A stretch of 64,000 bases of DNA from Lachnospiraceae bacterium (GTDB lineage Bacteria > Bacillota > Clostridia > Lachnospirales > Lachnospiraceae). Below are positions 1 to 64,000 of the stretch, piece by piece. The translations under genes and the position numbers were made by a program. Each line of letters begins with the position of its first letter. Position 1 is the stretch's first letter. The notes under the pieces are model-generated. The model had not been told where the DNA came from. It ran no database searches and worked only from the letters and a program-made list of their open reading frames with translations. Where the stretch lies: contig JAAWCS010000015.1 in NCBI GenBank assembly GCA_022793375.1, forward strand, positions 62,001-126,000, read 5' to 3'.

Positions 1-1
1 C

Positions 2-328
2 AATATGCTTCTTGGCTATCGCGATACCGACCGTGGGCATATTATTGAAAATATTGTGTTTTTGGAGTTAATCCGACGCGATTACCGTGTCTATATCGGA
101 AAAGTCGGCAACACGGAAGTCGATTTCGTAGCGGAAAAACCCAACGATAAGCTGTACATCCAGGTAACGGAAAGCATGCAGGCACCGGAAACCCGTGAGC
201 GGGAACTCAGGCCGCTGCAGGCAATCCCTGATAACTATGAAAAAATAATCTTATCGATGGACAGAAGCTATATTAACTCCTATAATGGCATCAAATCCCT
301 GTATTTAATTGATTGGCTTCTTTCCTAA
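2..328 (+). CDS. AAA-type ATPase, DUF4143 C-terminal part (5' end outside window)
   Basis: The reading frame is already open at base 2, so only the last 109 or so residues are present. The segment around HIIENIVFLELIRRDYRV, followed by GNTEVDFVAEK and a conserved IQVTES strand, matches the C-terminal DUF4143 (restriction-endonuclease-like fold) domain of the large ATPase family that pairs an N-terminal AAA domain with DUF4143. The GxxEVDFVAE stretch resembles the D...E-x-K part of a PD-(D/E)xK core. These proteins are common in gut Firmicutes and their function is not known. The gene ends in TAA at 326-328, which also begins a dispersed repeat. Confidence 0.8.
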   Translation, partial: NMLLGYRDTDRGHIIENIVFLELIRRDYRVYIGKVGNTEVDFVAEKPNDKLYIQVTESMQAPETRERELRPLQAIPDNYEKIILSMDRSYINSYNGIKSLYLIDWLLS

Positions 329-375
329 ACCTACATGCGCCGCTGGCGCAGCGCACCATCAAGGCATGAAAGCCC
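326..375. repeat. dispersed intergenic repeat, copy 1
   Basis: The roughly 50-base stretch beginning TAAACCTACATGCGCCG and ending in AAGGCATGAAAGCC closely matches 19006-19055 (same start, same GGCATGAAAGCC end, GC-rich variable middle). Both copies are intergenic. No function is evident. Confidence 0.55.
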
Positions 376-391
376 ACTCAAACGCCAAAGA

Positions 392-427
392 GACGGCCAC
401 AGCGCGCCGCCCGCCCCTGTGACCGTC
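392..427. terminator. hairpin between convergent genes
   Basis: Inverted repeat GACGGCCACAG (392-402) with CTGTGACCGTC (417-427), one mismatch. It lies between the convergent ends of the ATPase gene and yjjW and is followed by a pyrimidine-rich stretch on the + strand. It could serve as a bidirectional terminator; the T-tract is weak. Confidence 0.45.
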
Positions 428-435
428 CCTCTTCT

Positions 436-1272
436 TTACACAATCCGAATTTTCTCATATCCGCACGATGCCGCCAGCCGCAAAAGCCCCTCCATATAAG
501 GAAGCCCCGGCGCGGGCGTCTGCGCGAGTTCTCCGCGCACGCCCACCGGCCGGAAACGGATCAGCTTCAAAAGCGTCTTTTGGCGAATCTCCTGCGGCAG
601 CAGGCGGGCCGTTTCACGGATCACCTGTTCGGCGTCCACATACCCTTTAAGACAGACAATCCGCAGCTCCTCCAGCTTATCCATCTCAGAAAGACGGCGC
701 AGATTTTCTTTAACAACTTCATTTTGTCCCCCGGTCAGGCGATGAAAATACCCTTCCTCCCAGGCCTTTACATCCAGCATCACGCCGTCGCAGACTTCCA
801 TCACCGGTTCCTTCCACAAAGGAACCGTCCCGTTGCTGTCCATCAGACAGCCAAGCCCCACGGCCCGGCAGCGCTCAAACAGTTCCCGCACAAACGGCAG
901 ATACAGCGAGCACTCGCCGCCCGATACCGTAATCCCGCGGATAAAGGGGCGGTTGCGGTCGATTTCGCGAAACACCTCCTCGGCGCTTCGCCAGACTACC
1001 TTCGGCGAACTGTAATGCGGGCAGACATGGATGCAGGTATCACATTTCGTACAAAGAGCCGCATCCCAGGCGACCGTTCCCTCCTGCAGGGACAGCGCCC
1101 CGGCCGGGCACTGCTCTACGCAGATGCCGCAGCCGCTGCACAAACGCTGTGTCTCGGGGTTGTGGCAATATCGGCAGCCGATATTGCAGCCCTGCAAAAA
1201 CACAATGCTGCGGTTGCCCGGGCCGTCGACCAGCGTATGCTCCAGAATGCGGTTCACCGGCGCACTACTCAT
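436..1272 (-). CDS. yjjW: YjjW family glycyl radical enzyme activase
   Basis: Radical SAM activating enzyme, 278 residues. The radical SAM cluster motif is C29-x3-C33-x2-C36 (in QGCNIGCRYCHNP), followed by a ferredoxin-like insert with two Cys-rich 4Fe-4S motifs (CSGCGICVEQCP and CTKCDTCIHVCP). SGGE follows further on, as in pyruvate formate-lyase activases. By family knowledge it abstracts a hydrogen from the glycine of its partner to create the glycyl radical. It overlaps the 3' end of yjjI by 8 bases, so the two are translationally coupled and the partner is clearly YjjI. The physiological substrate of the pair is unknown. Confidence 0.92.
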   Translation of the reverse strand: MSSAPVNRILEHTLVDGPGNRSIVFLQGCNIGCRYCHNPETQRLCSGCGICVEQCPAGALSLQEGTVAWDAALCTKCDTCIHVCPHYSSPKVVWRSAEEVFREIDRNRPFIRGITVSGGECSLYLPFVRELFERCRAVGLGCLMDSNGTVPLWKEPVMEVCDGVMLDVKAWEEGYFHRLTGGQNEVVKENLRRLSEMDKLEELRIVCLKGYVDAEQVIRETARLLPQEIRQKTLLKLIRFRPVGVRGELAQTPAPGLPYMEGLLRLAASCGYEKIRIV

Positions 1273-2779
1273 TCGAGCGCACCTTTCTCTCGCCCAGCCG
1301 GTTTAACTTATAATTGCTGCTGCCGTTCTGGATCGTATCCTGCAAGACCACCTCGCCCTGGTCAAACTTTTCGATGTCGCTGCGCTTGACCAGATAGCCC
1401 GTGATCCGCACCAGATCGCTGTCCGACTGGTAGATTGCCATGTACTTATCCCCCTCGGCAAATGCGCCCTTGACAATATCCAGCACAGCCGCCGGGTTGT
1501 TCTTCGCCGTCACCTCAAAGGGGAAGATATCCGAGCAGCCCGTGGGGAAAAACTTGTGGAAACGCGCGCTGTGACGCAGATGGTCATACAGGCTTTCCGG
1601 CTCATCGCCCACCACGATACGCACGCCGGAAGTCACGCCGGCATCGGTGGACAGCCCGGCCTGGGCATGCAGCAGATAATGCCCGCCCGACACCTCGCAG
1701 TAACGCGCCGGATAAGATGCCGCAAAGTCCGCGATCACCGTCATAATCCGTTCCGCCAGATCGTCGGCCTCCGGATCGTTGCCGTAGCGCTTGCCGCTGT
1801 CTCTCAGCAGATAGTTGACGCCGTCGCAGAGTCCGGCCACGCCGAACATCCCCGTGAAATTCTCGCGCTCAATCAGTCCTTCCTTTGCCAGGAAGGAGCT
1901 TTCAAAGAAGCCTGACTCCTCCACCAAAAAGCGGATTCGCTCATCCATATACTGCCCCAGCCCCAGAAGCGCATCCGGCAGCACCTCGTTTAAAAATTGT
2001 TCCGTGCTCTCTGCCATCCGCGCCAGACGCGGGATCACGACCCTTGAAAGGATGTAGGAACCGCCGCGCAGCGGCAGCACATTGTAGCAGCTTGACACGC
2101 CGTAATCCCAGTAGGTATCCTTGTGCGCCTGGTGATTGGCAATCGCCGGATTCGCACAGGCCAGCGCGCAGAGAATCGCCTGCTCCATCAGGGAATCGGG
2201 CGTCTCGTCGCGGTCATACTTGATCGTAAAGTTGGGCACCGCGTTTTTCAGCTCCTGCTCGCATTCCAGCAAAAGCCGCGTGGCCCGCAGGTCCTTCGGC
2301 CCCAGGTTGGCGTGGCAGTAGCCGTCGGCAATCGTGCGGTCGATATAATTTAAAAACAGCTTGAACTTCGCCTTGATCTCCTCATCGGAAAGCCCGTCCA
2401 GGAAAGGCTCAAACAGCGTATCCAGATTCCCGATATAGACCGGCATTGTCGTGATCGAGGGCACATGATAATAGAGGGTAATCAGCGCAAAGACCGCTTC
2501 GTCCAACGTCTTAGGCGGCGCAATCTTCAAAAACTCGCTGCCCTGCTTCATAAACCGCTCGTAATCCACCATCACATAGCGCGGCCGGTAAGGTGCATTG
2601 CCCTCGTTCATATCGCACAGGGCCCGGCTCTCAAAATATTTGACAAACCGCTCGGGCAGCCGCAGCACCTCCAAGCTGTTCTCGGCCTGTCTGGCCAGCT
2701 GGATCAGCTTTTGATGATAGGTCAGCCGCTTCGATGTCAATATCTCATACGTTTCCTGTGCAAGCGCTTCTCTGTCCAT
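1265..2779 (-). CDS. yjjI: YjjI family glycyl radical enzyme (DUF3029)
   Basis: A 504-residue protein of the short YjjI subgroup of glycyl radical enzymes. The C-terminal glycyl radical loop is recognisable as DLVRITGYLVKRSD, with the radical Gly near residue 461. A candidate thiyl-radical cysteine is C231 in YGVSSCYNVLP. The gene starts one base after the GntR stop with an AAGGAGATTAAA Shine-Dalgarno region and is followed by its activase. YjjI is related in fold to pyruvate formate-lyase and ribonucleotide reductase III but its reaction has not been established; expression under a GntR/FCD regulator suggests a catabolic, inducible anaerobic reaction (inference). Confidence 0.92.
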   Translation of the reverse strand: MDREALAQETYEILTSKRLTYHQKLIQLARQAENSLEVLRLPERFVKYFESRALCDMNEGNAPYRPRYVMVDYERFMKQGSEFLKIAPPKTLDEAVFALITLYYHVPSITTMPVYIGNLDTLFEPFLDGLSDEEIKAKFKLFLNYIDRTIADGYCHANLGPKDLRATRLLLECEQELKNAVPNFTIKYDRDETPDSLMEQAILCALACANPAIANHQAHKDTYWDYGVSSCYNVLPLRGGSYILSRVVIPRLARMAESTEQFLNEVLPDALLGLGQYMDERIRFLVEESGFFESSFLAKEGLIERENFTGMFGVAGLCDGVNYLLRDSGKRYGNDPEADDLAERIMTVIADFAASYPARYCEVSGGHYLLHAQAGLSTDAGVTSGVRIVVGDEPESLYDHLRHSARFHKFFPTGCSDIFPFEVTAKNNPAAVLDIVKGAFAEGDKYMAIYQSDSDLVRITGYLVKRSDIEKFDQGEVVLQDTIQNGSSNYKLNRLGERKVRSNE

Positions 2780-2780
2780 T

Positions 2781-3461
2781 TTAATCTCCTTCTTTCTTTT
2801 TTGCCTTCAGCCGCCGGATCGACTCTTCCATCGCCTTACGCGCATAAATGGACGCCACCTCGCCGTTGCGCTCCCGGATCGCCCCCAGCATCTTGCCGTG
2901 GTAGTAGATGGCATTCTCCGGCCCGACGTTGCTGTACATCGATTTCTGGTTGCTGATAAAAATATCCATGAAAATCCCTGAGATCTGTATCATCAACGGA
3001 TTGCGCGTACCATTGGCAATTATATCGTGGAACTCCTGATCCAGCTTGTGGAACGCCTCATCGTTATCCTTTGAGCCCACCATCTCAGCAAAATTCTTCT
3101 GCAGGGCAGCGACCTCCTCGTCGGTCGCATACTCGGTGAACAGTTTCACGCTGTAGGAATCAAACATCCGCCGAAACTCCTGGATTTTCAGCATAAACTC
3201 CTCGTCAAAGCCAAAAATCGAAGCGCTTAACAGCGACCTATTTTCCTGCTTTTCCACGTATGTTCCCGAACCCTGCACCTTATGTAACACCGACATGGTA
3301 ACCAGACGTTCAATCGCCTGGCGGACGGCGACGCGGCTTACGCCGATCTGCTCCACCAGCTGCGTTTCCGTTGCGATCTTGTCGCCCGGTTTCCAGATAC
3401 CCGAGCGGATTTTTTCTACAATATATGAGTATGCGCGATCCGATGCCTGATTGATATACAT
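2781..3461 (-). CDS. GntR family regulator, FadR/FCD subfamily
   Basis: About 226 residues with an N-terminal winged helix (IVEKIRSGIWKPGDKI, then SRVAVRQAIERL recognition helix) and a C-terminal all-helical FCD ligand domain (residues 80-215; FHKLDQEFHDIIANGTRN carries the typical metal/ligand His-Asp pattern). The frame is open further upstream, but the ATG at 3461 has a strong AGGAGGGG site 5 bases away and aligns with the family start. It is the first gene of the yjjI-yjjW transcript and probably controls it in response to a small carboxylate-like ligand (inference). A TGGTAATACCG sequence upstream resembles the FadR-family operator. Confidence 0.9.
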   Translation of the reverse strand: MYINQASDRAYSYIVEKIRSGIWKPGDKIATETQLVEQIGVSRVAVRQAIERLVTMSVLHKVQGSGTYVEKQENRSLLSASIFGFDEEFMLKIQEFRRMFDSYSVKLFTEYATDEEVAALQKNFAEMVGSKDNDEAFHKLDQEFHDIIANGTRNPLMIQISGIFMDIFISNQKSMYSNVGPENAIYYHGKMLGAIRERNGEVASIYARKAMEESIRRLKAKKKEGD

Positions 3462-3533
3462 ATTTCCCCTCCTGAATGCCGGTTCTTTACCGACTATTCC
3501 CGGCCATGCCGCCTGAGACGGCACTGCTTTCTT

Positions 3534-3544
3534 TGGTAATACCG
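3534..3544. promoter_or_regulatory. candidate GntR/FCD operator
   Basis: TGGTAATACCG fits the TGGTnnnACCA consensus of FadR/FCD-type GntR regulators except for the last base. It lies in the leader between the gntR promoter and gntR, as expected for autoregulation of the gntR-yjjI-yjjW operon. Confidence 0.4.
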
Positions 3545-3607
3545 CCTGAAACCATACTGCGCCGCCCCCGCACGGCATGGCCGGATCATTTTCCTTATGA
3601 CAAGACG

Positions 3608-3636
3608 ATTATACGCGAAAGGAAAGGGAAATGCAA
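3608..3636 (-). promoter_or_regulatory. sigma-A promoter for gntR-yjjI-yjjW
   Basis: On the minus strand TTGCAT (3636-3631), 17-base spacer, TATAAT (3613-3608). It lies about 150 bases upstream of the gntR start and is the only strong promoter-like sequence in this gap. Confidence 0.7.
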
Positions 3637-3677
3637 ATGTTTTGCCAACTTTTGTTTACGTCTCTTAAACAGCCGTT

Positions 3678-4478
3678 TTAGAGACACGCTTCCCGGAGCC
3701 GCCCGATAAACGCCTGCACGCATCGATCCCAGTACTCCCAGTCATGCAGGCCGTGGCCGCCAAAGAACTCTGCCTCAAATCCGCAGTCTTTCAGCGTATC
3801 ATACAGCTCCCGGTTCATTCCGTAATTATTGGTATCCTCTTCGCCGCAGGCCACAAAGGCATACGGCTTTTCTTTACGCCCACGGCATTCCCCGGCCAGC
3901 ACCTTCAAGTCGTCGCGGCTGCCGGCCACGCGGTCGCTGCCGCCAAAGATCAGGTCATAGCGGAAAAAGCCAAACCCCATCTTCGTCATCAACGGCTCCA
4001 GCCGCCCCGGATCAACGGCTCCCGAGAAATCCCCGAACGCCGCGTAGCGGTCAGGCCGGCCCAGCGCGCATTTGCTCGCGCCGTAGCCGCCCATCGACGG
4101 CCCGGCCACAAAGCGTTTGGAACGTTCCCGCGCCACCGGAAAGGTATATTCCACAAAGCGGGGCAGTTCCTCCGTTATATAGTCGTAGTACCTAAGCCCA
4201 TAGAGGGCGTTGCTGTAAAACCCGTTCTGCCCGGACGGCATCACGACCGCCAGGCCCGCGCTTTCCGCATAACGCTCAATATTGGTATGGCGCAGCCACA
4301 TCGTATAATCGTCCAGCGCCCCGTGAAGCAGGTACAGCACCGGAATGCTGCGCTTATCATACACCTCCGAAAGCTCGTGGAAGAAATGGTCGTTGTCGGC
4401 CATCGAGGGCAGCAGCACATTGACGTCCACATGGTTTTTAAGCGTCTTTGAATAAAAATTGCAATGGCTCAGGATCAT
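3678..4478 (-). CDS. alpha/beta hydrolase, esterase family (EstA/tributyrin esterase type)
   Basis: A 266-residue putative esterase. It shows LLHGALDDYTMW (oxyanion-hole HG strand), the nucleophile elbow GPSMGGYG with Ser128, a late acid in CGEEDTNN and a catalytic His in HGLHDWEYW. No signal peptide, so it is cytoplasmic. The ATG overlaps the stop of the upstream permease gene (ATGA) and so it is the last gene of the BMP transporter operon. It may release a nucleoside or sugar from an acylated substrate brought in by the transporter (inference), but members of this family hydrolyse many simple esters. Confidence 0.85.
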   Translation of the reverse strand: MILSHCNFYSKTLKNHVDVNVLLPSMADNDHFFHELSEVYDKRSIPVLYLLHGALDDYTMWLRHTNIERYAESAGLAVVMPSGQNGFYSNALYGLRYYDYITEELPRFVEYTFPVARERSKRFVAGPSMGGYGASKCALGRPDRYAAFGDFSGAVDPGRLEPLMTKMGFGFFRYDLIFGGSDRVAGSRDDLKVLAGECRGRKEKPYAFVACGEEDTNNYGMNRELYDTLKDCGFEAEFFGGHGLHDWEYWDRCVQAFIGRLREACL

Positions 4479-5440
4479 GCTTTCTCTCCCTCCGCCGCCC
4501 GCGCCTTCTCCAGCACGGCCTTCGACCGCTTCTGGCTGCTCTTCTGCGCGCCGTAGCCAAAGAAGCCCAGGCCAATCAGCGTCGCCACATACGGCATGGC
4601 CTGAATGATCTCCGACGGCATGTTCAGCGTCTGCAAAACGTTGGCCAGCGCCGTCACCGCCCCGAAGGCCAGCGAAGCCAAGAGACTCGGCAGAGGCAGC
4701 GCCGCGCCCAGATTCTGGGCCGCAATCGACATAAAGCCGCGCCCGGCCATCATATCGCGCGAAAACCAGCTCAGATAGCCCATCGACATATAAGCCCCTG
4801 CCAGCGAAGCCACAACCGCGCTGATCGCCAGCGTGATGAAACGGATTTTCAGTACATTGATGCCGACCGAAGCCGCCGCGTTCGGATTCTCGCCCACCGT
4901 GCGGATGCGCAGCCCCAAAGGTGTGCGGAAAATAATCACATACGTCAAAAATACGATCAAAAACGCCGCGTAAGTCAGCGCATTATGCCCGGAAAGGATC
5001 GTCCCCAGCACCGGGATATCCTTTATAAGCGGGATATCGATGTTCGGCACCACCAGCGAGGGCAGCGAACTGGAGGTACCCTTGTCCTGCACCAGCAGAT
5101 AGAGGGCAAAGACCGTCCCCGCCGAAGCAAAGGTGTTGAGCGCGATGCCCGTCAATGTCCGGTCGGAATTTAAGACCAGGTTAAAATATCCCAGCAGCAT
5201 CGAAATCAGCAGGCCGCCGGCAACCGCCCCCAGCAGTCCCAGCAGCACGCTCTGGGTCACCGCGCTGGTCAGCATACCGAAAAACGCCGCCGAAAGCATA
5301 ATTCCCTCAAACGCGATATGCAGCATGCCGCCGCGGTTGCAGATCAAAGCCGCCATCGAACCCAGGATCAGGGGCGTCGAAACACGGATGACCGAAAACA
5401 GGAACTCCGGCGTGAAAATCGCCGCAAATATTTTATCCAT
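4475..5440 (-). CDS. ABC transporter permease, BMP/nucleoside type (second subunit)
   Basis: A 321-residue multi-spanning protein of the BPD_transp_2 family, with the family signature IRTVGENPNAAASVGI in a cytoplasmic loop and about eight to ten hydrophobic helices. It resembles the shorter permease of BmpA-NupABC and YufOPQ nucleoside importers. It starts 3 bases after the first permease gene ends. Its substrate is inferred from the BMP lipoprotein upstream and the divergent uridine phosphorylase. Confidence 0.9.
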   Translation of the reverse strand: MDKIFAAIFTPEFLFSVIRVSTPLILGSMAALICNRGGMLHIAFEGIMLSAAFFGMLTSAVTQSVLLGLLGAVAGGLLISMLLGYFNLVLNSDRTLTGIALNTFASAGTVFALYLLVQDKGTSSSLPSLVVPNIDIPLIKDIPVLGTILSGHNALTYAAFLIVFLTYVIIFRTPLGLRIRTVGENPNAAASVGINVLKIRFITLAISAVVASLAGAYMSMGYLSWFSRDMMAGRGFMSIAAQNLGAALPLPSLLASLAFGAVTALANVLQTLNMPSEIIQAMPYVATLIGLGFFGYGAQKSSQKRSKAVLEKARAAEGEKA

Positions 5441-5443
5441 ACC

Positions 5444-6520
5444 TTACGCCTCCCCCTTTCCTTCCAGCTCTTTCTGAGCCGCCGCTACAATTCGTTTATG
5501 TTTCATCTTGTAGAGGAACCGCTCCGCTACAATCATAATTACGATCACGCTGATCATGATGTTAGCCAGCTCCACCGGCACGTCGCTGCTGCGCTGCATG
5601 CAGTCGGCGCCCACGCGGATGTAGGCCAGGAACAGGGCCGCCAGCGGCAGCGCTTTCGGATTATTGGCCGCCATAATGCCGATCATAATCCCGTCAAATC
5701 CATGATTGGTCAGCGCCTGGTACTGGAATCTCTTGTACATGCCCAGCACCTCGACCGCGCCTCCCATGCCGGCGAGGAAACCGCCGATTAACTGCGCCTT
5801 GGTAATGACCTTATTCACCTGGATACCCGAATAGCGGGCAAAATCGACATTGCGTCCCACGGTACGGATTTCATAGCCGGCCTTGCTCCGGTTCAGATAG
5901 AGGTATCCGCCGACCAGGACCACAATTCCGATCAGAATCCCGTAATGGATTCCCGTTCCGGGGATCATCTCCCCGATCCGCGAAGTCTCCGCAAAACGCC
6001 AGGAAGCCAGAAACCCGGCGCCCGGATCGCGGATCAGATGGTTGACGACAAACAGGCCCACGTACAGGCACATGTTGTTGACCATGATCGAACTAACGAC
6101 CGGTTTGGCCTGATAACGGACAAAGAGAAACGCCGGAATCGCACAGGCCGCGGCGCCCGCCAGTCCGCCCGCAAGAAGGCACAGCACCGTATGGATGCCG
6201 GTCGGCAGCGAGACGCAGGTCGAAACGACGCTTGCTAACATCGCGCCGACAAAGAAGCCGCCCTCCACCGCCATGTTGGTCTGGTTCGCCGAAAAAATCA
6301 GGCACACGCCGGTTCCCACGAACAGCATCGGCGTTAAGTTGGTAATAATATTGCCGATCTTGCGCTTTGACCCCAGCGGCCCGAACACAAACTCGGAAAT
6401 CGTCTCCAGCGGGTTCTCGCTGATAAAGCAGATGATGATAAACGCCACGACAATCGCGATGCCGATTGCCAGAAGGGTTCTCAGAACCTGAAACTGTTTT
6501 TCTATGTTTTTCGTATTCAA
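5444..6520 (-). CDS. ABC transporter permease, BMP/nucleoside type (first subunit)
   Basis: A 358-residue membrane protein, also BPD_transp_2 family, with the loop motif IRTVGRNVDFARYSGI and many hydrophobic segments. It forms the membrane channel with the following permease. Its ATG overlaps the end of the ATPase gene by 4 bases (ATGA type), so the two are translationally coupled. The size difference between the two permeases (358 and 321 residues) is the usual pattern in nucleoside ABC importers. Confidence 0.9.
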   Translation of the reverse strand: MNTKNIEKQFQVLRTLLAIGIAIVVAFIIICFISENPLETISEFVFGPLGSKRKIGNIITNLTPMLFVGTGVCLIFSANQTNMAVEGGFFVGAMLASVVSTCVSLPTGIHTVLCLLAGGLAGAAACAIPAFLFVRYQAKPVVSSIMVNNMCLYVGLFVVNHLIRDPGAGFLASWRFAETSRIGEMIPGTGIHYGILIGIVVLVGGYLYLNRSKAGYEIRTVGRNVDFARYSGIQVNKVITKAQLIGGFLAGMGGAVEVLGMYKRFQYQALTNHGFDGIMIGIMAANNPKALPLAALFLAYIRVGADCMQRSSDVPVELANIMISVIVIMIVAERFLYKMKHKRIVAAAQKELEGKGEA

Positions 6521-8067
6521 CAGGACGCCCTCCTTATCTCCTCGGGGGCCATCTGTTTCAGACCCAGCATGTACAGGCCCATATCCTCCTCCGTCACCTC
6601 CGAAGCATCTTCAAAATAGGCGGAAATCCGGCCGTTGCTCATCACGATCAGCCGGTCGCTCACCTCCATCACCTCGCTCAAATCGGCGGAAATCAACAGC
6701 ACCGCCGCGCCGTGGTCCCTAAGCTCCACCAGCTTGTTGCGAAGGAACATACTGGCGCCGATGTCGATGCCGCGCGTCGGCTGATTGGCGATAATCAGGT
6801 CAGCCCCGCTCGTAAATTCCCGCGCCGCCACGACCTTCTGCATGTTGCCGCCGCTTAACATACGGATCGGCTGGTCTTTGCCGTCGCATTTTACATTGAA
6901 CTTTTCGATCAGGTCCTCTGCCAGGTCGGAAATCTTTTTCTCGTCCAGCAAAAGGCCCTTCTGGAATTCCTTTTTATAATAACGGTCGGAAATCATGTTC
7001 TCGGCGATCGTCCCGTCGCCGACGATCCCGTAGGTCATACGGTCCTCCGAGATATGGGCCACGCCGTTTTCACGCAGCTGCCGCACAGTCATCTCACGGG
7101 CATTCTTGCCGTTTACCTCTACTTCGCCCTCGAAGGACCGGTCCATGCCGGAGATAATCTCCGAAATCTCGCTCTGCCCATTGCCCTCTACACCGGCAAT
7201 CCCCAGGATCACGCCGCGTGGAATCTGGAACGATACGTCTTTAAGCACCTGCTTGCCCAGCGCGTTTACCTTGTTGATGTGGGAAACCCGCAGCACACTG
7301 TCTTTTGCCTGCGCCTTCTCCTTGTCGATATCCAGGCGGACATCGCGCCCCACCATCATGCGAGAAATATCCTGCTCGGTTACGTTCTCCACATTTTCCA
7401 CGCCGATCGTGCGGCCGGCCCGCAGTACCGTAATGCGGTCGCAGAGTTCCTTTACTTCATTCAGCTTGTGGGAAATGAATACCACCGTATATCCCTGGTT
7501 CTTTAAATGCTTCAGCTCTACAAACAGCTCTTTCGTCTCCTGGGGCGTCAAAACGGCCGTAGGCTCGTCCAGAATCAGAATCTTTGCCCCGCGCACCAGC
7601 GCCTTTAAAATCTCTACCTTCTGTTTCAATCCTACCGACAAATCAACGACCCGGGCCTTAGGATCGACCTTCAGATTGTACTTCTCCGATGCTTCCCGGG
7701 CAATCTCCTCCGCCCGCGCCACATCGTAGAGCCCGTTCTTCTTAGGCTCCATGCCGATCACCAGATTATCCGCCACGCTCAAGGACGGCACCAGCATAAA
7801 ATGCTGATGCACCATGCCGATCCCATAACCGATCGCCACGGTCGGGTTGTCAATCTGCACTTCCTTGCCGTGCAAAAGAATCCTTCCTTCGTCCGGCTTC
7901 TCCGAACCGAAGAGCATTTTCATCAGCGTGCTCTTGCCGGCCCCGTTTTCTCCTACCAGGGCATGGATCTCCCCTTCATGGATCGAAAAGTTTACGTTTT
8001 TATTGGCTACAAAGCCGTTCGGGTAAACCTTCGTAATATTTTCCATGGACAAGATGTTTGCTTCCAT
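6517..8067 (-). CDS. ABC transporter ATP-binding protein, duplicated (sugar/nucleoside type)
   Basis: About 516 residues with two ATPase halves. The first has Walker A GENGAGKST, signature LSVGLKQKVEI and Walker B ILILDEPTAVL; the second has a degenerate Walker A (GVEGNGQSE), signature LSGGNMQKVV and LIIANQPTRGID. This asymmetry is typical of the RbsA/MglA/NupA class. The frame is open upstream to 8181, but that part overlaps the end of the lipoprotein gene and a hairpin; the ATG at 8067 has AGGA/GAGG just upstream and gives the normal family N-terminus. It energises nucleoside import with the two permeases. Confidence 0.92.
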   Translation of the reverse strand: MEANILSMENITKVYPNGFVANKNVNFSIHEGEIHALVGENGAGKSTLMKMLFGSEKPDEGRILLHGKEVQIDNPTVAIGYGIGMVHQHFMLVPSLSVADNLVIGMEPKKNGLYDVARAEEIAREASEKYNLKVDPKARVVDLSVGLKQKVEILKALVRGAKILILDEPTAVLTPQETKELFVELKHLKNQGYTVVFISHKLNEVKELCDRITVLRAGRTIGVENVENVTEQDISRMMVGRDVRLDIDKEKAQAKDSVLRVSHINKVNALGKQVLKDVSFQIPRGVILGIAGVEGNGQSEISEIISGMDRSFEGEVEVNGKNAREMTVRQLRENGVAHISEDRMTYGIVGDGTIAENMISDRYYKKEFQKGLLLDEKKISDLAEDLIEKFNVKCDGKDQPIRMLSGGNMQKVVAAREFTSGADLIIANQPTRGIDIGASMFLRNKLVELRDHGAAVLLISADLSEVMEVSDRLIVMSNGRISAYFEDASEVTEEDMGLYMLGLKQMAPEEIRRASC

Positions 8068-8098
8068 CCTCGTTCCTCCGTTTTTCTTCCAATCGACC

Positions 8099-8129
8099 GA
8101 CAGCCGCAGTGTCAGAGACTGCGGCTGTC
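8099..8129 (-). promoter_or_regulatory. intercistronic hairpin between lipoprotein and ATPase genes
   Basis: Perfect 12-base arms, GACAGCCGCAGT (8099-8110) and ACTGCGGCTGTC (8118-8129), with a 7-base loop. No T-run follows on the minus strand, so it is less likely a full terminator than an mRNA-stabilising or partial-termination element giving excess binding protein over transporter. Confidence 0.6.
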
Positions 8130-8143
8130 TTTGTGGTTTCGTT

Positions 8144-9373
8144 TTACTGGACGCTGTCCTTGATCGCCTGGATCGAAGCATCGTCGGCGCCGATCGCCGT
8201 AAATACGCTCACTTCGCCCGAAGCTACCTTCGCCTCCATTTCCTGCAGAGCCGCAATCTGCTCCTCCGTAAAGATCGAACGGAAATTCTCATTGTCGGCC
8301 GAGCCTACCACGCCGTCCGCCAGCCCCAGCTTGTCGTAGGTGCCGTAAGGCAGGGTGCCCTCCAGCGCGCCGCTCACACAGCTGTATACGGTCTGGTCGC
8401 ATTTCTTCTGCATCGAGGTGCAGATCGCAGCCGCCGTCGTCGGGTCGTCGTCCTTCAGAATTTCATACTGGTCGCCGTCCACGCCGATCGCATAGACGCC
8501 CTTCTCGGCGCAGCCGGCCAATACGCCCAGGCCCGCGCCGCCGGCCACGGCAAACACTACATCCGCGCCCTGATCGATCTGCGCCATCGCCAGTTCCTTG
8601 CCCTTTGCGGAGTCGGAGAAGCTGCCGATATAGGAAACCAGAACCTTGATCTCCGGATCTACCGCTTTCGCGCCCTCAATGTATCCCACCAGGAAATCCT
8701 CGATCGCCGTATTCTGGCCGCCGCCCACAAAGCCGATGATGTGCTCGTCGTTGGTCTTGGAATCGCCGGAGGTCGTCAGCATGGCCGCCGCCGCGCCAAC
8801 TACATAAGACCCCTCGTTCTGCGCATGCTCCATGGAGTAAACGTTCGGGTAATCCTCCGAGCTTACGCCCTCGTCCGCATTGGCTACTGCCGCGTCATAA
8901 AGGATGAAGAACTGCTCCGGATAATCGCCGGCCGCCTCCAGGAGACTCTCACGCAGGTTCGGTGTGCCGGCGATAATGATATCCCAGTCCGGATCCTCCG
9001 CCAGTTCAATAAAGGTAGGAACCTGCTTTGTCGCGTCGCCGCCCAGCTCGATGCACTTTACGCGCACGCCGTAATCCGTGCCGATCTGCTGCAGGCCGGC
9101 GTAGGACAGGTCGCAGATCGACTTGTCGCCCAGATTGGTGTTGATTACCAGGCAGACGCCGATATCGTCGTCCTCAAACTGGTTCAAATCAATCGTACCG
9201 CTGGGAGCAGCGGCACTTCCGCCTGCCTCGGTTTCACCGGACGCCGTATCCTGAGCCGCCGTCGTCGCCTCTCCGGCCGGAGCTGTCGTCGTCCCGCCGT
9301 CCTTGCCGCCGCAGCCGGCCAGGCAGGAAATACCGAGTACCAGCGCCAGCGCCATTGCCAATAATTTCTTCAT
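8144..9373 (-). CDS. BMP family ABC transporter substrate-binding lipoprotein (nucleoside type)
   Basis: A 409-residue exported lipoprotein. Signal peptide MKKLLAMALALVLGISCLAG with the lipidated Cys21 (LAGC), then a Thr/Ala/Gly-rich tether of about 40 residues, then a BMP/PnrA domain (DLSYAGLQQIGTDYGV; DWDIIIAGTPNLRESLL; GGGQNTAIEDFLVGYIEGA; QGADVVFAVAGGAGLGV). BMP proteins with this operon structure bind purine or pyrimidine nucleosides. AGAGGAGG precedes the ATG. It is followed by a stable hairpin and then the ATPase and permease genes. Confidence 0.92.
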   Translation of the reverse strand: MKKLLAMALALVLGISCLAGCGGKDGGTTTAPAGEATTAAQDTASGETEAGGSAAAPSGTIDLNQFEDDDIGVCLVINTNLGDKSICDLSYAGLQQIGTDYGVRVKCIELGGDATKQVPTFIELAEDPDWDIIIAGTPNLRESLLEAAGDYPEQFFILYDAAVANADEGVSSEDYPNVYSMEHAQNEGSYVVGAAAAMLTTSGDSKTNDEHIIGFVGGGQNTAIEDFLVGYIEGAKAVDPEIKVLVSYIGSFSDSAKGKELAMAQIDQGADVVFAVAGGAGLGVLAGCAEKGVYAIGVDGDQYEILKDDDPTTAAAICTSMQKKCDQTVYSCVSGALEGTLPYGTYDKLGLADGVVGSADNENFRSIFTEEQIAALQEMEAKVASGEVSVFTAIGADDASIQAIKDSVQ

Positions 9374-9486
9374 GTTACAACCTCCTCTTAAAAAAGTTTT
9401 TTATATCGACCCCTACGGGTAGATCTCTTATTAAAAAGCCCGCCGTGTAAATGCCAGGCGTACCGCGGACAGGAATCCGCCGGTAT

Positions 9487-10203
9487 TCACAGCCGTGACG
9501 GCGCGCCGTCTGCCGACGGCGTCGTACCGCCCCCGTTTCTCTGTGCGCCGGCCTCTTCCCTGCGGTGCAACAGGGCTTGAAAACGCGTGATACTGAGCCG
9601 CATAATCGGCCCGATTGTCACCGCCGAAACCAGCGTGCCGACGCCCCACTCAGCCTGCAGAAGGATCCCCAGTCCGATTAGCAGCACGTCCTGGCCGATC
9701 TTCACCTTATCAAAGCCGGCCCCTGTGCGTGCACAGAGATATTTCACCAATCCCTCCAGCGCTCCGAAGCCCCGCTCCACTGCCACATAAAGCCCTAGAC
9801 CTACGCCCATCATCACGCAGCCGGCCAGCACACAGACAAAACGGATCACCGCCGGCGCGGCCTCGATCGGCAGCTGTGAAAAAACGACATTGCCCATGTC
9901 GACGAACACGCCGATCAAAAATACGCAGAGCACCGTACCGACGCCGATCATACGCCGATCGCACACAAACAGCAAAACCAAAAACACTACGTTGGCCGCC
10001 ATGTTGGCCGTGCCATAACTGATATGTAATAGCCGGTGCAGCCCGTCGCTGAAGGTCGCCATCGCCCCGGAACCCATTCCCGCTTGATAGAATAAGGATG
10101 TTCCAAAAGATGATATCATTAGTCCTATAGATATTATCATTATATCCCATAGCAGACCTACTAGTTTTTGCCGTTTTTTTACTATATTTTCCCTTTTTTT
10201 CAT
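9487..10203 (-). CDS. YczE/YitT-type integral membrane protein
   Basis: About 238 residues with five or more predicted membrane helices (LLWDIMIISIGLMISSFG; VVFLVLLFVC; VLCVFLIGVFVD; IRFVCVLAGCVMMGVGLGLYVA; IGLGILL). The sequence YQAGMGSGAMATFSDGLHRL and the VERGFGALEGLVKYL repeat are typical of the YczE/YyaS family of unknown function. An ATG at 10227 is possible; the one at 10203 is preferred because GAGGGG lies 4 bases upstream. It is divergent from uridine phosphorylase and lies 113 bases upstream of the lipoprotein gene, so it could be part of the same transcript. Confidence 0.75.
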   Translation of the reverse strand: MKKRENIVKKRQKLVGLLWDIMIISIGLMISSFGTSLFYQAGMGSGAMATFSDGLHRLLHISYGTANMAANVVFLVLLFVCDRRMIGVGTVLCVFLIGVFVDMGNVVFSQLPIEAAPAVIRFVCVLAGCVMMGVGLGLYVAVERGFGALEGLVKYLCARTGAGFDKVKIGQDVLLIGLGILLQAEWGVGTLVSAVTIGPIMRLSITRFQALLHRREEAGAQRNGGGTTPSADGAPSRL

Positions 10204-10306
10204 GTTTCCCCTCGTTTTTTTGTGCATGTTTTGATTGTATCACTTTTTTCTAACTTGTCAATAGGGTATTTTGAATATTATTTTGCCTATAAACATATTA
10301 TCTATA

Positions 10307-10335
10307 TTGCCATTTATGCGGATTCATGCTATAAT
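10307..10335 (+). promoter_or_regulatory. sigma-A promoter for uridine phosphorylase
   Basis: TTGCCA (10307-10312), exactly 17 bases, TATAAT (10330-10335). About 120 bases of leader follow before the start codon at 10455, which has GAGGA about 10 bases upstream. The AT-rich sequence to the left probably holds the opposite promoter for the membrane protein gene. Confidence 0.75.
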
Positions 10336-10454
10336 TCAACGCAGAAACCAACCCAATCACCGAATACGACGTACAAAAACCGGAAACGAGCCGTATCCTC
10401 ACGTAAGAATCCGAGGTTCGGTCCGTCTTTCCGCCAAAGAGGAGGATGTAAATC

Positions 10455-11225
10455 ATGAGCAACGAAAACGAAATCATGCATCACATCAAATGCAAGGTCG
10501 GCGACGTAGGACGTTATGTACTGCTGCCCGGCGATCCCGGCCGCGTGCCTAAGATCGCCGCCTATCTGGACGATGCCTGCCATGTTCAGACCAACCGCGA
10601 GTATGAGATCTGGACCGGCAGCCTGGAGGGCGAGAAAGTCAGCGTAATGTCCACCGGCATGGGCGGCCCCTCCGCTGCCATCGGTATGGAAGAATTGAAG
10701 ATGATCGGCGCCGATACCTTCATCCGCATCGGCACCTGCGGCGGCATCGACCCCCGTCTGGAGCCCGGCAGCCTGATTATCCCTACCGGCGCGATCCGCA
10801 AGGACGGCACCGGACGTGAATACGCGCCGGTTGAGTTTCCGGCCGTGCCTGATTTTGACTTGGCCTGCGCCTTAAAGGCCGCGGCCGGCAAACTCGGCTA
10901 CGCGCATGCCATGGGTGTCGTCGAATGCAAGGATTCCTACTATGGCCAGCACGCCCCCGAGCGCATGCCGGTACATCATGAACTGCTTCAGAAATGGGAG
11001 GCCTGGAAGATGGCCGGCGCGCTGGGTTCCGAGATGGAATCCTCAACGCTCTTCGTCGTCGCCTCCGTACTGCGTGTACGCTGCGCCACCGTGCTGCTGC
11101 TGTGCCGCAACCGCGAACGAGAGGACTCCCTTGATACCGGGCTGATCCGTGTCACCGATACAGCCCCGGCGATTGAGACCGCCATCGAAGCCCTGCGCAG
11201 CGTAATCCGCGCGGACCGGGCTTAA
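10455..11225 (+). CDS. udp: uridine phosphorylase (NP-I family)
   Basis: A 256-residue nucleoside phosphorylase: uridine plus phosphate gives uracil and ribose-1-phosphate. Family features are the phosphate-binding LLPGDPGRVPKIA loop, STGMGGPSAAIGMEEL, RIGTCGGIDPRLEPGSL, and the ribose-binding LGSEMESSTLFV with the conserved Met-Glu pair. It is transcribed away from the BMP nucleoside transporter operon, which supports a shared role in pyrimidine nucleoside salvage. The exact base preference (uridine over other nucleosides) is from family resemblance. Confidence 0.88.
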   Translation: MSNENEIMHHIKCKVGDVGRYVLLPGDPGRVPKIAAYLDDACHVQTNREYEIWTGSLEGEKVSVMSTGMGGPSAAIGMEELKMIGADTFIRIGTCGGIDPRLEPGSLIIPTGAIRKDGTGREYAPVEFPAVPDFDLACALKAAAGKLGYAHAMGVVECKDSYYGQHAPERMPVHHELLQKWEAWKMAGALGSEMESSTLFVVASVLRVRCATVLLLCRNREREDSLDTGLIRVTDTAPAIETAIEALRSVIRADRA

Positions 11226-11244
11226 CCGACGCAAAAAACAGACG

Positions 11245-11288
11245 CAAAAATGCCCCTGCGGTTCTCTTTTTTTGAACCGCAGGGGCAT
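11245..11288 (-). terminator. terminator of the pur operon (possibly bidirectional)
   Basis: Perfect 15-base arms, ATGCCCCTGCGGTTC (11250-11264) and GAACCGCAGGGGCAT (11274-11288), with a T-run on the minus strand immediately after (A-run at 11245-11250 on +). It ends purD transcription and sits directly downstream of udp on the other strand. Confidence 0.8.
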
Positions 11289-11355
11289 CCCTGTTTTCTG
11301 TTCGTTTCTCTTTTATACTACGGCACGATTCGCCCTGCGCCGGCGCAGTCCGTTC

Positions 11356-12633
11356 TTACGCTTCGTCAATCGCCTTTCCGATATCGTGACGCATGTATTG
11401 ATTGGCAAAAGAAACCCATTGCGTCGCCCGATACGCGTTGGCCCGCGCTTCCTGCAAAGTCGCGCCCTTGGCCGTCACACCCAGCACCCGTCCGCCGCTC
11501 GTGACCACAGTATCCCCCGTCCTTTTGGTGCCGGCATGGAACACATAATATCCCTCTTCTTCTTTTTCCTTTACGGTATCCAGGCCCTCGACTACAAAGC
11601 CCTTCTCGTAGTGTACCGGATAACCGTCTGAGGCCAGCACCACGCACACGGCCGCATTGTCCTCAAACTGCAGGTCAATCCGGTCAAGCGTCCCGTCCAT
11701 GCAGGCCTCGCAGACCTCCAGCAGATCGTTTTTCATGCGCGGCAGTACGACCTGCGCTTCCGGATCCCCGAAACGGGCGTTGTATTCCAGCACTTTCGGA
11801 CCTTCCGCCGTCAGCATCAGGCCAAAGAACAGTACTCCCTTAAACGGACGGCCCTCGGCCCGCATGGCATCCACCGTCGGCTGATAGATCGTCCGGCGGC
11901 AGATTTCGTCTATTTCTTTTGTATAAAAAGGACTCGGAGAAAAGGTGCCCATGCCGCCGGTATTCAGTCCCTGATCGCCGTCCCTGGCCCGCTTATGGTC
12001 CTGGGCCGAACTCATCACCTTCACGGTCTTTCCGTCCACAAAGGCCAGCACCGATACCTCGCGCCCGGTCATAAATTCCTCGATCACCATGCAGTCGCCG
12101 GCCGCACCGAACTGCCGGTCCGTCATAATCGTCTTTACGCCTTCCCTCGCTTCCTCCCTGGTCTGGCAGATCAGTACGCCCTTTCCAAGAGCCAGCCCAT
12201 CGGCCTTCAGAACAACCGGCAGCTTGCAGGTTTCCACATACGCGGCCGCCGCTTTCGCATCGGTAAAATTCTCATACGCCGCCGTCGGTATCCGATACTT
12301 CTTCATCAGGTCTTTTGAAAACGCCTTTGACCCTTCTAAAATGGCCGCCTCCGCCCGCGGGCCAAACGCCTTCAAACCCGCCGCCTCAAAGGCGTCCACC
12401 GCGCCGCCTACCAGCGGATCGTCCATCGCCACGATCGTCAAATCAATCCCCCGCTCCTTTGCAAAGGCAATCTGCCGGTCAAACTCCATCACCCCGATCG
12501 GCACGCACTCGGCGATCTCGGCAATGCCGCCGTTGCCGGGCGCGCAGTAAAGCTTCTCCACCCGCGGACTCTTAGACAGCTTCCAGGCAATCGTGTGCTC
12601 TCTCCCGCCGCTGCCGATAATCAATATCTTCAT
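11356..12633 (-). CDS. purD: phosphoribosylamine--glycine ligase
   Basis: A 425-residue ATP-grasp enzyme joining glycine to phosphoribosylamine (GAR synthetase, second step of purine synthesis). The N-terminus MKILIIGSGGREHTIAWKL and the ATP-grasp body with LKADGLALGKGV, MVIEEFMTGREVS, HKRARDGDQGLNTGGMG and YNARFGDPEAQVVLP are diagnostic. The open frame extends upstream to 12732, but the ATG at 12633 has GAGGAGAGGAAC before it and matches the family start. It is the last gene of purE-purM-purN-purD and is followed by a strong terminator. Confidence 0.95.
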   Translation of the reverse strand: MKILIIGSGGREHTIAWKLSKSPRVEKLYCAPGNGGIAEIAECVPIGVMEFDRQIAFAKERGIDLTIVAMDDPLVGGAVDAFEAAGLKAFGPRAEAAILEGSKAFSKDLMKKYRIPTAAYENFTDAKAAAAYVETCKLPVVLKADGLALGKGVLICQTREEAREGVKTIMTDRQFGAAGDCMVIEEFMTGREVSVLAFVDGKTVKVMSSAQDHKRARDGDQGLNTGGMGTFSPSPFYTKEIDEICRRTIYQPTVDAMRAEGRPFKGVLFFGLMLTAEGPKVLEYNARFGDPEAQVVLPRMKNDLLEVCEACMDGTLDRIDLQFEDNAAVCVVLASDGYPVHYEKGFVVEGLDTVKEKEEEGYYVFHAGTKRTGDTVVTSGGRVLGVTAKGATLQEARANAYRATQWVSFANQYMRHDIGKAIDEA

Positions 12634-12700
12634 GTTCCTCTCCTCCTCGCCCCGTATTTTCCGGACGCAGCCTAAGCCTCTCCGCCCGTTTTTCGTGGTT

Positions 12701-13348
12701 TTATGTACTCTGCGGACTTTCCGGCCAGTCAATCCGCGCTTTCCCGTTTTCCACTTTCACCCGGCCGGCCGCAATCAAATCGATCGCCTGCGGCAAAAGG
12801 ACCCACTCGGCTTCCTCCATCACCCGGCGCTGCAAAATTTCCGGCGTATCGCCGTCTTTTACCTCCACCGCTTTCTGCAAAAGGATCGGCCCGCCGTCCG
12901 TCTCTTCGTTGACAAAATGCACTGTCGCCCCGGTCAGCTTCACACCGCGCTGAAGCGCCGCTTCGTGTACCTTCAGCCCGTAATATCCCGTGCCGCAGAA
13001 CGAAGGGATCAGCGACGGATGGACGTTTAAGACCCGGTTCTCATAGCGAGTAAACATTTCCGGAGGAAGAATCACCAGGAAACCGGCCAGGACAATCAAA
13101 TCCAGCCGGTATGAATCCAGGGTTTCCATAAATGCTTTGTGAAAATCCTTCCGCGCGACAAACGACTTAGGGGACACAACCGCCGTAGCGATGCCGTTCT
13201 TTCGCGCCCGCTCCAGCGCATAAGCCCCCGGGTTATTGGAGAGGACCAGCTCGATCGACGCGTTTTGGATCGTCCCGTCCTGCACCCGGTCCAAAATCGC
13301 CTGCAGGTTGGTGCCGCCGCCGGATACGCACACGCCGACCCTCAGCAT
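12701..13348 (-). CDS. purN: phosphoribosylglycinamide formyltransferase 1
   Basis: A 215-residue GAR transformylase using 10-formyl-tetrahydrofolate. Motifs: [13 protein letters not shown] (phosphate-binding), [13 protein letters not shown], and the catalytic region [12 protein letters not shown] containing the conserved Asn and His, then [17 protein letters not shown] with the conserved Asp. It overlaps purM by 7 bases. It catalyses the step after PurD. Confidence 0.95.
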
Positions 13349-14370
13349 ATATCCACGCCTTTCTCGCCGGCCGTCACCCGGCCGATCACATACGGCGTCT
13401 CACCGGCCGCCTTCATGGCGGCCACCGTCTTGTCCACATCGGCCGGATCCACCGCCGCAGCCATGCCAATTCCCATATTAAAGGTATTGTACATCATTGT
13501 TTCCTCAATATTGCCCTCACGCCTGAGCATATGGAAGATCGGCGGCACCGGATAACTGTCTTTTTCAATCACCGCCCGGGTGCCTTCCGGCAGCATACGC
13601 GGTATATTTTCATAAAAACCGCCGCCCGTAATATGGCTGCATCCTTTCACCGCAACGCCTGCCTCGCGCACGGCCCGCAGCGCTTTTACATAAATCTTGG
13701 TGGGCTTAATCAGCACTTCCCCCAAACTGCAGCCCAGTTCGTCGTAGTAGCGGGCCAGCGCCTTTTCGCTCATTGTAAACACGCGCCGCACCAGCGAAAA
13801 GCCGTTGCTGTGTACGCCTGAGGAAGCCATCCCGACCAGCATATCGCCCGGCTTTATATTCCTGCCGTCAATCAAATCCTTCCGATCCGCAATGCCCACG
13901 GCAAATCCGGCCAGATCGTACTCGTCCTCCGGATAAAAGCCCGGCATCTCCGCCGTCTCCCCGCCGATCAGGGCCGCGCCGGCCTGTTTGCAGCCCTCGG
14001 CCACGCCCTTTACGATCTGCGCGATCTTGTCCGGTTCGTTCTTGCCGCAGGCGATATAATCAAGAAAGAACAACGGCTCGCCGCCCGCACAGGCTACGTC
14101 GTTGACACACATGGCCACGCAGTCGATCCCTACCGTATCATGCTTATTCATAAGAAAAGCCAGTTTCAGCTTGGTTCCCACGCCGTCCGTTCCGCTGAGC
14201 AGGGTAGGTTCCTCCATATTTTTAAACGCTCCCATTGAAAACGCGCCCGAAAAACCGCCCAGTCCGCCCAGTACCTCCGGACGCATAGTCGCCTTTACAT
14301 GCTCCTTCATCAGCTCCACCGAACGATAGCCGGCCTCAATGTCCACGCCCGCGCTCTTGTAATCCAACAT
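13342..14370 (-). CDS. purM: phosphoribosylformylglycinamidine cyclo-ligase (AIR synthetase)
   Basis: A 342-residue ATP-dependent enzyme closing the imidazole ring of FGAM to AIR. N-terminal [55 protein letters not shown] and [11 protein letters not shown] are family hallmarks; length is normal. It lies between purE (56-base gap) and purN (overlap). Confidence 0.95.
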
Positions 14371-14426
14371 CCCATTTCCTCCTTGTTTTGTTATACAGCG
14401 GTCCGGGAAGCACCTGCTGTTTGGAT

Positions 14427-14939
14427 TTATTTCTGCTCCATGTAACCCTTGTAACCCAGCTCGGACAGCTTCTTTGCCTTTTTCATAACCGTATCCTTCA
14501 TGCCGGCGATATACTCCTTTAACTTTGCCAGCAGGCTTTCGTCCGACATTGCCAGCATTTTCACCGCCAGCAGCCCGGCATTGGCGCCGCCGTCAATCGC
14601 CACCGTTGCCACCGGAATCCCGGACGGCATCTGCACGATCGAATACAGGGAATCCACGCCGCCTAAGGACTTGGTGTGCATGGGAATGCCGATCACCGGC
14701 ATCGGAAAAATCGCCGCGCACATGCCGGGCAGATGCGCCGCCATGCCGGCTCCGGCAATGATGACCTTGAATCCTTTCTCCTCCGCGCCTTTTGCGTACT
14801 CATAAAACACATCCGGTTCCCGGTGGGCCGAGATAATCGTCATCTCATAATCCACGCCGAAACGCTCCAGAATCTCCGCCGCCTTGCTCATCACGGGCAG
14901 GTCCGAATCGCTGCCCATCACAATTCCTACTTTTGCCAT
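14427..14939 (-). CDS. purE: 5-(carboxyamino)imidazole ribonucleotide mutase
   Basis: A 170-residue PurE. The N-terminus [17 protein letters not shown] with the SDSD motif, then SAHREPDV and [12 protein letters not shown], is diagnostic. It converts N5-CAIR to CAIR. No purK is present in the window, so it must lie elsewhere, or this is a class II PurE acting on AIR and CO2 directly; the sequence alone does not decide this here. First gene of the pur cluster. Confidence 0.93.
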
Positions 14940-14995
14940 CTCCTCTTTCTATTCCTTCCTTTCATAAGTATACATGTTCCCGCACAGCGCCGTCC

Positions 14996-15295
14996 TCAGG
15001 CCGCGCCCAGCAAATACATGGCGGCGATCAAGATCAGCATCCAGCCATGCAGTATCATCATGACTAACGGGAATCGGCGCAGCCGCCCCAAGAGCGCCCG
15101 GTCCACCCTCGCCAAATGAAAACCGACCATGCCGATCAAAAAAGAAAAAAGACCGATGCAGCCGATTTCCAGCCCGCTGCTTCCGCGGGAAACGGTCGCC
15201 TGATACAGGCACCATACAATCATTCCGGCTTCCGCCGCCAGCGCTCCCAGCGAAATCAGAGAAAACGAACACTTTCCTTTTTTCATCCTTGGCAC
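14996..15295 (-). CDS. small membrane protein, DUF6142-like
   Basis: A 99-residue hydrophobic protein with three or four membrane segments (LISLGALAAEAGMIVWCLY; IGCIGLFSFLIGMVGFHL; LVMMILHGWMLILIAAMYLL). The preferred start is GTG at 15295 with AAAGGAG 4-5 bases upstream; an internal ATG at 15286 is also possible. The size and topology resemble DUF6142 proteins of Lachnospiraceae, but the assignment is tentative. It lies 10 bases after the VanZ-like gene and just ahead of purE. Confidence 0.55.
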   Translation of the reverse strand: MPRMKKGKCSFSLISLGALAAEAGMIVWCLYQATVSRGSSGLEIGCIGLFSFLIGMVGFHLARVDRALLGRLRRFPLVMMILHGWMLILIAAMYLLGAA

Positions 15296-15304
15296 ACAAC
15301 TCCT

Positions 15305-15769
15305 TTACTCTCCTGCGGGGCAAATATGCCGCCACAGCTTATAAACCAGAAATCCTAGCAGGCCGCCGATCGTATTGAGCAGTAAGTCGTCCACATCAAA
15401 GCTCCCCACTTTCAGAAAAAGCTGCGTTAATTCAATCAGCAGACTCAAATACAACGAAAGCAGGACCGACAGATACCACCGGTCCACATTCTTTGATATC
15501 AATGGCAGAAAAAAGCCGAACGGCATAAAACACAATACGTTGCCTCCAAGATTCCAAAACACCGCCTTCATGCCCAGCCGGTCCCGATAGCGGATAAAAC
15601 GGGCAATCTCCCGAAACAGCACCAGGTTATAGCTGTACTCCCGTTCGATCTCGGTACGCCCCAACATCTCCGCGAAAAACATAATGTAGCACAGAAATAC
15701 CAGGTACGTAAGGAACATAAGACCCAAAAGAATACGGCGACAGTTCCTGCGGTTTTTAGAAGGTGACAT
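15305..15769 (-). CDS. VanZ-like family membrane protein
   Basis: A 154-residue protein with about four membrane helices. The VanZ pattern is visible: NLVLFREIARFIRY, a GGNVLCFMPFGFFLPL segment, then SLLIELTQLFL and a final FDVDDLLLNTIGGLLGFLVY. VanZ homologues confer low-level teicoplanin resistance in some settings, but most family members have no known role. It overlaps the small membrane protein gene upstream by 14 bases. Confidence 0.88.
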   Translation of the reverse strand: MSPSKNRRNCRRILLGLMFLTYLVFLCYIMFFAEMLGRTEIEREYSYNLVLFREIARFIRYRDRLGMKAVFWNLGGNVLCFMPFGFFLPLISKNVDRWYLSVLLSLYLSLLIELTQLFLKVGSFDVDDLLLNTIGGLLGFLVYKLWRHICPAGE

Positions 15770-15908
15770 CTTTTCTGCGTTTTAAAAGGGCCGCGCCGCA
15801 GACAATGCTCAAAACCCCCGTCACAATCCCTGTTATCAGAACCACAATCCCGATCGCAATCGAACCGGCTCCCGCTATACTGATCGTTTTGTAAATCTTC
15901 TCATTCAT
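15756..15908 (-). CDS. 50-residue membrane protein
   Basis: A short frame beginning MNEKIYKTISIAGAGSIAIG and ending in ALLKRRKDVTF. One long hydrophobic segment (residues 9-42, possibly two helices) is followed by a basic tail. AGGAGG lies 7 bases before the ATG, a very strong initiation site, and its 3' end overlaps the VanZ-like gene by 14 bases, so it is very likely translated. No family recognised. Confidence 0.7.
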   Translation of the reverse strand: MNEKIYKTISIAGAGSIAIGIVVLITGIVTGVLSIVCGAALLKRRKDVTF

Positions 15909-15923
15909 AGCTTTTCCTCCTGC

Positions 15924-16598
15924 TCACTCCCGGCAGCCGTACTGTTCATAGTATGCATCAATCGCCGCCTTTATGGTGTCATCAATAATAATCTTCCCCT
16001 GATACGGCCGGTTATACAAATGCTCCACTACTTCTGCCATCGTTACGATGGCTGCCGTTTTCAGGCCGTATGTCTCATGAATCTCCGACAAAGCGGATTT
16101 TTCTTTGCTTCCCCGTTCCATGCGGTCTACGGAAACCACCAGTCCGACAACCTCCACCTCCCCGCAGGTTTTTATAATCGGCATCGTCTCGCCGACCGAG
16201 GTCCCGGCCGTTGTCACGTCCTCGATCATCAGCACCTTCTGACCCGCTTTGATCGGCATCCCCAGCAGAATGCCGGCGTCTCCGTGATCCTTTACCTCCT
16301 TGCGGTTGGAGCAATAGCCGATTTCTGCTCCCCGCTCGGAAAGCGCCATCACCGTGGCTACGCTCAGAGGAATGCCTTTGTATGCCGGGCCAAATAAAAG
16401 ATCAAAATCCAGGCCGAAGTTTTCCTCGATCGCCCTGGCATAGTATTCTCCCAGCTTTTTTAACTGCGTACCGGTACGGTAAAATCCCGTGTTGATAAAA
16501 AACGGGGTCCGGCGGCCGCTCTTGGTCACAAAATCGCCAAAACGCAGCACCTGGCAGTCAACCATAAATTCGATAAATTCTTTCTTGTATGCTTCCAT
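15924..16598 (-). CDS. pyrE: orotate phosphoribosyltransferase
   Basis: A 224-residue PRTase converting orotate and PRPP to OMP. The PRPP loop is VLMIEDVTTAGTSVGE; GFYRTGTQLKKLGEYYA and FGPAYKGIPL are typical. A good AAGGAG site lies upstream. It stands apart from pyrF-pyrK-pyrD, which are 5 kb away, and has its own promoter. Confidence 0.95.
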   Translation of the reverse strand: MEAYKKEFIEFMVDCQVLRFGDFVTKSGRRTPFFINTGFYRTGTQLKKLGEYYARAIEENFGLDFDLLFGPAYKGIPLSVATVMALSERGAEIGYCSNRKEVKDHGDAGILLGMPIKAGQKVLMIEDVTTAGTSVGETMPIIKTCGEVEVVGLVVSVDRMERGSKEKSALSEIHETYGLKTAAIVTMAEVVEHLYNRPYQGKIIIDDTIKAAIDAYYEQYGCRE

Positions 16599-16686
16599 GG
16601 GTTTTGAGCTCCTTGTCTGATTTCCCGAGATGGTACAAGGGATAACGCAGATACCGCGTTTTATTTTTCAAACCAATATCTTCCCC

Positions 16687-16715
16687 ATTTTAACATACTT
16701 TTTTTCTATGTTCAA
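16687..16715 (-). promoter_or_regulatory. sigma-A promoter for pyrE
   Basis: Minus strand TTGAAC (16715-16710), 17-base spacer, TAAAAT (16692-16687), about 90 bases upstream of the pyrE ATG. No attenuator-type hairpin is visible in the leader. Confidence 0.7.
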
Positions 16716-16812
16716 CCCGTTTCCGACGATCGTTCGAACGAATTCACCCCTGTGTTACAATAAAATACGCCCCCGGCCCCTTCTACAGCTGCAGCGATAC
16801 ATAAAACATATA

Positions 16813-16860
16813 AACAGGCGTTTCTGCCGGGTACACGACCCGCGGGCAGAAACGCCTGTT
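16813..16860 (-). terminator. terminator of the flavin reductase gene
   Basis: Perfect 16-base arms, AACAGGCGTTTCTGCC (16813-16828) and GGCAGAAACGCCTGTT (16845-16860), downstream of the minus-strand gene ending at 16894. T-rich sequence follows on both strands. Confidence 0.75.
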
Positions 16861-16893
16861 TTCTTTGGCGACCTTATGTAAGAAACTTTAATA

Positions 16894-18813
16894 TTACTTT
16901 ACCGCATTGGCGGCTGCCTCCGTTCCGGCAATATAACCGGAGAAGTTTGCCCAGGTGTTCATCATAGCGGTCATCGAATCCGCACCGTTTGCGCCGCCGA
17001 CGACACAGCCGGCGCCGTAAAGATTCGCAATCGGCTCGCCGTCCTTGTTCAGAATCTGCAATTTCTCATTGGCCTTTAAGCCGCCCAGCGTTGTCTGGAA
17101 ACGGGGTTTTTGCTCAACGATCACATAGGTTCCCTCTTTCAAGGCTACGGGATCTTCTTTGCCGAACTCCGTGTCCTGGCCGTTTTCACACATGGCGTTA
17201 TAGGCTTCCACCGTCTTTATAAGCTGCTCGCCGTCGATGCCCATCTGTCCGGCCAGCTCTGCCAGATCGTCGCCCTTTACAATGACCGGCTTGCCGTCAT
17301 TTTGCACCTTGTACCATTCGGAAATCGCTTCTTCGCTGGGAATTAACTTATCCTCGACGCTCTTGGCCAGATACGTGGCATAGGCCTCCTCGTCCATTAC
17401 GATATAGAGGATTTTGTCCTCCTGTTCGACGGTAGCCGCCGTCAGCTCGCCCAGCGAAGCCACCTCGCTGATCACACGATTGCCGGCAGAATTGACATAA
17501 ATCGCTCCATGACCGGCGGTCGCTGCCGTTGAGCTGGCCGTAGCCGCCAATCCTTTGGTCGGCAGCTTTTCCACGCCCTGCGGGTATACCTTTACGCAGT
17601 CCAGATTGATCGTATCGGCATTCAGTTCAAGAGCCATCGCCAGGCCGTCGCCGGTCTCGGTGTCACGGCCGTAGAACAGATAACCATTTAAGCTCTCCGG
17701 CAGCAGCTCCTGATTGGCGCCAAAGCCGCCGCAGGCCAGCACCACGGAAGCCGCATGGAACGTCACCTCCTGGCCGTTTACATCGGTAGCTTTGGCGCCT
17801 GTGACAGCACCGCTTTCGTCGGTCATAAGCTCGGTAGCGCGGGTATTGACGTACAGCTCGCCGCCAAATCCGCTCAGCTTTTCTTCCATTTGTTCCAGAT
17901 AGGAAATCGAACGCCCCACGACGCCGATCTGCCGCGAAGCGGAGTGGTCAGGATACTGCGTGGCCGCCGCGTCGTAGGCAATGCCCAGGTCATCGGTCAG
18001 CCAGTCGATACATGCGCCGACATGGTTTACCACCAGATCGACCATCAGCGGATCGTTGACATTTGAACCAATGCGCATAATGTCATCGTAAGCCAGCTGC
18101 GGCGTATCTTTATCCTCGTTCAGTATGTCTTTCTGGATGCGCGAGCCGGTCGCAATCATCGTCCCGGCATTGAGAACCGTCACGCCGCCGATAAAGCCGG
18201 TCTTTTCAATCAGGATTACCTTCGCGCCCTGCTCGGCGGCCCGTACCGCTGCCGTCAGCCCGCCGCCGCCGGCGCCAATGACCAGCACATCGCAGCTGTA
18301 CTCGCTCTCCAGGCCGGCCCGGCTCACCTCGCCCGACCAGTCCTCAAGATTTGCGCCGGCCTGTGTCAGGCAATCCTTAACCGCCGAAACCATCGCCGCA
18401 CTGGAAATCGTCGCGCCTGTGATCGTGTCTACGGCCACGGACTGATTGTCCACCACCTCGGCCGCCACCTGCTCCAGGGCCGGCTTACCGATCCCCGCCG
18501 TCTCCGAATCCTCCACAACTTCTACGGAGACAATCTCTTTTTCCGAAACCGTGACCTTTACCGTCATCGGCGCGTTGTGTCCGGACACCGTGCTCTCATA
18601 ACTGCCCGCTTTGAGACCGGAAAGCGCCGGCTCTACAGCCTGCGATTCGGTCTCTGCCTGTGTCGTGCCGTTGGCTGTTTCGGCCGGGGATTCCGCCCCG
18701 GCGGCCGCCGTTGTGCCCTCCGCCGCTGTCGTTGCCGACGCATCCGGCCCGCCGCAGGCTGTCAGGCCAACGAGCAGACACAGGCAAAGCAGCCAGGAAA
18801 TCTTCCGTTTCAT
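16894..18813 (-). CDS. lipoprotein FAD-dependent reductase with FMN-binding domain (fumarate reductase/urocanate reductase-like)
   Basis: A 639-residue exported flavoprotein. Signal peptide with lipidated Cys20 (VGLTAC), a Thr/Ala/Glu linker to about residue 65, an FMN-binding domain with DTITGATISSAAM (flavin attachment Thr in the SGATxS-type motif), then a FAD domain starting CDVLVIGAGGGGLTAAV and ending with GCVVGGANGADSMTAM. This order matches extracellular flavin-based reductases related to flavocytochrome c, fumarate reductase and urocanate reductase. It would accept electrons outside the membrane and reduce an enoate-like acceptor; the substrate is unknown. It is divergent from a two-component system with promoters about 50 bases apart. 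Confidence 0.88.
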   Translation of the reverse strand: MKRKISWLLCLCLLVGLTACGGPDASATTAAEGTTAAAGAESPAETANGTTQAETESQAVEPALSGLKAGSYESTVSGHNAPMTVKVTVSEKEIVSVEVVEDSETAGIGKPALEQVAAEVVDNQSVAVDTITGATISSAAMVSAVKDCLTQAGANLEDWSGEVSRAGLESEYSCDVLVIGAGGGGLTAAVRAAEQGAKVILIEKTGFIGGVTVLNAGTMIATGSRIQKDILNEDKDTPQLAYDDIMRIGSNVNDPLMVDLVVNHVGACIDWLTDDLGIAYDAAATQYPDHSASRQIGVVGRSISYLEQMEEKLSGFGGELYVNTRATELMTDESGAVTGAKATDVNGQEVTFHAASVVLACGGFGANQELLPESLNGYLFYGRDTETGDGLAMALELNADTINLDCVKVYPQGVEKLPTKGLAATASSTAATAGHGAIYVNSAGNRVISEVASLGELTAATVEQEDKILYIVMDEEAYATYLAKSVEDKLIPSEEAISEWYKVQNDGKPVIVKGDDLAELAGQMGIDGEQLIKTVEAYNAMCENGQDTEFGKEDPVALKEGTYVIVEQKPRFQTTLGGLKANEKLQILNKDGEPIANLYGAGCVVGGANGADSMTAMMNTWANFSGYIAGTEAAANAVK

Positions 18814-18827
18814 AATCTGTTCTCCTC

Positions 18828-18857
18828 CTTTATTTTTGTCCGTGTTTACAGGACAAT
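18828..18857 (-). repeat. leader repeat, degenerate copy (flavin reductase leader)
   Basis: Minus strand TTGTCCTGTAAACACGGACAA followed by AAAT and AAGGAGG. This is the second hairpin of the family found at 53828, 33834 and elsewhere: the stem is GTCC/GGAC instead of GCCC/GGGC, a compensatory change. It immediately precedes the Shine-Dalgarno site of the gene starting at 18813. Confidence 0.5.
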
Positions 18858-18878
18858 GATACGGACGTTTTTCACGCC

Positions 18879-18907
18879 TGTTTAGTCATAGCAATAATTT
18901 GTGTCAA
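18879..18907 (-). promoter_or_regulatory. promoter of the flavin reductase gene
   Basis: Minus strand TTGACA (18907-18902), 17-base spacer, TAAACA (18884-18879). It is back to back with the promoter of the response regulator gene. Confidence 0.6.
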
Positions 18908-18955
18908 AAGTATGTCAGCCAGATTTTTTTAATAACAAAATTTAAGGGAAATCCG

Positions 18956-18985
18956 TTGACATATGTTTCGGCCCCTTGCTAAACT
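18956..18985 (+). promoter_or_regulatory. promoter of the two-component system
   Basis: TTGACA (18956-18961), 18-base spacer, TAAACT (18980-18985). The leader to the start at 19156 is about 165 bases and holds the second copy of the TAAACCT...GGCATGAAAGCC dispersed repeat. Confidence 0.5.
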
Positions 18986-19005
18986 AATACTGTTTTATCT
19001 CAAAG

Positions 19006-19055
19006 TAAACCTGCATGCGCCGCCGGCGCGGCCCGGCGCCAAGGCATGAAAGCCG
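19006..19055. repeat. dispersed intergenic repeat, copy 2
   Basis: Second copy of the sequence at 326-375; it begins TAAACCTGCATGCGCCGCCG and ends CCAAGGCATGAAAGCCG. The flanks and central bases differ. Here it lies in the leader of the response regulator gene. Confidence 0.55.
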
Positions 19056-19155
19056 CTCGCTGCGCCAGACAGCGCACCGCCGGGGCATAAAAGGCGGCCG
19101 ACCGCCGAATGGCTGCGAACTGCCCCGAAAGGTCCGCTTGCTATGGAGACGTCTT

Positions 19156-19857
19156 ATGAAAACAATCTTAATCGCTGACGATAATCCTGCAATCTGTCAT
19201 ATTTTATCGCAATACGGAAAAAAAGAAGGCTATCGGGTCCTGACGGCCCGCGATGGGCAGGAGGCCCTGGCCCTGTTTGAAAAGCATGATATTTCCGTAA
19301 TCCTTCTGGATATCATGATGCCGGGAATAAACGGTGTGGAATTGTGCCGGCGTATCCGCCGCACCTCGGATGTCCCCATTCTCATGGTAACGGCCCGCAC
19401 CTCCGACCGTGACCGCATCGCCGGCTTAGACGAGGGCGCGGACGATTATATCGTAAAACCTTTTTCACCGGGCGAGGTGATGGCCCGCATCCGCGCCGTA
19501 CTGCGCCGGGCCGATAAAAACGCCGCCAACGACCACCGCCTGTCCCGCGGCAGCCTTTATCTTCATCTTGAAAAAAATGAAGCCGCCATCGGCAAGGAGC
19601 CTCTTTCTCTTACGAAAAAAGAAGCCGAGCTTTTGTGGACGCTGGCTTCCAATCCCGGCCGTATTTACACACGCGAAACCCTTCTCGACCTGGTCTGGGG
19701 CTATGCCGCCGAGAGCAATGACCGCGCCGTAGATTCCTGTATCAAGCGGCTGCGGGCCAAGCTCGACGCCTTTTCGCATCCGGATTTTACCATCAAGACC
19801 GTATGGGGCGCAGGCTATCAATTTGAATACAAAGCGGGGGATCACGATGAAGCATAG
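19156..19857 (+). CDS. OmpR/PhoB family response regulator
   Basis: A 233-residue regulator. The receiver domain has the acidic pair in LIADDNPAI, phosphoacceptor Asp in ILLDIMMPG, and the conserved Lys in DYIVKPFSPGE. The C-terminal winged helix has LTKKEAELLWTLASNPGRI and RAVDSCIKRLRAKL, then TVWGAGYQFE. The frame is open upstream to 19015, but the ATG at 19156 has GGAG 7 bases away and gives the standard N-terminus. It overlaps the histidine kinase by 11 bases. Confidence 0.92.
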   Translation: MKTILIADDNPAICHILSQYGKKEGYRVLTARDGQEALALFEKHDISVILLDIMMPGINGVELCRRIRRTSDVPILMVTARTSDRDRIAGLDEGADDYIVKPFSPGEVMARIRAVLRRADKNAANDHRLSRGSLYLHLEKNEAAIGKEPLSLTKKEAELLWTLASNPGRIYTRETLLDLVWGYAAESNDRAVDSCIKRLRAKLDAFSHPDFTIKTVWGAGYQFEYKAGDHDEA

Positions 19858-21331
19858 ACTGGTTTTCCGCCTGACCTTCATGGTCACGGCGCTGTTGATT
19901 TTTATGGCCCTGCTGGTCGTAACGATTTTCTCCCGCTTTACAAACAGGATTCTGGTCAGCCACCACCAGGAGGTCATCACAGACGGCGTGGAAAATGCAG
20001 CGCGCACCTTTACCCTGGAGCTGCCGCCGGACTGTAGCGCCGACACGTTTCTCGCGACCGCACAGACGATTGACAGGATGCGCTATGGCGCAGAGCTTTT
20101 GCAGGGCGTCACCTTTTACCGGGCGCTCTTAGGCGACGCAAACGACAATTTTCTTGAACTTTGCGAGGACCGGCTGCAGCCGATCCGCCGCGATACGCTG
20201 CCCTCCTATACGATACAGGTCCTTCACGAAGCGCTGGAGGGCAAAACCTGCTGCCTGGAAACGCTGGTCGGCGAAGAACATATTTTAACCGGCGGCGCGC
20301 CGGTCCGCAATTCAGCGGGCGAGGTTGTGGGCGTCCTTCTTTTACAGCACCGCAGCACCGATGCCATCGATATGCAAAAGCAGATCAACCAGGTACTTTT
20401 AGCCGGCGCCTCGGTCAGCCTTCTGATTTCGGTCGTATTTCTGGTTATCATGTCCATCAGCTTTACACGGCCGATCAAACGGATCGGCAAAGTAGCCGAA
20501 CAACTGGCCTGCGGCAATCTCGATGCCCGCACACATTTAAAGAGCAATGACGAAGTCGGCCAGCTGGCAGCCTCCATGGATACGCTGGCCCGCCAGCTGG
20601 AGGAAGCGCGCGCCAGGCAGGAAAACGAAACGCAGCTGCGCAACCGCTTTCTGTCCGATATTTCACACGATCTGAAAACCCCGGTGACCGTCATCTGCGG
20701 ATCGCTGGAAGCGCTCTGCGACGAAGTGGTCGCCGCCCCCGACGACGTCGCCGCCTACCACCGCCAGATGCTTGCGGAGGGGCGCTATCTGCAAAAACTG
20801 ATCCAAAACCTTCTCGAACTTACCCGTTTAAAAAACCCGGAGTTTAAGAGCCGCGAAGAAAGCGTAAGTCTCTCCGAACTTATGGGAGACGCAGCGATGA
20901 GCGCCCGCCCGATGGCCGAGACGCGCGGCATTCGTTTTGTCTGCCGCGCGCCGGAGCACGAATTTTTTGTCCGCGGCGACTACGAACAGCTGCGCCGCCT
21001 TCTGATGCTGATCCTCGACAATGCCGTCAAATATACGCCGTCCGGCAAACAGATTTTTTTCTGCCAGGAAGCTTCGGGAACCATCGTTATTGAAGATCAG
21101 GGGCGGGGCATTGCTCCCGAACAGCTTCCTTATATTTTTGACCGTTATTTTCGCGCCGACCAGCACATGCAGAGCGACAGCGCCGGCTTAGGGCTGCCGA
21201 TCGCCCGCGAGATTGCCGAGCGGCATCATATCCAAATCCAGGTAGAGAGCTCCCCCGGAGAGGGGACGATATTTCGGCTGGTTTTTGAAGCAAAACGACT
21301 GCGCTGCGCCCGTTCATCCTCCCTGCTTTAG
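19847..21331 (+). CDS. sensor histidine kinase with HAMP domain
   Basis: About 494 residues. Two membrane helices (residues 5-30 and about 180-205) bracket an extracytoplasmic sensor of about 150 residues, followed by a HAMP domain, a HisKA box (FLSDISHDLKTPVTVICG, phosphoacceptor His) and an HATPase domain with ILDNAVKYTP, DQGRGIAPEQ and GLGLPIAREIAERH. The overlap with the response regulator shows they form one system. It may control the divergent flavin reductase (inference). The sensor domain is not recognised. Its TAG overlaps the TAA of the convergent pyrD. Confidence 0.92.
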   Translation: MKHRLVFRLTFMVTALLIFMALLVVTIFSRFTNRILVSHHQEVITDGVENAARTFTLELPPDCSADTFLATAQTIDRMRYGAELLQGVTFYRALLGDANDNFLELCEDRLQPIRRDTLPSYTIQVLHEALEGKTCCLETLVGEEHILTGGAPVRNSAGEVVGVLLLQHRSTDAIDMQKQINQVLLAGASVSLLISVVFLVIMSISFTRPIKRIGKVAEQLACGNLDARTHLKSNDEVGQLAASMDTLARQLEEARARQENETQLRNRFLSDISHDLKTPVTVICGSLEALCDEVVAAPDDVAAYHRQMLAEGRYLQKLIQNLLELTRLKNPEFKSREESVSLSELMGDAAMSARPMAETRGIRFVCRAPEHEFFVRGDYEQLRRLLMLILDNAVKYTPSGKQIFFCQEASGTIVIEDQGRGIAPEQLPYIFDRYFRADQHMQSDSAGLGLPIAREIAERHHIQIQVESSPGEGTIFRLVFEAKRLRCARSSSLL

Positions 21332-22245
21332 GACTGTGGAGCGTCTTTTACGGCCCCGACCAGTTCTCCTATCTCCTCTACTCCGTATCGCTCCATGTAG
21401 GATGCCAATCCCTCGACAATCCGCACGGATACATCCGGCCGCACAAAGTTCGCCGTGCCCACCGCCACGGCCGACGCCCCGGCGAGGATAAATTCCAGCG
21501 CATCCTCTGCCGTCAAAATCCCGCCCATGCCGATCACCGGGATTTTGACGGCCTGCGCCGCCTGATATACCATCCGCACCGCTACCGGCTTAACCGCCGG
21601 TCCCGACAGCCCTCCGGTCCGGTTCGCCAGCGCAAAGCAGCGGCGGTGCACGTCGATTTTCATACCGGTCAGCGTGTTGATAAGCGACAGGACATCTGCC
21701 CCGCCGGCCTGCGCCGCCCGGGCCGTCTCGGCAATATCGGTCACATTGGGACTCAGTTTCATAATGACCGGCTGGCGGGCTTTTTTCTTGACCGCCGCCG
21801 TAATCCGTTCCACGGCTTTCGGGTCCTGACCGAAAGCAATCCCTCCTTCTTTTACGTTGGGACAAGATATATTGATTTCCAGCAGATCCACCGCTTCCCC
21901 GGCCAGCCGCTCGACCACCTCCAGATAGTCGCTTTCGCTTCTTCCGCAGACATTGACCACGATCTTTGTATCAAACTGCTTTAAAAACGGCAGATCCCTC
22001 TCGCAGAACCGGTCGATGCCCGGATTCTGCAAGCCGATGGCGTTCAGCATTCCGCCGGCTGTTTCCGCGATCCGCGGCGTCGGGTTCCCCTCCCAGGGAA
22101 CATTGGCCACCCCCTTGGTAACCACTGCTCCCAGACGGTTTAAATCCATATATTCGCCGTATTCCGCTCCGGAACCAAAGGTCCCCGAAGCCGTCATCAG
22201 CGGATTTTTCAATTCTACGCCGGCCAGTTTTACCTTCATATTCAT
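21328..22245 (-). CDS. pyrD: dihydroorotate dehydrogenase, class 1B catalytic subunit
   Basis: About 305 residues, FMN-binding TIM barrel. Motifs: VELKNPLMTASGTFGSG, INISCPNVKEGGIAFG with the catalytic Cys, KLSPNVTDI and GMGGILTAEDALEF. Class 1B is shown by the adjacent pyrK electron-transfer subunit, with NAD as acceptor. The chosen ATG at 22245 overlaps the pyrK stop (TAATG) and has AGGAGGT upstream; the ATG at 22239 is an alternative. Oxidises dihydroorotate to orotate. Confidence 0.94.
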   Translation of the reverse strand: MNMKVKLAGVELKNPLMTASGTFGSGAEYGEYMDLNRLGAVVTKGVANVPWEGNPTPRIAETAGGMLNAIGLQNPGIDRFCERDLPFLKQFDTKIVVNVCGRSESDYLEVVERLAGEAVDLLEINISCPNVKEGGIAFGQDPKAVERITAAVKKKARQPVIMKLSPNVTDIAETARAAQAGGADVLSLINTLTGMKIDVHRRCFALANRTGGLSGPAVKPVAVRMVYQAAQAVKIPVIGMGGILTAEDALEFILAGASAVAVGTANFVRPDVSVRIVEGLASYMERYGVEEIGELVGAVKDAPQS

Positions 22246-23003
22246 TACAGATCTACCTCCTGTGCCAGAAATACGGGGCCGTCCTTGCAAATCCGTTTGT
22301 TATGTACGCCCGTATGCGCGTCCACTTCGCGGGAACGGCACACGCAGGCCAGGCAGGCGCCGATTCCGCAGGCCATCCGCTCTTCCAGCGACACATAGCA
22401 GACGATCTTTTGTTCCAAGGCATATGCTTTCACCGCCCGCAGCATCGGCGTCGGCCCGCAGGCGTAGATGACCTGTCCTGTCACGCCCTGCTCCCGGATG
22501 GCGTCCAATACCGTCCCCTTTGTGCCCGCGCTGCCGTCCTCGGTCGCGACCGCCACCGGCGCGTACTGCTTCATCGTCTCATAGAGAAACAGCTGATCGT
22601 CCCGATAGCCGGCGACGATCGTCTTTTCTCCCGGCAGGCGCTTTGCCAGTTCGAGCATCGGCGGAATGCCGATTCCGCCGCCGATCAGAATCGCCCGTTC
22701 CGGCCGCAAGGGAAACCCGTTGCCCAAAGGCCCCTGCAGGCGAATCTCCTCTCCCGCTTCCCAGTCCGAAAATTCCGCGGTCCCTGCGCCCGCCACGCGG
22801 TATACCAGACGGATCGCCGCGCCGCTCACTTCACAGATACTGACAGGACGAGGCAGCAGCCTCGCCCCGTCCTTGCAATATACGGACACGAACTGGCCGG
22901 GAACCGCTGTCCCGGCAATGCCTGCCGCCTCAATCCACATGCTGTACACATTCTCCGCCAGCTGTTTCTGCGACAGCAGGCGGCCTATCACCTGTTCTTT
23001 CAT
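22245..23003 (-). CDS. pyrK: dihydroorotate dehydrogenase electron transfer subunit
   Basis: About 252 residues: a ferredoxin-reductase-like FAD domain (LLPRPVSICEV; GPLGNGFPL; ILIGGGIGIPPMLELAK; YACGPTPMLRAV) and a C-terminal 2Fe-2S motif CGIGACLACVCRS plus a later Cys (RICKDGP). It transfers electrons from PyrD to NAD. The ATG at 23003 has only a weak ribosome site (GGAAA), unusual here; the open frame extends to 23078 through a leader repeat. Confidence 0.93.
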   Translation of the reverse strand: MKEQVIGRLLSQKQLAENVYSMWIEAAGIAGTAVPGQFVSVYCKDGARLLPRPVSICEVSGAAIRLVYRVAGAGTAEFSDWEAGEEIRLQGPLGNGFPLRPERAILIGGGIGIPPMLELAKRLPGEKTIVAGYRDDQLFLYETMKQYAPVAVATEDGSAGTKGTVLDAIREQGVTGQVIYACGPTPMLRAVKAYALEQKIVCYVSLEERMACGIGACLACVCRSREVDAHTGVHNKRICKDGPVFLAQEVDL

Positions 23004-23012
23004 ATTTTCCAC

Positions 23013-23092
23013 TTTCTTGTCCGTGTTTTCAGGACATATTGGGGTATCCCTGCGGTTTCTCTGCTTTTCCGCCCGCATTCGCAGGGCATAAT
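23013..23092 (-). repeat. leader repeat, two degenerate copies (pyrK leader)
   Basis: Copy one (23013-23060) has the compensated stem TGTCC/GGACA with loop TGAAAACAC, and a shortened first hairpin. Copy two (23063-23092) has ATGCCCTGCGAATGCGGGC. Same orientation relative to the gene as in the other loci, but without the GGAGG ending at the pyrK side. Confidence 0.55.
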
Positions 23093-23120
23093 CTGCTACT
23101 CTTTTGGCGCTTCGTTCTGC

Positions 23121-24047
23121 TCAATCCAATGAAAGCGCCGTGCGGATATCCGCGATCATATCCTTTGCTGCCTGGCGGGCGGCCGCGCCGTACTTTTCCG
23201 CTCCGAACTGCGCGTATTTTTCCTGCTTCCAGGCCGCAATAATTCCGCGCGAAGAATTGACGATCGCCCCGGAACCGTCGTCCTTAAAATAGGGCTTTAA
23301 GTCGGCGGCCGTGCCGCCCTGCGCGCCGTACCCCGGCACCAGAATCAGCGTCCGCGGCATCAGCTGCCGCAGGATCGCTCCCATTTCAGGATACGTTGCG
23401 CCGACCACTGCGCCGACATAGCTGTATTCTTCGCCCATGGCTTCTTCGCCCCAGGCCGCCACCTTCTCCCCTACCCATTCGTAGAGAGGGCGGCCGTCGA
23501 TCCGGCGGTCCTGAAATTCACCGCTTGATGGGTTGGACGTTTTCACCAGCACAAAAATTCCTTTCTTCTCTGCCCGACACACGTCGATAAACGGTTTGAC
23601 GCCGTCGCTGCCCAGGTACGGGTTGATCGTCGCAAAATCCTCCGCAAAGGGAGCGAACGTATTCCCGCCTACCTGCACACGGCCCAGGTGAGCTGCCGCG
23701 TATGCGGCCGAGGTAGAACCGATATCCCCCCGCTTGATATCTCCGATCACGATCAGCCCTTTTTCCCGGCAGTAATCGATCGTCTGTTTATACACGGTCA
23801 GACCCGGTATTCCAAACTGTTCGTACATTGCGATCTGCGGCTTCACCGCCGGCACCAGGTCACAGACGGCGTCTATTATCGTGCGGTTGTACTCCCACAC
23901 CGCGGCCGCCGCGCCGGAAAGCGTCTCGCCGTGTTCTGCAAAGGCCGCTTTCTTTACCGGATCGGGAATATACGAAAGCATGGGATCAAGACCCACTACG
24001 ACAGGGGCCTTTCGTTCTTTGATTCTTGCTGTAAGCCGATTGATCAT
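23121..24047 (-). CDS. pyrF: orotidine 5'-phosphate decarboxylase, type 2
   Basis: A 308-residue long-form PyrF. The catalytic Lys/Asp cluster is VIGDIKRGDIGSTSAAY, with VVVGLDPMLSYIP near the N-terminus and LVPGYGAQGG near the phosphate site. It converts OMP to UMP, the last step of pyrimidine synthesis. TAGGAGG precedes the ATG. First gene of pyrF-pyrK-pyrD. Confidence 0.95.
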   Translation of the reverse strand: MINRLTARIKERKAPVVVGLDPMLSYIPDPVKKAAFAEHGETLSGAAAAVWEYNRTIIDAVCDLVPAVKPQIAMYEQFGIPGLTVYKQTIDYCREKGLIVIGDIKRGDIGSTSAAYAAAHLGRVQVGGNTFAPFAEDFATINPYLGSDGVKPFIDVCRAEKKGIFVLVKTSNPSSGEFQDRRIDGRPLYEWVGEKVAAWGEEAMGEEYSYVGAVVGATYPEMGAILRQLMPRTLILVPGYGAQGGTAADLKPYFKDDGSGAIVNSSRGIIAAWKQEKYAQFGAEKYGAAARQAAKDMIADIRTALSLD

Positions 24048-24123
24048 TCGATATGGTTCCTCCTATTTGACTGAATGTATGTCTGAGTGATACGCCGTCC
24101 GGCGCATGTGCGTTTATGCGGAT

Positions 24124-24153
24124 ATTGTAACACAGGGGACGGTTTAATGGCAA
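24124..24153 (-). promoter_or_regulatory. promoter for pyrF-pyrK-pyrD
   Basis: Minus strand TTGCCA (24153-24148), 18-base spacer, TACAAT (24129-24124). A short GC hairpin (CGCCGGACGGCG) lies in the leader at about 24093-24105. Confidence 0.55.
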
Positions 24154-24170
24154 TGGAAAAAACGACATAA

Positions 24171-24205
24171 AAACAGAGACTTAGGCGCTCTTTAAGTCTC
24201 TGTTT
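24171..24205 (-). terminator. terminator of the tRNA-Gly cluster
   Basis: Perfect 13-base arms, AAACAGAGACTTA (24171-24183) and TAAGTCTCTGTTT (24193-24205), followed on the minus strand by TTTTTATG. Confidence 0.85.
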
Positions 24206-24212
24206 CCTCTCG

Positions 24213-24284
24213 AGCACGAGACGGGACTCGAACCCGCGGCCCCCACCTTGGCAAGGTGGTGCTCCACCACTGAGCCACTCGTGC
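24213..24284 (-). tRNA. tRNA-Gly(GCC), third of three in transcription order
   Basis: 72 bases with acceptor stem GCACGAG/CTCGTGC, anticodon loop TTGCCAA with anticodon GCC, and GGTTCGAGTCC T-arm. CCA is not encoded. Identical in sequence to the other two copies. Confidence 0.95.
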
Positions 24285-24308
24285 ATTTCCAAATATGAAG
24301 TTATGAAG

Positions 24309-24380
24309 AGCACGAGACGGGACTCGAACCCGCGGCCCCCACCTTGGCAAGGTGGTGCTCCACCACTGAGCCACTCGTGC
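24309..24380 (-). tRNA. tRNA-Gly(GCC), second of three
   Basis: Same 72-base tRNA as the neighbours, separated by about 24 bases of similar AT-rich spacer (ATATGAAGTTA repeated in both spacers), which points to tandem duplication. Confidence 0.95.
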
Positions 24381-24404
24381 GTTTTCAAATATGAAGTTAC
24401 AAAG

Positions 24405-24476
24405 AGCACGAGACGGGACTCGAACCCGCGGCCCCCACCTTGGCAAGGTGGTGCTCCACCACTGAGCCACTCGTGC
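24405..24476 (-). tRNA. tRNA-Gly(GCC), first of three
   Basis: Promoter-proximal copy; anticodon GCC, CCA not encoded. The shared promoter lies about 30 bases upstream. Confidence 0.95.
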
Positions 24477-24504
24477 ATATACGCTTTTGACCGGCGCATG
24501 TAAT

Positions 24505-24533
24505 AGTGTACTATATGCAAATCATTTTGTCAA
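24505..24533 (-). promoter_or_regulatory. promoter of the tRNA-Gly cluster
   Basis: Minus strand TTGACA (24533-24528), 17-base spacer, TACACT (24510-24505). Confidence 0.8.
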
Positions 24534-24548
24534 TCCTTTTTTGCTATT

Positions 24549-24576
24549 GCGGAAGCGAAAATTTTTCCGCTTCCGC
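24549..24576 (-). terminator. hairpin downstream of pepF
   Basis: GCGGAAGCG (24549-24557) pairs with CGCTTCCGC (24568-24576), 28 bases after the pepF stop. No clear T-run follows on the minus strand, so terminator strength is uncertain. Confidence 0.5.
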
Positions 24577-24604
24577 GCATTTATAAATCTTCCTGGCCTG
24601 GGTC

Positions 24605-26404
24605 TTATGCCAGCAGTTCTTCCAGCTGTGCAAGCCTTTCGTCAAACAGCTTTGCGGCCGCCTGCACCGGCTCCTTCCGGCTCATATCAACGCCGGCCAG
24701 CTTCAGCAGATCGATCGGGTCCTGCGAACCGCCGCCGGTTAAGAATTTCATATAATCGCGGACGCCTTCTTCTCCCAGCTCCAGAATCCGCGTCGCCAGC
24801 GCCGCGGCCGCCGCAATGCCGGTCGCATACTGGTATACGTAAAACGGCGTATAGAAATGCGGAATCTTGGCCCATTCCAGACGAATCTCTTCATCCGAAA
24901 CCATATCCGGGCCAAAATACTGCTGATTCAGTTTCAGATATACCTGGTTCAGCCGCTCAGCCGTCAGCGCTTCGCCGTTTTCAAACATCCGGTGCGCCTG
25001 CATCTCAAACTCGGCAAACATGGTCTGGCGGAACATCGTTCCCTTCATGCCGTCCAGGAAATGATTGAGGATATAGGCCCGCTGCGCCTTGTCCTGCGTC
25101 GTCTCCAGCAGATAATGGGTCAGCAGGATCTCGTTGCAGGTGGACGCGACCTCGGCCACAAAGATTTTATAGCCGGCCGTCTGGTGCGGCTGGGTCTTGT
25201 TGCTGAAATAGCTGTGCATGGCATGCCCCATCTCATGCGCCAGCGTATACATATCGTCCAGTTTTTCCTTGTAGGTCATCAGCACAAACGGGTGGGATAC
25301 CGTGCCGCCGCTGCAGTAGGCGCCGCTTCTCTTGCCTTCGTTTTCGCAGGCGTCGATCCAGCGGTTTTCAAAACCTTCGTTCAGCCCGGCCAGATATTCT
25401 GCTCCCAACGGCTTTAAAGCCTTCTGAATCGTAGCGCGCGCTTCTTCAAAGGGAACCGCGGCCTTGCACTCCTGCACCATCGGCACGTAGACGTCGTACA
25501 TATGCAGTTCGTCCACGCCCAGCACCTTTTTGCGCAGGGCCACATAGCGGTACATCGACGGCAGCGCTTCATGGATCACCGCGATCAGGTTGTCATAGAC
25601 TTCCTCCGGCACATTGGCGGGCGCCAGGTACATCGCGCGGGTCGAAGCATATCCCCTGGCCTTGGCAAAAAAGGACGCCTGGCGGATATTGGCCGTAAAA
25701 TTCGCGGCGATCGTGTTCGCAAACTGGCCGTAGCCGGCATACATGGATTCAAAGGCCGCTTTGCGCACGCGGCGGTCCTTGCTCTCCATCAGTCCGATGT
25801 AGCGCCCCTGCGTGACCTGCGTCTCTTCTCCGTCCTCGCCGATGATTTCGGCAAACTTCAAATCGGCATTGTTCAGCATCGTATAGATATTACCGGGAGA
25901 ATCTCCCATTTCGTCGGCGCTGGCTAAGAGTGCCTCCACCTCGCTGCTCCTGGTATGCGCACGCCGCCTTTCCAAAAGCGTAAAGAAGCGATCGTATACC
26001 TTTAAACCCGGCTCCGACGCACGGTAAGCGGCCAGGGTTTCTGCCGCAATCGCCGTGATCTCCGGCTTGGCAAACGCCGTTGCCTCCAAGGCCCGCGCGC
26101 TGAGCATCTGCGCCCTCATATACATATCCTGGCCCTCGGTGTTGGTCGTATCTACGTCCATGTTCAGGTGTGCGTACATGTAGACCTTCTCGATCTCCTT
26201 CTCAAGATCGTCCTCAAAATCCAGGTATTCCCGCAGTACCTGCGCGGACTCTCCCAAGCGGCCCTGATAGGCGGTCGCCTCCTCCAGCCGTCCGGCCGCC
26301 TTTTTGAGCGCCTCTTCCCAGGCCTCCTTCGTTGCATACAAATCCTCTACCGCCCAGCGCTTTTGTACCGGGATCTCGCTTCTCTTTGCTACGGCTTTTG
26401 CCAT
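24605..26404 (-). CDS. pepF: oligoendopeptidase F (M3B family)
   Basis: A 599-residue cytoplasmic zinc metallopeptidase, normal length. The metal site is TLAHEMGHAMHSYFSN (HExxH), with the third ligand in FVAEVASTCNEILL (Glu). The N-terminal helical lid begins RWAVEDLYATKEAWEEALKK. It degrades peptides of about 7-17 residues after uptake. Good GGAGGAAG site; a leader repeat and a promoter precede it. It stands alone transcriptionally. Confidence 0.94.
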   Translation of the reverse strand: MAKAVAKRSEIPVQKRWAVEDLYATKEAWEEALKKAAGRLEEATAYQGRLGESAQVLREYLDFEDDLEKEIEKVYMYAHLNMDVDTTNTEGQDMYMRAQMLSARALEATAFAKPEITAIAAETLAAYRASEPGLKVYDRFFTLLERRRAHTRSSEVEALLASADEMGDSPGNIYTMLNNADLKFAEIIGEDGEETQVTQGRYIGLMESKDRRVRKAAFESMYAGYGQFANTIAANFTANIRQASFFAKARGYASTRAMYLAPANVPEEVYDNLIAVIHEALPSMYRYVALRKKVLGVDELHMYDVYVPMVQECKAAVPFEEARATIQKALKPLGAEYLAGLNEGFENRWIDACENEGKRSGAYCSGGTVSHPFVLMTYKEKLDDMYTLAHEMGHAMHSYFSNKTQPHQTAGYKIFVAEVASTCNEILLTHYLLETTQDKAQRAYILNHFLDGMKGTMFRQTMFAEFEMQAHRMFENGEALTAERLNQVYLKLNQQYFGPDMVSDEEIRLEWAKIPHFYTPFYVYQYATGIAAAAALATRILELGEEGVRDYMKFLTGGGSQDPIDLLKLAGVDMSRKEPVQAAAKLFDERLAQLEELLA

Positions 26405-26411
26405 TGTACTT

Positions 26412-26459
26412 CCTCCTTACTGTCCGTGTTCGCAGGGCATGGGCCGCACCCGCAGGATG
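26412..26459 (-). repeat. leader repeat, degenerate copy (pepF leader)
   Basis: Minus strand ATGCCCTGCGAACACGGACAG followed by TAAGGAGGA and the pepF start. The stem has one weakened pair (C opposite A), and the first hairpin is altered. Confidence 0.5.
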
Positions 26460-26517
26460 TTTTATCCGCTGCCCGCCGGGGGAGCCTTCCTCCGTTTGGA
26501 CGGACTATGTTTTATTC

Positions 26518-26546
26518 AGTATAACAGCTTTGAGCAGCCAATTCAA
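26518..26546 (-). promoter_or_regulatory. promoter of pepF
   Basis: Minus strand TTGAAT (26546-26541), 17-base spacer, TATACT (26523-26518). Confidence 0.65.
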
Positions 26547-26595
26547 CGGGATCCGGACAGAAATTCGTGACCAATGCCAAAAGGTGCCTGCCGGT

Positions 26596-26937
26596 TTATT
26601 GGGAAAGCTGTTTCAGTACCCAGTCCACGTCCTCCGTCGTTTTTAAGGTTTCCAAAAGCGCCGGATCCTCTAAAAGCGTACAGAGATTGGCTAAAAGGTC
26701 CAGATGTTCGTCGCCGATGCCGGCAATGCCGAATACCAGCTGCGCTTTCTCTTCGCCAAAATCCACGCCCTGCGGATACTGGAAGCAGACGATGCCTGTT
26801 TTCTTTACCGTTCCCTTTGCCGTCGTTGTGCCATGAGGAATCGCCACCCCCATGCCGATATAGGTAGAAACCAGGCGTTCCCGTTCCTGCATCGCATCCA
26901 CGTATGTTTCGTCTACGTATCCCAGTTTTACCAACAT
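26596..26937 (-). pseudogene. PTS EIIA (mannitol/fructose class), N-terminally truncated
   Basis: The 113 residues match the body of mannitol-type EIIA, including the phosphorylated His in STYIGMGVAIPHGT, but the usual first 25 or so residues are missing. Reading upstream in the same frame gives only PAGE before the sequence turns into the mtlA remnant, so the truncation is by deletion and not by choice of start. A short protein could still be made from ATG 26937, whose upstream region has only a weak ribosome site. Confidence 0.75.
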
Positions 26938-27089
26938 TTCACCGGCCGGTGACTGTTAAAGCCCGCATGGGGAATCCAGCCGCTGTCAATGAATAAAGCC
27001 GCCAGGAAGCCGAAAGCGATCAGCGCGCCGATGTTTGGCATTACCATGGCCGACAAAAATTTTCCGAAACGTTGCACTTTGTTTTTCAA
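26928..27089 (-). pseudogene. 5' remnant of a PTS mannitol-type EIICB gene (mtlA)
   Basis: A frame starting at TTG 27089, 8 bases after a perfect GAGGAGG site, encodes 53 residues beginning [20 protein letters not shown] and continuing into a first membrane helix ([14 protein letters not shown]) and [10 protein letters not shown]. This is the N-terminus of MtlA-type permeases. After about residue 45 it runs out of homology (HRPVKCW, stop) exactly where the EIIA sequence begins in another frame. The rest of the permease, normally more than 400 residues, is gone. Confidence 0.75.
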
Positions 27090-27156
27090 AGCGATTCCTC
27101 CTCACTCTTTTTTGCGGAACACACGCCTGTTCCGAGCGACGAAGAACCTATCAATC

Positions 27157-27918
27157 TTACAGCACCGTCACGCGATGCTTTGCGCATTCCTCCAAAAACG
27201 ATTCCGGCAGCGCCCCGTCCGATACGACGATATCGACCTCCTCCAGGCCGCAGATCCGAAACGTGCTGCGCATTCCCACCTTGGCGGAATCCATCAGTAC
27301 GATCGTCTGTTCCGACTGCCGGATCGCCGTCTGCTTTAGCAGCGCTTCCTCATTGGCGCCGCAGGTAAAGCCGGTCGACTGGCTGTAGCTGGTAACGCCC
27401 AAAAATGTCTGGCTGAAATTTACCCGTTCCAGCTCCCGGATCGCCGTAATCCCGTATACGCTCTGGCTGTAGCGGTTCAGCCGCCCTCCCGGCAGCATCA
27501 CCGTCGGCTGTGACAAGCCGGCAAACTCCGCCGCGCAGCTCAGCCCCGTGGTATAAACCAGGTTCGACTGATTGGGAAAGACATGCGCCAGCGTTGTGGC
27601 TGTGCTCCCGGAGTCCAAAAAAATTGTCGTGTCCGGCCGCAGCAGCGCAAGCGCTTTTTCGGCAATTTTTTGTTTGGCCGGGATATTGCGGACGGCCCGC
27701 TTGCTTAAATAGTCATCCGTTCCGATCACCGTTTCCACCGATTTCGCCCCGCCGTGTACCCGCACAATCCGTTTCTGTTCATCCAAAAGCTTCAGATCGG
27801 TCCGCAGCGTCATCTCCGATACCCCGGAAAACGCCTCCCTCAGACGGGAAAAACTTACCGTACCGTTTTGATTGATCAGTTCTACGATTGCATTTCTGCG
27901 TGTTTCCATTGCGTCCAA
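27157..27918 (-). CDS. DeoR/GlpR family regulator of sugar metabolism
   Basis: A 253-residue repressor-type protein. The N-terminal DeoR helix-turn-helix (VSFSRLREAFSGVSEMTLRTDLKLLDEQKRIVRVHGGA) is followed by the sugar-phosphate-binding domain with FLDSGSTATTLAH and the D-x-S-K-like LMDSAKVGMRSTF. The start is probably TTG 27918, which has GGAGG 5 bases upstream; ATG 27909 is an alternative. It lies between the dehydrogenase and the deleted PTS genes and probably senses a sugar phosphate made by this pathway. Confidence 0.88.
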   Translation of the reverse strand: MDAMETRRNAIVELINQNGTVSFSRLREAFSGVSEMTLRTDLKLLDEQKRIVRVHGGAKSVETVIGTDDYLSKRAVRNIPAKQKIAEKALALLRPDTTIFLDSGSTATTLAHVFPNQSNLVYTTGLSCAAEFAGLSQPTVMLPGGRLNRYSQSVYGITAIRELERVNFSQTFLGVTSYSQSTGFTCGANEEALLKQTAIRQSEQTIVLMDSAKVGMRSTFRICGLEEVDIVVSDGALPESFLEECAKHRVTVL

Positions 27919-27969
27919 AATTGCCTCCGATCCGGTTCTTGCTCCCGCCGGACAGGAGAGCGAACCATC

Positions 27970-29238
27970 TTATTCTTTTACAAAATTTTCCAGAAGAAAC
28001 TCTTCCGCCTCCGCACACCACAAGCCCTGGTGCGCGTCCACAATATCCGCCAGGGCCGTCAGGCGGGCGTCCCCTTCCTTCTCTCCCAGCGCCCGCAGAT
28101 CCGCAAGCGCTGTCAGCGGCATCGAAAGGTGCGTATAGATGAGCTTCTTGCCGCCGGGAATCTTCGGCAGATTGAGCGTCGTCTCTGCCGCCGCGTCAAG
28201 TCCTCCGATATGGGTCACCATCACCGCCGGGTTGATCCGCTTTTGGGCGGTCAGTTCCAGCGATTCGATCATATCCGCGGTATTGCCGCCCGTCGTCCCC
28301 AGCACATGAGTCGAATTGTAGTGTACGTCATAGAAATTGATTTCCGCGCTGAAGGCGTTGTCCGTAGGGCCGGCAAAAAAGTTCAGACAGCCGTCTCGGC
28401 CCAAAATATCGCTTGACTGCTTTACGACCGCCGCCACCGGCGCATAGCACAGGACGTCGTCGTAGCCGGTCCCGCCGGAAATCGCGCGAAGTTCCGCTAC
28501 CGGGTCCTCGAGACGGCCGGCGTTTACAAAATGAAGCTCGATCCCTTCTTTTTCATACTGTGCCGGCGGGAAAAGCTGCGCGGCCCGGTTCAGGCGCTCT
28601 TCGTTTAAGTCGGTCACCACTACCAGCGACGGGCGGATATCCCGATGCAGCGCATAGGTCAGCGCGCCCAGGCCCATAGGGCCTGCGCCGGCCATGATCG
28701 CCAGCTTGCCGTTTTCACGGATTCCCATCTGATGGGTATAGACGCCCATCTGCGTGTGATAGGCCGCGTTAAAGGCGCCGATGCTGCAGGACATGGGCTC
28801 AGCCAGCGACGCTTCGTAATAGGCGCGCCCCTTGTACTCCAGCAGACAGCCAAGCTCCATCACCTCCGCCGGGATGATGCAGTAGGTCGTATCCCCGCCG
28901 AAAAACTCATAGGAATAGCCCGGACTCCACATCGTACCCTTGTAATTCAAAGCCGGCTGCAGCGTAAATTTCATGCCGGGCTTGAACGACTCCCGATGGT
29001 TTTTTCCCACCTTCACGATATCGCCGGCAAATTCATGGCCCATGATGGCCGGATGCTCTGCCACGTCGTCGTGAACGCGCTTGTGCGCCGCGCCCAAAAT
29101 CGCGCATTTGTAGGTAGACATGCAGATGCTGTCCGAAACTACTTTTACCAAAATCTCGTCGTCGGTAATCTCCGGAAGTTCGAACTCCTCCAGTCTCAAA
29201 TCCTTTGCCCCATGCAGTCTGACGCCTTTTGCTTTCAT
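27970..29238 (-). CDS. zinc-binding dehydrogenase, sorbose-1-phosphate reductase-like
   Basis: About 422 residues of the medium-chain dehydrogenase fold. GHEFAGDIVKVGKN is the catalytic zinc-region signature and MAGAGPMGLGALTYAL the Rossmann loop. The length, above the usual 350, and the position next to PTS mannitol-type genes and a PfkB kinase match the group containing L-sorbose-1-phosphate reductase. It probably interconverts a ketose phosphate and a hexitol phosphate; the exact sugar is not determined. The ATG at 29238 has AAGGAG 8 bases upstream; the open frame continues to 29283. Confidence 0.82.
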   Translation of the reverse strand: MKAKGVRLHGAKDLRLEEFELPEITDDEILVKVVSDSICMSTYKCAILGAAHKRVHDDVAEHPAIMGHEFAGDIVKVGKNHRESFKPGMKFTLQPALNYKGTMWSPGYSYEFFGGDTTYCIIPAEVMELGCLLEYKGRAYYEASLAEPMSCSIGAFNAAYHTQMGVYTHQMGIRENGKLAIMAGAGPMGLGALTYALHRDIRPSLVVVTDLNEERLNRAAQLFPPAQYEKEGIELHFVNAGRLEDPVAELRAISGGTGYDDVLCYAPVAAVVKQSSDILGRDGCLNFFAGPTDNAFSAEINFYDVHYNSTHVLGTTGGNTADMIESLELTAQKRINPAVMVTHIGGLDAAAETTLNLPKIPGGKKLIYTHLSMPLTALADLRALGEKEGDARLTALADIVDAHQGLWCAEAEEFLLENFVKE

Positions 29239-29294
29239 AATAAAACTCCTTTCTATCATAACGTTGCCCTGTCGCTTTTGCAATCAAAATTTAT

Positions 29295-30227
29295 TTACAG
29301 CCGATGGAATACCACCTGCGGAATCAGCCCTTCGATTACTTCATACTCGGCAGCCTGTGTCCCGCTGCACATTACGTTTGCCGCGCCGGTCGCCGTGGAC
29401 AGACGGACCGTCTCTTCCAGGCTTAGTCCTCTCTCCTTTGCCACTGCCAGCGCCGCTACGACGCTGTCCCCGGCCCCCACCGTGCTCCCGACCGGCACCT
29501 TTAAGCCCTCCGCGCGGATCGTCGTCTCTTCTGTCACGTACAAGGCCCCCTCTGCGCCCATCGACACGACCACTTCGGCAATGCCATACCTGGCCATCAG
29601 ATTTTTGGCCGCCTGTGCCAGTTCTTCTTTTGTCTCAAGGTTTTGGCCCAGCAGAAGGGAAAGCTCATGGTTATTGGGCTTAATCAGGTACGGCGATGCT
29701 TCCAGCCCGCAGGCCAGCCGGTCGCCGTCGGCATCCAGGATCACCTTTGCCCCCTTTTCCCGGCAGGCCGCCGTCCAGGTGCGGTACGTATCCTTGGGCG
29801 CTCCTTTCGGAAGGCTGCCGGATAAGACCACGAGATCGCCCGGCAATATGTTCGCAAGCAGCCGGGAGAGCAGCTCCTCCAGTACCTCTTTTGAAACCGT
29901 AATCCCCGGCTCGTTGATGTCGGTGTTCGTGTGGTTCACCGGGTCGATTATCTTCAGATTGGTGCGTGTCTCTCCGTCCACGAAGCAGAACGACGTTTCC
30001 AGCCCCATCTCCTGTACGGCCGAGCAGATCGCCCGGCCGGTCGCGCCGCCTAAAATGCCGGCTGCGACGCTTCGTCCCCCCAGCTTATGAATCACCTTAG
30101 ATACATTGATCCCCTTTCCGCCCGGATCGGTGCGCATGGCCGTGATACGATTTACGCTGTCAATCGTCAGCGACGGAATCTCCACGGTTTTGTCCAACGC
30201 CGGGTTTAAAGTCACCGTATAAATCAT
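29295..30227 (-). CDS. 1-phosphofructokinase family hexose kinase (PfkB)
   Basis: A 310-residue sugar-phosphate kinase. N-terminal MIYTVTLNPALDKTVEI and PGGKGINVSKVIHKLGG are typical of 1-phosphofructokinase and tagatose-6-phosphate kinase; the catalytic base is in TVGAGDSVVAALA. It would phosphorylate fructose-1-phosphate or tagatose-6-phosphate to the bisphosphate. First gene of the operon; with the dehydrogenase and DeoR regulator it forms a sugar-alcohol route whose PTS uptake genes are now broken. Confidence 0.9.
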   Translation of the reverse strand: MIYTVTLNPALDKTVEIPSLTIDSVNRITAMRTDPGGKGINVSKVIHKLGGRSVAAGILGGATGRAICSAVQEMGLETSFCFVDGETRTNLKIIDPVNHTNTDINEPGITVSKEVLEELLSRLLANILPGDLVVLSGSLPKGAPKDTYRTWTAACREKGAKVILDADGDRLACGLEASPYLIKPNNHELSLLLGQNLETKEELAQAAKNLMARYGIAEVVVSMGAEGALYVTEETTIRAEGLKVPVGSTVGAGDSVVAALAVAKERGLSLEETVRLSTATGAANVMCSGTQAAEYEVIEGLIPQVVFHRL

Positions 30228-30246
30228 ACTGCTCCTCCTCCATTTT

Positions 30247-30332
30247 CCTTATTTATGCCTGTGTTTTCAGGGCATACCGGGACACCCTTGTGGTGTTTCC
30301 TTATCTATGCCTGTATTCTCAATGCATACTTG
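30247..30332 (-). repeat. leader repeat, two degenerate copies (pfkB-operon leader)
   Basis: Copy one (30247-30298) has ACACC/GGTGT and TATGCC/GGCATA stems; copy two (30299-30332) keeps only the second hairpin with a mismatch. The period is again 52 bases and the orientation is sense to the kinase gene. Confidence 0.6.
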
Positions 30333-30342
30333 CTTTCTTTTT

Positions 30343-30374
30343 GTTGAAATAACAATATTATCTTTTGTTTCAAC
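30343..30374. promoter_or_regulatory. candidate DeoR operator
   Basis: Inverted repeat GTTGAAA (30343-30349) and TTTCAAC (30368-30374), with ACAA and TTTG inside the arms, just downstream of the -10 of the kinase operon promoter. Its position fits a repressor site for the DeoR protein encoded in the operon. Confidence 0.45.
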
Positions 30375-30386
30375 ATCTATGATGTT

Positions 30387-30415
30387 ATCATAACAGGGTT
30401 TTTTCTCCTTGTCAA
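30387..30415 (-). promoter_or_regulatory. promoter of the kinase-dehydrogenase-DeoR operon
   Basis: Minus strand TTGACA (30415-30410), 17-base spacer, TATGAT (30392-30387). Confidence 0.75.
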
Positions 30416-30496
30416 CTGTTGTTTTAAAAGTTATTTATTATACAAACTTTCTTTTCAAGCATCATGTAACGATTTGATACAAGATGTACATTCCAA

Positions 30497-30546
30497 AACA
30501 CGGATACAGCCTGTGACTCGCATGAGCCGCAGGCTGTATCCGTGTT
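30497..30546 (-). terminator. terminator of the feo operon
   Basis: Perfect 17-base arms, beginning AACACGGATACAGCCTG (30497-30513) and its complement at 30530-30546, 18 bases after the small Cys-rich gene. A short TTTT follows on the minus strand. Confidence 0.75.
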
Positions 30547-30564
30547 TTCATATCCTGTTTTCAT

Positions 30565-30735
30565 TTATTCTCTGCGATGGCACAGGCCCTCGGACGGACA
30601 GCCTCCGCAGCCGCAGCCGCAGGAGGAACGACCGTTTTTCTTATCTCTTCGCATCTTGCGCACAATCGCCGCCACCAGGACAATCAGCAATATCGATACC
30701 ACGATGGTCGACAGGTTCGAAACTAAAAAGTCCAT
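30565..30735 (-). CDS. FeoB-associated Cys-rich membrane protein
   Basis: A 56-residue protein beginning MDFLVSNLSTIVVSILLIVL, one membrane helix, then a basic stretch and a Cys-rich tail SSCGCGCGGCPSEGLCH. This layout is that of the FeoB-associated Cys-rich membrane protein family, which follows feoB in many Firmicutes and may bind metal at the inner mouth of the transporter. It starts 22 bases after the feoB stop with AAAGGAG upstream. Confidence 0.85.
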   Translation of the reverse strand: MDFLVSNLSTIVVSILLIVLVAAIVRKMRRDKKNGRSSCGCGCGGCPSEGLCHRRE

Positions 30736-30757
30736 TTTCACCCACTCCTTTTTACCG

Positions 30758-33244
30758 TCAGCCCACTTTTACTGCCGCCGCCAGCTTCTGTTCTTCCCTG
30801 CCGGGCCGCAACAGGAAGTACAGGAAGGCCGCCGTCACGATCGCCGCGACTGCCGTACCAATCCCAAAGCCGCCCCCTGTGAGAAACTGACCAAGCTGGT
30901 ATACGCACAGACTCACCGCGTAGGCAAACAGCGTCTGATAGCCGATTGCAAACCAGGTCCATCTCGCCGAATTCATCTCCCGCTTAATCGCGCCGATTGC
31001 CGCAAAGCAGGGCGCGCAGAGCAGGTTGAATACCAGGAACGAATAAGCGCTGAGGGTCGTAAATTCCATCCGCATATTCGCCCATACCTGCCAGCCGTTT
31101 TCCGCCACCTCTTCCAGGCCGCCATAGAGCACGCCAAACGTACCGACGACGTTTTCTTTGGCGATCAGTCCGGTAACCGCCGCTACCGCCGCTTTCCAAT
31201 CGCCCCAGCCAAGCGGCGCAAACAGCGGCGCCAAAATGCCGCCGGCCGCAGCCAGCACACTGTTGTTCAGATCCCCTACCATACCAAAAGCGCCGTTTTC
31301 CCAGCCAAACCCTTGTAAAAACCATAAGACGATCGTAGACAGTAAAATAATCGTACCGGCTTTTTTAATGAAGGAGGAGCCTCGCTCCCACATGCTGCGC
31401 AGTACATTTCCCACCGTCGGCCAGCGATAGGCCGGCAGCTCCATGACAAACGGCGCCGGATCGCCGGCAAACATCCTTGTTTTCTTTAATATTATACCAG
31501 AAACAACGATGGCTGCAATCCCCACAAAATATGCGCTGGGCGATACCCACCAGGCCCCGCCGAATAAAGCCCCGGCAATCAAGGCAATAATCGGCAGCTT
31601 CGCGCCGCAGGGAATAAAGGTTGTCGTTATAATCGTCATTTTGCGGTCGCGGTCATTTTCAATTGTACGACTGGCCATGATACCTGGAACGCCGCATCCG
31701 CTGCCGATCAGCATCGGAATAAACGATTTTCCGGATAAACCAAACTTACGGAACAGGCGGTCCATAATAAAAGCAATCCGGGCCATGTAACCGCAGGCTT
31801 CCAGAAAGGCTAAAAAGACAAACAGCACCAGCATCTGCGGGACAAAACCCAGCACCGCGCCGACACCGCCGATAATGCCGTCCAGAATCAGGCTGTTCAG
31901 CCAGTCCGCCGTTCCCAGTTTTGTAAGCACGCCCTCTGCCAGAACCGGAATGCCGGGAATCCATACGCCAAAATCAGCCGGATCGGGCTCTGTTACCGCA
32001 AAGGCTGCCAGAAAATCAGCGGAGGATACCGGAAACGTCTCTTCTACTTCCCCGTTCTCATCCAAAACCTCCGCCATACCGACTACGCCCGAAGCATCCG
32101 CGGCAGCCGCGATCCCGGCTGCCAACGCCTGGTCCGGTTCTGCCTCCTCCCGATTTTCCACGAGCGCCGATACGTCGATTCCCGCATCTTGCGCCGCTGC
32201 TAAATACGCTTCTGTCTGCAGATTTGCCATTTCAAATTCTTCCGCCGCCTCTTCATAGGCCGGCGTACCGATTCCAAACAGATGCCAGCCGTCGCCAAAC
32301 ACGCCGTCATTGGCCCAATCGGTGGCAATCGTTCCCACGGTGGTCACAGATACATAGTACACAACAATCATCACTACTATAAAAATCGGCAGCGCCAAAA
32401 AACGATTCGTTACAATACGGTCGATCCGGTCGGAAGCGCTTATCCTGCCCTGCGCTTTTTTCTGATAGCAGCGACGAATGATGGAATCAATACAGGTATA
32501 GCGTTCACTGGTGATAATGCTTTCCGCATCGTCCTCCAGTTCCTGCTCGCAGGCTGTGATATCCTGTTCGATATGGTTTCTTTTCTCTGCGTCTAGTCCC
32601 AGTTTTTCGGCAATTTTCTCGTCGCGCTCAAACAGCTTAACCGCATACCATCGTTGCTGTGCTTCGGGCAGCTCATGCAGTATGTACTCTTCGATATGTG
32701 CGATGGCATGCTCAACGCTGCCGCTGAAGCGATGTACCGGCACAGGTGTTTCCCCGTTCCCCGCCGCTCTAACGCAGGCCTCGGCCGCTTCCATAATCCC
32801 GGTCCCCTTCAACGCCGATATCTCGCAGACCGGGCAGCCCAGCTCTTTTTGCAGATTGGCCGTATGGATCTTGTCTTTGTTCTTCTCTACAATGTCCATC
32901 ATATTAACAGCCGCCACTACCGGAATCCCGATCTCGCAAAGCTGCGTTGTCAAGTACAGGTTTCGTTCCAGGTTTGTGCCGTCGATGATATTTAATATTA
33001 CATCCGGCCGCTCGGTAATCAGATAATTCCTGGCGACTACCTCCTCCAGCGTATATGGGGACAAGGAATAAATCCCCGGCAGATCGACAATCGTCACATC
33101 CTTATGATTTTTTAGTTTGCCTTCTTTCTTCTCCACCGTAACGCCCGGCCAGTTTCCCACAAACTGATTGGATCCGGTCAAAGCGTTAAACAGCGTCGTT
33201 TTTCCGCAATTTGGATTTCCTGCCAATGCAATTTTAAGCGACAT
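30758..33244 (-). CDS. feoB: ferrous iron transport protein B
   Basis: An 828-residue iron transporter with an N-terminal GTPase domain (G1 GNPNCGKTTLFNAL, G3 DLPGIYSLSPY, G4-like NMMD), a helical guanine-dissociation domain, and a polytopic membrane domain with the two Gate motifs (e.g. IPMLIGSGCGVPGIMASR; TTTFIPCGAKLPI with conserved Cys). An acidic insertion of about 100 residues (roughly 325-425, rich in Ala, Glu and Asp) lies after the first membrane helix, facing outside, and is unusual in size. It follows two feoA genes and carries its own upstream palindrome. Confidence 0.94.
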   Translation of the reverse strand: MSLKIALAGNPNCGKTTLFNALTGSNQFVGNWPGVTVEKKEGKLKNHKDVTIVDLPGIYSLSPYTLEEVVARNYLITERPDVILNIIDGTNLERNLYLTTQLCEIGIPVVAAVNMMDIVEKNKDKIHTANLQKELGCPVCEISALKGTGIMEAAEACVRAAGNGETPVPVHRFSGSVEHAIAHIEEYILHELPEAQQRWYAVKLFERDEKIAEKLGLDAEKRNHIEQDITACEQELEDDAESIITSERYTCIDSIIRRCYQKKAQGRISASDRIDRIVTNRFLALPIFIVVMIVVYYVSVTTVGTIATDWANDGVFGDGWHLFGIGTPAYEEAAEEFEMANLQTEAYLAAAQDAGIDVSALVENREEAEPDQALAAGIAAAADASGVVGMAEVLDENGEVEETFPVSSADFLAAFAVTEPDPADFGVWIPGIPVLAEGVLTKLGTADWLNSLILDGIIGGVGAVLGFVPQMLVLFVFLAFLEACGYMARIAFIMDRLFRKFGLSGKSFIPMLIGSGCGVPGIMASRTIENDRDRKMTIITTTFIPCGAKLPIIALIAGALFGGAWWVSPSAYFVGIAAIVVSGIILKKTRMFAGDPAPFVMELPAYRWPTVGNVLRSMWERGSSFIKKAGTIILLSTIVLWFLQGFGWENGAFGMVGDLNNSVLAAAGGILAPLFAPLGWGDWKAAVAAVTGLIAKENVVGTFGVLYGGLEEVAENGWQVWANMRMEFTTLSAYSFLVFNLLCAPCFAAIGAIKREMNSARWTWFAIGYQTLFAYAVSLCVYQLGQFLTGGGFGIGTAVAAIVTAAFLYFLLRPGREEQKLAAAVKVG

Positions 33245-33304
33245 TTTTCATCTCTCCTCTCCTACGCGTTTTGAGCTTTTTCTGGCTCATTTTGCAAAAA
33301 TTAA

Positions 33305-33320
33305 GTTAGCACCTGCTAAC
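33305..33320. promoter_or_regulatory. iron-box-like palindrome ahead of feoB
   Basis: GTTAGCACCTGCTAAC, GTTAGC/GCTAAC with a 4-base centre, between feoA and feoB. Same pattern as two sites upstream of the first feoA; a DtxR-family operator is the likeliest reading. It could also form a small hairpin in the transcript. Confidence 0.6.
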
Positions 33321-33354
33321 TGCCTGATACACTTTTTCGGTCCCTACTTTTCCT

Positions 33355-33576
33355 TTATTCGACCGCAATCATCTGTGCATCCGCCTTTCGCAGGGACAAT
33401 TCATAGCCACGCACCGTTACTTCTACCGGGTCTCCCAGAGGCGCTACTTTGCGGACATAAATTTCTACGCCCTTCACGATTCCCATATCCATGATTCGCC
33501 GCTTTATGGCCCCTTCGCCGGTTATTTTTATGACGCGGACCGTTTCCCCGCATTTTATCTCTTTTAATGTTTTCAT
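33355..33576 (-). CDS. feoA: FeoA family protein (second)
   Basis: 73 residues with an SH3-like FeoA domain: TVRVIKITGEGAIKRRIMDMGIVKGVEIYV then a final EVTVRGYELSLRKADAQMI. The pattern RRxMDMGxxxG is diagnostic. It probably binds the FeoB G-domain. It lies 13 bases after the first feoA. Confidence 0.9.
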   Translation of the reverse strand: MKTLKEIKCGETVRVIKITGEGAIKRRIMDMGIVKGVEIYVRKVAPLGDPVEVTVRGYELSLRKADAQMIAVE

Positions 33577-33589
33577 ACCGTACTTCCTC

Positions 33590-33799
33590 CTACACCATAA
33601 TTTTCATCGCCATCTCCCGGCTGATCGCAACGCGGGATTCCTTGACTTTCACAATCACATTCCCCGCGTTCGCGGAAATCACCGCGACCGGTGTGCCGGT
33701 CACAAATCCCAGATTTTCCAAAAACTGCCGTACCTCCGGTTTGCCGCCGATCTTTTTTATTAAATTGTCCTCACCGGCCTTTGCCATCGTAAGTGGCAT
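33590..33799 (-). CDS. feoA: FeoA family protein (first)
   Basis: 69 residues, FeoA domain with KKIGGKPEVRQFLENLGFVTGTPVAVI and VKVKESRVAISREMAMKI. It is more diverged from the standard FeoA than the next gene. Its leader holds two exact tandem copies of the 52-base leader repeat and two palindromes. First gene of feoA-feoA-feoB-Cys-rich. Confidence 0.88.
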   Translation of the reverse strand: MPLTMAKAGEDNLIKKIGGKPEVRQFLENLGFVTGTPVAVISANAGNVIVKVKESRVAISREMAMKIMV

Positions 33800-33833
33800 T
33801 TTATGTCACCTCTCTTTCTTTTCCAACGCACTT

Positions 33834-33937
33834 CCTCCTTTTTGCCCGTACTTTCAGGGCATAATGGGGCACCCTTGCGGTGCTTCCTCCTTTTTGCCCG
33901 TACTTTCAGGGCATAATGGGGCACCCTTGCGGTGCTT
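33834..33937 (-). repeat. leader repeat, two exact tandem copies (feoA leader)
   Basis: Units at 33834-33885 and 33886-33937 are identical over 52 bases. On the minus strand each has hairpin A (GCACC-GCAAG-GGTGC), then CCCATTA, hairpin B (TGCCC-TGAAAGTAC-GGGCA), then AAAAGGAGG. Hairpin A differs from the ACACC/GGTGT form at 53828 by a compensated pair. Confidence 0.85.
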
Positions 33938-33949
33938 CTTTCTTTAGAA

Positions 33950-33965
33950 GTTAGTACGCTCTAAC
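33950..33965. promoter_or_regulatory. iron-box-like palindrome, promoter-distal
   Basis: GTTAGTACGCTCTAAC, with GTTAG/CTAAC arms; about 9 bases downstream of the feo -10 element. Confidence 0.6.
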
Positions 33966-33973
33966 CAATATAT

Positions 33974-34002
33974 AAGTTAGCATTAGCTAACCATTTTGTC
34001 AA
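33974..34002 (-). promoter_or_regulatory. promoter of the feo operon
   Basis: Minus strand TTGACA (34002-33997), 17-base spacer, TAACTT (33979-33974). The spacer is filled by the palindrome at 33976-33991. Confidence 0.65.
33976..33991. promoter_or_regulatory. iron-box-like palindrome within the feo promoter
   Basis: GTTAGCATTAGCTAAC, perfect 6-base arms, lying between and overlapping the -35 and -10 elements; binding there would block RNA polymerase. Consistent with DtxR/IdeR/MntR-type iron repression. Confidence 0.65.
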
Positions 34003-34104
34003 GTACTTTTTTCCTGTTTTTTCACACGCCGCAAACGCCCCGGACAAAAAACAGCTTCCATACCTTGACGGTATGAAAGCCGGCGGCGTATACGCTCAAA
34101 CAGA

Positions 34105-34152
34105 CGCGAAACCGCCGCCGAAAACGAATTGCTTTTCGTCCTCGGCGGCAGT
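34105..34152 (-). terminator. imperfect hairpin downstream of the SDR gene
   Basis: GCCGCCGAAAACGAA pairs imperfectly with TTTTCGTCCTCGGCGGC. It lies between the SDR gene and the feo promoter region. T-rich sequence follows on the + strand only. Confidence 0.4.
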
Positions 34153-34190
34153 CTGGTCTTTTTCTCTTTGAAAATCGATCAAGTAAGCGA

Positions 34191-34991
34191 TTACGGGCGC
34201 TGTCCCATTCCGCCCTCCAGCGTAAGGGTCTCGCCGTTCATATACTTGAAGTCCGGGGAAGCCAGCTGTACGCAGACGCGGCCAATCTCCTTCTCCGCAT
34301 CGCCGTAATGGCCGGCCGGCGGCATCTTCACGTTCTGCTTAAAGGCTTCGGGATATGCTTTCTCGAAGTTCTCCAGCTGTGCCGTCCAGGCTAACGGGCA
34401 GACGATATTGACATTGATATTGTCCTTGCCCCATTCCGTCGCCGCCACCCTTGTCAGGCCGCGCACACCTTCCTTGGCCGCCGCGTAGGCGCACTGTCCG
34501 AAGTTTCCGAACAAGCCGGCGCCGGAAGCGAAGTTAATAACCGACCCCTGTGTCTCCTTCAGATACGGATAGCAGGCCTTCATATAGTAGAAGGTCGCAT
34601 ACAAGCCGGAATATACCGCCAGATTGAACTGATCGGTCGTATGATCCGCCAGGGTCACGCCGGAAGCGGAGGCCTGCGCATTGTTAATCAGCACGTCAAT
34701 GCGGCCGAATTTCTCCATTGCCCGCTTAACCACATTGCCTACTACCGCTTCGTTGTCCGCGCCGGCGGATACGTCCGCCTGTACGGCCAGCACCTGGATG
34801 CCATACAGTCTCTCCAACTCCTCCTTGGCATCCTCCAGCTTTTGGACATTGCGGCCGGTGATCACAAGATTCGCGCCTTCTTTGGCATAGGCGGTCGCAA
34901 TCCCATATCCGATCGAACCGCACCGGCCGTCGCTCAGGACCGAACGGCCGCCCCCTGTGATAATCGCTGTTTTTCCTGTTAAAAAGCCCAT
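34191..34991 (-). CDS. short-chain dehydrogenase/reductase (SDR)
   Basis: 266 residues of the classical SDR fold. The catalytic triad is Ser156 (NFASGAG), Tyr169 and Lys173 (YAAAK), with NNAQ in place of the usual NNAG. The cofactor glycine loop TGGGR-SVLSDGRCG-SIGYGIA carries about 8 extra residues between the first and second glycines, resembling the enoyl-reductase/FabI-like and some atypical SDR loops. Its substrate is unknown. It starts 120 bases after asd. Confidence 0.85.
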   Translation of the reverse strand: MGFLTGKTAIITGGGRSVLSDGRCGSIGYGIATAYAKEGANLVITGRNVQKLEDAKEELERLYGIQVLAVQADVSAGADNEAVVGNVVKRAMEKFGRIDVLINNAQASASGVTLADHTTDQFNLAVYSGLYATFYYMKACYPYLKETQGSVINFASGAGLFGNFGQCAYAAAKEGVRGLTRVAATEWGKDNINVNIVCPLAWTAQLENFEKAYPEAFKQNVKMPPAGHYGDAEKEIGRVCVQLASPDFKYMNGETLTLEGGMGQRP

Positions 34992-35078
34992 AATTTTTTC
35001 TTCTCCTCTCTTTGATTTGTCCCGATTCCCGGGTTCGTGTGATGGCTCAATTTCGAGTCGGCACGCGGATGTATTTTA

Positions 35079-35107
35079 ATCATAGCACATTTTTAGCAAA
35101 AGGAAAA
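35079..35107 (-). promoter_or_regulatory. possible promoter of the SDR gene
   Basis: Minus strand TTTTCC (35107-35102), 17 bases, TATGAT (35084-35079). The -35 is weak, the -10 good. Confidence 0.4.
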
Positions 35108-35111
35108 GCGT

Positions 35112-36200
35112 TTATTCTTTCTTTGCGATATACCCCTTCGCCGTCAAAAGCTCTGCGCACAGAACGGCGCCGCCGGCCGCGCCGCGAATCGTATTGTGCG
35201 ATAAGCCCACGAATTTGTAGTCGTACACGGTATCCTCCCTGAGCCGTCCCAGACATACGCCCATGCCGTTCTCATAATCCCGGTCCAGCGCCGCCTGCGG
35301 ACGGTTGTCCTCCTCAAAATACCGGATAAACTGCCTGGGAGCGCTCGGCAGGTTCAGCTCCTGCGCAAGCCCCCGGAAGGAAGCCCAGCGCGCGAGAATC
35401 TCTTCTTTGGCAGGTTTCTTTTCAAATGAAACAAATACGGCGGCCGTGTGCCCGTTGCTGACCGGCACGCGGATGCACTGCGTCGTGATTACAGGTGCCG
35501 CCGCCTTCACGATCTCGCCGTTTTCGATATGCCCCCAGATCCGCAGCGGTTCCTGCTCGCTCTTTTCTTCTTCGCCGCCGATATACGGAATGATATTGTC
35601 CACCATTTCCGGCCAGTCCGCAAAGGTCTTGCCGGCGCCCGAAATGGCCTGGTAGGTAGTCGCCACTACCACCTTTGGCCCAAATTCCCGCAGGGCATGA
35701 AGCGCCGGCGTATAGCTTTGGATCGAGCAGTTCGGCTTGACGGCAATGAATCCTCGTTTGGTCCCCAGGCGTTTCTTCTGAAACGGGATTACCTCGGCAT
35801 GTTCCGGGTTTAGTTCCGGGATCATCATCGGCACGTCCGGTGTCCAGCGATGGGCGCTGTTGTTGGAAACCACCGGCGTCTCTGCCTTCGCATAGGCTTC
35901 TTCGATCGCGCGGATCTCCTCTTTTGTCATGTCCACGGCGCTGAACACAAAATCTACCTCGCCGCTTACGCCCGCCACGTCGTTTACGTCCTTTACCGTC
36001 AGCGCCTTCACGCCTTTGGGCATCGGCGTATCCAGTTTCCAGCGGCCGCCTGCCGCTTCCTCATACGATTTGCCGGCGCTGCGGGGGCTGGCCGCCACCG
36101 TCGTCACCTCATACCACGGATGATTTTCCAAAAGAGCAATAAAGCGCTGGCCGACCATACCGGTCGCTCCCAGGATGCCCACCTTCAGTTTTTCGCTCAT
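35112..36200 (-). CDS. asd: aspartate-semialdehyde dehydrogenase
   Basis: A 362-residue enzyme reducing aspartyl phosphate to aspartate semialdehyde for Lys, Thr, Met and cell-wall diaminopimelate. The NADP loop is GILGATGMVGQRF and the catalytic Cys158 sits in VKPNCSIQSY; the active-site His is in VSNGHTAAVF. The length and the NCSIQ sequence place it in the archaeal/yeast-like Asd branch, not the shorter DapG-linked one. GAGGAGG precedes the ATG. Confidence 0.93.
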   Translation of the reverse strand: MSEKLKVGILGATGMVGQRFIALLENHPWYEVTTVAASPRSAGKSYEEAAGGRWKLDTPMPKGVKALTVKDVNDVAGVSGEVDFVFSAVDMTKEEIRAIEEAYAKAETPVVSNNSAHRWTPDVPMMIPELNPEHAEVIPFQKKRLGTKRGFIAVKPNCSIQSYTPALHALREFGPKVVVATTYQAISGAGKTFADWPEMVDNIIPYIGGEEEKSEQEPLRIWGHIENGEIVKAAAPVITTQCIRVPVSNGHTAAVFVSFEKKPAKEEILARWASFRGLAQELNLPSAPRQFIRYFEEDNRPQAALDRDYENGMGVCLGRLREDTVYDYKFVGLSHNTIRGAAGGAVLCAELLTAKGYIAKKE

Positions 36201-36281
36201 AGTTCTGTCCTCCTCGCTTTCCGAAGAAAGTATTTTTACGGCCGCCGGACGCTCCCATCCAAGCCGCTATGTATCTACTAA

Positions 36282-36310
36282 TGTATATATCAAAAAACGT
36301 GAAAAATCAA
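36282..36310 (-). promoter_or_regulatory. promoter of asd
   Basis: Minus strand TTGATT (36310-36305), 17-base spacer, TATACA (36287-36282). Confidence 0.6.
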
Positions 36311-36386
36311 GCCCTTTTTCATCTCGGGATGGAACCATGCAAAAACAGCGCGAAATCGGGATCATTGTAGTTCGACTTCACGCCGT

Positions 36387-36918
36387 TTACTGTGGAAGAT
36401 GGGACTTGGATGAGGAACCATTCGTATTTTTTAAATATTCTTCTATTTCTGATGACAAAGATACGGAACGGCTAATGATATTTTGGGTCATGGTTTCCTT
36501 ATTGTTAAAATCTATTTGATTCTCTAATATAATTTCTAAACTGAATACTTTGGCATCCCTTTTCTATTATCGTTCCATTTAGAATTTCTCAAAATTTCCC
36601 AATATTTTATTTGCACATCTTTATTCTGTCCCATCAGCCATAATTCAAATTGCATTTTTTATGGTTTAATACCACTCCAAAGCGTAACTTCTGCTCTCTT
36701 AGATATTGATTAAAAAACGAAAAATAGGTATAGTCTAAATATCCAAATGAAATATTTCCCGTTTTATATTGCGTTGAAAAGTTTGATTTTAATTCTGCAA
36801 CATATTTTGTCAAAGTTATATATGCAGTTCGTATATAGCCGTAGCTTAACTGCTCTTTATATAAATCCAAACTCTTTTGAATATCATATTCCATCTCCAT
36901 AATCTCCTTAAATTCCAA
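36387..36918 (-). pseudogene. DUF7000-like gene with two frameshifts
   Basis: The first frame gives 94 residues (LYKEQLSYGYIRTAYITLTK; LDYTYFSFFNQYLREQKL) and stops after a run of six A's. Shifting frame there continues the same protein, FELWLMGQNKDVQIKYWEIL, to a second stop near 36515; a further shift gives VFSLEIILENQIDFNNKET and EEYLKNTNG to TAA at 36387-36389. The three pieces in order match the layout and roughly 180-residue length of DUF7000 proteins. The locus is markedly AT-rich compared with its neighbours, suggesting transfer. Confidence 0.7.
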
Positions 36919-37057
36919 ATTGGTCGACTGGATTATATTATGTTAATGCAAATTTTGAAAGGACACTTGGATAGATGCATTTTGAAGTATAATCCATTGC
37001 TTTAATAAAAAAAAGGGAAACCCCGATAAAATCAAGGTCTCCCATACTTTAACTCAC

Positions 37058-37141
37058 TGCGGGAGATGGGACTTGAACCCACACGTCTATACGGACACAA
37101 GATCCTTAGTCTTGCCTGTCTGCCAATTCCAGCACTCCCGC
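37058..37141 (-). tRNA. tRNA-Leu(AAG)
   Basis: 84 bases with acceptor GCGGGAG/CTCCCGC, a long variable arm, and anticodon loop CTAAGGA (anticodon AAG). GGTTCAAGTCC T-arm; CCA not encoded. Confidence 0.92.
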
Positions 37142-37152
37142 GCAACGGAATT

Positions 37153-37181
37153 ATTATAGCATCCCCTTTTAAAAAAAGCAA
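37153..37181 (-). promoter_or_regulatory. promoter of tRNA-Leu(AAG)
   Basis: Minus strand TTGCTT (37181-37176), 17 bases, TATAAT (37158-37153). Confidence 0.75.
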
Positions 37182-37264
37182 CCCTTTTTTTAGCAAATCT
37201 TTAAAAGCTTTTAAATCCAAATCTCTCAACTTCGTTTGCATCCAAACAGCCGCCGCACCGCTTA

Positions 37265-37299
37265 AAAAGCGGCCGCCCTGTCGTCTGGCGGCCGCTTTT
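37265..37299 (-). terminator. terminator of psuK-psuG
   Basis: Arms AAAAGCGGCCGCC (37265-37277) and GGCGGCCGCTTTT (37287-37299), just after the psuG stop, with T-runs on both strands. Confidence 0.8.
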
Positions 37300-37304
37300 G
37301 TTTT

Positions 37305-38219
37305 TTACATTTGGCCGGCAATCTGCGCCGCCAGCTTCGCGTTGTTGAATACCAGCTTGATATTCGCATCCAGGCTGCTGCCGCCGGTAATGCTCTTTAC
37401 CTTTGCCAGCAGATACGGCGTCGTCTCCTTGCCCTTGATGCCTTCGGCCTTCATCTCCACAATCGCGTCGTCAATGCACTTGTTGATATAGTCGTGATCC
37501 ATCGAATACTCTTCCGGAATCGGATTCGTTACCAGCATGCCGCCCTTTAAGCCCAGCTCCAGCTTGGCGTTCCAGGCTGCCGCGATCTCGGCCGGCGTAT
37601 CCAGACGGTAATCCACCTCAAAACCGCTCTTTCTCGTATAGAAAGCCGGCAGTTCCTTCGTCTGGTAGCCGATGACCGGCACGCCCTTCGTCTCCAGGTA
37701 CTCCAGCGTAAGACCCAGGTCAAGAATCGCCTTGGCTCCGGCACACACGACCATTACGGGCGTCATAGCCAGTTCCTCCAGGTCGGCAGAGATATCCATC
37801 GTCACTTCGGCCCCTCTGTGCACGCCGCCGATGCCGCCGGTGGCAAACACCTTTACGCCGGCCAGCGCCGCAATCAGCATCGTCGTCGCCACGGTCGTCG
37901 CGCCGTCCTCTTTTTTAGCGACCAGCACGGGAACGTCCCGGCGGCTGGCTTTAATTACATTCAGGCCCTTTTTGCCAAGATAATCGATCTCGTCTTTCGA
38001 AATGCCTACTTTCAGGCGGCCGCCCAGGATCGCGATCGTCGCCGGCACGGCTCCGTTGTCCCGCACAATCTTCTCTACGTCCAACGCGGTTTCCACATTC
38101 TGCGGATAGGGCATACCATGAGAAATAATTGTCGATTCCAGGGCTACAACCGGCTTTCCGGCCGCTAAAGCCTCGGCTACCTCCGGCGCTACATCCAGAT
38201 ATTTGTTCCACTGCTCCAT
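37305..38219 (-). CDS. psuG: pseudouridine-5'-phosphate glycosidase
   Basis: A 304-residue PsuG that cleaves the C-glycosidic bond of pseudouridine 5'-phosphate to uracil and ribose-5-phosphate. Family hallmarks: VALESTIISHGMPYPQN, ATGGIGGVHRGAE, MVVCAGAKAILDLGLTLEYLET, and KSITGGSSLDANIKLV. It follows psuK, which makes its substrate. Confidence 0.95.
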   Translation of the reverse strand: MEQWNKYLDVAPEVAEALAAGKPVVALESTIISHGMPYPQNVETALDVEKIVRDNGAVPATIAILGGRLKVGISKDEIDYLGKKGLNVIKASRRDVPVLVAKKEDGATTVATTMLIAALAGVKVFATGGIGGVHRGAEVTMDISADLEELAMTPVMVVCAGAKAILDLGLTLEYLETKGVPVIGYQTKELPAFYTRKSGFEVDYRLDTPAEIAAAWNAKLELGLKGGMLVTNPIPEEYSMDHDYINKCIDDAIVEMKAEGIKGKETTPYLLAKVKSITGGSSLDANIKLVFNNAKLAAQIAGQM

Positions 38220-38304
38220 TTGTTTGTCCTCCTGCTTTCTCTGCCTTTTTCTTTTTTATAATCAACCCCCCAAAGGGGATGGTTAGACTCCTGTGTTTCC
38301 TTTT

Positions 38305-39426
38305 TTATTCCATACTCCAGTCCTCGTCCGCCTCATCCTCCGGAAAAGGCATCCCCGCGCGGTCGTACAGTTCCCGCTGTGACAGCTCGTCGTGGATGGT
38401 CTGCTCGCCTTCGATGCAGATTGCCCCGGCCGCCAGCGCAATCTGCGCCGATTCTTCCAAAGACATCCCCATCCGATAAGCAAACGCCAGTCCTGCCATA
38501 AACGCGTCCCCGCCGCCGGTCGTGTTGCGCACCTCGGCCGGAATGCACGGAAGCAGTCGGTTATGTCCGCGTTCGGCACAGAAAACACCGTCTCCGCCCA
38601 GCGAGATAAACACCCGCTCAATCCCTATATTCAAAAGCAGTCCCGCCGCCAGTTTCAGAGAACTTTCGTCCGTAATCTGAATGCCGGTCAGCGCCTCCGC
38701 CTCCAGGCGGTTTGGCTTAAAGGTGTGAATCCGTCCGAGAATTTTTTGCAGCTTATACATCTTAGTCGTGGAGACCGGGTCTACAAACAGCGGGACCGTC
38801 ACCCTTTCGGCCAGGAATTCCAGGGTTTCTTTCGGAATATTGGTATCTGCCACGCACAGGCGCGCCCGATTTATAATATCCAATTTACTGGCGATAAAAT
38901 CCGGCGTCATATGATTATACACTTCCATATCCGCCACTGCCAGCTGCATCTCGCCCTTCTCATCCGTGATAAATACGTAGCTGGAGGTAGACGCGCCCGC
39001 CACTACCAGCGAATCGCTGATATCAATCCCCAAATCCAGGCAGCTGTTCTGGATTTTGGCGGCATTAAGATCGTCGCCGAACGCCGTAATCAGCCGCACC
39101 GGCTGTTCCAGGAGACGCAGATTGTGCGCAATATTGCGTCCGACGCCGCCTAAAGACATGGACACAGTGCCGGGATTGGAATCTTTGGCAATCAGCTCTT
39201 TTTTCGGCGTCCCGCATATATCCATATTTACGCCGCCGATGACGACAATATCATCCTCTTCGCGGATAATATATCCTTTTCCGAGAATTTCACCCTTCTT
39301 CATTAAATTTGAGATATGCACGGCCGCCGACGAACGGGCAATCCCCGCCTTGTCTGCCAGTTCCTGTTGTGAAATCATCGGATTTTCCCGAATCCAGTCA
39401 AGAATTTGCTTTTCCCTCTCTGTCAT
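38305..39426 (-). CDS. psuK: pseudouridine kinase with N-terminal winged helix
   Basis: About 373 residues: an N-terminal helix-turn-helix (ILDWIRENPMISQQELADK; SRSSAAVHISNLMK region) and a PfkB kinase domain with VGRNIAHNLRLLEQPV and NTTGGGDAFMAGLAFAYR. It phosphorylates pseudouridine; the DNA-binding module suggests it also regulates its own operon. The ATG at 39426 has GGGGAGGA upstream; the open frame extends to 39471. Confidence 0.9.
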   Translation of the reverse strand: MTEREKQILDWIRENPMISQQELADKAGIARSSAAVHISNLMKKGEILGKGYIIREEDDIVVIGGVNMDICGTPKKELIAKDSNPGTVSMSLGGVGRNIAHNLRLLEQPVRLITAFGDDLNAAKIQNSCLDLGIDISDSLVVAGASTSSYVFITDEKGEMQLAVADMEVYNHMTPDFIASKLDIINRARLCVADTNIPKETLEFLAERVTVPLFVDPVSTTKMYKLQKILGRIHTFKPNRLEAEALTGIQITDESSLKLAAGLLLNIGIERVFISLGGDGVFCAERGHNRLLPCIPAEVRNTTGGGDAFMAGLAFAYRMGMSLEESAQIALAAGAICIEGEQTIHDELSQRELYDRAGMPFPEDEADEDWSME

Positions 39427-39462
39427 ACCGTCCTCCCCGCCATGTATTAAACATTTATTTAT

Positions 39463-39491
39463 ATAATACAAGCATTTGTTTACTTTGTCAA
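39463..39491 (-). promoter_or_regulatory. promoter of psuK-psuG, with an inverted repeat
   Basis: Minus strand TTGACA (39491-39486), 17 bases, TATTAT (39468-39463). The arms TAAACA and TGTTTA flank the -10 region on the + strand (about 39448-39482), a plausible operator for the helix-turn-helix of PsuK. Confidence 0.7.
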
Positions 39492-39682
39492 GCTGTTTTT
39501 TTATTATTTCCGTGCTTAATAGCAGGCGGCGACGGGGGATATACCACCAGAGCCCCTATGCAAAAATGCGCGGGGACAACGGTTGCTTTGGGACATTTTG
39601 TCTCGAAGTACAAAAACCAGGGAGCGATACAACATCACTCTCCAGCAAGTCGCCGCTCCGCCAGTGTGAAAAGGAGTTAATG
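39492..39682. other. intergenic stretch without a recognised gene
   Basis: About 190 bases between the psuK promoter and the XRE gene. It contains a good ribosome site (AAAGGAG) followed by a 15-codon frame at about 39679 on the + strand, which runs into the antisense of the XRE gene. Nothing recognised. Confidence 0.4.
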
Positions 39683-40024
39683 CTATTTAACGTCATGCAG
39701 CAATTCTTCTGGGGAAATCCCAAATAGTTTTGCTAACGCAATTAAGTTGCTGGTGCTGGGGTCGGATGCGCCACTTTCCCACTTGGAAACAGCCTGTCGG
39801 CTAACTCCTATTGTTTCCGCGACAAATTCTTGGGTCATTTGACAGCGTAGGCGGTTAGCCTTGATGGCCTCTCCTAATGAAACCTTTGTTGCCTGCTTTT
39901 CCTCTCGCACATCATTGGAGCGTATATACTTCAAAAGAGCGCGTACCAGAAGAACAACAGGGTAGATAAAGGCGGCGAAAAGGGGGATACCGATTACCAA
40001 TAAAAGAATTAAATTTGTTTTCAT
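39683..40024 (-). CDS. XRE-family regulator with an N-terminal membrane anchor
   Basis: 113 residues. The N-terminus (TNLILLLVIGIPLFAAFIYPVVLLVRALL) is one membrane helix or hairpin; the C-terminus is a Cro/CI helix-turn-helix (IKANRLRCQMTQEFVAETIG; VSRQAVSKWESGASDPSTSN; LIALAKLFGISPEELL). The DNA-binding domain is in the cytoplasm next to the membrane. Regulators of this group usually have the helix-turn-helix first. No neighbour suggests its target. Confidence 0.85.
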   Translation of the reverse strand: MKTNLILLLVIGIPLFAAFIYPVVLLVRALLKYIRSNDVREEKQATKVSLGEAIKANRLRCQMTQEFVAETIGVSRQAVSKWESGASDPSTSNLIALAKLFGISPEELLHDVK

Positions 40025-40056
40025 AAATCAATGTGCTCCTTTCTTTTGATGGCATC

Positions 40057-40121
40057 AGTATAGCATGGACCGTAGATAACATCCACCAAGTATCGCGCAA
40101 CTTTGGGTTGCAAGCAGGTTG
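40057..40121 (-). promoter_or_regulatory. XRE gene promoter region with GGTTGC direct repeats
   Basis: Minus strand -10-like TATACT (40062-40057) and, further upstream, GCAACC-TGCTT-GCAACC (40121-40105), a direct repeat with an 11-base period followed by AGTTGC. One helical turn of spacing suggests regulator binding. Confidence 0.4.
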
Positions 40122-40180
40122 CTAAAGCAAAATCAGAAGAAAATTATCACTTTTTCACGTTGAAAATATCAAAAAAAGTA

Positions 40181-40209
40181 TTGACAGATTCCTTTAAAAA
40201 TAGTATTAT
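40181..40209 (+). promoter_or_regulatory. promoter of tRNA-Leu(CAG)
   Basis: TTGACA (40181-40186), 17 bases, TATTAT (40204-40209). Confidence 0.8.
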
Positions 40210-40233
40210 TAAAAAGCGCTCGAGAGAGCATAG

Positions 40234-40318
40234 GCAGTTGTGGCGGAATTGGCATACGCGCATGATTCAGGTTCATGTGAGCATTACGCTCGTGAGGGTT
40301 CAAGTCCCTCCAACTGCA
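40234..40318 (+). tRNA. tRNA-Leu(CAG)
   Basis: 85 bases, acceptor GCAGTTG/CAACTGC, long variable arm, anticodon loop TTCAGGT (anticodon CAG). CCA is not encoded. Confidence 0.92.
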
Positions 40319-40323
40319 GTTTA

Positions 40324-40363
40324 CGGCGCGGAATCGAACCAGATCGGTTCAGGTTTCGCGCCA
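40324..40363 (+). terminator. terminator of tRNA-Leu(CAG)
   Basis: GGCGCG...CGAACC pairs with GGTT...CGCGCC around an AGATC loop, followed by ATTTTGTG. A second hairpin (CGAAATC/GATTTCG then GCTTTTTA) follows at about 40386-40420. Confidence 0.6.
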
Positions 40364-40485
40364 TTTTGTGTATGTTAGAAACAGTCGAAATCCTTTACAC
40401 AAGCGATTTCGGCTTTTTATTTCCGAATTTCCAATTTCCGTATTCCAAAAAATCCCCCCAAAAAAGAAAACGGCTGTCGCTTTCG

Positions 40486-41262
40486 CTACCGGCCGTTTCC
40501 TTGTCCGCCGCCGCGGCAGCTGCCGTCGCAATTGCCAGAGCCGCGATGACCAGATCCCCTTCCGTCACATGGCAATGTCTCACTCTCGCTCCCGGTAGAT
40601 AAACGATCCATTAACTCGCGGATTTCCCGCATCGTCATCCCCTGCACGGTTTCCGGAGTAATTGCAGGGTCCAGCGTCTGTATTTCCAGGAAAGCCCTGT
40701 ATTTTCCGTAAGACAACCCCATTTCGTGAGCCGCCGCCACTTCTTCGGAGGAAGCCAGATAACAGTAGGCATTTCTCTGCTCCGCCATACATGTTTCAAT
40801 CCCCGAAAGGATCGCAGCCGAATGCGTTCCGTTAGCCCCTGTGACCGTGACCGTCATAATCTCATCTTTCGACAAGAGAGCCGCAATGTCATCGCTGTCC
40901 AATATTTCTTCCATGGCATCGGTATATGATTTGAACTTAATGTCGAGCGCATCTGTAAGCTTCCGGCCGTCATCGTTGACCCCTTTTACAGAGATCACCT
41001 GATCGAACCGATTAATCCCCAATTCGATGGACGGATTTATGTCAATGCGGATTTGTGCAGTCGGCGTAAAATAGAACCAGCGCCCGCCAAGCAGCATGAA
41101 TAGTATGCATGCGCATGCGGCCGCGCAGATACGAAAAAGATTCTTTCGCGCCTGCACTCCGGTATATCCCTGCGTTTTTTTTGCAAGAAACGCCTTCGTG
41201 CCGTTCTTTAACGTTTCCTCTGCTTGTATCTGAGCAAAACTTTCTTTTAGCTTATTCTTCAT
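40486..41262 (-). CDS. RsgI-like anti-sigma factor
   Basis: About 258 residues. A cytoplasmic N-terminus of about 45 residues, one membrane helix (ICAAACACILFMLLGG), then an extracytoplasmic domain beginning IRIDINPSIELGINRFDQVI, the hallmark of the RsgI middle domain. The C-terminus ends in a low-complexity Gly/Arg/Cys tail (GSGHRGSGNCDGSC). It starts within the end of the sigma gene (ATG 41262, GGGAGGTGA upstream) and should sequester that sigma factor until an outside signal arrives. Confidence 0.85.
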   Translation of the reverse strand: MKNKLKESFAQIQAEETLKNGTKAFLAKKTQGYTGVQARKNLFRICAAACACILFMLLGGRWFYFTPTAQIRIDINPSIELGINRFDQVISVKGVNDDGRKLTDALDIKFKSYTDAMEEILDSDDIAALLSKDEIMTVTVTGANGTHSAAILSGIETCMAEQRNAYCYLASSEEVAAAHEMGLSYGKYRAFLEIQTLDPAITPETVQGMTMREIRELMDRLSTGSESETLPCDGRGSGHRGSGNCDGSCRGGGQGNGR

Positions 41263-41737
41263 ACTCGTCACCTCCCAGCTTTTCCCGCAGCATATGCTTG
41301 GAACGGGTCAGGAGCGTATAAACCGTATTTACATTCTTGCCTAAAATCCGACCGATCTGAGGCGCCGTATATTCTTCAAAATAATGCAGATAAACGACTT
41401 CTCTGTATTTTTGCGGAAGCGACAGCACTGCTTCCAAAACCTCTCTGTGATCCGCAGGCAAATGTACAGGCTGTTCCATTATTTCGTCTAATGAGATCGT
41501 ATGGCTGCGAAAAAAGCTTTTGATCAAATCCTTACAGGCGTTGATTGTAACCCGGATAAACCATGCCTTTTCATGCTCTTCGCTTTCAAAGGAAACAGAA
41601 CGGAGGACATATTTCAAAAACACCGTTTGAAATATGTCCTCCGTGTCCGCATAGTTTTTCAAATGGATTAAGCAAAGCCGGCGAACCATATCGGAATACC
41701 GCTCGATCGCTTTGTTTACCTCTTGCTCGCTTCGCAT
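41252..41737 (-). CDS. RNA polymerase sigma factor, ECF-like
   Basis: A 161-residue sigma factor with region 2 (YSDMVRRLCLIHLKNYADTE; DIFQTVFLKYVL) and region 4 (LPQKYREVVYLHYFEEYTAP; IGRILGKNVNTVYTLLTRSK). It overlaps the anti-sigma gene by 11 bases and follows the secreted repeat protein by 12 bases. It probably drives its own operon. Confidence 0.9.
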   Translation of the reverse strand: MRSEQEVNKAIERYSDMVRRLCLIHLKNYADTEDIFQTVFLKYVLRSVSFESEEHEKAWFIRVTINACKDLIKSFFRSHTISLDEIMEQPVHLPADHREVLEAVLSLPQKYREVVYLHYFEEYTAPQIGRILGKNVNTVYTLLTRSKHMLREKLGGDEYEE

Positions 41738-41749
41738 AACGACGTCCCT

Positions 41750-42109
41750 TTATCTGTTGCGCCAGCCTCCGCAGCCATTTCCCCGGCCGCGGCAGCCGGT
41801 CCCCTGCCCTCTTCTTCCGACCCGTCCGGTCGCATAGAAATCACAGACACCGTCCCCGTCCTCGTCCACAAAGACTCTGCCGTATCCGGTTCTGTACGCA
41901 CTGCGCCTGGGATACCGGCCGCAGTTGTCGCAGACACCGTCGCCGTCCTCGTCCACATAACCGCATGCGCCGTTATAATTGTCGCAGACGCCGTCTCCAT
42001 CCTCGTCCACATACCCCCGCCCGTTTCCGCGACCGGCCGCAAGCGCGCTTGTCGTTCCAAGCGACAGCAGCATGACTGCCGCCAAAATGCCGATACACAC
42101 TTTTTTCAT
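41750..42109 (-). CDS. small secreted protein with three DEDGDGVCD repeats
   Basis: 119 residues. Signal peptide MKKVCIGILAAVMLLSLGTT with cleavage near ALAA, then three copies of a (Y/F)VDEDGDGVCD motif at about residues 33, 51 and 81, and a Gly/Arg/Cys-rich tail (VGRRGQGTGCRGRGNG). DxDGDGxxD is a calcium-binding loop as in EF-hand, dockerin and thrombospondin type 3 repeats. The ATG at 42109 has GAGGAATT upstream. It leads the sigma/anti-sigma operon; its tail resembles that of the anti-sigma factor. Confidence 0.8.
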   Translation of the reverse strand: MKKVCIGILAAVMLLSLGTTSALAAGRGNGRGYVDEDGDGVCDNYNGACGYVDEDGDGVCDNCGRYPRRSAYRTGYGRVFVDEDGDGVCDFYATGRVGRRGQGTGCRGRGNGCGGWRNR

Positions 42110-42218
42110 GAGAATTCCTCCGTCGATAACTGTATTGCCGTTTTCGGCTTCACCTTTAATACGATTGCCGAACAAGAATCCATTCAAATTTTTTCAAAAA
42201 TTTTCTATCCGCTCTCTC

Positions 42219-42647
42219 CTACCGCTTCGCAATCCGAAACAACCGGTGCGGCAGCTCAAACACCACGACAATTCCCAGCACAATCGCGACCGCCGCTTTG
42301 ACTGCCTCAAAGCCGTGCGACAATGCCAGGCTCAGCCGGTTCGTCACCAGGTAATAGGCGGTCCAGTAAATCCCTGCGCCAGGCACCAGCGGGATGATTC
42401 CTGAAATCAAAAACACCGTCACCGGGCACCGCTCCCACACAGCGAAAAAGCGCGACAATACAATCACCAATACCGTGGCAAAAAAGGTGGACTCCGCCGC
42501 CGTCGCGCCGTACCCGCCCAGAAGCACATACAGCCACCAGCCGGCCCCGCCGCAGGCTGCGCAGTACAAATAATATTTTTTGGGTACGCCAAACAAGAGC
42601 GCAAAGGCCACCGTGCCGACGGCCGCTGCCGCGATCTGCCCAATCAT
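42219..42647 (-). CDS. threonine/serine exporter family, small subunit (ThrE_2)
   Basis: About 142 residues with four membrane helices (IAAAAVGTVAFALLFG; AACGGAGWWLYVLLGG; FFATVLVIVLSRFFA; IVLGIVVVFELP) and the LISGIIPLVPGAGIYWTAYYL signature of the ThrE_2/DUF3815 domain. The ATG overlaps the previous stop. Forms a split exporter with the next gene upstream. Confidence 0.9.
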   Translation of the reverse strand: MIGQIAAAAVGTVAFALLFGVPKKYYLYCAACGGAGWWLYVLLGGYGATAAESTFFATVLVIVLSRFFAVWERCPVTVFLISGIIPLVPGAGIYWTAYYLVTNRLSLALSHGFEAVKAAVAIVLGIVVVFELPHRLFRIAKR

Positions 42648-43456
42648 AACAATACGCCTCCCATCAAGCGGTGATATACGGTAAACATCACGCCCACCCC
42701 GATCGCAATGCACATGAAAACCAGGATCGCATCCAATAGCCGCACCGCTCCTGAAATGTAATCGCCGTCCGCAATGTCGCGAATCCCGTTTGTAAACGCT
42801 ATTCCCGGCACAAGCGGAATAATCGAGCCGATAATCATTCGGTTCAAATGCTCTCCCAATCCTAAGCGAAAGCAGATCAGACAGACGCACGTCACCAGCG
42901 CGCCGCCGCCGATGTTGCCGACGATCCGCGACAGATGCGGCCCGCTGATCCCCAGGATATACAGATACAAACACACGCCGGCCGCAAACGCCACCGCCGC
43001 ATCCGCCAGGCTCCCGCCGAGCATATAGCAAAAGCAAGCGCTCCCTGCGCCCGAAGCAAGCACCTGCATACGGGCCGTTTTGCCCGGCATGCGCCGGATT
43101 TCTTCCAGCCGGCCGGCCACCTCCTCCACGCTGTAGGAGCCCTCCTCGATCTCCCGGGAGAGCTGGTTGACCGCCACCACTTTGTCAAGCCTTGCTCCGC
43201 GCACCGGAATATGGCTGACCCGGGCATACGGCTTGCTGCCCCCGCTGCCGCCTGTCACAAAGATTCCATTGCTCAGCACAAAAAAATCCCTGGATTCGAC
43301 GCCGAAATAGCGGCAGATGCGCTCCATTGTTTCTTCCACGCGAAAAATCTCCGCCCCATTCTCCAGCAGAATGTGCCCCGCCTCCATGGCCGTCTTAAGC
43401 ACCTTTCGCGGATCCGGCCGTCCGGCGCTGCACGTCTCCATTTGCTCACCACACAT
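42644..43456 (-). CDS. threonine/serine exporter family, large subunit (ThrE/DUF1212)
   Basis: 270 residues with a cytoplasmic N-terminal domain (AGHILLENGAEIFRVEETMERI; FFVLSNGIFVT) and five membrane helices including SIIPLVPGIAFTNGIRDI. Exports threonine/serine in related systems. Start at 43456 overlaps the end of metA by 11 bases; ATG 43441 is an alternative. Confidence 0.9.
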   Translation of the reverse strand: MCGEQMETCSAGRPDPRKVLKTAMEAGHILLENGAEIFRVEETMERICRYFGVESRDFFVLSNGIFVTGGSGGSKPYARVSHIPVRGARLDKVVAVNQLSREIEEGSYSVEEVAGRLEEIRRMPGKTARMQVLASGAGSACFCYMLGGSLADAAVAFAAGVCLYLYILGISGPHLSRIVGNIGGGALVTCVCLICFRLGLGEHLNRMIIGSIIPLVPGIAFTNGIRDIADGDYISGAVRLLDAILVFMCIAIGVGVMFTVYHRLMGGVLL

Positions 43457-44351
43457 ACGGCGTCACCTGATACACATAATAATTGAGCCAATTCGCATAC
43501 AGCGTATTCGCATGTACCCGCCAGCTTAAACAGACCGGCTTGTGCGGGTCATCGTCCTCAAAATAGTGGCAGGGAATCTCCGGGTTCAGCCCGCGCCCCA
43601 CGTCCCGCACATACTCCTGGCGCAGCGTCTCCCGGTCATATTCCGGATGCCCCATGACAAAAATCCGGCTCCCGTCCCGGCTCGCCGCCAAAAAAGGCCC
43701 CGCTTCCTCCGATTCCGCCAACAGCATCAGCTGTGGATTTGCAAGGATATCCTCTCTTCGTGTCCCCGTATAACGGGAATGCGGCGCAGAAAACACATCG
43801 TCAAAGCCCCGCACCAGGGGAACCAGGCGGTCACAAACCCTCTGCGTATAGATGCCGGACAGCTTTTTCGGCAGCTCGTACTTCTCAATCCCATAATGGT
43901 GATACAGCCCGGCCTGGGCGCCCCAGCAGATATGAAGCGTAGACGTTGCATGCGTCGTACTCCAGTCCATAATCGCGCACAGTTCCGACCAATAATCGAC
44001 GTCCTCAAAGGGCATTTTTTCAACCGGCGCCCCGGTGATAATAAACCCGTCAAAATACTGCAGCGCCACCTGGCCAAACGTGGTATAAAACGTATTCAAG
44101 TGCGAACTGGACGTATGGGTAGACTGATGGCTGGAAATGCGCATCAGCGTCAGCTCCAGCTGCAGCGGCGTATTGGACAGCGCCCGCAGAAGCTGCGTTT
44201 CCGTCTCTTCTTTCAAAGGCATCAGATTCAATATAAGGATCCGCAGAGGGCGGATATCCTGGGTCACGGCCCGGCTTTCGTCCATCAAAAAAATATTTTC
44301 TTTTTCCAGAACTGCCCTGGCCGGCAGCCCGTTTTGTACTTTTACAGGCAT
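43446..44351 (-). CDS. metA: homoserine O-acetyltransferase (MetA family)
   Basis: About 301 residues. Catalytic Cys142 lies in LHICWGAQAGLYHHYG and the C-terminal catalytic His/Glu in MGHPEYDRETL. Residue 111, in ITGAPVEKMPFEDVDYW, is Glu; in this family Glu111 goes with acetyl-CoA and Gly111 with succinyl-CoA, so acetyl transfer is expected. Start ATG 44351, 1 base past the ligA stop, with GGAG upstream. Makes O-acetylhomoserine for methionine. Confidence 0.92.
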   Translation of the reverse strand: MPVKVQNGLPARAVLEKENIFLMDESRAVTQDIRPLRILILNLMPLKEETETQLLRALSNTPLQLELTLMRISSHQSTHTSSSHLNTFYTTFGQVALQYFDGFIITGAPVEKMPFEDVDYWSELCAIMDWSTTHATSTLHICWGAQAGLYHHYGIEKYELPKKLSGIYTQRVCDRLVPLVRGFDDVFSAPHSRYTGTRREDILANPQLMLLAESEEAGPFLAASRDGSRIFVMGHPEYDRETLRQEYVRDVGRGLNPEIPCHYFEDDDPHKPVCLSWRVHANTLYANWLNYYVYQVTPYVW

Positions 44352-44352
44352 G

Positions 44353-46344
44353 TTATCCGTTCTCCTTCTCTGCATGAGCGCCCAGCGTCCCGGCTTCCAT
44401 ACGCGCCAAAAATTCCTCCTCTGTCAAGATCGGAATCCCGAGTTCCTTCGCCTTTTTGTTCTTGGAGGAATTGGACATACTGTCGTTGTTGATTAAAAAC
44501 GTCGTTTTGCCGGTGACGGACCCCGTGGCCTTGCCGCCGCGCTGTTCGATATAGGCTTTCAGCTGGTCACGGTTCGTAAAACGGTTCAGCGATCCGGTAA
44601 TCACAAAAACCTGGCCCGCCAGCGACTGGTCGCCGCTTCTCTCCTCTTTGTGAAGCGTTAGATGCAAAAGCACGTTTGCCAGCGCCTTACGGTTTTTTTC
44701 CGCCGCAAAATAAGCGGCAAACGCTTCTGCCAGCACCGGGCCGATCCCGTCCACGGCCGCCAGTTCTTCGCGGTCCGCCGCCATGATTTTGTCCAGGTCG
44801 TCGTCAAACGCGCGGCAGATCATCCGCGCGTTGGCCGGGCCGATTCCGGCAATCCCCAGACCGTATAAAAGCCGCGGCAGCGTGGTATGGGCCGCCTTTT
44901 CGGCCGCCTGGCACAGATTCTGAAACGACTTTTCGCCAAAGCCCTCCAAATCCACAATCGCTTCCCGGTGATCCTTCAGACAGAACAAATCCGCCGGCTC
45001 GTGCACGGCCCCGATGCCGATCAGCTTTTCCAGCGTGGCCTCCGAAAGCCCGTCGATATTCAGCGCGTCCCGGCTGGCAAACAGCGCAAAACTCTTGACT
45101 TTCTTGGCCTGGCAGTCCGGGTTTGTGCAGTGCAGCGTCTCCGCGTCTCCCTCGGCCCTGATCTTCGTCGGCCCGCCGCAGACCGGACAGTGTTCGGGGA
45201 TCGCCGCCGGGCCGCTGCGGGTTTTATTTTCGGCAATCTGCGGAATAATCATGTTCGCCTTATAGACCGTAATCGCGTCGCCCTCGCCCAGCGCCAGCTC
45301 CTTGAGGATACTTATATTATGCACGCTGGCGCGGCTCACGGTCGTACCTTCCAGCTCCACCGGTTCAAACACCGCCACCGGATTGATGAGCCCGGTCCGC
45401 GACGGGCTCCACTCGATATAGCGCAGATATGTCTCTCCCATCTCGTCGGCCCACTTAAAAGCAATCGAATGCCGCGGGAATTTGGCCGTACTTCCCAGCG
45501 ACTCCCCGTAGGCAATGTCCTCCAGGCACAGCACGAGTCCGTCCGAAGGCACGTCGTTTTTCCCGACCGAGGAGGAAAACCACTGCACGGCCTCCCCGAC
45601 GGTTTTTGCCGTGACCCTCCTGTACTCCACAATGTCAAATCCCTGTGTTTGCAGCCACTGAAACTGGCGCTCTCTCGAATTGTCAAAGTCCGCCCCCTCG
45701 GCCGATACCAGCGAAAAGGCGTAGAAACGCACATGGCGGCCGGCCGTAACCTGGCTGTTTAGCTGGCGCACCGAACCGCTGCAGAGGTTGCGGGGATTTT
45801 TGTAGCGGCTCTCCGCCTCCCCGATTTCTGCATTGATCTTCTCAAAATCCGAATAGCGGATAACGGCTTCGCCCCGCAGCACTGTCTCCCCGGTATGAGG
45901 GATCGTCAGCGGCACATTTTCAAACGTGCGGGCATTGGTCGTCACCACTTCGCCGATCTCGCCGTTGCCGCGTGTCACCGCCTTAAAAAGCTTTCCCTCC
46001 CGATAGGTCAAAACGATTGTCAAACCGTCCAGCTTCCAGGACAAAAGCCCCTCTTTTTCCCCCAGCCACGTTTTCAGCGCTTCCACTTCCTTTGTCTTAT
46101 CCAGTGAAAGCATCGTCGCCGCATGGCGTTCTTTCGGCAGTTCGCTGAGCACCTCATAGCCTACCATCGCCGTCGGGCTGCCCGAAAGCGTCACGCCGGT
46201 TTCGCTCTCCAGCTGTTTTAATTCGTCGTACAGACGGTCGTATTCCACATTCGGCATAATCTCCCGGCTCTCCTGATAATAAGCCCGGGCCGCCCGGTTC
46301 AAACGCTCTGTCAACTCCCGCATACGGGCCAGTTTCTGCTCCAT
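44353..46344 (-). CDS. ligA: NAD-dependent DNA ligase
   Basis: 663 residues. Catalytic Lys104 in SWKLDGLTIVL, adenylation domain continuing to RNLCSGSVRQL, OB domain, four-Cys zinc finger (CPVCGGPTK; LHCTNPDCQAK), helix-hairpin-helix repeats and a C-terminal BRCT domain (VFVITGSLNRFTNRDQLKAYI). The KNPRN motif and the zinc finger are intact, so it should be active. It starts 3 bases after rluB ends. Confidence 0.93.
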   Translation of the reverse strand: MEQKLARMRELTERLNRAARAYYQESREIMPNVEYDRLYDELKQLESETGVTLSGSPTAMVGYEVLSELPKERHAATMLSLDKTKEVEALKTWLGEKEGLLSWKLDGLTIVLTYREGKLFKAVTRGNGEIGEVVTTNARTFENVPLTIPHTGETVLRGEAVIRYSDFEKINAEIGEAESRYKNPRNLCSGSVRQLNSQVTAGRHVRFYAFSLVSAEGADFDNSRERQFQWLQTQGFDIVEYRRVTAKTVGEAVQWFSSSVGKNDVPSDGLVLCLEDIAYGESLGSTAKFPRHSIAFKWADEMGETYLRYIEWSPSRTGLINPVAVFEPVELEGTTVSRASVHNISILKELALGEGDAITVYKANMIIPQIAENKTRSGPAAIPEHCPVCGGPTKIRAEGDAETLHCTNPDCQAKKVKSFALFASRDALNIDGLSEATLEKLIGIGAVHEPADLFCLKDHREAIVDLEGFGEKSFQNLCQAAEKAAHTTLPRLLYGLGIAGIGPANARMICRAFDDDLDKIMAADREELAAVDGIGPVLAEAFAAYFAAEKNRKALANVLLHLTLHKEERSGDQSLAGQVFVITGSLNRFTNRDQLKAYIEQRGGKATGSVTGKTTFLINNDSMSNSSKNKKAKELGIPILTEEEFLARMEAGTLGAHAEKENG

Positions 46345-46347
46345 GCC

Positions 46348-47112
46348 TTACCTTCTTTCTGCTTTAATCGAAGCGCGCTTTTTGTCCTGTAAAACAAGCC
46401 GGCGCAGCTTTTGCTCCTCGTCCGCCGTAAGTTCCCTGTACGCCCCCGGCGCAAGATTTCCCAGACGGATATTTACAATACGCACCCGTTTCAGCTTTAC
46501 CGTCCGATAGCCAAAATATTCGCACATCCGGCGAATCTGGCGGTTCAGCCCCTGCGTCAATATAATTCGAAAGGTGTTTCGTCCGACGCGCTTTACCTGG
46601 CAGGGTTTCGTTACCGTTTCCAAAATCGGCACGCCGGCCGCCATCCCGCGCAAAAATTCTTCGGTCACCGGTTTGTCCGTCTCCACCAAATATTCTTTTT
46701 CATGGCCGTTGCGCGCCCGCAGCAGCGCGTCCATCAAAAGGCCGTCGTTGGTCAGAAGCAGCAGCCCTTCGGAATCCTTATCCAGCCGCCCGGCCGGGTA
46801 TACGCGCAGCGGGTATCTTACAAGTTCCACAACATTGGGCGCTCTGTCCTTTTCGCTGGTCGTACAAACGACGCCAGGCGGCTTATGGACAGCCAGGATT
46901 ACCTTTTTTTTCTGCACACGGACCGGCCGGCCATCCACCGCGACCCGTTCATGCCCCCGTATCTTCTGGCCGGGAAGCGCCGGCCGGCCGTCTACCGTTA
47001 CGCGCCCCGACTCAGCCAGATGGTCGGCCTCCCTGCGGGAGCAGACGCCGGCCTCGCTCAAAAAGCGGTTGAGCCGTATTTCCTCAGCATTCTTTTCTTT
47101 CTTCTCAGGCAT
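46348..47112 (-). CDS. rluB: pseudouridine synthase, RsuA/RluB family
   Basis: 254 residues: an S4 RNA-binding domain (IRLNRFLSEAGVCSRREADHL) and a catalytic domain with the Asp in YPAGRLDKDSEGLLLLTNDG; GLNRQIRRMCEYFGY closes the active site. Likely modifies 23S rRNA. It overlaps ccsB by 8 bases, an unusual partner. Confidence 0.9.
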   Translation of the reverse strand: MPEKKEKNAEEIRLNRFLSEAGVCSRREADHLAESGRVTVDGRPALPGQKIRGHERVAVDGRPVRVQKKKVILAVHKPPGVVCTTSEKDRAPNVVELVRYPLRVYPAGRLDKDSEGLLLLTNDGLLMDALLRARNGHEKEYLVETDKPVTEEFLRGMAAGVPILETVTKPCQVKRVGRNTFRIILTQGLNRQIRRMCEYFGYRTVKLKRVRIVNIRLGNLAPGAYRELTADEEQKLRRLVLQDKKRASIKAERR

Positions 47113-47935
47113 AGCTGTGAATCCCCGGAATCAAAGTATTTACGCCAATGTACGTAAAAACGACGCAGAGAAACCCGATCACGGCAAACCAGGCCGCCTT
47201 TTTGCCCCTCCAGCCCCGGTTTAACCGCACATGCAGATACATCGCATAGATAATCCACGTAACAAGCGACCAGGTTTCCTTAGGATCCCACGACCAGTAG
47301 CGCCCCCAGGCCCGCTCAGCCCAGATCGCCCCGGTGACGATTACCAGCGTCAAAAACAGAAATCCCAGAGAAACGGCCCGGTAACTGATCTGATCCAATC
47401 GTTCCCGGTCAGGCAGTTCACGCTGATGGAACGCATCCTCCCCCATACGCCCGCGAAACAGATAGACCATCGACACGCCGAAGGCCACGCCAAAGGCTCC
47501 ATAGGAGATAATGGCGGTGGAAACATGGATCGCCAGCCAGTTGCTGCGCAGCGCCGGCATCAGTTCCCGCACCTCCCGGCTCTGCATCGCCGCATAACCG
47601 ATGATTACAAACACCACCGGCGCCACAAAAGCGCCCAGCGCCCGGAAGCGGTACTTTCTCATAAAAATCAGATAGCACAGGGAAATTCCCCAGGCAAAAC
47701 TGGTCGCAAACTCATACTGGTTGGTAAAGGGCAGCCGCCCGGCTCCCACGCCGCGTGTTACAAGCGCCAGCGTATGCACCGCAAACGCCGCCGTAAAAAT
47801 CCCGCCAGCCAGGCGGCCGGCGCTTTCCTTTTTTACTGCCAAAAACACAAAATACAGCACGGCCGCCGCCAGATACGCGGCTACGGCAATCGTAAACATC
47901 CAGTTTTCCGTCTGCAAAAACATCTCCGCCGTCAT
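47105..47935 (-). CDS. ccsB: cytochrome c biogenesis protein CcsB/CcsA (ResC)
   Basis: 276 residues with eight membrane segments. The haem-handling Trp-rich motif WGRYWSWDPKETW is intact, flanked by conserved His residues. With ResB it forms the System II complex that moves haem outward and attaches it to exported apocytochromes. Overlaps resB (ATGA). Confidence 0.93.
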   Translation of the reverse strand: MTAEMFLQTENWMFTIAVAAYLAAAVLYFVFLAVKKESAGRLAGGIFTAAFAVHTLALVTRGVGAGRLPFTNQYEFATSFAWGISLCYLIFMRKYRFRALGAFVAPVVFVIIGYAAMQSREVRELMPALRSNWLAIHVSTAIISYGAFGVAFGVSMVYLFRGRMGEDAFHQRELPDRERLDQISYRAVSLGFLFLTLVIVTGAIWAERAWGRYWSWDPKETWSLVTWIIYAMYLHVRLNRGWRGKKAAWFAVIGFLCVVFTYIGVNTLIPGIHSYA

Positions 47936-48996
47936 GGTTTTTCATCTCCTTTTTGATTTTGCCCGCCTTCCTTTTTCGGCCGCAGATAAAAACACAGCGG
48001 CAGCGACACAAGAATCGTCAGACCGCCCAGCGCCGCCAGCCAGCGAAACGGATCGCGGATCACCTGAATCAGCGTATACGGCTGCGGATCGTGAAATACA
48101 AAGCGGTATGGCTCTGCCACAATCTCGTGGCCGATCCCGACTACGTCGCTGGCTATCAGTTCCCCGTCGTAATACAGCAAAAACGAAGCGCAGGGATTGT
48201 CAAGCCGGGCGCTCTGGGTTACGGGGCCTTCCTCCGTATAGGCAAAATCCGGATAAAACTTTGCAAAGACCAGCGACAGTTCCGGCATCGAAGCCGGCGA
48301 GAGCATCTCTCCCACGCACAGAAGCAGGCTTTCCTCCGGCACGCCGTCTTTCTCTACTTCTACCTGGCAGGCCCAATCCGTGGAATTCTGGTACAATTTA
48401 AGGCCAAAAGCGCTAAAAGGCGCGTTTACCTGCGCTGTCCCCGACTGCTGCTGTCCGCTTTCCCGGTTCCATACCGTAAGCTCTGCCGTATATTGTTCTA
48501 CCGTCTCATCCTCCCGCAGATCGATCCGAAAATCATCGATGCGTACCGTGTAATCCGTTCCCTCGATCTCCTGCGTTTCACCCGGTACGCCGTAAAAATA
48601 CGTTTCCAGGCCAAAACGCTGCCCCAGGGCAAAGCCGGCGATCAAAAGAAGCATCCCCACATGGCACAGCCAGGGACCCCACGCCCTCGCGCTGCCGCGC
48701 CGCAGATTTGTTTTAAAACGCACAACGCTGCACAGCGCCAGATTCAGGCACAAAAGACCGGTCAGCAACAAAAACCACCAGCAGCCAAACACCCGGTCCA
48801 GCCCGATCGCCTGTATGACGCGGGCCGCCCCGGCCCCATAAGCCGCCGTATAGTACGCGGGAATCTGGTTCTGCAAAATCAGGCTTCCCGCCACGCAGGC
48901 CGCCGCGATCAGGATTAACAGCGCAATGCCCAGCTTCATCGAATGGAAAAGTCCCCATATTTTTTGGAACGGACTGTGTTTATTCATCCTACGCAT
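47932..48996 (-). CDS. resB: cytochrome c biogenesis protein ResB
   Basis: 354 residues: three N-terminal membrane helices (LGIALLILIAAACVAGSLI; WWFLLLTGLLCLNLALC; LCHVGMLLLIAGFALG), a large extracytoplasmic domain, and a last helix (ALGGLTILVSLPLCFYL). Partners CcsB. Start at 48996 with AGGAG close upstream, or at 48987. Confidence 0.92.
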   Translation of the reverse strand: MRRMNKHSPFQKIWGLFHSMKLGIALLILIAAACVAGSLILQNQIPAYYTAAYGAGAARVIQAIGLDRVFGCWWFLLLTGLLCLNLALCSVVRFKTNLRRGSARAWGPWLCHVGMLLLIAGFALGQRFGLETYFYGVPGETQEIEGTDYTVRIDDFRIDLREDETVEQYTAELTVWNRESGQQQSGTAQVNAPFSAFGLKLYQNSTDWACQVEVEKDGVPEESLLLCVGEMLSPASMPELSLVFAKFYPDFAYTEEGPVTQSARLDNPCASFLLYYDGELIASDVVGIGHEIVAEPYRFVFHDPQPYTLIQVIRDPFRWLAALGGLTILVSLPLCFYLRPKKEGGQNQKGDEKP

Positions 48997-49019
48997 TTAC
49001 TCCTTTTTTGTCGACAATA

Positions 49020-49042
49020 CGCCGCAGAGAAACTCTGCGGCG
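49020..49042 (-). promoter_or_regulatory. hairpin between nrfA and resB
   Basis: 10-base perfect arms CGCCGCAGAG/CTCTGCGGCG with a 3-base loop in the 73-base gap. No T-run on the minus strand; it may stabilise the nrfA message or reduce readthrough. Confidence 0.6.
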
Positions 49043-49069
49043 CATCTTCTGCTCAAAAGAAAGCCCTCT

Positions 49070-50413
49070 TTACTTAAACATGCCCATTGCTTCGGCGCAG
49101 AGCGTCTCCGCCTGATCCAGGCAGTAATTCGACAGCTTGGAATTGTGAGCGCCCTCGCTGTTTTCTACAAAGACGAAATCCCAGTAGAACTGCGCGTCGC
49201 GGTTGACCGCGCGGATCGCATCCAGTTCCTCCTCGGTATAGTCGCCGGACTCCACTGCCGCAGCCAGCGCCTCCGTCAGCGCTACCAGATCGTCGGCAAT
49301 CTTAATCGTGCGGCCCTCCACCTGCTCCTGGATCTCGCGGACAAACTCCACCGTCTCTTTCAGCTGCACGCCGTCGTGGCAGGTCTTGCAGCTGTTCTCG
49401 ATCAGGGCTTCGTTCTGCAGCGGGCTGGTCCACTCATGACTGCTGTATGTAACGCCGGTCTCCGATTCCACCTTGCCCATATGGCAGTCCGCGCAGGTCT
49501 CGCCGGTCGTCTTTAAGAAGCTGTCCTGACCCATGTAGGTCTCAAACTCCGGATGCTGTACCTTGATCATCTTTGTGCCGGTACGGGGGTTTGTGTAGTC
49601 CGCAAAGCCCATCTCGTTGTAATACGCGAGGATCGCGTCGGGATGCATGGCGTCGATTCCATTGTAAGGAAGCGTCGTCGCCTTGGTCTCCGGGTCAAAG
49701 TAATACTCGTTGTGGCACTGTGCGCAGGACAGCACGTCCGGATCCACATTGCCGATCTCCGAACCCATCGCGTCCGTAAGGTACTGATGCGTCACAACCA
49801 GTTTGCCCGTATTCGCTTCGTTGCCATGGCAGTTGTAGCAGCTGACCGGCTCGTCGATCTGCGCCATCACCTCGTCAAACTCCAGCTTGTAGGCTTCCAC
49901 GCCGGTCGCGTTTACCAGCGCGGTATAGTCCGGCGTCTTGCAGGTCAAGCAATTGGCCAGCGGATGGGGACGTCCCGTCGCCTGTATATCCTCCAAGGTA
50001 TATACATGGCCCCTGGCACTGTTGTAATACTGGTTAAAAGCCATGCCTTCATACAGGATGGCAATCTGCGGATACTCCTTTACATGGTCGATGCTCTCGG
50101 AATTGTCCGCGTTCGCCATATAAGACGCATAAATCTCAGGGAACATCTCCGACCACTCTTCGGCCGTAATCACGCCGTTTTCCCGCGAAGCAACCGGCAA
50201 AGTAACCGTAACGCTGCCGGGCGTTTCCGCCGGCACCGTGGTCTCAGGGGCCGTGGTCTCAGGGGCCGTGGTCTCAGGAGCCGCTGTCTCGGCTGTTGTC
50301 GCGGCAGGTGTGCCGGCTGCCCCATCCGTCGTACCGGTGTCCGCCGCATTTGAGCAAGCGCCAAGACACAATGCGGATACGGCCATCCAGCAAAGAACTC
50401 TCTTAATCCTCAT
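49070..50413 (-). CDS. nrfA: lipoprotein pentahaem cytochrome c nitrite reductase
   Basis: 447 residues. Lipidated Cys20 after MRIKRVLCWMAVSALCLGA, a TAPET-repeat tether, then five haem sites: CLTCK at 155 (the catalytic Lys-ligated haem diagnostic of NrfA), CYNCH at 191, CAQCH at 229, CADCH at 306 and CKTCH at 341. Reduces nitrite to ammonium with six electrons. ATG 50413 has AGGAGGAGAGG; the frame is open to 50539. The haem-attachment genes follow directly. Confidence 0.93.
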   Translation of the reverse strand: MRIKRVLCWMAVSALCLGACSNAADTGTTDGAAGTPAATTAETAAPETTAPETTAPETTVPAETPGSVTVTLPVASRENGVITAEEWSEMFPEIYASYMANADNSESIDHVKEYPQIAILYEGMAFNQYYNSARGHVYTLEDIQATGRPHPLANCLTCKTPDYTALVNATGVEAYKLEFDEVMAQIDEPVSCYNCHGNEANTGKLVVTHQYLTDAMGSEIGNVDPDVLSCAQCHNEYYFDPETKATTLPYNGIDAMHPDAILAYYNEMGFADYTNPRTGTKMIKVQHPEFETYMGQDSFLKTTGETCADCHMGKVESETGVTYSSHEWTSPLQNEALIENSCKTCHDGVQLKETVEFVREIQEQVEGRTIKIADDLVALTEALAAAVESGDYTEEELDAIRAVNRDAQFYWDFVFVENSEGAHNSKLSNYCLDQAETLCAEAMGMFK

Positions 50414-50466
50414 TTCCTCTCCTCCTCTCTTTTTGGCAGACATTAAGCCTCCCTGCCTAAAGAATA

Positions 50467-52557
50467 TCATACCGATGCCGTATATGCAACACTTTTTTTC
50501 TCCGGCCGTCCCTCCTTTCCTTCGCGCGCCATCCGGCAAAGATATGCCTGCGCATCCAGCGGCCGTTCCCCTTCTTTTATTTCCCGCCGCCGGTACGTAC
50601 CGTCGCTTTGCTGTTCCCAGCTGTTTTGATTATCGGAAAGCAGGAGGGCAAACAAATTTTTCAGCCGCTGCCGGCAGGCCGTATCCAGGACCGGCATCAG
50701 CACCTCCACCCGGCGCAGCGTATTGCGGGTCATTAAATCCGCCGACCCCATATAAACCGTCTGTTCCTCGCCGCAGCCAAAGAAATACAGCCTTGAATGT
50801 TCCAGAAACCGTCCCACGATGCTGATTACGCGGATTCTCTGCGTATATCCCGCAATCCCGCCCACCAGACAGCAGCTGCCCCGCACCAGAAGATCTACCT
50901 GCACGCCGTCCTTTGCCGCCTGCATCAGCGCGCAGATGAGCCTTTTATCGGTGAGGGCGTTCATCTTCATGCCAATGTACGCAGGCCGTCCGGCGGCGGC
51001 GGCGGCCCGCTGCTCTTCGATCCGGACTAGCAGCTGTTCCTGCAAGCCGCGTGGCGCTGTCAAAAGCAGACGGCAGCCGGCGGGCGGTTCTCCCAGACAC
51101 AGGTGGTTAAAAATCCGGCTGACTTCCCCGCCGACCGCTTCCCTGGCCGTGATATACGACAGATCGGTATACTGCCCCGCCGTGCGCTCGTTGTAATTGC
51201 CCGTGCCGATCTGCGTCAGATAACAGATCCGTCCCCCGCGTCTGGCGGTAATCAGGCACAGCTTGCAGTGTACCTTGCGTCCCTCCAGACCGTAAAGGAC
51301 CCGGCAGCCCGCCTCCTGCAGGCGTCTGGACCATTCGATGTTGTTTTCTTCGTCAAAACGGGCCCCCAATTCTAAGAGCGCCAGCACCTCCTTGCCGTTT
51401 TCGGCCGCCTGTGTCAAAATATCCACAATCTTACTGTCCTTTGCCAGCCGATACAGCGTTATTTTAATCGAAACCACCTCCGGGTCCGAAGCCGCCTCCT
51501 CCAAAAGCTGCAAAAAAGGCCGGATGCTCTCATAGGGATACGACAAAAGAACATCCCTCTCTTTCAACCGTTGGCATAGTTCACGGCCCGTTGTGCCGTC
51601 CAGCGCCCTCTGTGGCAGAAAACGAGGAAAAAAAAGCGCCGGATTTTTTTGCAGGAGGTGACGTATATCCTCAAAAAAGGACAGTTCCCGCGGCGTCTGA
51701 CAGCGGTAGACCTCCTCCTTGCCAATCCCCAGGTAACGGCAGAGCACGGACATGGTACCCGACGGCAGGCTGCCCCTCAGTTCCATCCGCACCGGCTGCC
51801 GGCGGCCCCGGCGGCGCAGCAGCTTTTCCATTGTCTCGCGGTAATCCCCCTCCTCCGCGCATTCCTCCGCATCCAGGTCCGCGTTGCGGGTAATCCGGAT
51901 CAAAGCCAGCCCTTTGACACGATAATTTTCAAACACGGACGACGCGTAGTGCAAAATCAACTCCTCCGCCAGCACATAGCATCCCGGCAGCCCGTCCACC
52001 GCCAGCAGCCGTTTGAAAAACCGGCTGAAGCAGGCAATCAGGCCCAGCTTGCCGCTGCCGCCGCGCGTCTCCAGACTCACGGCCGCGTACAGGCCGCCGC
52101 CGCTTAAAAAAGGGAACGGCTGCCGCTTTCCCACGACCTGCGGTGAAAGCAGCGGCCGAATCTCTCTTTGAAAATATTCTTGTAAAATCGGTTCCTGCCC
52201 GGGCGCAAGCCGCGAAAAATCCACAAGCCGCACGCCCTGCCCGATCAGCCGATCCGTCAGTTCCAGGTAGCAGCGGTCCCGCCGCTTTTCCAGCCGGCGC
52301 ACACGCGCGGCAATCGCTTCCAGCTGTTCCCGCGGCGTCCTGTGCGTTTTATTCTCCCGCATCTCGGGATCTTCTCTCTCCAAGTCGGTCAGAGCGCCCA
52401 CGCGCACCATAAAAAATTCATCCTGGTTGCTTTCAAATACCGACAGAAAAAACAGCCGCTCGCAAAGCGGGACTTGTTCCTCCTCCGCTTTCTCCAGGAC
52501 TCGTTCATTAAACGCAAGCCAGGATAACTCCCGATTTTCAAAACCCTTCTGTCCCAT
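50467..52557 (-). CDS. ppk1: polyphosphate kinase 1
   Basis: About 696 residues; N-terminal FENRELSWLAFNERVLEKA, FLSVFESNQDEFFMVRVG, and the phospholipase D-like core with the autophosphorylated His in GRKVHCKLCLI and a second site near LVRGSCCLVGG. Makes polyphosphate from ATP. Start ATG 52557. First gene of the run leading into nrfA, 53 bases apart. Confidence 0.93.
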   Translation of the reverse strand: MGQKGFENRELSWLAFNERVLEKAEEEQVPLCERLFFLSVFESNQDEFFMVRVGALTDLEREDPEMRENKTHRTPREQLEAIAARVRRLEKRRDRCYLELTDRLIGQGVRLVDFSRLAPGQEPILQEYFQREIRPLLSPQVVGKRQPFPFLSGGGLYAAVSLETRGGSGKLGLIACFSRFFKRLLAVDGLPGCYVLAEELILHYASSVFENYRVKGLALIRITRNADLDAEECAEEGDYRETMEKLLRRRGRRQPVRMELRGSLPSGTMSVLCRYLGIGKEEVYRCQTPRELSFFEDIRHLLQKNPALFFPRFLPQRALDGTTGRELCQRLKERDVLLSYPYESIRPFLQLLEEAASDPEVVSIKITLYRLAKDSKIVDILTQAAENGKEVLALLELGARFDEENNIEWSRRLQEAGCRVLYGLEGRKVHCKLCLITARRGGRICYLTQIGTGNYNERTAGQYTDLSYITAREAVGGEVSRIFNHLCLGEPPAGCRLLLTAPRGLQEQLLVRIEEQRAAAAAGRPAYIGMKMNALTDKRLICALMQAAKDGVQVDLLVRGSCCLVGGIAGYTQRIRVISIVGRFLEHSRLYFFGCGEEQTVYMGSADLMTRNTLRRVEVLMPVLDTACRQRLKNLFALLLSDNQNSWEQQSDGTYRRREIKEGERPLDAQAYLCRMAREGKEGRPEKKSVAYTASV

Positions 52558-52643
52558 GTTCCCTCTTCCCTGCCGCATTTTTGCCGGCAAAGGCTTCGTA
52601 TGCTTAGTTTGCGCAAAAAGAGGGCGATTATGTTTCAGGGTTC

Positions 52644-52673
52644 AAAAAAAGCCGCGCCGAAACCGGCGCAGCC
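52644..52673 (-). terminator. terminator after the glycosyltransferase gene
   Basis: Minus strand GGCTGCGCCG-GTTT-CGGCGCGGC followed by TTTTTTT. Confidence 0.8.
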
Positions 52674-52713
52674 TTTTCTTCTATATATATAAGCCCATGA
52701 AAGACCCGGGCAT

Positions 52714-53823
52714 TCAGCCGTTTAAAAAGCTGGTCACCGCCTGGCGCAGCAAGGCAACTTCACGGCGGCCAAATCTTCTCTTGGCCTGCCCAAGCGGCAT
52801 CGCCACCGGCACCGGCTCCATCAGATGGCGGTATTCTCTCGCCAGCTGCCAGCCTACGCTCTCAATGCTGCGCTCCCGCGCCACCTCATAACCGGCCGCC
52901 AGTACTTTGGGCAGCTCCTGTCTAAGCGCCCCCTCCAGTATCCCGGTCAGCTTTGCGGCAAATCCCTCCAGATCCTGAGCTTTATGCACCTGACGGCCAT
53001 CCGCCAGCCAGTCCTCGTAAATCGGGATATCGCGTACCAGCACCGGGCACTTCATGGCCAGGGCTTCCAGAAGCACGATGCCTTCCGTCTCCTCTTTTGT
53101 CAAAAACAGGAACACATCGCTGCCGCTGTAGGCGTCCCGCAGCTCTTCCTTGCAGATATAACCCGGAAAATGCAGGTTCGGCAGCTCTGTTTTCAGCGCT
53201 TCTTTGATGTGCGGCGGAATCATCGGTACGTCCAGGTCGCCGAACCAGATAAACTGATACCGGGGAAGCCGTTTAGCCAATTCGATAAAATCCATAATCC
53301 CCTTGCGGTCGATCGGCAGGCCCACGGACAGCACCACCTTATCCTCTGCCGTAAAACCGTATTTTTCGCGGAACGCGCGCCCGGCTTCCTCGTCTCTTTG
53401 GTAGAAAGACAGGTCAATGCCGTTGGAAACGCTGACCACCGGACGGCCCGTGTTATAATTGTCGATCAGTTTCTTCGCATAGGGCGTGGGGGCCACGATC
53501 ACATCCCCCTGGCGGTAGCACAGTGTCAGCCATTTTTTGAACAGCGGAGCTACCAGATTAGATCCGACAAAAGAATTACGAAAATCTTCTTCGGTCGAAT
53601 GCCCGTGATAGACGACCTTTTTGCCCATCCGATGCGCTTTGCGGCTCAGAAGAAAGGAGCCGGGAAAAATCGTATTGATATGAGCAATATCCCAATCGTC
53701 ATCGATATCTGTCGTGTATTCAACCTGGTTCTGGGACAGGGCCTCTTTCTGATGATAAATAGCCCGCCCGACGCCGCTGCGCTCGATCAAGTGCTGAGAG
53801 CCGGAGTACAACAAAACTTTCAT
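52714..53823 (-). CDS. glycosyltransferase family 4 (diacylglycerol glucosyltransferase-like)
   Basis: 369 residues, GT-B fold. N-terminal ERSGVGRAIYHQKEAL, acceptor region HGHSTEEDFRNSFVGSN, and the nucleotide-sugar site ETEGIVLLEALAMKCPVLV (E-x7-E). Closest in pattern to enzymes that add glucose to diacylglycerol as glycolipid anchors. The following membrane protein may act in the same envelope pathway. Confidence 0.82.
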   Translation of the reverse strand: MKVLLYSGSQHLIERSGVGRAIYHQKEALSQNQVEYTTDIDDDWDIAHINTIFPGSFLLSRKAHRMGKKVVYHGHSTEEDFRNSFVGSNLVAPLFKKWLTLCYRQGDVIVAPTPYAKKLIDNYNTGRPVVSVSNGIDLSFYQRDEEAGRAFREKYGFTAEDKVVLSVGLPIDRKGIMDFIELAKRLPRYQFIWFGDLDVPMIPPHIKEALKTELPNLHFPGYICKEELRDAYSGSDVFLFLTKEETEGIVLLEALAMKCPVLVRDIPIYEDWLADGRQVHKAQDLEGFAAKLTGILEGALRQELPKVLAAGYEVARERSIESVGWQLAREYRHLMEPVPVAMPLGQAKRRFGRREVALLRQAVTSFLNG

Positions 53824-53827
53824 CTTT

Positions 53828-53913
53828 CCTCCTTTTTGCCCGTGTTCTCAGGGCATAATGGGACACCCTTGCGGTGTTTCCTCCTTTTTGCCCGTGTTCT
53901 CAGGGCATAATGG
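53828..53913 (-). repeat. leader repeat, one full and one partial tandem copy (glycosyltransferase leader)
   Basis: Full unit 53828-53879 and partial unit 53880-53913, period 52. Minus strand: hairpin A ACACC-GCAAG-GGTGT, CCCATTA, hairpin B TGCCC-TGAGAACAC-GGGCA, AAAAAGGAGG, then the start codon. The partial copy abuts the stop codon of the upstream gene. Confidence 0.85.
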
Positions 53914-53918
53914 TGCGA

Positions 53919-54761
53919 CTACTGGAACAGGGACAAAGCCTTTAGTCCGATCGTATACAGCCCCAGGCTGTACAAAGCGATCGAAGCCGGTTTTCCCAAA
54001 AGGATAATGAGCGTCATTTTCTTTAAACTCATGCGTGTTAAGCCTGCCAGGTAGCACAGGAAATCATCGGGCGCCACCGGGAAGAAAATCGCCAGCGCAA
54101 AAAATTTGTCGAAGCGGTTGCCTTTTTCCAGCCATCCAACGTACTTTTCATAGGTACGGGGATTGGAAATGCTGCGCACAAACGGCGCTCCGTAACGTCT
54201 GGCCAGCAAAAACGCGCAGATCGAACCGGCGCAGATGCCAATGTAATTATAGACAAATCCCCATACCGGCCCGAATACCAGCACGCCGGCCAGGCAGCCG
54301 ATCGCTCCCGGCAGGACAGGCACCACGACCTGTATCCCCTGCACCAGGGTAAAAATAAACGGGGCCCAAAATCCGAAGCTGTTCAGAAAATTTTCCAGCG
54401 CTTCCTGCGACTGAAAAATCCCCTGCTTATAGCAGTACCAGACAAACAGTCCCATCAATATCAGTCCGACGGCCGTGCTGCCGTTCATCACCCATTTCAT
54501 GGTTCCTGCCAGCGCTTTCTCACGCTCGCTCATCGCCGCCGCTTCCGGCGCCGCCTGCAGCGCTCTTAGCTGCCGTTTTTCTCTGTGTCTGTCGATTCTT
54601 TCTTCTATTTTTTCCACTTTGCTCTCAATTTTATCTTCCACATTCTGACAGGCGTTTTTGACGGCTTCCCGGCCGACGGCCAATCCGCCCGCAGCGACGG
54701 CCGCAACCGCCGCGCTCTGCCCTGCCCCTATTTTCTGTCCCATTCCCAGCTGTTCTTTCAT
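53919..54761 (-). CDS. TVP38/TMEM64 (VTT/SNARE-associated) membrane protein
   Basis: 280 residues. A charged, helical N-terminal third (coiled coil, residues 30-75, with EDKIESKVEKIEERIDRHRE) precedes the VTT domain, whose signature is VVVPVLPGAIGCLAGVLVFG and FFPVAPDDFLCYLAG. VTT proteins are lipid scramblase-like. The long soluble N-terminus is an extra. It is followed by the glycosyltransferase. Confidence 0.85.
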   Translation of the reverse strand: MKEQLGMGQKIGAGQSAAVAAVAAGGLAVGREAVKNACQNVEDKIESKVEKIEERIDRHREKRQLRALQAAPEAAAMSEREKALAGTMKWVMNGSTAVGLILMGLFVWYCYKQGIFQSQEALENFLNSFGFWAPFIFTLVQGIQVVVPVLPGAIGCLAGVLVFGPVWGFVYNYIGICAGSICAFLLARRYGAPFVRSISNPRTYEKYVGWLEKGNRFDKFFALAIFFPVAPDDFLCYLAGLTRMSLKKMTLIILLGKPASIALYSLGLYTIGLKALSLFQ

Positions 54762-54878
54762 ATCTTTGCATCTCCCTTGTTTGTTCCCGTTTACAGCTTG
54801 CTTTCTCTTTCTGAAACTTATTGTAAACAGCGAACTTTAATATCCGGGAAACGAAATATGAAGAAAGTATTAAGATAA

Positions 54879-54905
54879 TAGGGCAAAATGGAAAAGCTGC
54901 CCCTT
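54879..54905 (-). terminator. hairpin downstream of the M56 gene
   Basis: GGGCA and TGCCC arms just past the gene end, with a T-run on the + strand and a TATTATCTT stretch on the minus strand. Weak. Confidence 0.4.
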
Positions 54906-54907
54906 TT

Positions 54908-57463
54908 TTATTCCGTATATGGAAGCCGATTGGATTCACACCAGGCTTTTAGCTGCTGCAAAAGGCCGGAAAGCGCCGGTTTTTCGTCATAATTTCTTTC
55001 GCTCTCCCCCAAAAGAAAGCTGTACGTTTCCCACAGACGAACTGGATTCTCGGCCGTACTGGTGATAAAAAACTCGGATATCGCCCCCTGCGGCCAGCGG
55101 CCGATCGCATTCTCGTCGGTGCTGACAAGCAAATACGCGTTTTCCATATATGTATTGACCGTTTCCGCAAAATCTACCAAGGCCGAAGCTTCCATCACCG
55201 GCACGTCCTGCCCCGGTTCGCCTTCGCTGCCATAAAAGGACACCATCCCACTGTCCGTTATGACTTCCTTCCCGGCCGCGTCCAGATAAAACAGCTCATA
55301 CGAATAGTCGCACCAGCCCTGATAGCAGGTCGGCGTGTATCGAAACAGATATGTTTCTCCCCGCAGGCGGCACAGATACAGGCTCACCCAGCCCGGGTGC
55401 GCGCTGGCCGGCTCCTCCTTATAGATCACCCGTCCATCCGCATCCAAAACGGCAAAGATTCCCCAGGACCCCCGGTCAAAATAGCCCCAGTCAAATACGA
55501 TCTGCTCGGTCTGTCCGTCGTGGTTTAAATCCGCTTCCCAGCTCTGGGAATTCTCGCTAACCGCCGGCGAAGCGCTGCCGATCTCATAGGACGCCCACCA
55601 CGCCTCCTGCGCCGCCTGATAGGCTTTTTCTTCGTCGGCCTGCCCGTCGTCGAAGGGCGACGTCTGTTCCCAGGTCACGTCATTGGTCAGAAAACGCCAG
55701 CGGCCGTCGTTTTTTGCAAGAATCGCTTCTCCGTCCATACGGGTGATCTCGTTAAAAACAGACGATTCGAAGGCATAGAAAAGATGAAGAAAACCGTTTG
55801 GATCGACATAGGCCCGCGTACAGGATACGGGCGCGGCCGCCTCCTGCGGCCATTCGCTTTCCTCCAGATAAAAGTTTCCGTCATAATCGTACCAGCCGCC
55901 AAAATACTCCGACAGCCATTCCTCCCGAAACAAGGGAGCTTCTGTTTTTTCATACACGCGGCGCATCGTCTGCGCACTCACTCTCAGAACCGGGCCGCTT
56001 AACTCCATCCCGGCCTGGGTCAGCGCCGCCTGCTCTTTTCCGGATAATTCCTCCGGCGCGGCCGCTTCTGCCAGTCCGTGCGCCAATTCGAGGAAATAGC
56101 GCCGCTCTTTTAAATCCTCAAAATGCATGGTCCGGCGATTGCCGTCGATCCGCCCCATTTCCAGAAGGACCCGGTTTTCCGGCTCTGCCAGATATGCGTT
56201 TAAAACCTCCAGCAGCCGGCCAATCTCCGGCTCCTGCGCCGCCCGCTGCTCATCGGCCAGTTCCTGCGGTTTTTGTGTGATTTCATCGATCCCGGTCAAC
56301 AGTCCGGCCGGCGCTTCTTCTCCCTGCGCTTCTTCCTCCGGCTGCTTTAGCGCGCTTTCGGTCAGCAGCTTAGCCGTACCGGATTCCCCGGCGCCGGCCG
56401 TTTCCTTTGAATCCGTCGGATCGGTCAGCAGACAGCCCGAGACGAGCAGGCATAAAACGGTCAGCATCACGCTCAGCCGATACGCCGGACGCCGATAATT
56501 CAGCACATTGCGGATCCGTTTTTGCGCATACGGCTCGCCAAACCCCGGACAGCCGACTGCCGTGTTCCCGTCCGCAAACGATAAAAGCGACTGTGCATAC
56601 GCCCTTTTTTGATTGCCCGGCAGTTGCCTTAAAACCGCTTCGTCACAGGACAATTCCATATCCATGCACATCAGATGCCAGGACAGCCAGGCAAGAGGAT
56701 TAAACCAATGCACACAAACCACCGCCGCGCAAAACGGCTTTATCAGATAATCCCGGCGGCGGATGTGGATCGATTCATGCAAAAGAACAAAGTCCCGTTC
56801 TTCTCCTGAAAGCCCCTGCGGCAAGTAAATCCGCGGCTTAACAATCCCCATGACAAAAGGCGTCCGCAGGCCGTTCACCTCACAGATTCGCGTTTCGTCC
56901 GGGCACACCGCGCCAAGGCGGCGCTGAAAGCGGACACTCCGTATCAGCTGCCGCAGCAGCAAAATCATTGTCCCGCCAAGCCACGCCACCGCAAGGAAAA
57001 TCCCCGTGGGCGTCGGTTCTTTTGCTCCCTTTGCCGAATCCGGCCAGAGGCCCTCCTGCCCATCGGCATTATAAAAACCGCCGGCTATGCCCGCTCCCGC
57101 CGCGGCCGCCGGCGAAACGCCCCCCAAAGGCAGCTTATTTTCCTCTCCCGTTTTCTCCGGCTGCCGGAAATATTCCGTAGAATACTCCGGGCGGGCGGAG
57201 GAATCTGTCTGTCCCCGGCGCTCCTTACTTGTCTGCGTTGCCAATTCCCACCGCGCATCCCAGCGCGGGATCACGCTGGACGGACTGCTCAGAGCAGCGG
57301 GACAGACAAACCGTAAAAACACCAGCGCCCACAGGCCGTAAGCAAATATCTTGGGCGCACGCTTCAAAATCAGGCGCAATACGCACACGGCCAGACATAC
57401 GAAGCTCCCGGTCAAGCTCATCCGCAGCACTGCCGCAAACCATGTAAAAAGGATTTCTCTCAT
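54908..57463 (-). CDS. BlaR1-type M56 metallopeptidase sensor with a large unknown C-terminal domain
   Basis: 851 residues. N-terminal membrane helices, a zinc peptidase site VLLHESIHIRRRDYLIKPF (HExxH) with a later MELSCDEAVLRQ, then a further membrane helix (LSVMLTVLCLLVSGCLL). The last 480 or so residues are extracytoplasmic but lack the penicillin-binding SxxK/SxN/KTG motifs of BlaR1, so the signal is not a typical beta-lactam. Near 650-730 a stretch resembles a soluble domain with WEADLNHDGQTEQIVF. It overlaps blaI by 4 bases. Confidence 0.85.
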   Translation of the reverse strand: MREILFTWFAAVLRMSLTGSFVCLAVCVLRLILKRAPKIFAYGLWALVFLRFVCPAALSSPSSVIPRWDARWELATQTSKERRGQTDSSARPEYSTEYFRQPEKTGEENKLPLGGVSPAAAAGAGIAGGFYNADGQEGLWPDSAKGAKEPTPTGIFLAVAWLGGTMILLLRQLIRSVRFQRRLGAVCPDETRICEVNGLRTPFVMGIVKPRIYLPQGLSGEERDFVLLHESIHIRRRDYLIKPFCAAVVCVHWFNPLAWLSWHLMCMDMELSCDEAVLRQLPGNQKRAYAQSLLSFADGNTAVGCPGFGEPYAQKRIRNVLNYRRPAYRLSVMLTVLCLLVSGCLLTDPTDSKETAGAGESGTAKLLTESALKQPEEEAQGEEAPAGLLTGIDEITQKPQELADEQRAAQEPEIGRLLEVLNAYLAEPENRVLLEMGRIDGNRRTMHFEDLKERRYFLELAHGLAEAAAPEELSGKEQAALTQAGMELSGPVLRVSAQTMRRVYEKTEAPLFREEWLSEYFGGWYDYDGNFYLEESEWPQEAAAPVSCTRAYVDPNGFLHLFYAFESSVFNEITRMDGEAILAKNDGRWRFLTNDVTWEQTSPFDDGQADEEKAYQAAQEAWWASYEIGSASPAVSENSQSWEADLNHDGQTEQIVFDWGYFDRGSWGIFAVLDADGRVIYKEEPASAHPGWVSLYLCRLRGETYLFRYTPTCYQGWCDYSYELFYLDAAGKEVITDSGMVSFYGSEGEPGQDVPVMEASALVDFAETVNTYMENAYLLVSTDENAIGRWPQGAISEFFITSTAENPVRLWETYSFLLGESERNYDEKPALSGLLQQLKAWCESNRLPYTE

Positions 57464-57813
57464 AACGAATCCTCCTCATAGTTCGCGATCATTTCCTTGA
57501 TCTGCTCCACCTGCCGGCGGCTCAGGCGATGACGATCCATAAAGGCCGCCACAAAGCCCGGAAGCGACCCGCCGTAGTGTTCCTGCAAAAAAGCTTCCCC
57601 CTGCTGCCGGCCGTATTCCTCCCGGCTCACAAGCGAGGTTACGCAGGCATTCTCGTTTTTACAGATCCCCTGGCTGCAAATACGTTTAAGCATTGTGTAG
57701 GTCGTCGATTTTTTCCACTGAAACCGTGCTTCACACAGTTTTACCAATTCTCCCGAACCGATCGGCTCATGCTCCCAGATCAACTCAGCCAGTTTCTTTT
57801 CAAATTCCGTCAT
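57460..57813 (-). CDS. blaI: BlaI/MecI/CopY family repressor
   Basis: About 117 residues: winged helix (LAELIWEHEPIGSGELVKLC; KKSTTYTMLKRICSQG) and a C-terminal dimerisation helix. ATG 57813 with GGAGG upstream; the open frame extends to 57834. It should repress its own operon until cleaved by the M56 partner. Confidence 0.9.
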   Translation of the reverse strand: MTEFEKKLAELIWEHEPIGSGELVKLCEARFQWKKSTTYTMLKRICSQGICKNENACVTSLVSREEYGRQQGEAFLQEHYGGSLPGFVAAFMDRHRLSRRQVEQIKEMIANYEEDSL

Positions 57814-57837
57814 GTGCTCCCTCCTCTTTTGCAAAAA

Positions 57838-57883
57838 GTCTACAGGTCATAAACCTCACATTTTAAGTTTATGACTTGTAGAC
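57838..57883. promoter_or_regulatory. BlaI operator
   Basis: 17-base arms GTCTACAGGTCATAAAC (57838-57854) and GTTTATGACTTGTAGAC (57867-57883), a single mismatch, with TACA/TGTA cores as in BlaI/MecI sites. It overlaps the promoter (TTGACA at 57894-57889 on the minus strand, -10 near 57876-57871). Confidence 0.75.
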
Positions 57884-57984
57884 CAAATTGTCAAGTCTGT
57901 CAGAAAATCGTAAGAGATTGCCGGCAGGCATGCGCAGGCTCATAACGCAGAAAGGCGCTCCTGACTCCGTCCGTGCCTGTCTGG

Positions 57985-59514
57985 CTACAATCGAAACTCC
58001 TCCCACACCTTCTTCCAGTAATCCAAATAGCCGGCTTCTTCGACGCTCTCGGCCGCCTGAATCTCCACCCGCCCGATTTCTCTGCCGTTTAAAGAATAGA
58101 CCAGACTGCCTACGACGTCCCCCTCCGTCACCGGGGCCTGTATGGGTTCATTATAAATCCACTCTTTTGTAATCGCCGAAAAATCCTCCCCGCTGACGCT
58201 CAAATAGGAAAAGGGATCGCCGTAGCGCAGGGCAAAATTCTCCTGAACCCCATTTTCCAGCGGCAGAAGCGGCAGAGATTCCGGATTTTCGTCGGTGTAA
58301 AGCCGGCAGGAGGCAAAGCCGTAATTGAGGAGCGTCGCCGCTTCCGAAAAACGGATCTTGTAATCCTGCGCCGCCATGATTACGGCAATCAGCGTTACGC
58401 CGTCCCTGGTCGCTGTCGCCGATACGCAGTACTTTGCCAGACTGGTAGAACCGGTCTTGAGCCCATTACAGCCTTCATACTGCTTTAACAGCTTATTGGT
58501 ATTAGCCAGGCCAAATTCCGAACTGCCCTGCGCCGTATTATGCGTGATATTCTCCATCCAAATGCTGCTGTAGTCATGAATCTGCGGATAGCGGGTAATC
58601 AATTCACGGCTCATAATCGCCACGTCCCGCGCAGACGTCACATGGGTCGTGGAATCGGTTAAGCCGCAGCAGTCCTCAAACTTGGTCTGCGTCATCCCCA
58701 GTTCCCGGGCGCGCTCGTTCATCTGGCGCACAAATTCTGTCTCACTGCCGGCCAGGTGTTCGGCCATAGCCACCGACGCGTCGTTGCCGGAAGCTACTAC
58801 GATACATTTAATCATCGTTTCCACGGTCTGCTTTTCCCCCTCCTCCAGGTATACCTGGGAGCCGCCCATGGATTTGGCATACGCGCTGACCGTCACCTCA
58901 TCCTCCAGATGGATATTCCCCGATTCCAGGGCATCGAAGATCAGGATCAAAGTCATAATCTTGGTGATGCTGGCCGGGCTCAGCGCCTGATCCGCATTCT
59001 TTTCGTATACGATGGTCCCGGTAGAAGCCTCCATCAAAAGGGCCGATACGGCCGTTAAGCCAAAATCGGCTGTCTGCTCGGGCGCCGGCGGCGCTTCGGC
59101 CGGCGTCCCTGCATCGCCGGTCTGCGTATTTTCGGCCGCCCCGCTTTCCGCCGGAGCCGTCGGTGCGCCGGCCTGGGCGTTTTCGGCCGCTGTTGTCTCG
59201 GCCGGCGTTTGCGCCGTCTGGGCATTTTCGTTCTCCGACGGTGCTTGCGCGGCCTGACCATTCTCACCCGCGGCCGGCGTTTGTGCTGTCTGGGCATTTT
59301 CATTTGTGGCCGGCGTTTGACTATTCTCACCTGCGGCCGGCGTACTTCCGGCCGTGAGAGCCGCCGTGCTTTCCGTCCCCGTCAGCACTTCTTCCCCCTG
59401 GCCGTTATCGGCCGCCCAGGCGCTTTTGCCCCCCATACATCCGATCATCACAGCGGCCGCACACAGCCCCGCCAGCCATTTTTTTCCTGTCTGCTTTTTC
59501 TTGTTTTTTTTCAC
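57985..59514 (-). CDS. dacA: D-alanyl-D-alanine carboxypeptidase (S11) with low-complexity linker
   Basis: About 509 residues. A signal peptide (WLAGLCAAAVMIGCMGG), a repetitive Ala/Pro/Gln/Asn/Thr linker of about 110 residues (units like ENAQTAQTPA), then the catalytic domain with SPASITK, SGN and GLKTGST, and a PBP5 C-terminal domain with a short final helix. It trims peptidoglycan side chains. Start is uncertain: GTG 59514 has AGGTGG upstream; an ATG at 59568 is possible. Confidence 0.9.
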   Translation of the reverse strand: MKKNKKKQTGKKWLAGLCAAAVMIGCMGGKSAWAADNGQGEEVLTGTESTAALTAGSTPAAGENSQTPATNENAQTAQTPAAGENGQAAQAPSENENAQTAQTPAETTAAENAQAGAPTAPAESGAAENTQTGDAGTPAEAPPAPEQTADFGLTAVSALLMEASTGTIVYEKNADQALSPASITKIMTLILIFDALESGNIHLEDEVTVSAYAKSMGGSQVYLEEGEKQTVETMIKCIVVASGNDASVAMAEHLAGSETEFVRQMNERARELGMTQTKFEDCCGLTDSTTHVTSARDVAIMSRELITRYPQIHDYSSIWMENITHNTAQGSSEFGLANTNKLLKQYEGCNGLKTGSTSLAKYCVSATATRDGVTLIAVIMAAQDYKIRFSEAATLLNYGFASCRLYTDENPESLPLLPLENGVQENFALRYGDPFSYLSVSGEDFSAITKEWIYNEPIQAPVTEGDVVGSLVYSLNGREIGRVEIQAAESVEEAGYLDYWKKVWEEFRL

Positions 59515-59625
59515 ACAGCCCACCTCGTGGCATCTGCTTGTCATTATCATTGTAGTACGGTTTAACACATTTTATGACTGCTTTCAGACCCGCGCCGCCA
59601 AACCGATAAACCGCGTTGAAATTGC

Positions 59626-59654
59626 TTGCCCTTCCGCCCAAAATACGCTACACT
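59626..59654 (+). promoter_or_regulatory. promoter of luxS
   Basis: TTGCCC (59626-59631), 17 bases, TACACT (59649-59654). The leader contains a stem-loop. Confidence 0.65.
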
Positions 59655-59668
59655 AGAGACAGCACAAA

Positions 59669-59702
59669 GGCCCGCGCAGACAAAGGTTGTCTGCCGCAGG
59701 CC
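59669..59702 (+). promoter_or_regulatory. stem-loop in the luxS leader
   Basis: GCAGACAA (59676-59683) pairs with TTGTCTGC (59687-59694), extended by GGCC/GGCC outside. No T-run follows. Not recognised as a known riboswitch; SAM-type conserved cores are not evident. Confidence 0.5.
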
Positions 59703-59736
59703 GTCCGCAAATATCAGGAAGCGAGGTTTTTGATTT

Positions 59737-60225
59737 ATGAAAGAAATGCAGAAAATTACCAGCTTTACCATCGACCATCTGAAGCTTTTAACCGGTCTCT
59801 ATGTCTCCCGCAAGGACCGCGTGGGCGACGAAGTCGTCACCACGTTCGATTTGCGGATCACCCGGCCCAATACCGAACCTGTCATTGACAACCCGGCAAT
59901 CCATGCGCTTGAACACCTGGGCGCCACCTTCCTGCGCAATCATGACGAATGGAAAGACCGCGTCATCTACTTTGGGCCGATGGGCTGCCGCACCGGTTTT
60001 TACCTGCTGCTGGCCGGGGACCTGTCCTCCGGGGATATTTTCGATCTGGTAAAAGAAATGTTTCTCTTCATTGCCGGCTTTGACGCCCCGATTCCCGGCG
60101 CCAGCCCCAAAGACTGCGGCAATTACCTGGACATGAACCTGCCCATGGCAAGATATTACGCCAAAAAGTACCTCTCGGAGGTCCTCAACGAGAAAAAAGC
60201 GGAGCGCCTAACCTATCCCGAATAA
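59737..60225 (+). CDS. luxS: S-ribosylhomocysteine lyase
   Basis: 162 residues; zinc ligands in HALEHLGATFLR and DCGNY; GPMGCRTGFYLL. Splits S-ribosylhomocysteine into homocysteine and DPD, the autoinducer-2 precursor. ATG 59737 (or 59746) with GAGG about 10 bases upstream. Confidence 0.96.
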   Translation: MKEMQKITSFTIDHLKLLTGLYVSRKDRVGDEVVTTFDLRITRPNTEPVIDNPAIHALEHLGATFLRNHDEWKDRVIYFGPMGCRTGFYLLLAGDLSSGDIFDLVKEMFLFIAGFDAPIPGASPKDCGNYLDMNLPMARYYAKKYLSEVLNEKKAERLTYPE

Positions 60226-60255
60226 ACGTCCTGCTTTGCAATCCTTCGTACATGC

Positions 60256-60307
60256 AAATGCCGGCCTGCACCCGTGATTTTTCACGGTCGGATGCAAGCC
60301 GGCATTT
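60256..60307. terminator. bidirectional terminator between luxS and phosphatase
   Basis: Arms AAATGCCGGCCTGCA (60256-60270) and TGCAAGCCGGCATTT (60293-60307), one mismatch, between convergent genes. Confidence 0.7.
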
Positions 60308-60319
60308 ATATGTACCACA

Positions 60320-61120
60320 TTAGCAAGTGTATCGCTCTCTCAGCAGGAGTCTCTCCTTGTCCCCGATCCCCAGTTGTTCCTCTAAAAACCGGTCGATCCC
60401 GCCGTATTCCTGCTCCAGAACAGTCAGCGCTGCCTGCAAAAAGCTTTCGTCCACCGAATCCACGATCGCCGCCTGCTCCGCCAGAAGCGCATCGCCGGTA
60501 TGTTTTTCAATCACACGGCGCTGTTCTTCATGCATCTTGCTGAGCGCCTCGTTCGTCGCCAGGTAATCCGCCAGAATCGTTTCCCGCGAAGCCCCCAGCG
60601 CGTGAAGAAGCAGGGCCGCCGTCACGCCCGTGCGGTCCTTTCCCATTGTGCAATGCCACAAGAACGCTCCCTCTCCATGGCCGCACACCAATTCAAAAAA
60701 GGCTTTCAGCTGCTTGATGCAATAGGGATTCTGCACCATCATCGGATAGTATTTTTGCAGATTTTCCTTTGCCCGTCCTTTCAGGCTTCGCAAAAAAATC
60801 AGTTTCCGCTCCAGCGGATCCTGCTCGGCTGCCTCTTCGCGGGTAATCCCCATCGCCTCCTCCGGAAAAATCGGGTTCCAGCGATATACCGCGCCCGCCA
60901 GCTCCTGATCCGGATGCTGCCCGCATTCCACACGCGTGCGCAGGTCCACAATCTCCGTCACATGGTAACGGCCGCACAGTTCTTCCCGGTCTTTCTCTGT
61001 CATATCCGACAGCTTGCCGGTGCGCAGCAAGAGCCCTGCTTTCACCTGCCGGCCTCCCGCCAAGGGAAGCCCGCCTAAATCCCTTACATTCTGTATTCCC
61101 TCAAATACGATCTGCGGCAT
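60320..61120 (-). CDS. tyrosine/serine phosphatase (Y_phosphatase3 family)
   Basis: 266 residues. Phosphate loop HCTMGKDRTGVTAALLL (catalytic Cys), N-terminal FEGIQNVRDLGGLPL and IVDLRTRVECG are standard for this family of bacterial protein or phosphoinositide phosphatases. Cytoplasmic. Substrate unknown. GGAGGAAACACC precedes the ATG. Confidence 0.9.
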   Translation of the reverse strand: MPQIVFEGIQNVRDLGGLPLAGGRQVKAGLLLRTGKLSDMTEKDREELCGRYHVTEIVDLRTRVECGQHPDQELAGAVYRWNPIFPEEAMGITREEAAEQDPLERKLIFLRSLKGRAKENLQKYYPMMVQNPYCIKQLKAFFELVCGHGEGAFLWHCTMGKDRTGVTAALLLHALGASRETILADYLATNEALSKMHEEQRRVIEKHTGDALLAEQAAIVDSVDESFLQAALTVLEQEYGGIDRFLEEQLGIGDKERLLLRERYTC

Positions 61121-61127
61121 GGTGTTT

Positions 61128-61179
61128 CCTCCTTCTTGCCCGTGTTCTCAGGGCATAGTGGGACACCCTTGCGGTGTTT
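61128..61179 (-). repeat. leader repeat, one full copy (phosphatase leader)
   Basis: Same as the 53828 copy with three or four differences; ACACC/GGTGT and TGCCC/GGGCA stems intact. The following GGAGGAAACACC before the ATG looks like the first part of a second unit. Confidence 0.8.
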
Positions 61180-61244
61180 CCCTTACAAAAAGTACCGCCG
61201 CAGCGTCGCCGCAAAAAAAGCGGTGACACCACGGAACGATTCAA

Positions 61245-61568
61245 CTAAGCCTGTTGTAAAACCTGAGATTCAATTTCCTTGCGCTCTTCCTCTGACAGTT
61301 CCGGGAAATACTCGGCAACCTCATCTATAGCAATTTTCCCCTTTTGTATCATGAAAATCGCCTTATTTTTAGCTGTTTCCTGTTTAATATCATTCTCAAA
61401 GGCCTTGTAAATCTGTTCATCGTCAAATAACGTCATCATTATGTCTACAACCTCCTTTTCCCTGCTTTCCAGGTATTCCTTCAATACATTCCTGTCCTTG
61501 CAGATACGGAGGGCCCAGCACAGCTCGAAAAGCCCGCGGCTTTCCTCGCTTTGCAGCTGTCGCCGCAT
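61245..61568 (-). pseudogene. C-terminal fragment of an Rpn/PD-(D/E)xK nuclease family protein
   Basis: About 107 residues: LFELCWALRICKDRNVLKEYLESREKE is typical of the C-terminal part of these recombination-promoting nuclease/transposase-like proteins; the tail has AEYFPELSEEERKEIE. The catalytic N-terminal domain is absent; upstream the frame enters the tRNA-Pro terminator and tRNA. It is a remnant. Confidence 0.7.
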
Positions 61569-61583
61569 AGGTCCGATGACGAA

Positions 61584-61619
61584 AACGGCCGTTGGTGAGC
61601 AAACTCCCCAACGGCCGTT
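61584..61619 (-). terminator. terminator of tRNA-Pro
   Basis: 12-base arms AACGGCCGTTGG and CCAACGGCCGTT, followed by TTTTCGTC on the minus strand. Confidence 0.75.
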
Positions 61620-61657
61620 CCCATCACCGAACCTGTCCGGCTCGTAACAATAAAAAA

Positions 61658-61731
61658 TCGGCGTGACAGGATTCGAACCTGCGACCTCTCGGTCCCTAAC
61701 CGAACGCTCTACCAAACTGAGCCACACGCCG
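61658..61731 (-). tRNA. tRNA-Pro(AGG)
   Basis: 74 bases, acceptor CGGCGTG/CACGCCG, anticodon loop TTAGGGA (anticodon AGG), T-arm GGTTCGAATCC. CCA not encoded. Confidence 0.92.
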
Positions 61732-61810
61732 TACCTGCAAGCCGCCGGCGGGCTGTCCCCGTCCTAGCAGCGAAAGCGCCCAAGCAAAATTCTCTCACCC
61801 GAGCGCATTT

Positions 61811-61839
61811 ATCATACAACATCCCTCATCGGTTGTCAA
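61811..61839 (-). promoter_or_regulatory. promoter of tRNA-Pro
   Basis: Minus strand TTGACA (61839-61834), 17 bases, TATGAT (61816-61811). Confidence 0.8.
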
Positions 61840-61959
61840 CCAGTATTTTCCGCGAAGGTGTCGCTTACAAAGTGTAGCTGTCGTTTTCCATGACTTTAAG
61901 CTCAAGGGACAGTTGCCGGCCCGCGGCCGGGCAGGGGCCGTTTTACCGCCTGCCGCCGC

Positions 61960-64000
61960 TCAATGCCCGCCGTTCCCGCTTCTCTGCCCTTTCTTCTTTA
62001 GCAGCGCCGACGTATCCAAAGCCGGTTCCGTGCTCTTTTGCCTTTCGGCCCTCGCCCGCTTGCGCGCCGTGTCATGCGCCCCTTTGCTCACAGTCTCATT
62101 CCAACCGGCTTGCGCATTTGCATTTTCCTGCCCGCCGGCGTCCGCTCCTGCACCTTCCATCCGGCCGCTTTTGGCATTTGCATTTTCCTGCCCGCCGGCT
62201 TCGGCTCCTGCACCTTCTCTCCGGCCGCTTTTGGCATTTACATCTTCCCGCCGGCCGGCTTCCGCTTTCGCATCTTCTCTCCGGCTTACATCCGCACTTG
62301 TCTCTTCGTCCCGGCCGGCCCTGTTCCTCGTATCCGCGTACTGCGGCCCTCCTGCCTTTTTCTCCTTCCGCATCCGCCGCCCTTCCGCGATCCGGCGGTA
62401 TGCCCCGCTCTCCTGCGGACGGAACTGAAAACGGCGCACCGCAATGTCCACGACGAACCACAAAAGTGCCAGCAGAAGCAGCCATTTTGTCAAATCGTAC
62501 CGCTCTTGCCCCGTCCTTACCCGGTTTTGCCAGATATCCTCTTCCCGGTCAAGCATTACGCCGTACCGTTCTATAAAACGCTCAAAGCCTGCGGAATCGA
62601 TGCCGAATTTATATTCGTCCGCGTACTGCACCGCCGCCGCGGTCGTCAGCACGCCGGTGACCTCGCCGTCGTCCGTCCGGCGGATGTTCAGATGGTATAC
62701 TCCCGTAAGTTCCGTTGACAGCTTTGTCTCGTAACGCCCCGGCGCCGTGGCCGGAAGCGGCTGCGTCCATGTGTTTCCCTCCGGATCCGTGTAGACCGCT
62801 TCCACGCGGGTCTGTTCTCCATACTCCGCCGCTTCGTATACCAGGCTGGTTACGCCGCCGGCCGTCCTTATATCCGCCGAATCCTCGCCGATTGCCGCGT
62901 TCCCGACACTGTAATCGAGAATCCGCTTCCACAGCTGCACATAATCGTCCTCTCCCGCGTAGCCGGCTGTCCAGCGGTTGGTCACATCGCTGTTCCAGGC
63001 CACGGTATGGCCCAGGCCGTACTGCATCACCGTGAGCACCGGATCGTCTTTTTCCGAGGCAATAAGCACCTGCGAAACGCTTTTCGGCGTAGCGCTGACA
63101 TAGCCGTAGAGGGCCGGCCAGCCGTCCGCAAACAGTCCGCGGGTGATATCGCTGCCGCCGTTTACCGCCAGGCGAAACGTGCCGTTCTGCAGATAGGTAT
63201 CCCCGCTTAGAAATACCTCCTGCGCAAAAATTTTCGGAATATCCGAGGCAAAATCCGAATAATAATAACGCCCGCCGCAGCGATCCGCCAGCTGTTTCAA
63301 AAGCCGCTTGTCCGAATCGCTGCCCACCGCCACCGTGGAAAGCGTGACCTCCGCGTCGTTATAAGCGCTCATAATCTCCCGGTAATTGTTGCTTTCGCCC
63401 TGGCCGTCGGTTAAAAGGACGACATGGCGTATATCGGCAGCGCACCCGGCGGCCCCCGCAAGCGCTTCTTTTAAGGCCGGCCGGATGGTCGTTCCGCCGC
63501 CCTCGGCAACCGCCGCGATCTGATCCTTAATGGTTTCCTTATCCGACGCCTGCACCGGTTTCACGAGCCAGCTGTAGGTATCGTCAAAGGTCAGCACTCC
63601 CACGTAATCCGTACTGCGCATCTGGTCGACCGCTGTCTGCGCGGCCGTAATCGCCAAATCCAGATTGGTGGCGCCGCCGCCCGCGTCCATACTCATACTG
63701 CCGGAATGGTCGATTACCATAATCATCGCCGTCACCGGTACTTCGTCGACGCCCCGCAGCTCCATCTCCACCGGCAGCACCGTCTCCAGTACGCTGTCCC
63801 GATAACCGCCCAGCGCATAGCTGTTTTCTCCGCCCAGGCAGACCAGGCCGCCGCCGTAATCCTTCACATACGTTTCGATCTGCTCCAAAAATCCCTGCGG
63901 CAAATCGGTCAGAAACACGTTTTCCAGGACAATGCTCTTAAATTCCAGCAAATCCGCGAGCGTATCCGGGGCATTGTACGCGGATACCGTCTCAAAATGA
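61960..64000 (-). CDS. VWA domain membrane protein (5' end outside window)
   Basis: At least 679 residues; the frame is open to the right edge. The VWA domain has the MIDAS motif VIDHSGSMS with later T and D residues (GGGTTIRPA; LLTDGQGES). A glutamine-amidotransferase-like segment lies before it (GGGLVCLGGENSYALGGY). After the VWA and a beta-rich region there is one membrane helix (WLLLLALLWFVVDIAV) and a highly charged tail of about 130 residues with 20-residue repeats. The topology places VWA outside. BatA-like or GATase-VWA protein; function unknown. Confidence 0.82.
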   Translation of the reverse strand, partial: HFETVSAYNAPDTLADLLEFKSIVLENVFLTDLPQGFLEQIETYVKDYGGGLVCLGGENSYALGGYRDSVLETVLPVEMELRGVDEVPVTAMIMVIDHSGSMSMDAGGGATNLDLAITAAQTAVDQMRSTDYVGVLTFDDTYSWLVKPVQASDKETIKDQIAAVAEGGGTTIRPALKEALAGAAGCAADIRHVVLLTDGQGESNNYREIMSAYNDAEVTLSTVAVGSDSDKRLLKQLADRCGGRYYYSDFASDIPKIFAQEVFLSGDTYLQNGTFRLAVNGGSDITRGLFADGWPALYGYVSATPKSVSQVLIASEKDDPVLTVMQYGLGHTVAWNSDVTNRWTAGYAGEDDYVQLWKRILDYSVGNAAIGEDSADIRTAGGVTSLVYEAAEYGEQTRVEAVYTDPEGNTWTQPLPATAPGRYETKLSTELTGVYHLNIRRTDDGEVTGVLTTAAAVQYADEYKFGIDSAGFERFIERYGVMLDREEDIWQNRVRTGQERYDLTKWLLLLALLWFVVDIAVRRFQFRPQESGAYRRIAEGRRMRKEKKAGGPQYADTRNRAGRDEETSADVSRREDAKAEAGRREDVNAKSGRREGAGAEAGGQENANAKSGRMEGAGADAGGQENANAQAGWNETVSKGAHDTARKRARAERQKSTEPALDTSALLKKKGQRSGNGGH
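62101..62290 (-). repeat. 60-base tandem repeat within the VWA gene tail
   Basis: About three units of 60 bases (20 residues; ENANAKSGRMEGAGADAGGQ type). The 26 or so bases around GCATTTGCATTTTCCTGCCC recur at a spacing of 60. Codes for a hydrophilic Ala/Gly/Glu/Asn/Arg tail. Confidence 0.8.

Follow-up and report, generated by a model that had tools for sequence, protein, structure and literature searches.

A two-hairpin repeat family placed before start codons in Lachnospiraceae

What is the roughly 52-base unit that stands, in sense orientation, in the 5' leaders of seven minus-strand genes within 64,000 nucleotides of a Lachnospiraceae genome (this whole stretch being the window referred to below), and what might it do there? 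The initial annotation, made from the letters alone, described two hairpins with compensated stem changes and offered two explanations, selection on the RNA structure or a spread of the units as structured elements. Both halves of this proposal hold to some degree, because covariation across genera and sense placement at start codons are found together with presence and absence differences between relatives and rapid turnover. In Lachnospiraceae the unit makes up a genuine family of structured repeats that keeps to start codons and has no match in Rfam. Missing from the earlier account were the tandem arrays of up to seven units, the spread over many genera and a near-invariant AUG.

The unit and its tandem arrays

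All seven leader sites are genuine. The covariance model R1, built from an alignment of 81 units of the same genome (A1; five of them from the window, those at 18828 and 26412 not included), gives 11 matches in the window (E up to 0.01); they cover every site and lie without exception on the minus strand, the high scores of the five window units following by construction from their presence in the model. The segment 53828-53913 before the glycosyltransferase gene comprises one full unit (53828-53879, minus strand, 81.8 bits), which lies nearest the gene start at 53823, and most of a second, distal, 5'-degenerate unit (53880-53931, minus strand, 45.7 bits), overlapping the VTT-domain gene upstream at its stop codon (53919). 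In the full unit, the own-genome alignment places hairpin A at 53863-53877 (stem ACACC/GGTGT, loop of 5 bases) and hairpin B at 53837-53855 (stem TGCCC/GGGCA, loop of 9 bases), with an AUG at the foot of hairpin B (53854-53856) and a purine tail at 53828-53836 that contains the Shine-Dalgarno tract and whose columns are array-specific; the purine tail AAAAAGGAGG lies immediately upstream of the gene start.

The remaining sites, all likewise on the minus strand, range from well-kept to degenerate copies: one unit before a Y_phosphatase3 gene (61128-61179, 79.2 bits), an array of two units 34 nt ahead of feoA (33834-33937, units at 33834 and 33886, 72.9 bits each), a unit before the pfkB-type kinase gene (30247-30298, 66.6 bits) with a weak second copy in the same leader (30299-30340, 19.4 bits), and, in the pyrK leader (23009-23112), a unit at 23009 (54.6 bits) with a weak second copy at 23061 (18.8 bits). 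Degenerate single units precede the M3 peptidase gene pepF (26412-26463, 24.7 bits) and the gene behind 18828-18879 (31.2 bits); the product of the latter gene has FAD_binding_2 and FMN_bind domains, which slightly corrects the label flavin reductase. The window also holds three identical tandem tRNA genes with a period of 96 bases (24213-24476) and two minisatellites (62114-62285 and 59199-59319, periods 60 and 36).

The genome as a whole (G000; 3.42 Mb in 88 contigs, 92.6% complete) is rich in the unit. A BLAST search with the glycosyltransferase leader returns 73 matches and R1 returns 189 at E up to 1; arrays were fetched around 150 of these, and on the fetched arrays together with the window R1 gives 188 matches at E up to 0.01, all seven sites included. 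The 194 matches of the profile search group into at least 86 arrays of one to seven tandem units: 23 arrays of one unit, 30 of two, 25 of three and six of four, with a single array each of five and of seven. Each unit runs from AA through hairpin A (ACACC, 5-base loop, GGTGT) and a link of ACC or CCC plus three free bases to the AUG, whose U and G are the first bases of hairpin B (TGCCC, 9-base loop, GGGCA), and ends in the purine tail, which contains the Shine-Dalgarno tract or precedes it. The stem variants that had been named for both hairpins, and the length of about 52 bases, are present in the aligned units. Units abut without spacer at a period of 51-53, which also sets them apart from a CRISPR array.

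Tail columns are far more alike within arrays (identity 0.91) than between them (0.56), and the arrays are therefore read as growing by tandem duplication in place; the corresponding figures for the hairpins are 0.94-0.95 and 0.86. Among the 63 multi-unit arrays, the last, gene-proximal unit outscores the first in 56 and the reverse applies in five, as would be expected if the unit adjacent to the gene is retained, though 5' truncation on insertion would look alike. Contigs C86, C59 and C55 (loci L023, L228 and L221) end inside or beside arrays, so these may be assembly breaks that hide further units.

Covarying stems, the AUG and placement at start codons

The compensated stem changes noted in the seven leaders extend across genera. 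Besides A1, two further alignments were used, A2 consisting of relatives' units found by covariance model and A3 of units from named relatives; both were fitted to the model structure, and the shuffles used for comparison leave relatedness in place. Base pairs form in 98.5% of cells in A1, 94.3% in A2 and 92.0% in A3 (98.3% for hairpin B and 85.8% for hairpin A in A3), and two-sided changes number 27, 74 and 95, against 4.1, 21.6 and 31.6 after shuffling. None of 500 shuffles reached the native count in any of the three alignments, and the signal is lost when pairing partners are slid. Covariation of both hairpins is thereby confirmed, and the covarying stems that characterise a structured cis-acting leader RNA are present in A1, A2 and A3. 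As A3 was picked by a pattern demanding GGGT, CC, ATG and AAGGAAAGGRG, conservation at those positions was not counted from it. Base pairing between a GG upstream of hairpin A and a CC downstream of it was considered and dropped, because many arrays, by reading, have no such GG.

Mismatched cells bear on which strand is structured. In hairpin B, over the three alignments, sense G.U wobbles outnumber A.C by 48 to 11 (18 to 8 without the foot pair), a bias that leans towards the sense RNA as the folded molecule. Hairpin A has 32 G.U and 100 A.C cells (26 and 14 without the second pair), since its second pair is mostly C.A outside the own genus (70 of 115 A3 cells), which does not fit a plain sense-RNA helix at that position. 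This pair, 4-46 in A3, faces a 3' arm that outside the own genus is often GGTATACC, a palindrome at the DNA level. The palindrome and the C.A mismatch that it leaves in the RNA stem of other genera are what favours a DNA site, in which palindromic parts would bind a DNA protein and the RNA fold would be incidental; we regard this as very improbable, given that the start codon sets the position of the arrays, that 24 of 86 follow the ends of sense frames, some of them inside apparent operons, and that the wobble bias of hairpin B favours the sense strand.

The AUG at the foot of hairpin B occurs in 81/81 full A1 units, in 168 of 194 own-genome matches and in 56 of 63 A2 units, R1 being a model with a preference of its own for AUG. 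The foot pair in A1 keeps its U without exception, and the partner base varies. An AUG followed by one codon and a stop is found in 138 of the 168 own-genome units with AUG, compared with 24/51 in A2 and 27/125 in A3; it therefore looks like a trait of this lineage's copies, and a conserved mini-ORF was rejected. Insulation of the ribosome site was rejected as well: the predicted unpaired probability of the site averages 0.583 in native leaders, 0.583 with the unit core shuffled and 0.567 with it deleted, the native value lying above the shuffled one in 36 and above the deleted one in 43 of 76 leaders.

Placement was judged with mechanical frames rather than gene calls, a frame being opened by the first start codon followed by at least 60 codons, or at least 20 if cut by an end. 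Downstream of 80 of the 86 own-genome arrays there is a sense start codon; in 79 cases it falls between -4 and +34 nt relative to the array end, and in the array L233 it is 69 nt away, opening a 22-codon frame that runs off the contig. Of the other six arrays, four (L014, L023, L228, L236) are truncated where the fetched stretch or the contig stops, and the array at L015:7670 precedes a frame of 58 codons. At L225 (1071-1174) a terminator-like hairpin with a T run directly follows the array and no frame lies behind it, which suggests a decayed gene or an orphan leader. Antisense or 3'-end placement, which had been named as evidence that would speak against a leader family, is not the rule: 81 of 82 judgeable arrays lead a sense frame, against 30/85 in the opposite-strand control, in which a start was sought within 90 nt of the array's 5' end. 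Among named relatives, a sample chosen by a pattern that includes the Shine-Dalgarno-like tract, a sense start lies within 90 nt in 82 of 85 distinct arrays (the exceptions being L109, L124 and L157), compared with 19/85 on the opposite strand.

Copies inside genes, the other condition named as speaking against the family, were looked for with mechanical frames too. Frames of 100 or more codons cross 31 arrays in antisense and 14 in sense, the latter being often downstream frames that simply stay open farther upstream. Placement inside genes is, by such frames, unusual though possible at some loci. At L220 (1098-1200) an upstream frame of 229 codons, by reading a phosphatase-like protein, runs in frame through two units into the downstream Thiamine_BP gene, and the ortholog in G004 has a stop there. 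A sense frame of at least 150 codons ends between -60 and +20 nt of the array start at 24 of the 86 arrays, which therefore sit in apparent operons; 12 of these frames end inside the array's first 20 nt.

The genes behind the arrays are mostly unrelated. Of 80 downstream proteins scanned in the own genome, 69 have a Pfam match and 11 have none, and the 69 have 62 different top families, a diversity at odds with the coherent gene set of a metabolite riboswitch. Ribosomal protein L14, DnaN, leucyl-tRNA synthetase, thioredoxin, FliM, ThiC and MatE are among the products. FAD_binding_2 is the top family in five proteins, and SBP_bac_5, ABC_tran and an MtrC/MtrF-like domain in two each. The FAD_binding_2 flavoproteins lie behind the arrays at 18828 in the window and at L010, L029, L038 and L043 (weakly also L221), and their recurrence may reflect a large family in this genome, a preference of the element, or genes duplicated together with their leader.

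Turnover, spread and rival readings

Searching the genome and its relatives with a covariance model, as the initial annotation had proposed, finds the unit in many Lachnospiraceae genera. In a survey of 299 genomes of the family, inferred to be Lachnospiraceae and including the own genome, R1 matches at least 26 and a wider model, R2, at least 41; a class survey finds at least 6 of 391 genomes matching, three of them outside the family. Both surveys score 15-19 candidates per genome, and the counts are therefore lower bounds. One of the outside matches, G633 (L343), looks by reading like a genuine single unit before a transporter-like gene, and those in G467 and G646 are probably due to chance. 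The 80 loci listed of at least 114 mostly carry Lachnospiraceae or unspecific Clostridia labels; named carriers among the matches listed include Lachnospiraceae bacterium A2, Eubacterium sp. 14-2, E. plexicaudatum, Lacrimispora, Diplocloster and others, as well as Candidatus Gallacutalibacter, which is without an NCBI family placement. Counted with R2 at E up to 1e-4, the members of the genus hold 161 (own genome), 126, 15, 11, 5, 3 and 0 matches.

Orthologous loci differ in what they carry. The glycosyltransferase array is absent from G004, whose flanks are 85-88% identical, and from five further members of the genus; where the own genome reads TAGT, two units and then the Shine-Dalgarno tract, G004 has TAGT-AAAGGAGG. 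G004 has units at 14 of 29 orthologous sites and none by profile at 15, some of the latter with visible remnants (for example L220, L230:1493 and L239), and G006 has a unit at one of 22 and none by profile at 21; 13 of these 51 sites are without upstream synteny. Unit number also differs between close copies, with three units at the MatE locus in the own genome and two in G004 at 98% identity, one unit at L104 and three at L118 before a gene that by reading is MatE-like (flanks 99.7% identical over 600 nt and 99.8% over 900 nt), and two units at L099 and one at L132 at 98% identity. The arrays thus do not form a stable regulon, as a close relative is without the array, counts in the genus run from 0 to 161, and loci differ by whole units. 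Within-genome core identities were taken from G000, G004 and G006, since other genomes in places mix units of one array. Different arrays of the own genome share a core identity of 0.85, compared with a mean of 0.71 between genomes, and the arrays of G004 reach 0.70, no higher than between genomes; the own-genome excess is therefore not general, and recent dispersal is not seen in G004 by core identity.

Some loci recur between species. Units stand before a Resolvase/Recombinase gene at L130, L131 and L169 and before a DUF6870 gene at L099, L132, L148 and L164, in each case at similar loci in several genomes, and such loci are possible vehicles for transfer between species. Carriage by plasmids or phages was considered and set aside: one array-bearing query against each of the plasmid and phage collections gave no match, and two contigs of a viral-contig collection match by pattern.

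The reading that we favour, with a chance that we put at about even, is a cis-acting mRNA leader that would tune translation initiation or stability while dispersing and expanding in tandem. The 52-base unit would fold as two hairpins in the mRNA, in the living cell as in prediction, and would act in cis beside the Shine-Dalgarno site on translation initiation or mRNA stability of the downstream gene, the number of units presumably setting the size of the effect; units would reach new genes by dispersal from site to site within the genome and then multiply in place by tandem expansion. It is favoured by the sense placement at start codons, the covarying stems, the wobble bias of hairpin B, the near-invariant AUG, the better-kept gene-proximal unit, the turnover and the higher core identity between arrays of the own genome. 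The folding result, the A.C excess in hairpin A, the occurrence of orthologous genes without arrays (21/22 in G006, 15/29 in G004) and the core identity in G004 count against it. Its main rival, which we find doubtful though worth serious attention, is a parasitic or mobile miniature element that inserts at Shine-Dalgarno purine tracts and brings its own tract, with no selectable effect, its hairpins serving the mover. The range from 0 to 161 matches among genus members, the empty glycosyltransferase locus in G004 and five others, the copies at similar Resolvase/Recombinase and DUF6870 loci and the mostly unrelated downstream genes all agree with such an element, and a moving single-stranded DNA hairpin would covary too. 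The searches for a mover count against it. Neither of the two genomes richest in units, G000 and G004 (the latter only 72% complete), has a match to PF01797, the Y1 transposase domain of the REP/IS200-IS605 type, which is present in 4/14 of the genomes searched, the control genomes giving a match in 5/14. For the reverse transcriptase domain RVT_1 a single match is found in G000 (38.4 bits against a cut-off of 29.6) and none in G004, and a reverse-transcribed insertion, suggested by the 5'-truncated first units, is not supported. The folding, Y1 and reverse transcriptase tests together thus support neither an insulating role nor a known mobiliser. That 81 of 82 judgeable arrays lead a sense frame also speaks against a parasite, whereas pneumococcal repeats are described as over-represented between convergent genes (PMC3049150).

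Whole-unit differences between near-identical loci (L104/L118, L099/L132, MatE in G000 and G004), together with tails common to the units of one array, raise a further reading, a tandem-repeat contingency locus in which ordinary slippage or unequal recombination would add or remove units, expression depending on how many there are and not on how they fold. This seems improbable, as it leaves unexplained both the cross-genus covariation of the two stems and the acquisition of a first unit by so many genes. Less improbable, yet still unlikely, is a mobile leader homing to ribosome sites, which would enter genomes at Shine-Dalgarno sites before any gene, bring a Shine-Dalgarno tract and an AUG of its own, and form a tandem row of ribosome landing pads whose length sets expression; if true, gut Lachnospiraceae would possess a rheostat of translation that acts genome-wide and can be transferred.

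Repeats interspersed in genomes, those of pneumococci for example, mostly lie where they do least harm. The unit described here sits at a gene's most sensitive spot, the ribosome site, even before such basic genes as those for ribosomal protein L14, the DNA clamp and leucyl-tRNA synthetase. The number of units can change while the flanks hardly do. If a cis-acting leader of this kind affects expression, the arrays would give an abundant gut family a simple, evolvable and possibly horizontally moving means of retuning many of its genes, and would supply a natural set of leaders, so far untapped, for engineering Lachnospiraceae.

Comparison with described repeats

The initial annotation recognised no described family, and the searches agree. 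With Rfam 15 at gathering score the window yields tRNAs and nothing else, and a search of five loci at E up to 5 gives three weak matches, none of them on a unit; some Rfam families are likewise structured 5' leaders. A literature search of open-licence PMC papers found no paper on this 52-base repeat. REP and REPIN elements are extragenic palindromes, often in inverted pairs, associated with RAYT (Y1) transposases. The unit resembles them as a short hairpin repeat present in many copies and unevenly between relatives, and differs in that its copies are direct tandem units, in sense, before start codons; an assignment to RAYT-mobilised REP/REPIN elements was rejected, PF01797 not being found in G000 or G004 and each array having its units in direct tandem and in one orientation. 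Terminal inverted repeats, as in MITEs, are not seen by reading, the unit ends being AAACACC and AATAAGG. The purine tracts on either side of the units and the array-specific tails might be taken for target site duplications, but tails shared by tandem units would look alike, and clean empty sites are few.

Two described repeats come closer. The pneumococcal BOX element is an interspersed, structured repeat in which one module, boxB, is repeated in tandem a variable number of times; transcription has been shown for some copies, and they can affect expression (PMC3049150). BOX has distinct end modules (PMC3049150), whereas in the Lachnospiraceae arrays, which are placed at start codons, no shared end module like boxA or boxC was seen by reading of the flanks. 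The TAACTGA heptamer repeats of marine Beggiatoaceae (PMC4679880) form 169 sets of two to six direct repeats in one genome, most of them forward and just upstream of start codons, with no pattern among the downstream genes, which include ribosomal protein genes, with a patchy distribution, and with no mechanism known. They are 7 bases long, have no particular predicted RNA structure and are mostly without a Shine-Dalgarno sequence, whereas the Lachnospiraceae unit has 52 bases and two covarying hairpins and adjoins or contains the Shine-Dalgarno site. The TAACTGA repeat is the nearest described case by placement, and the pneumococcal BOX the nearest by its modular tandem build.
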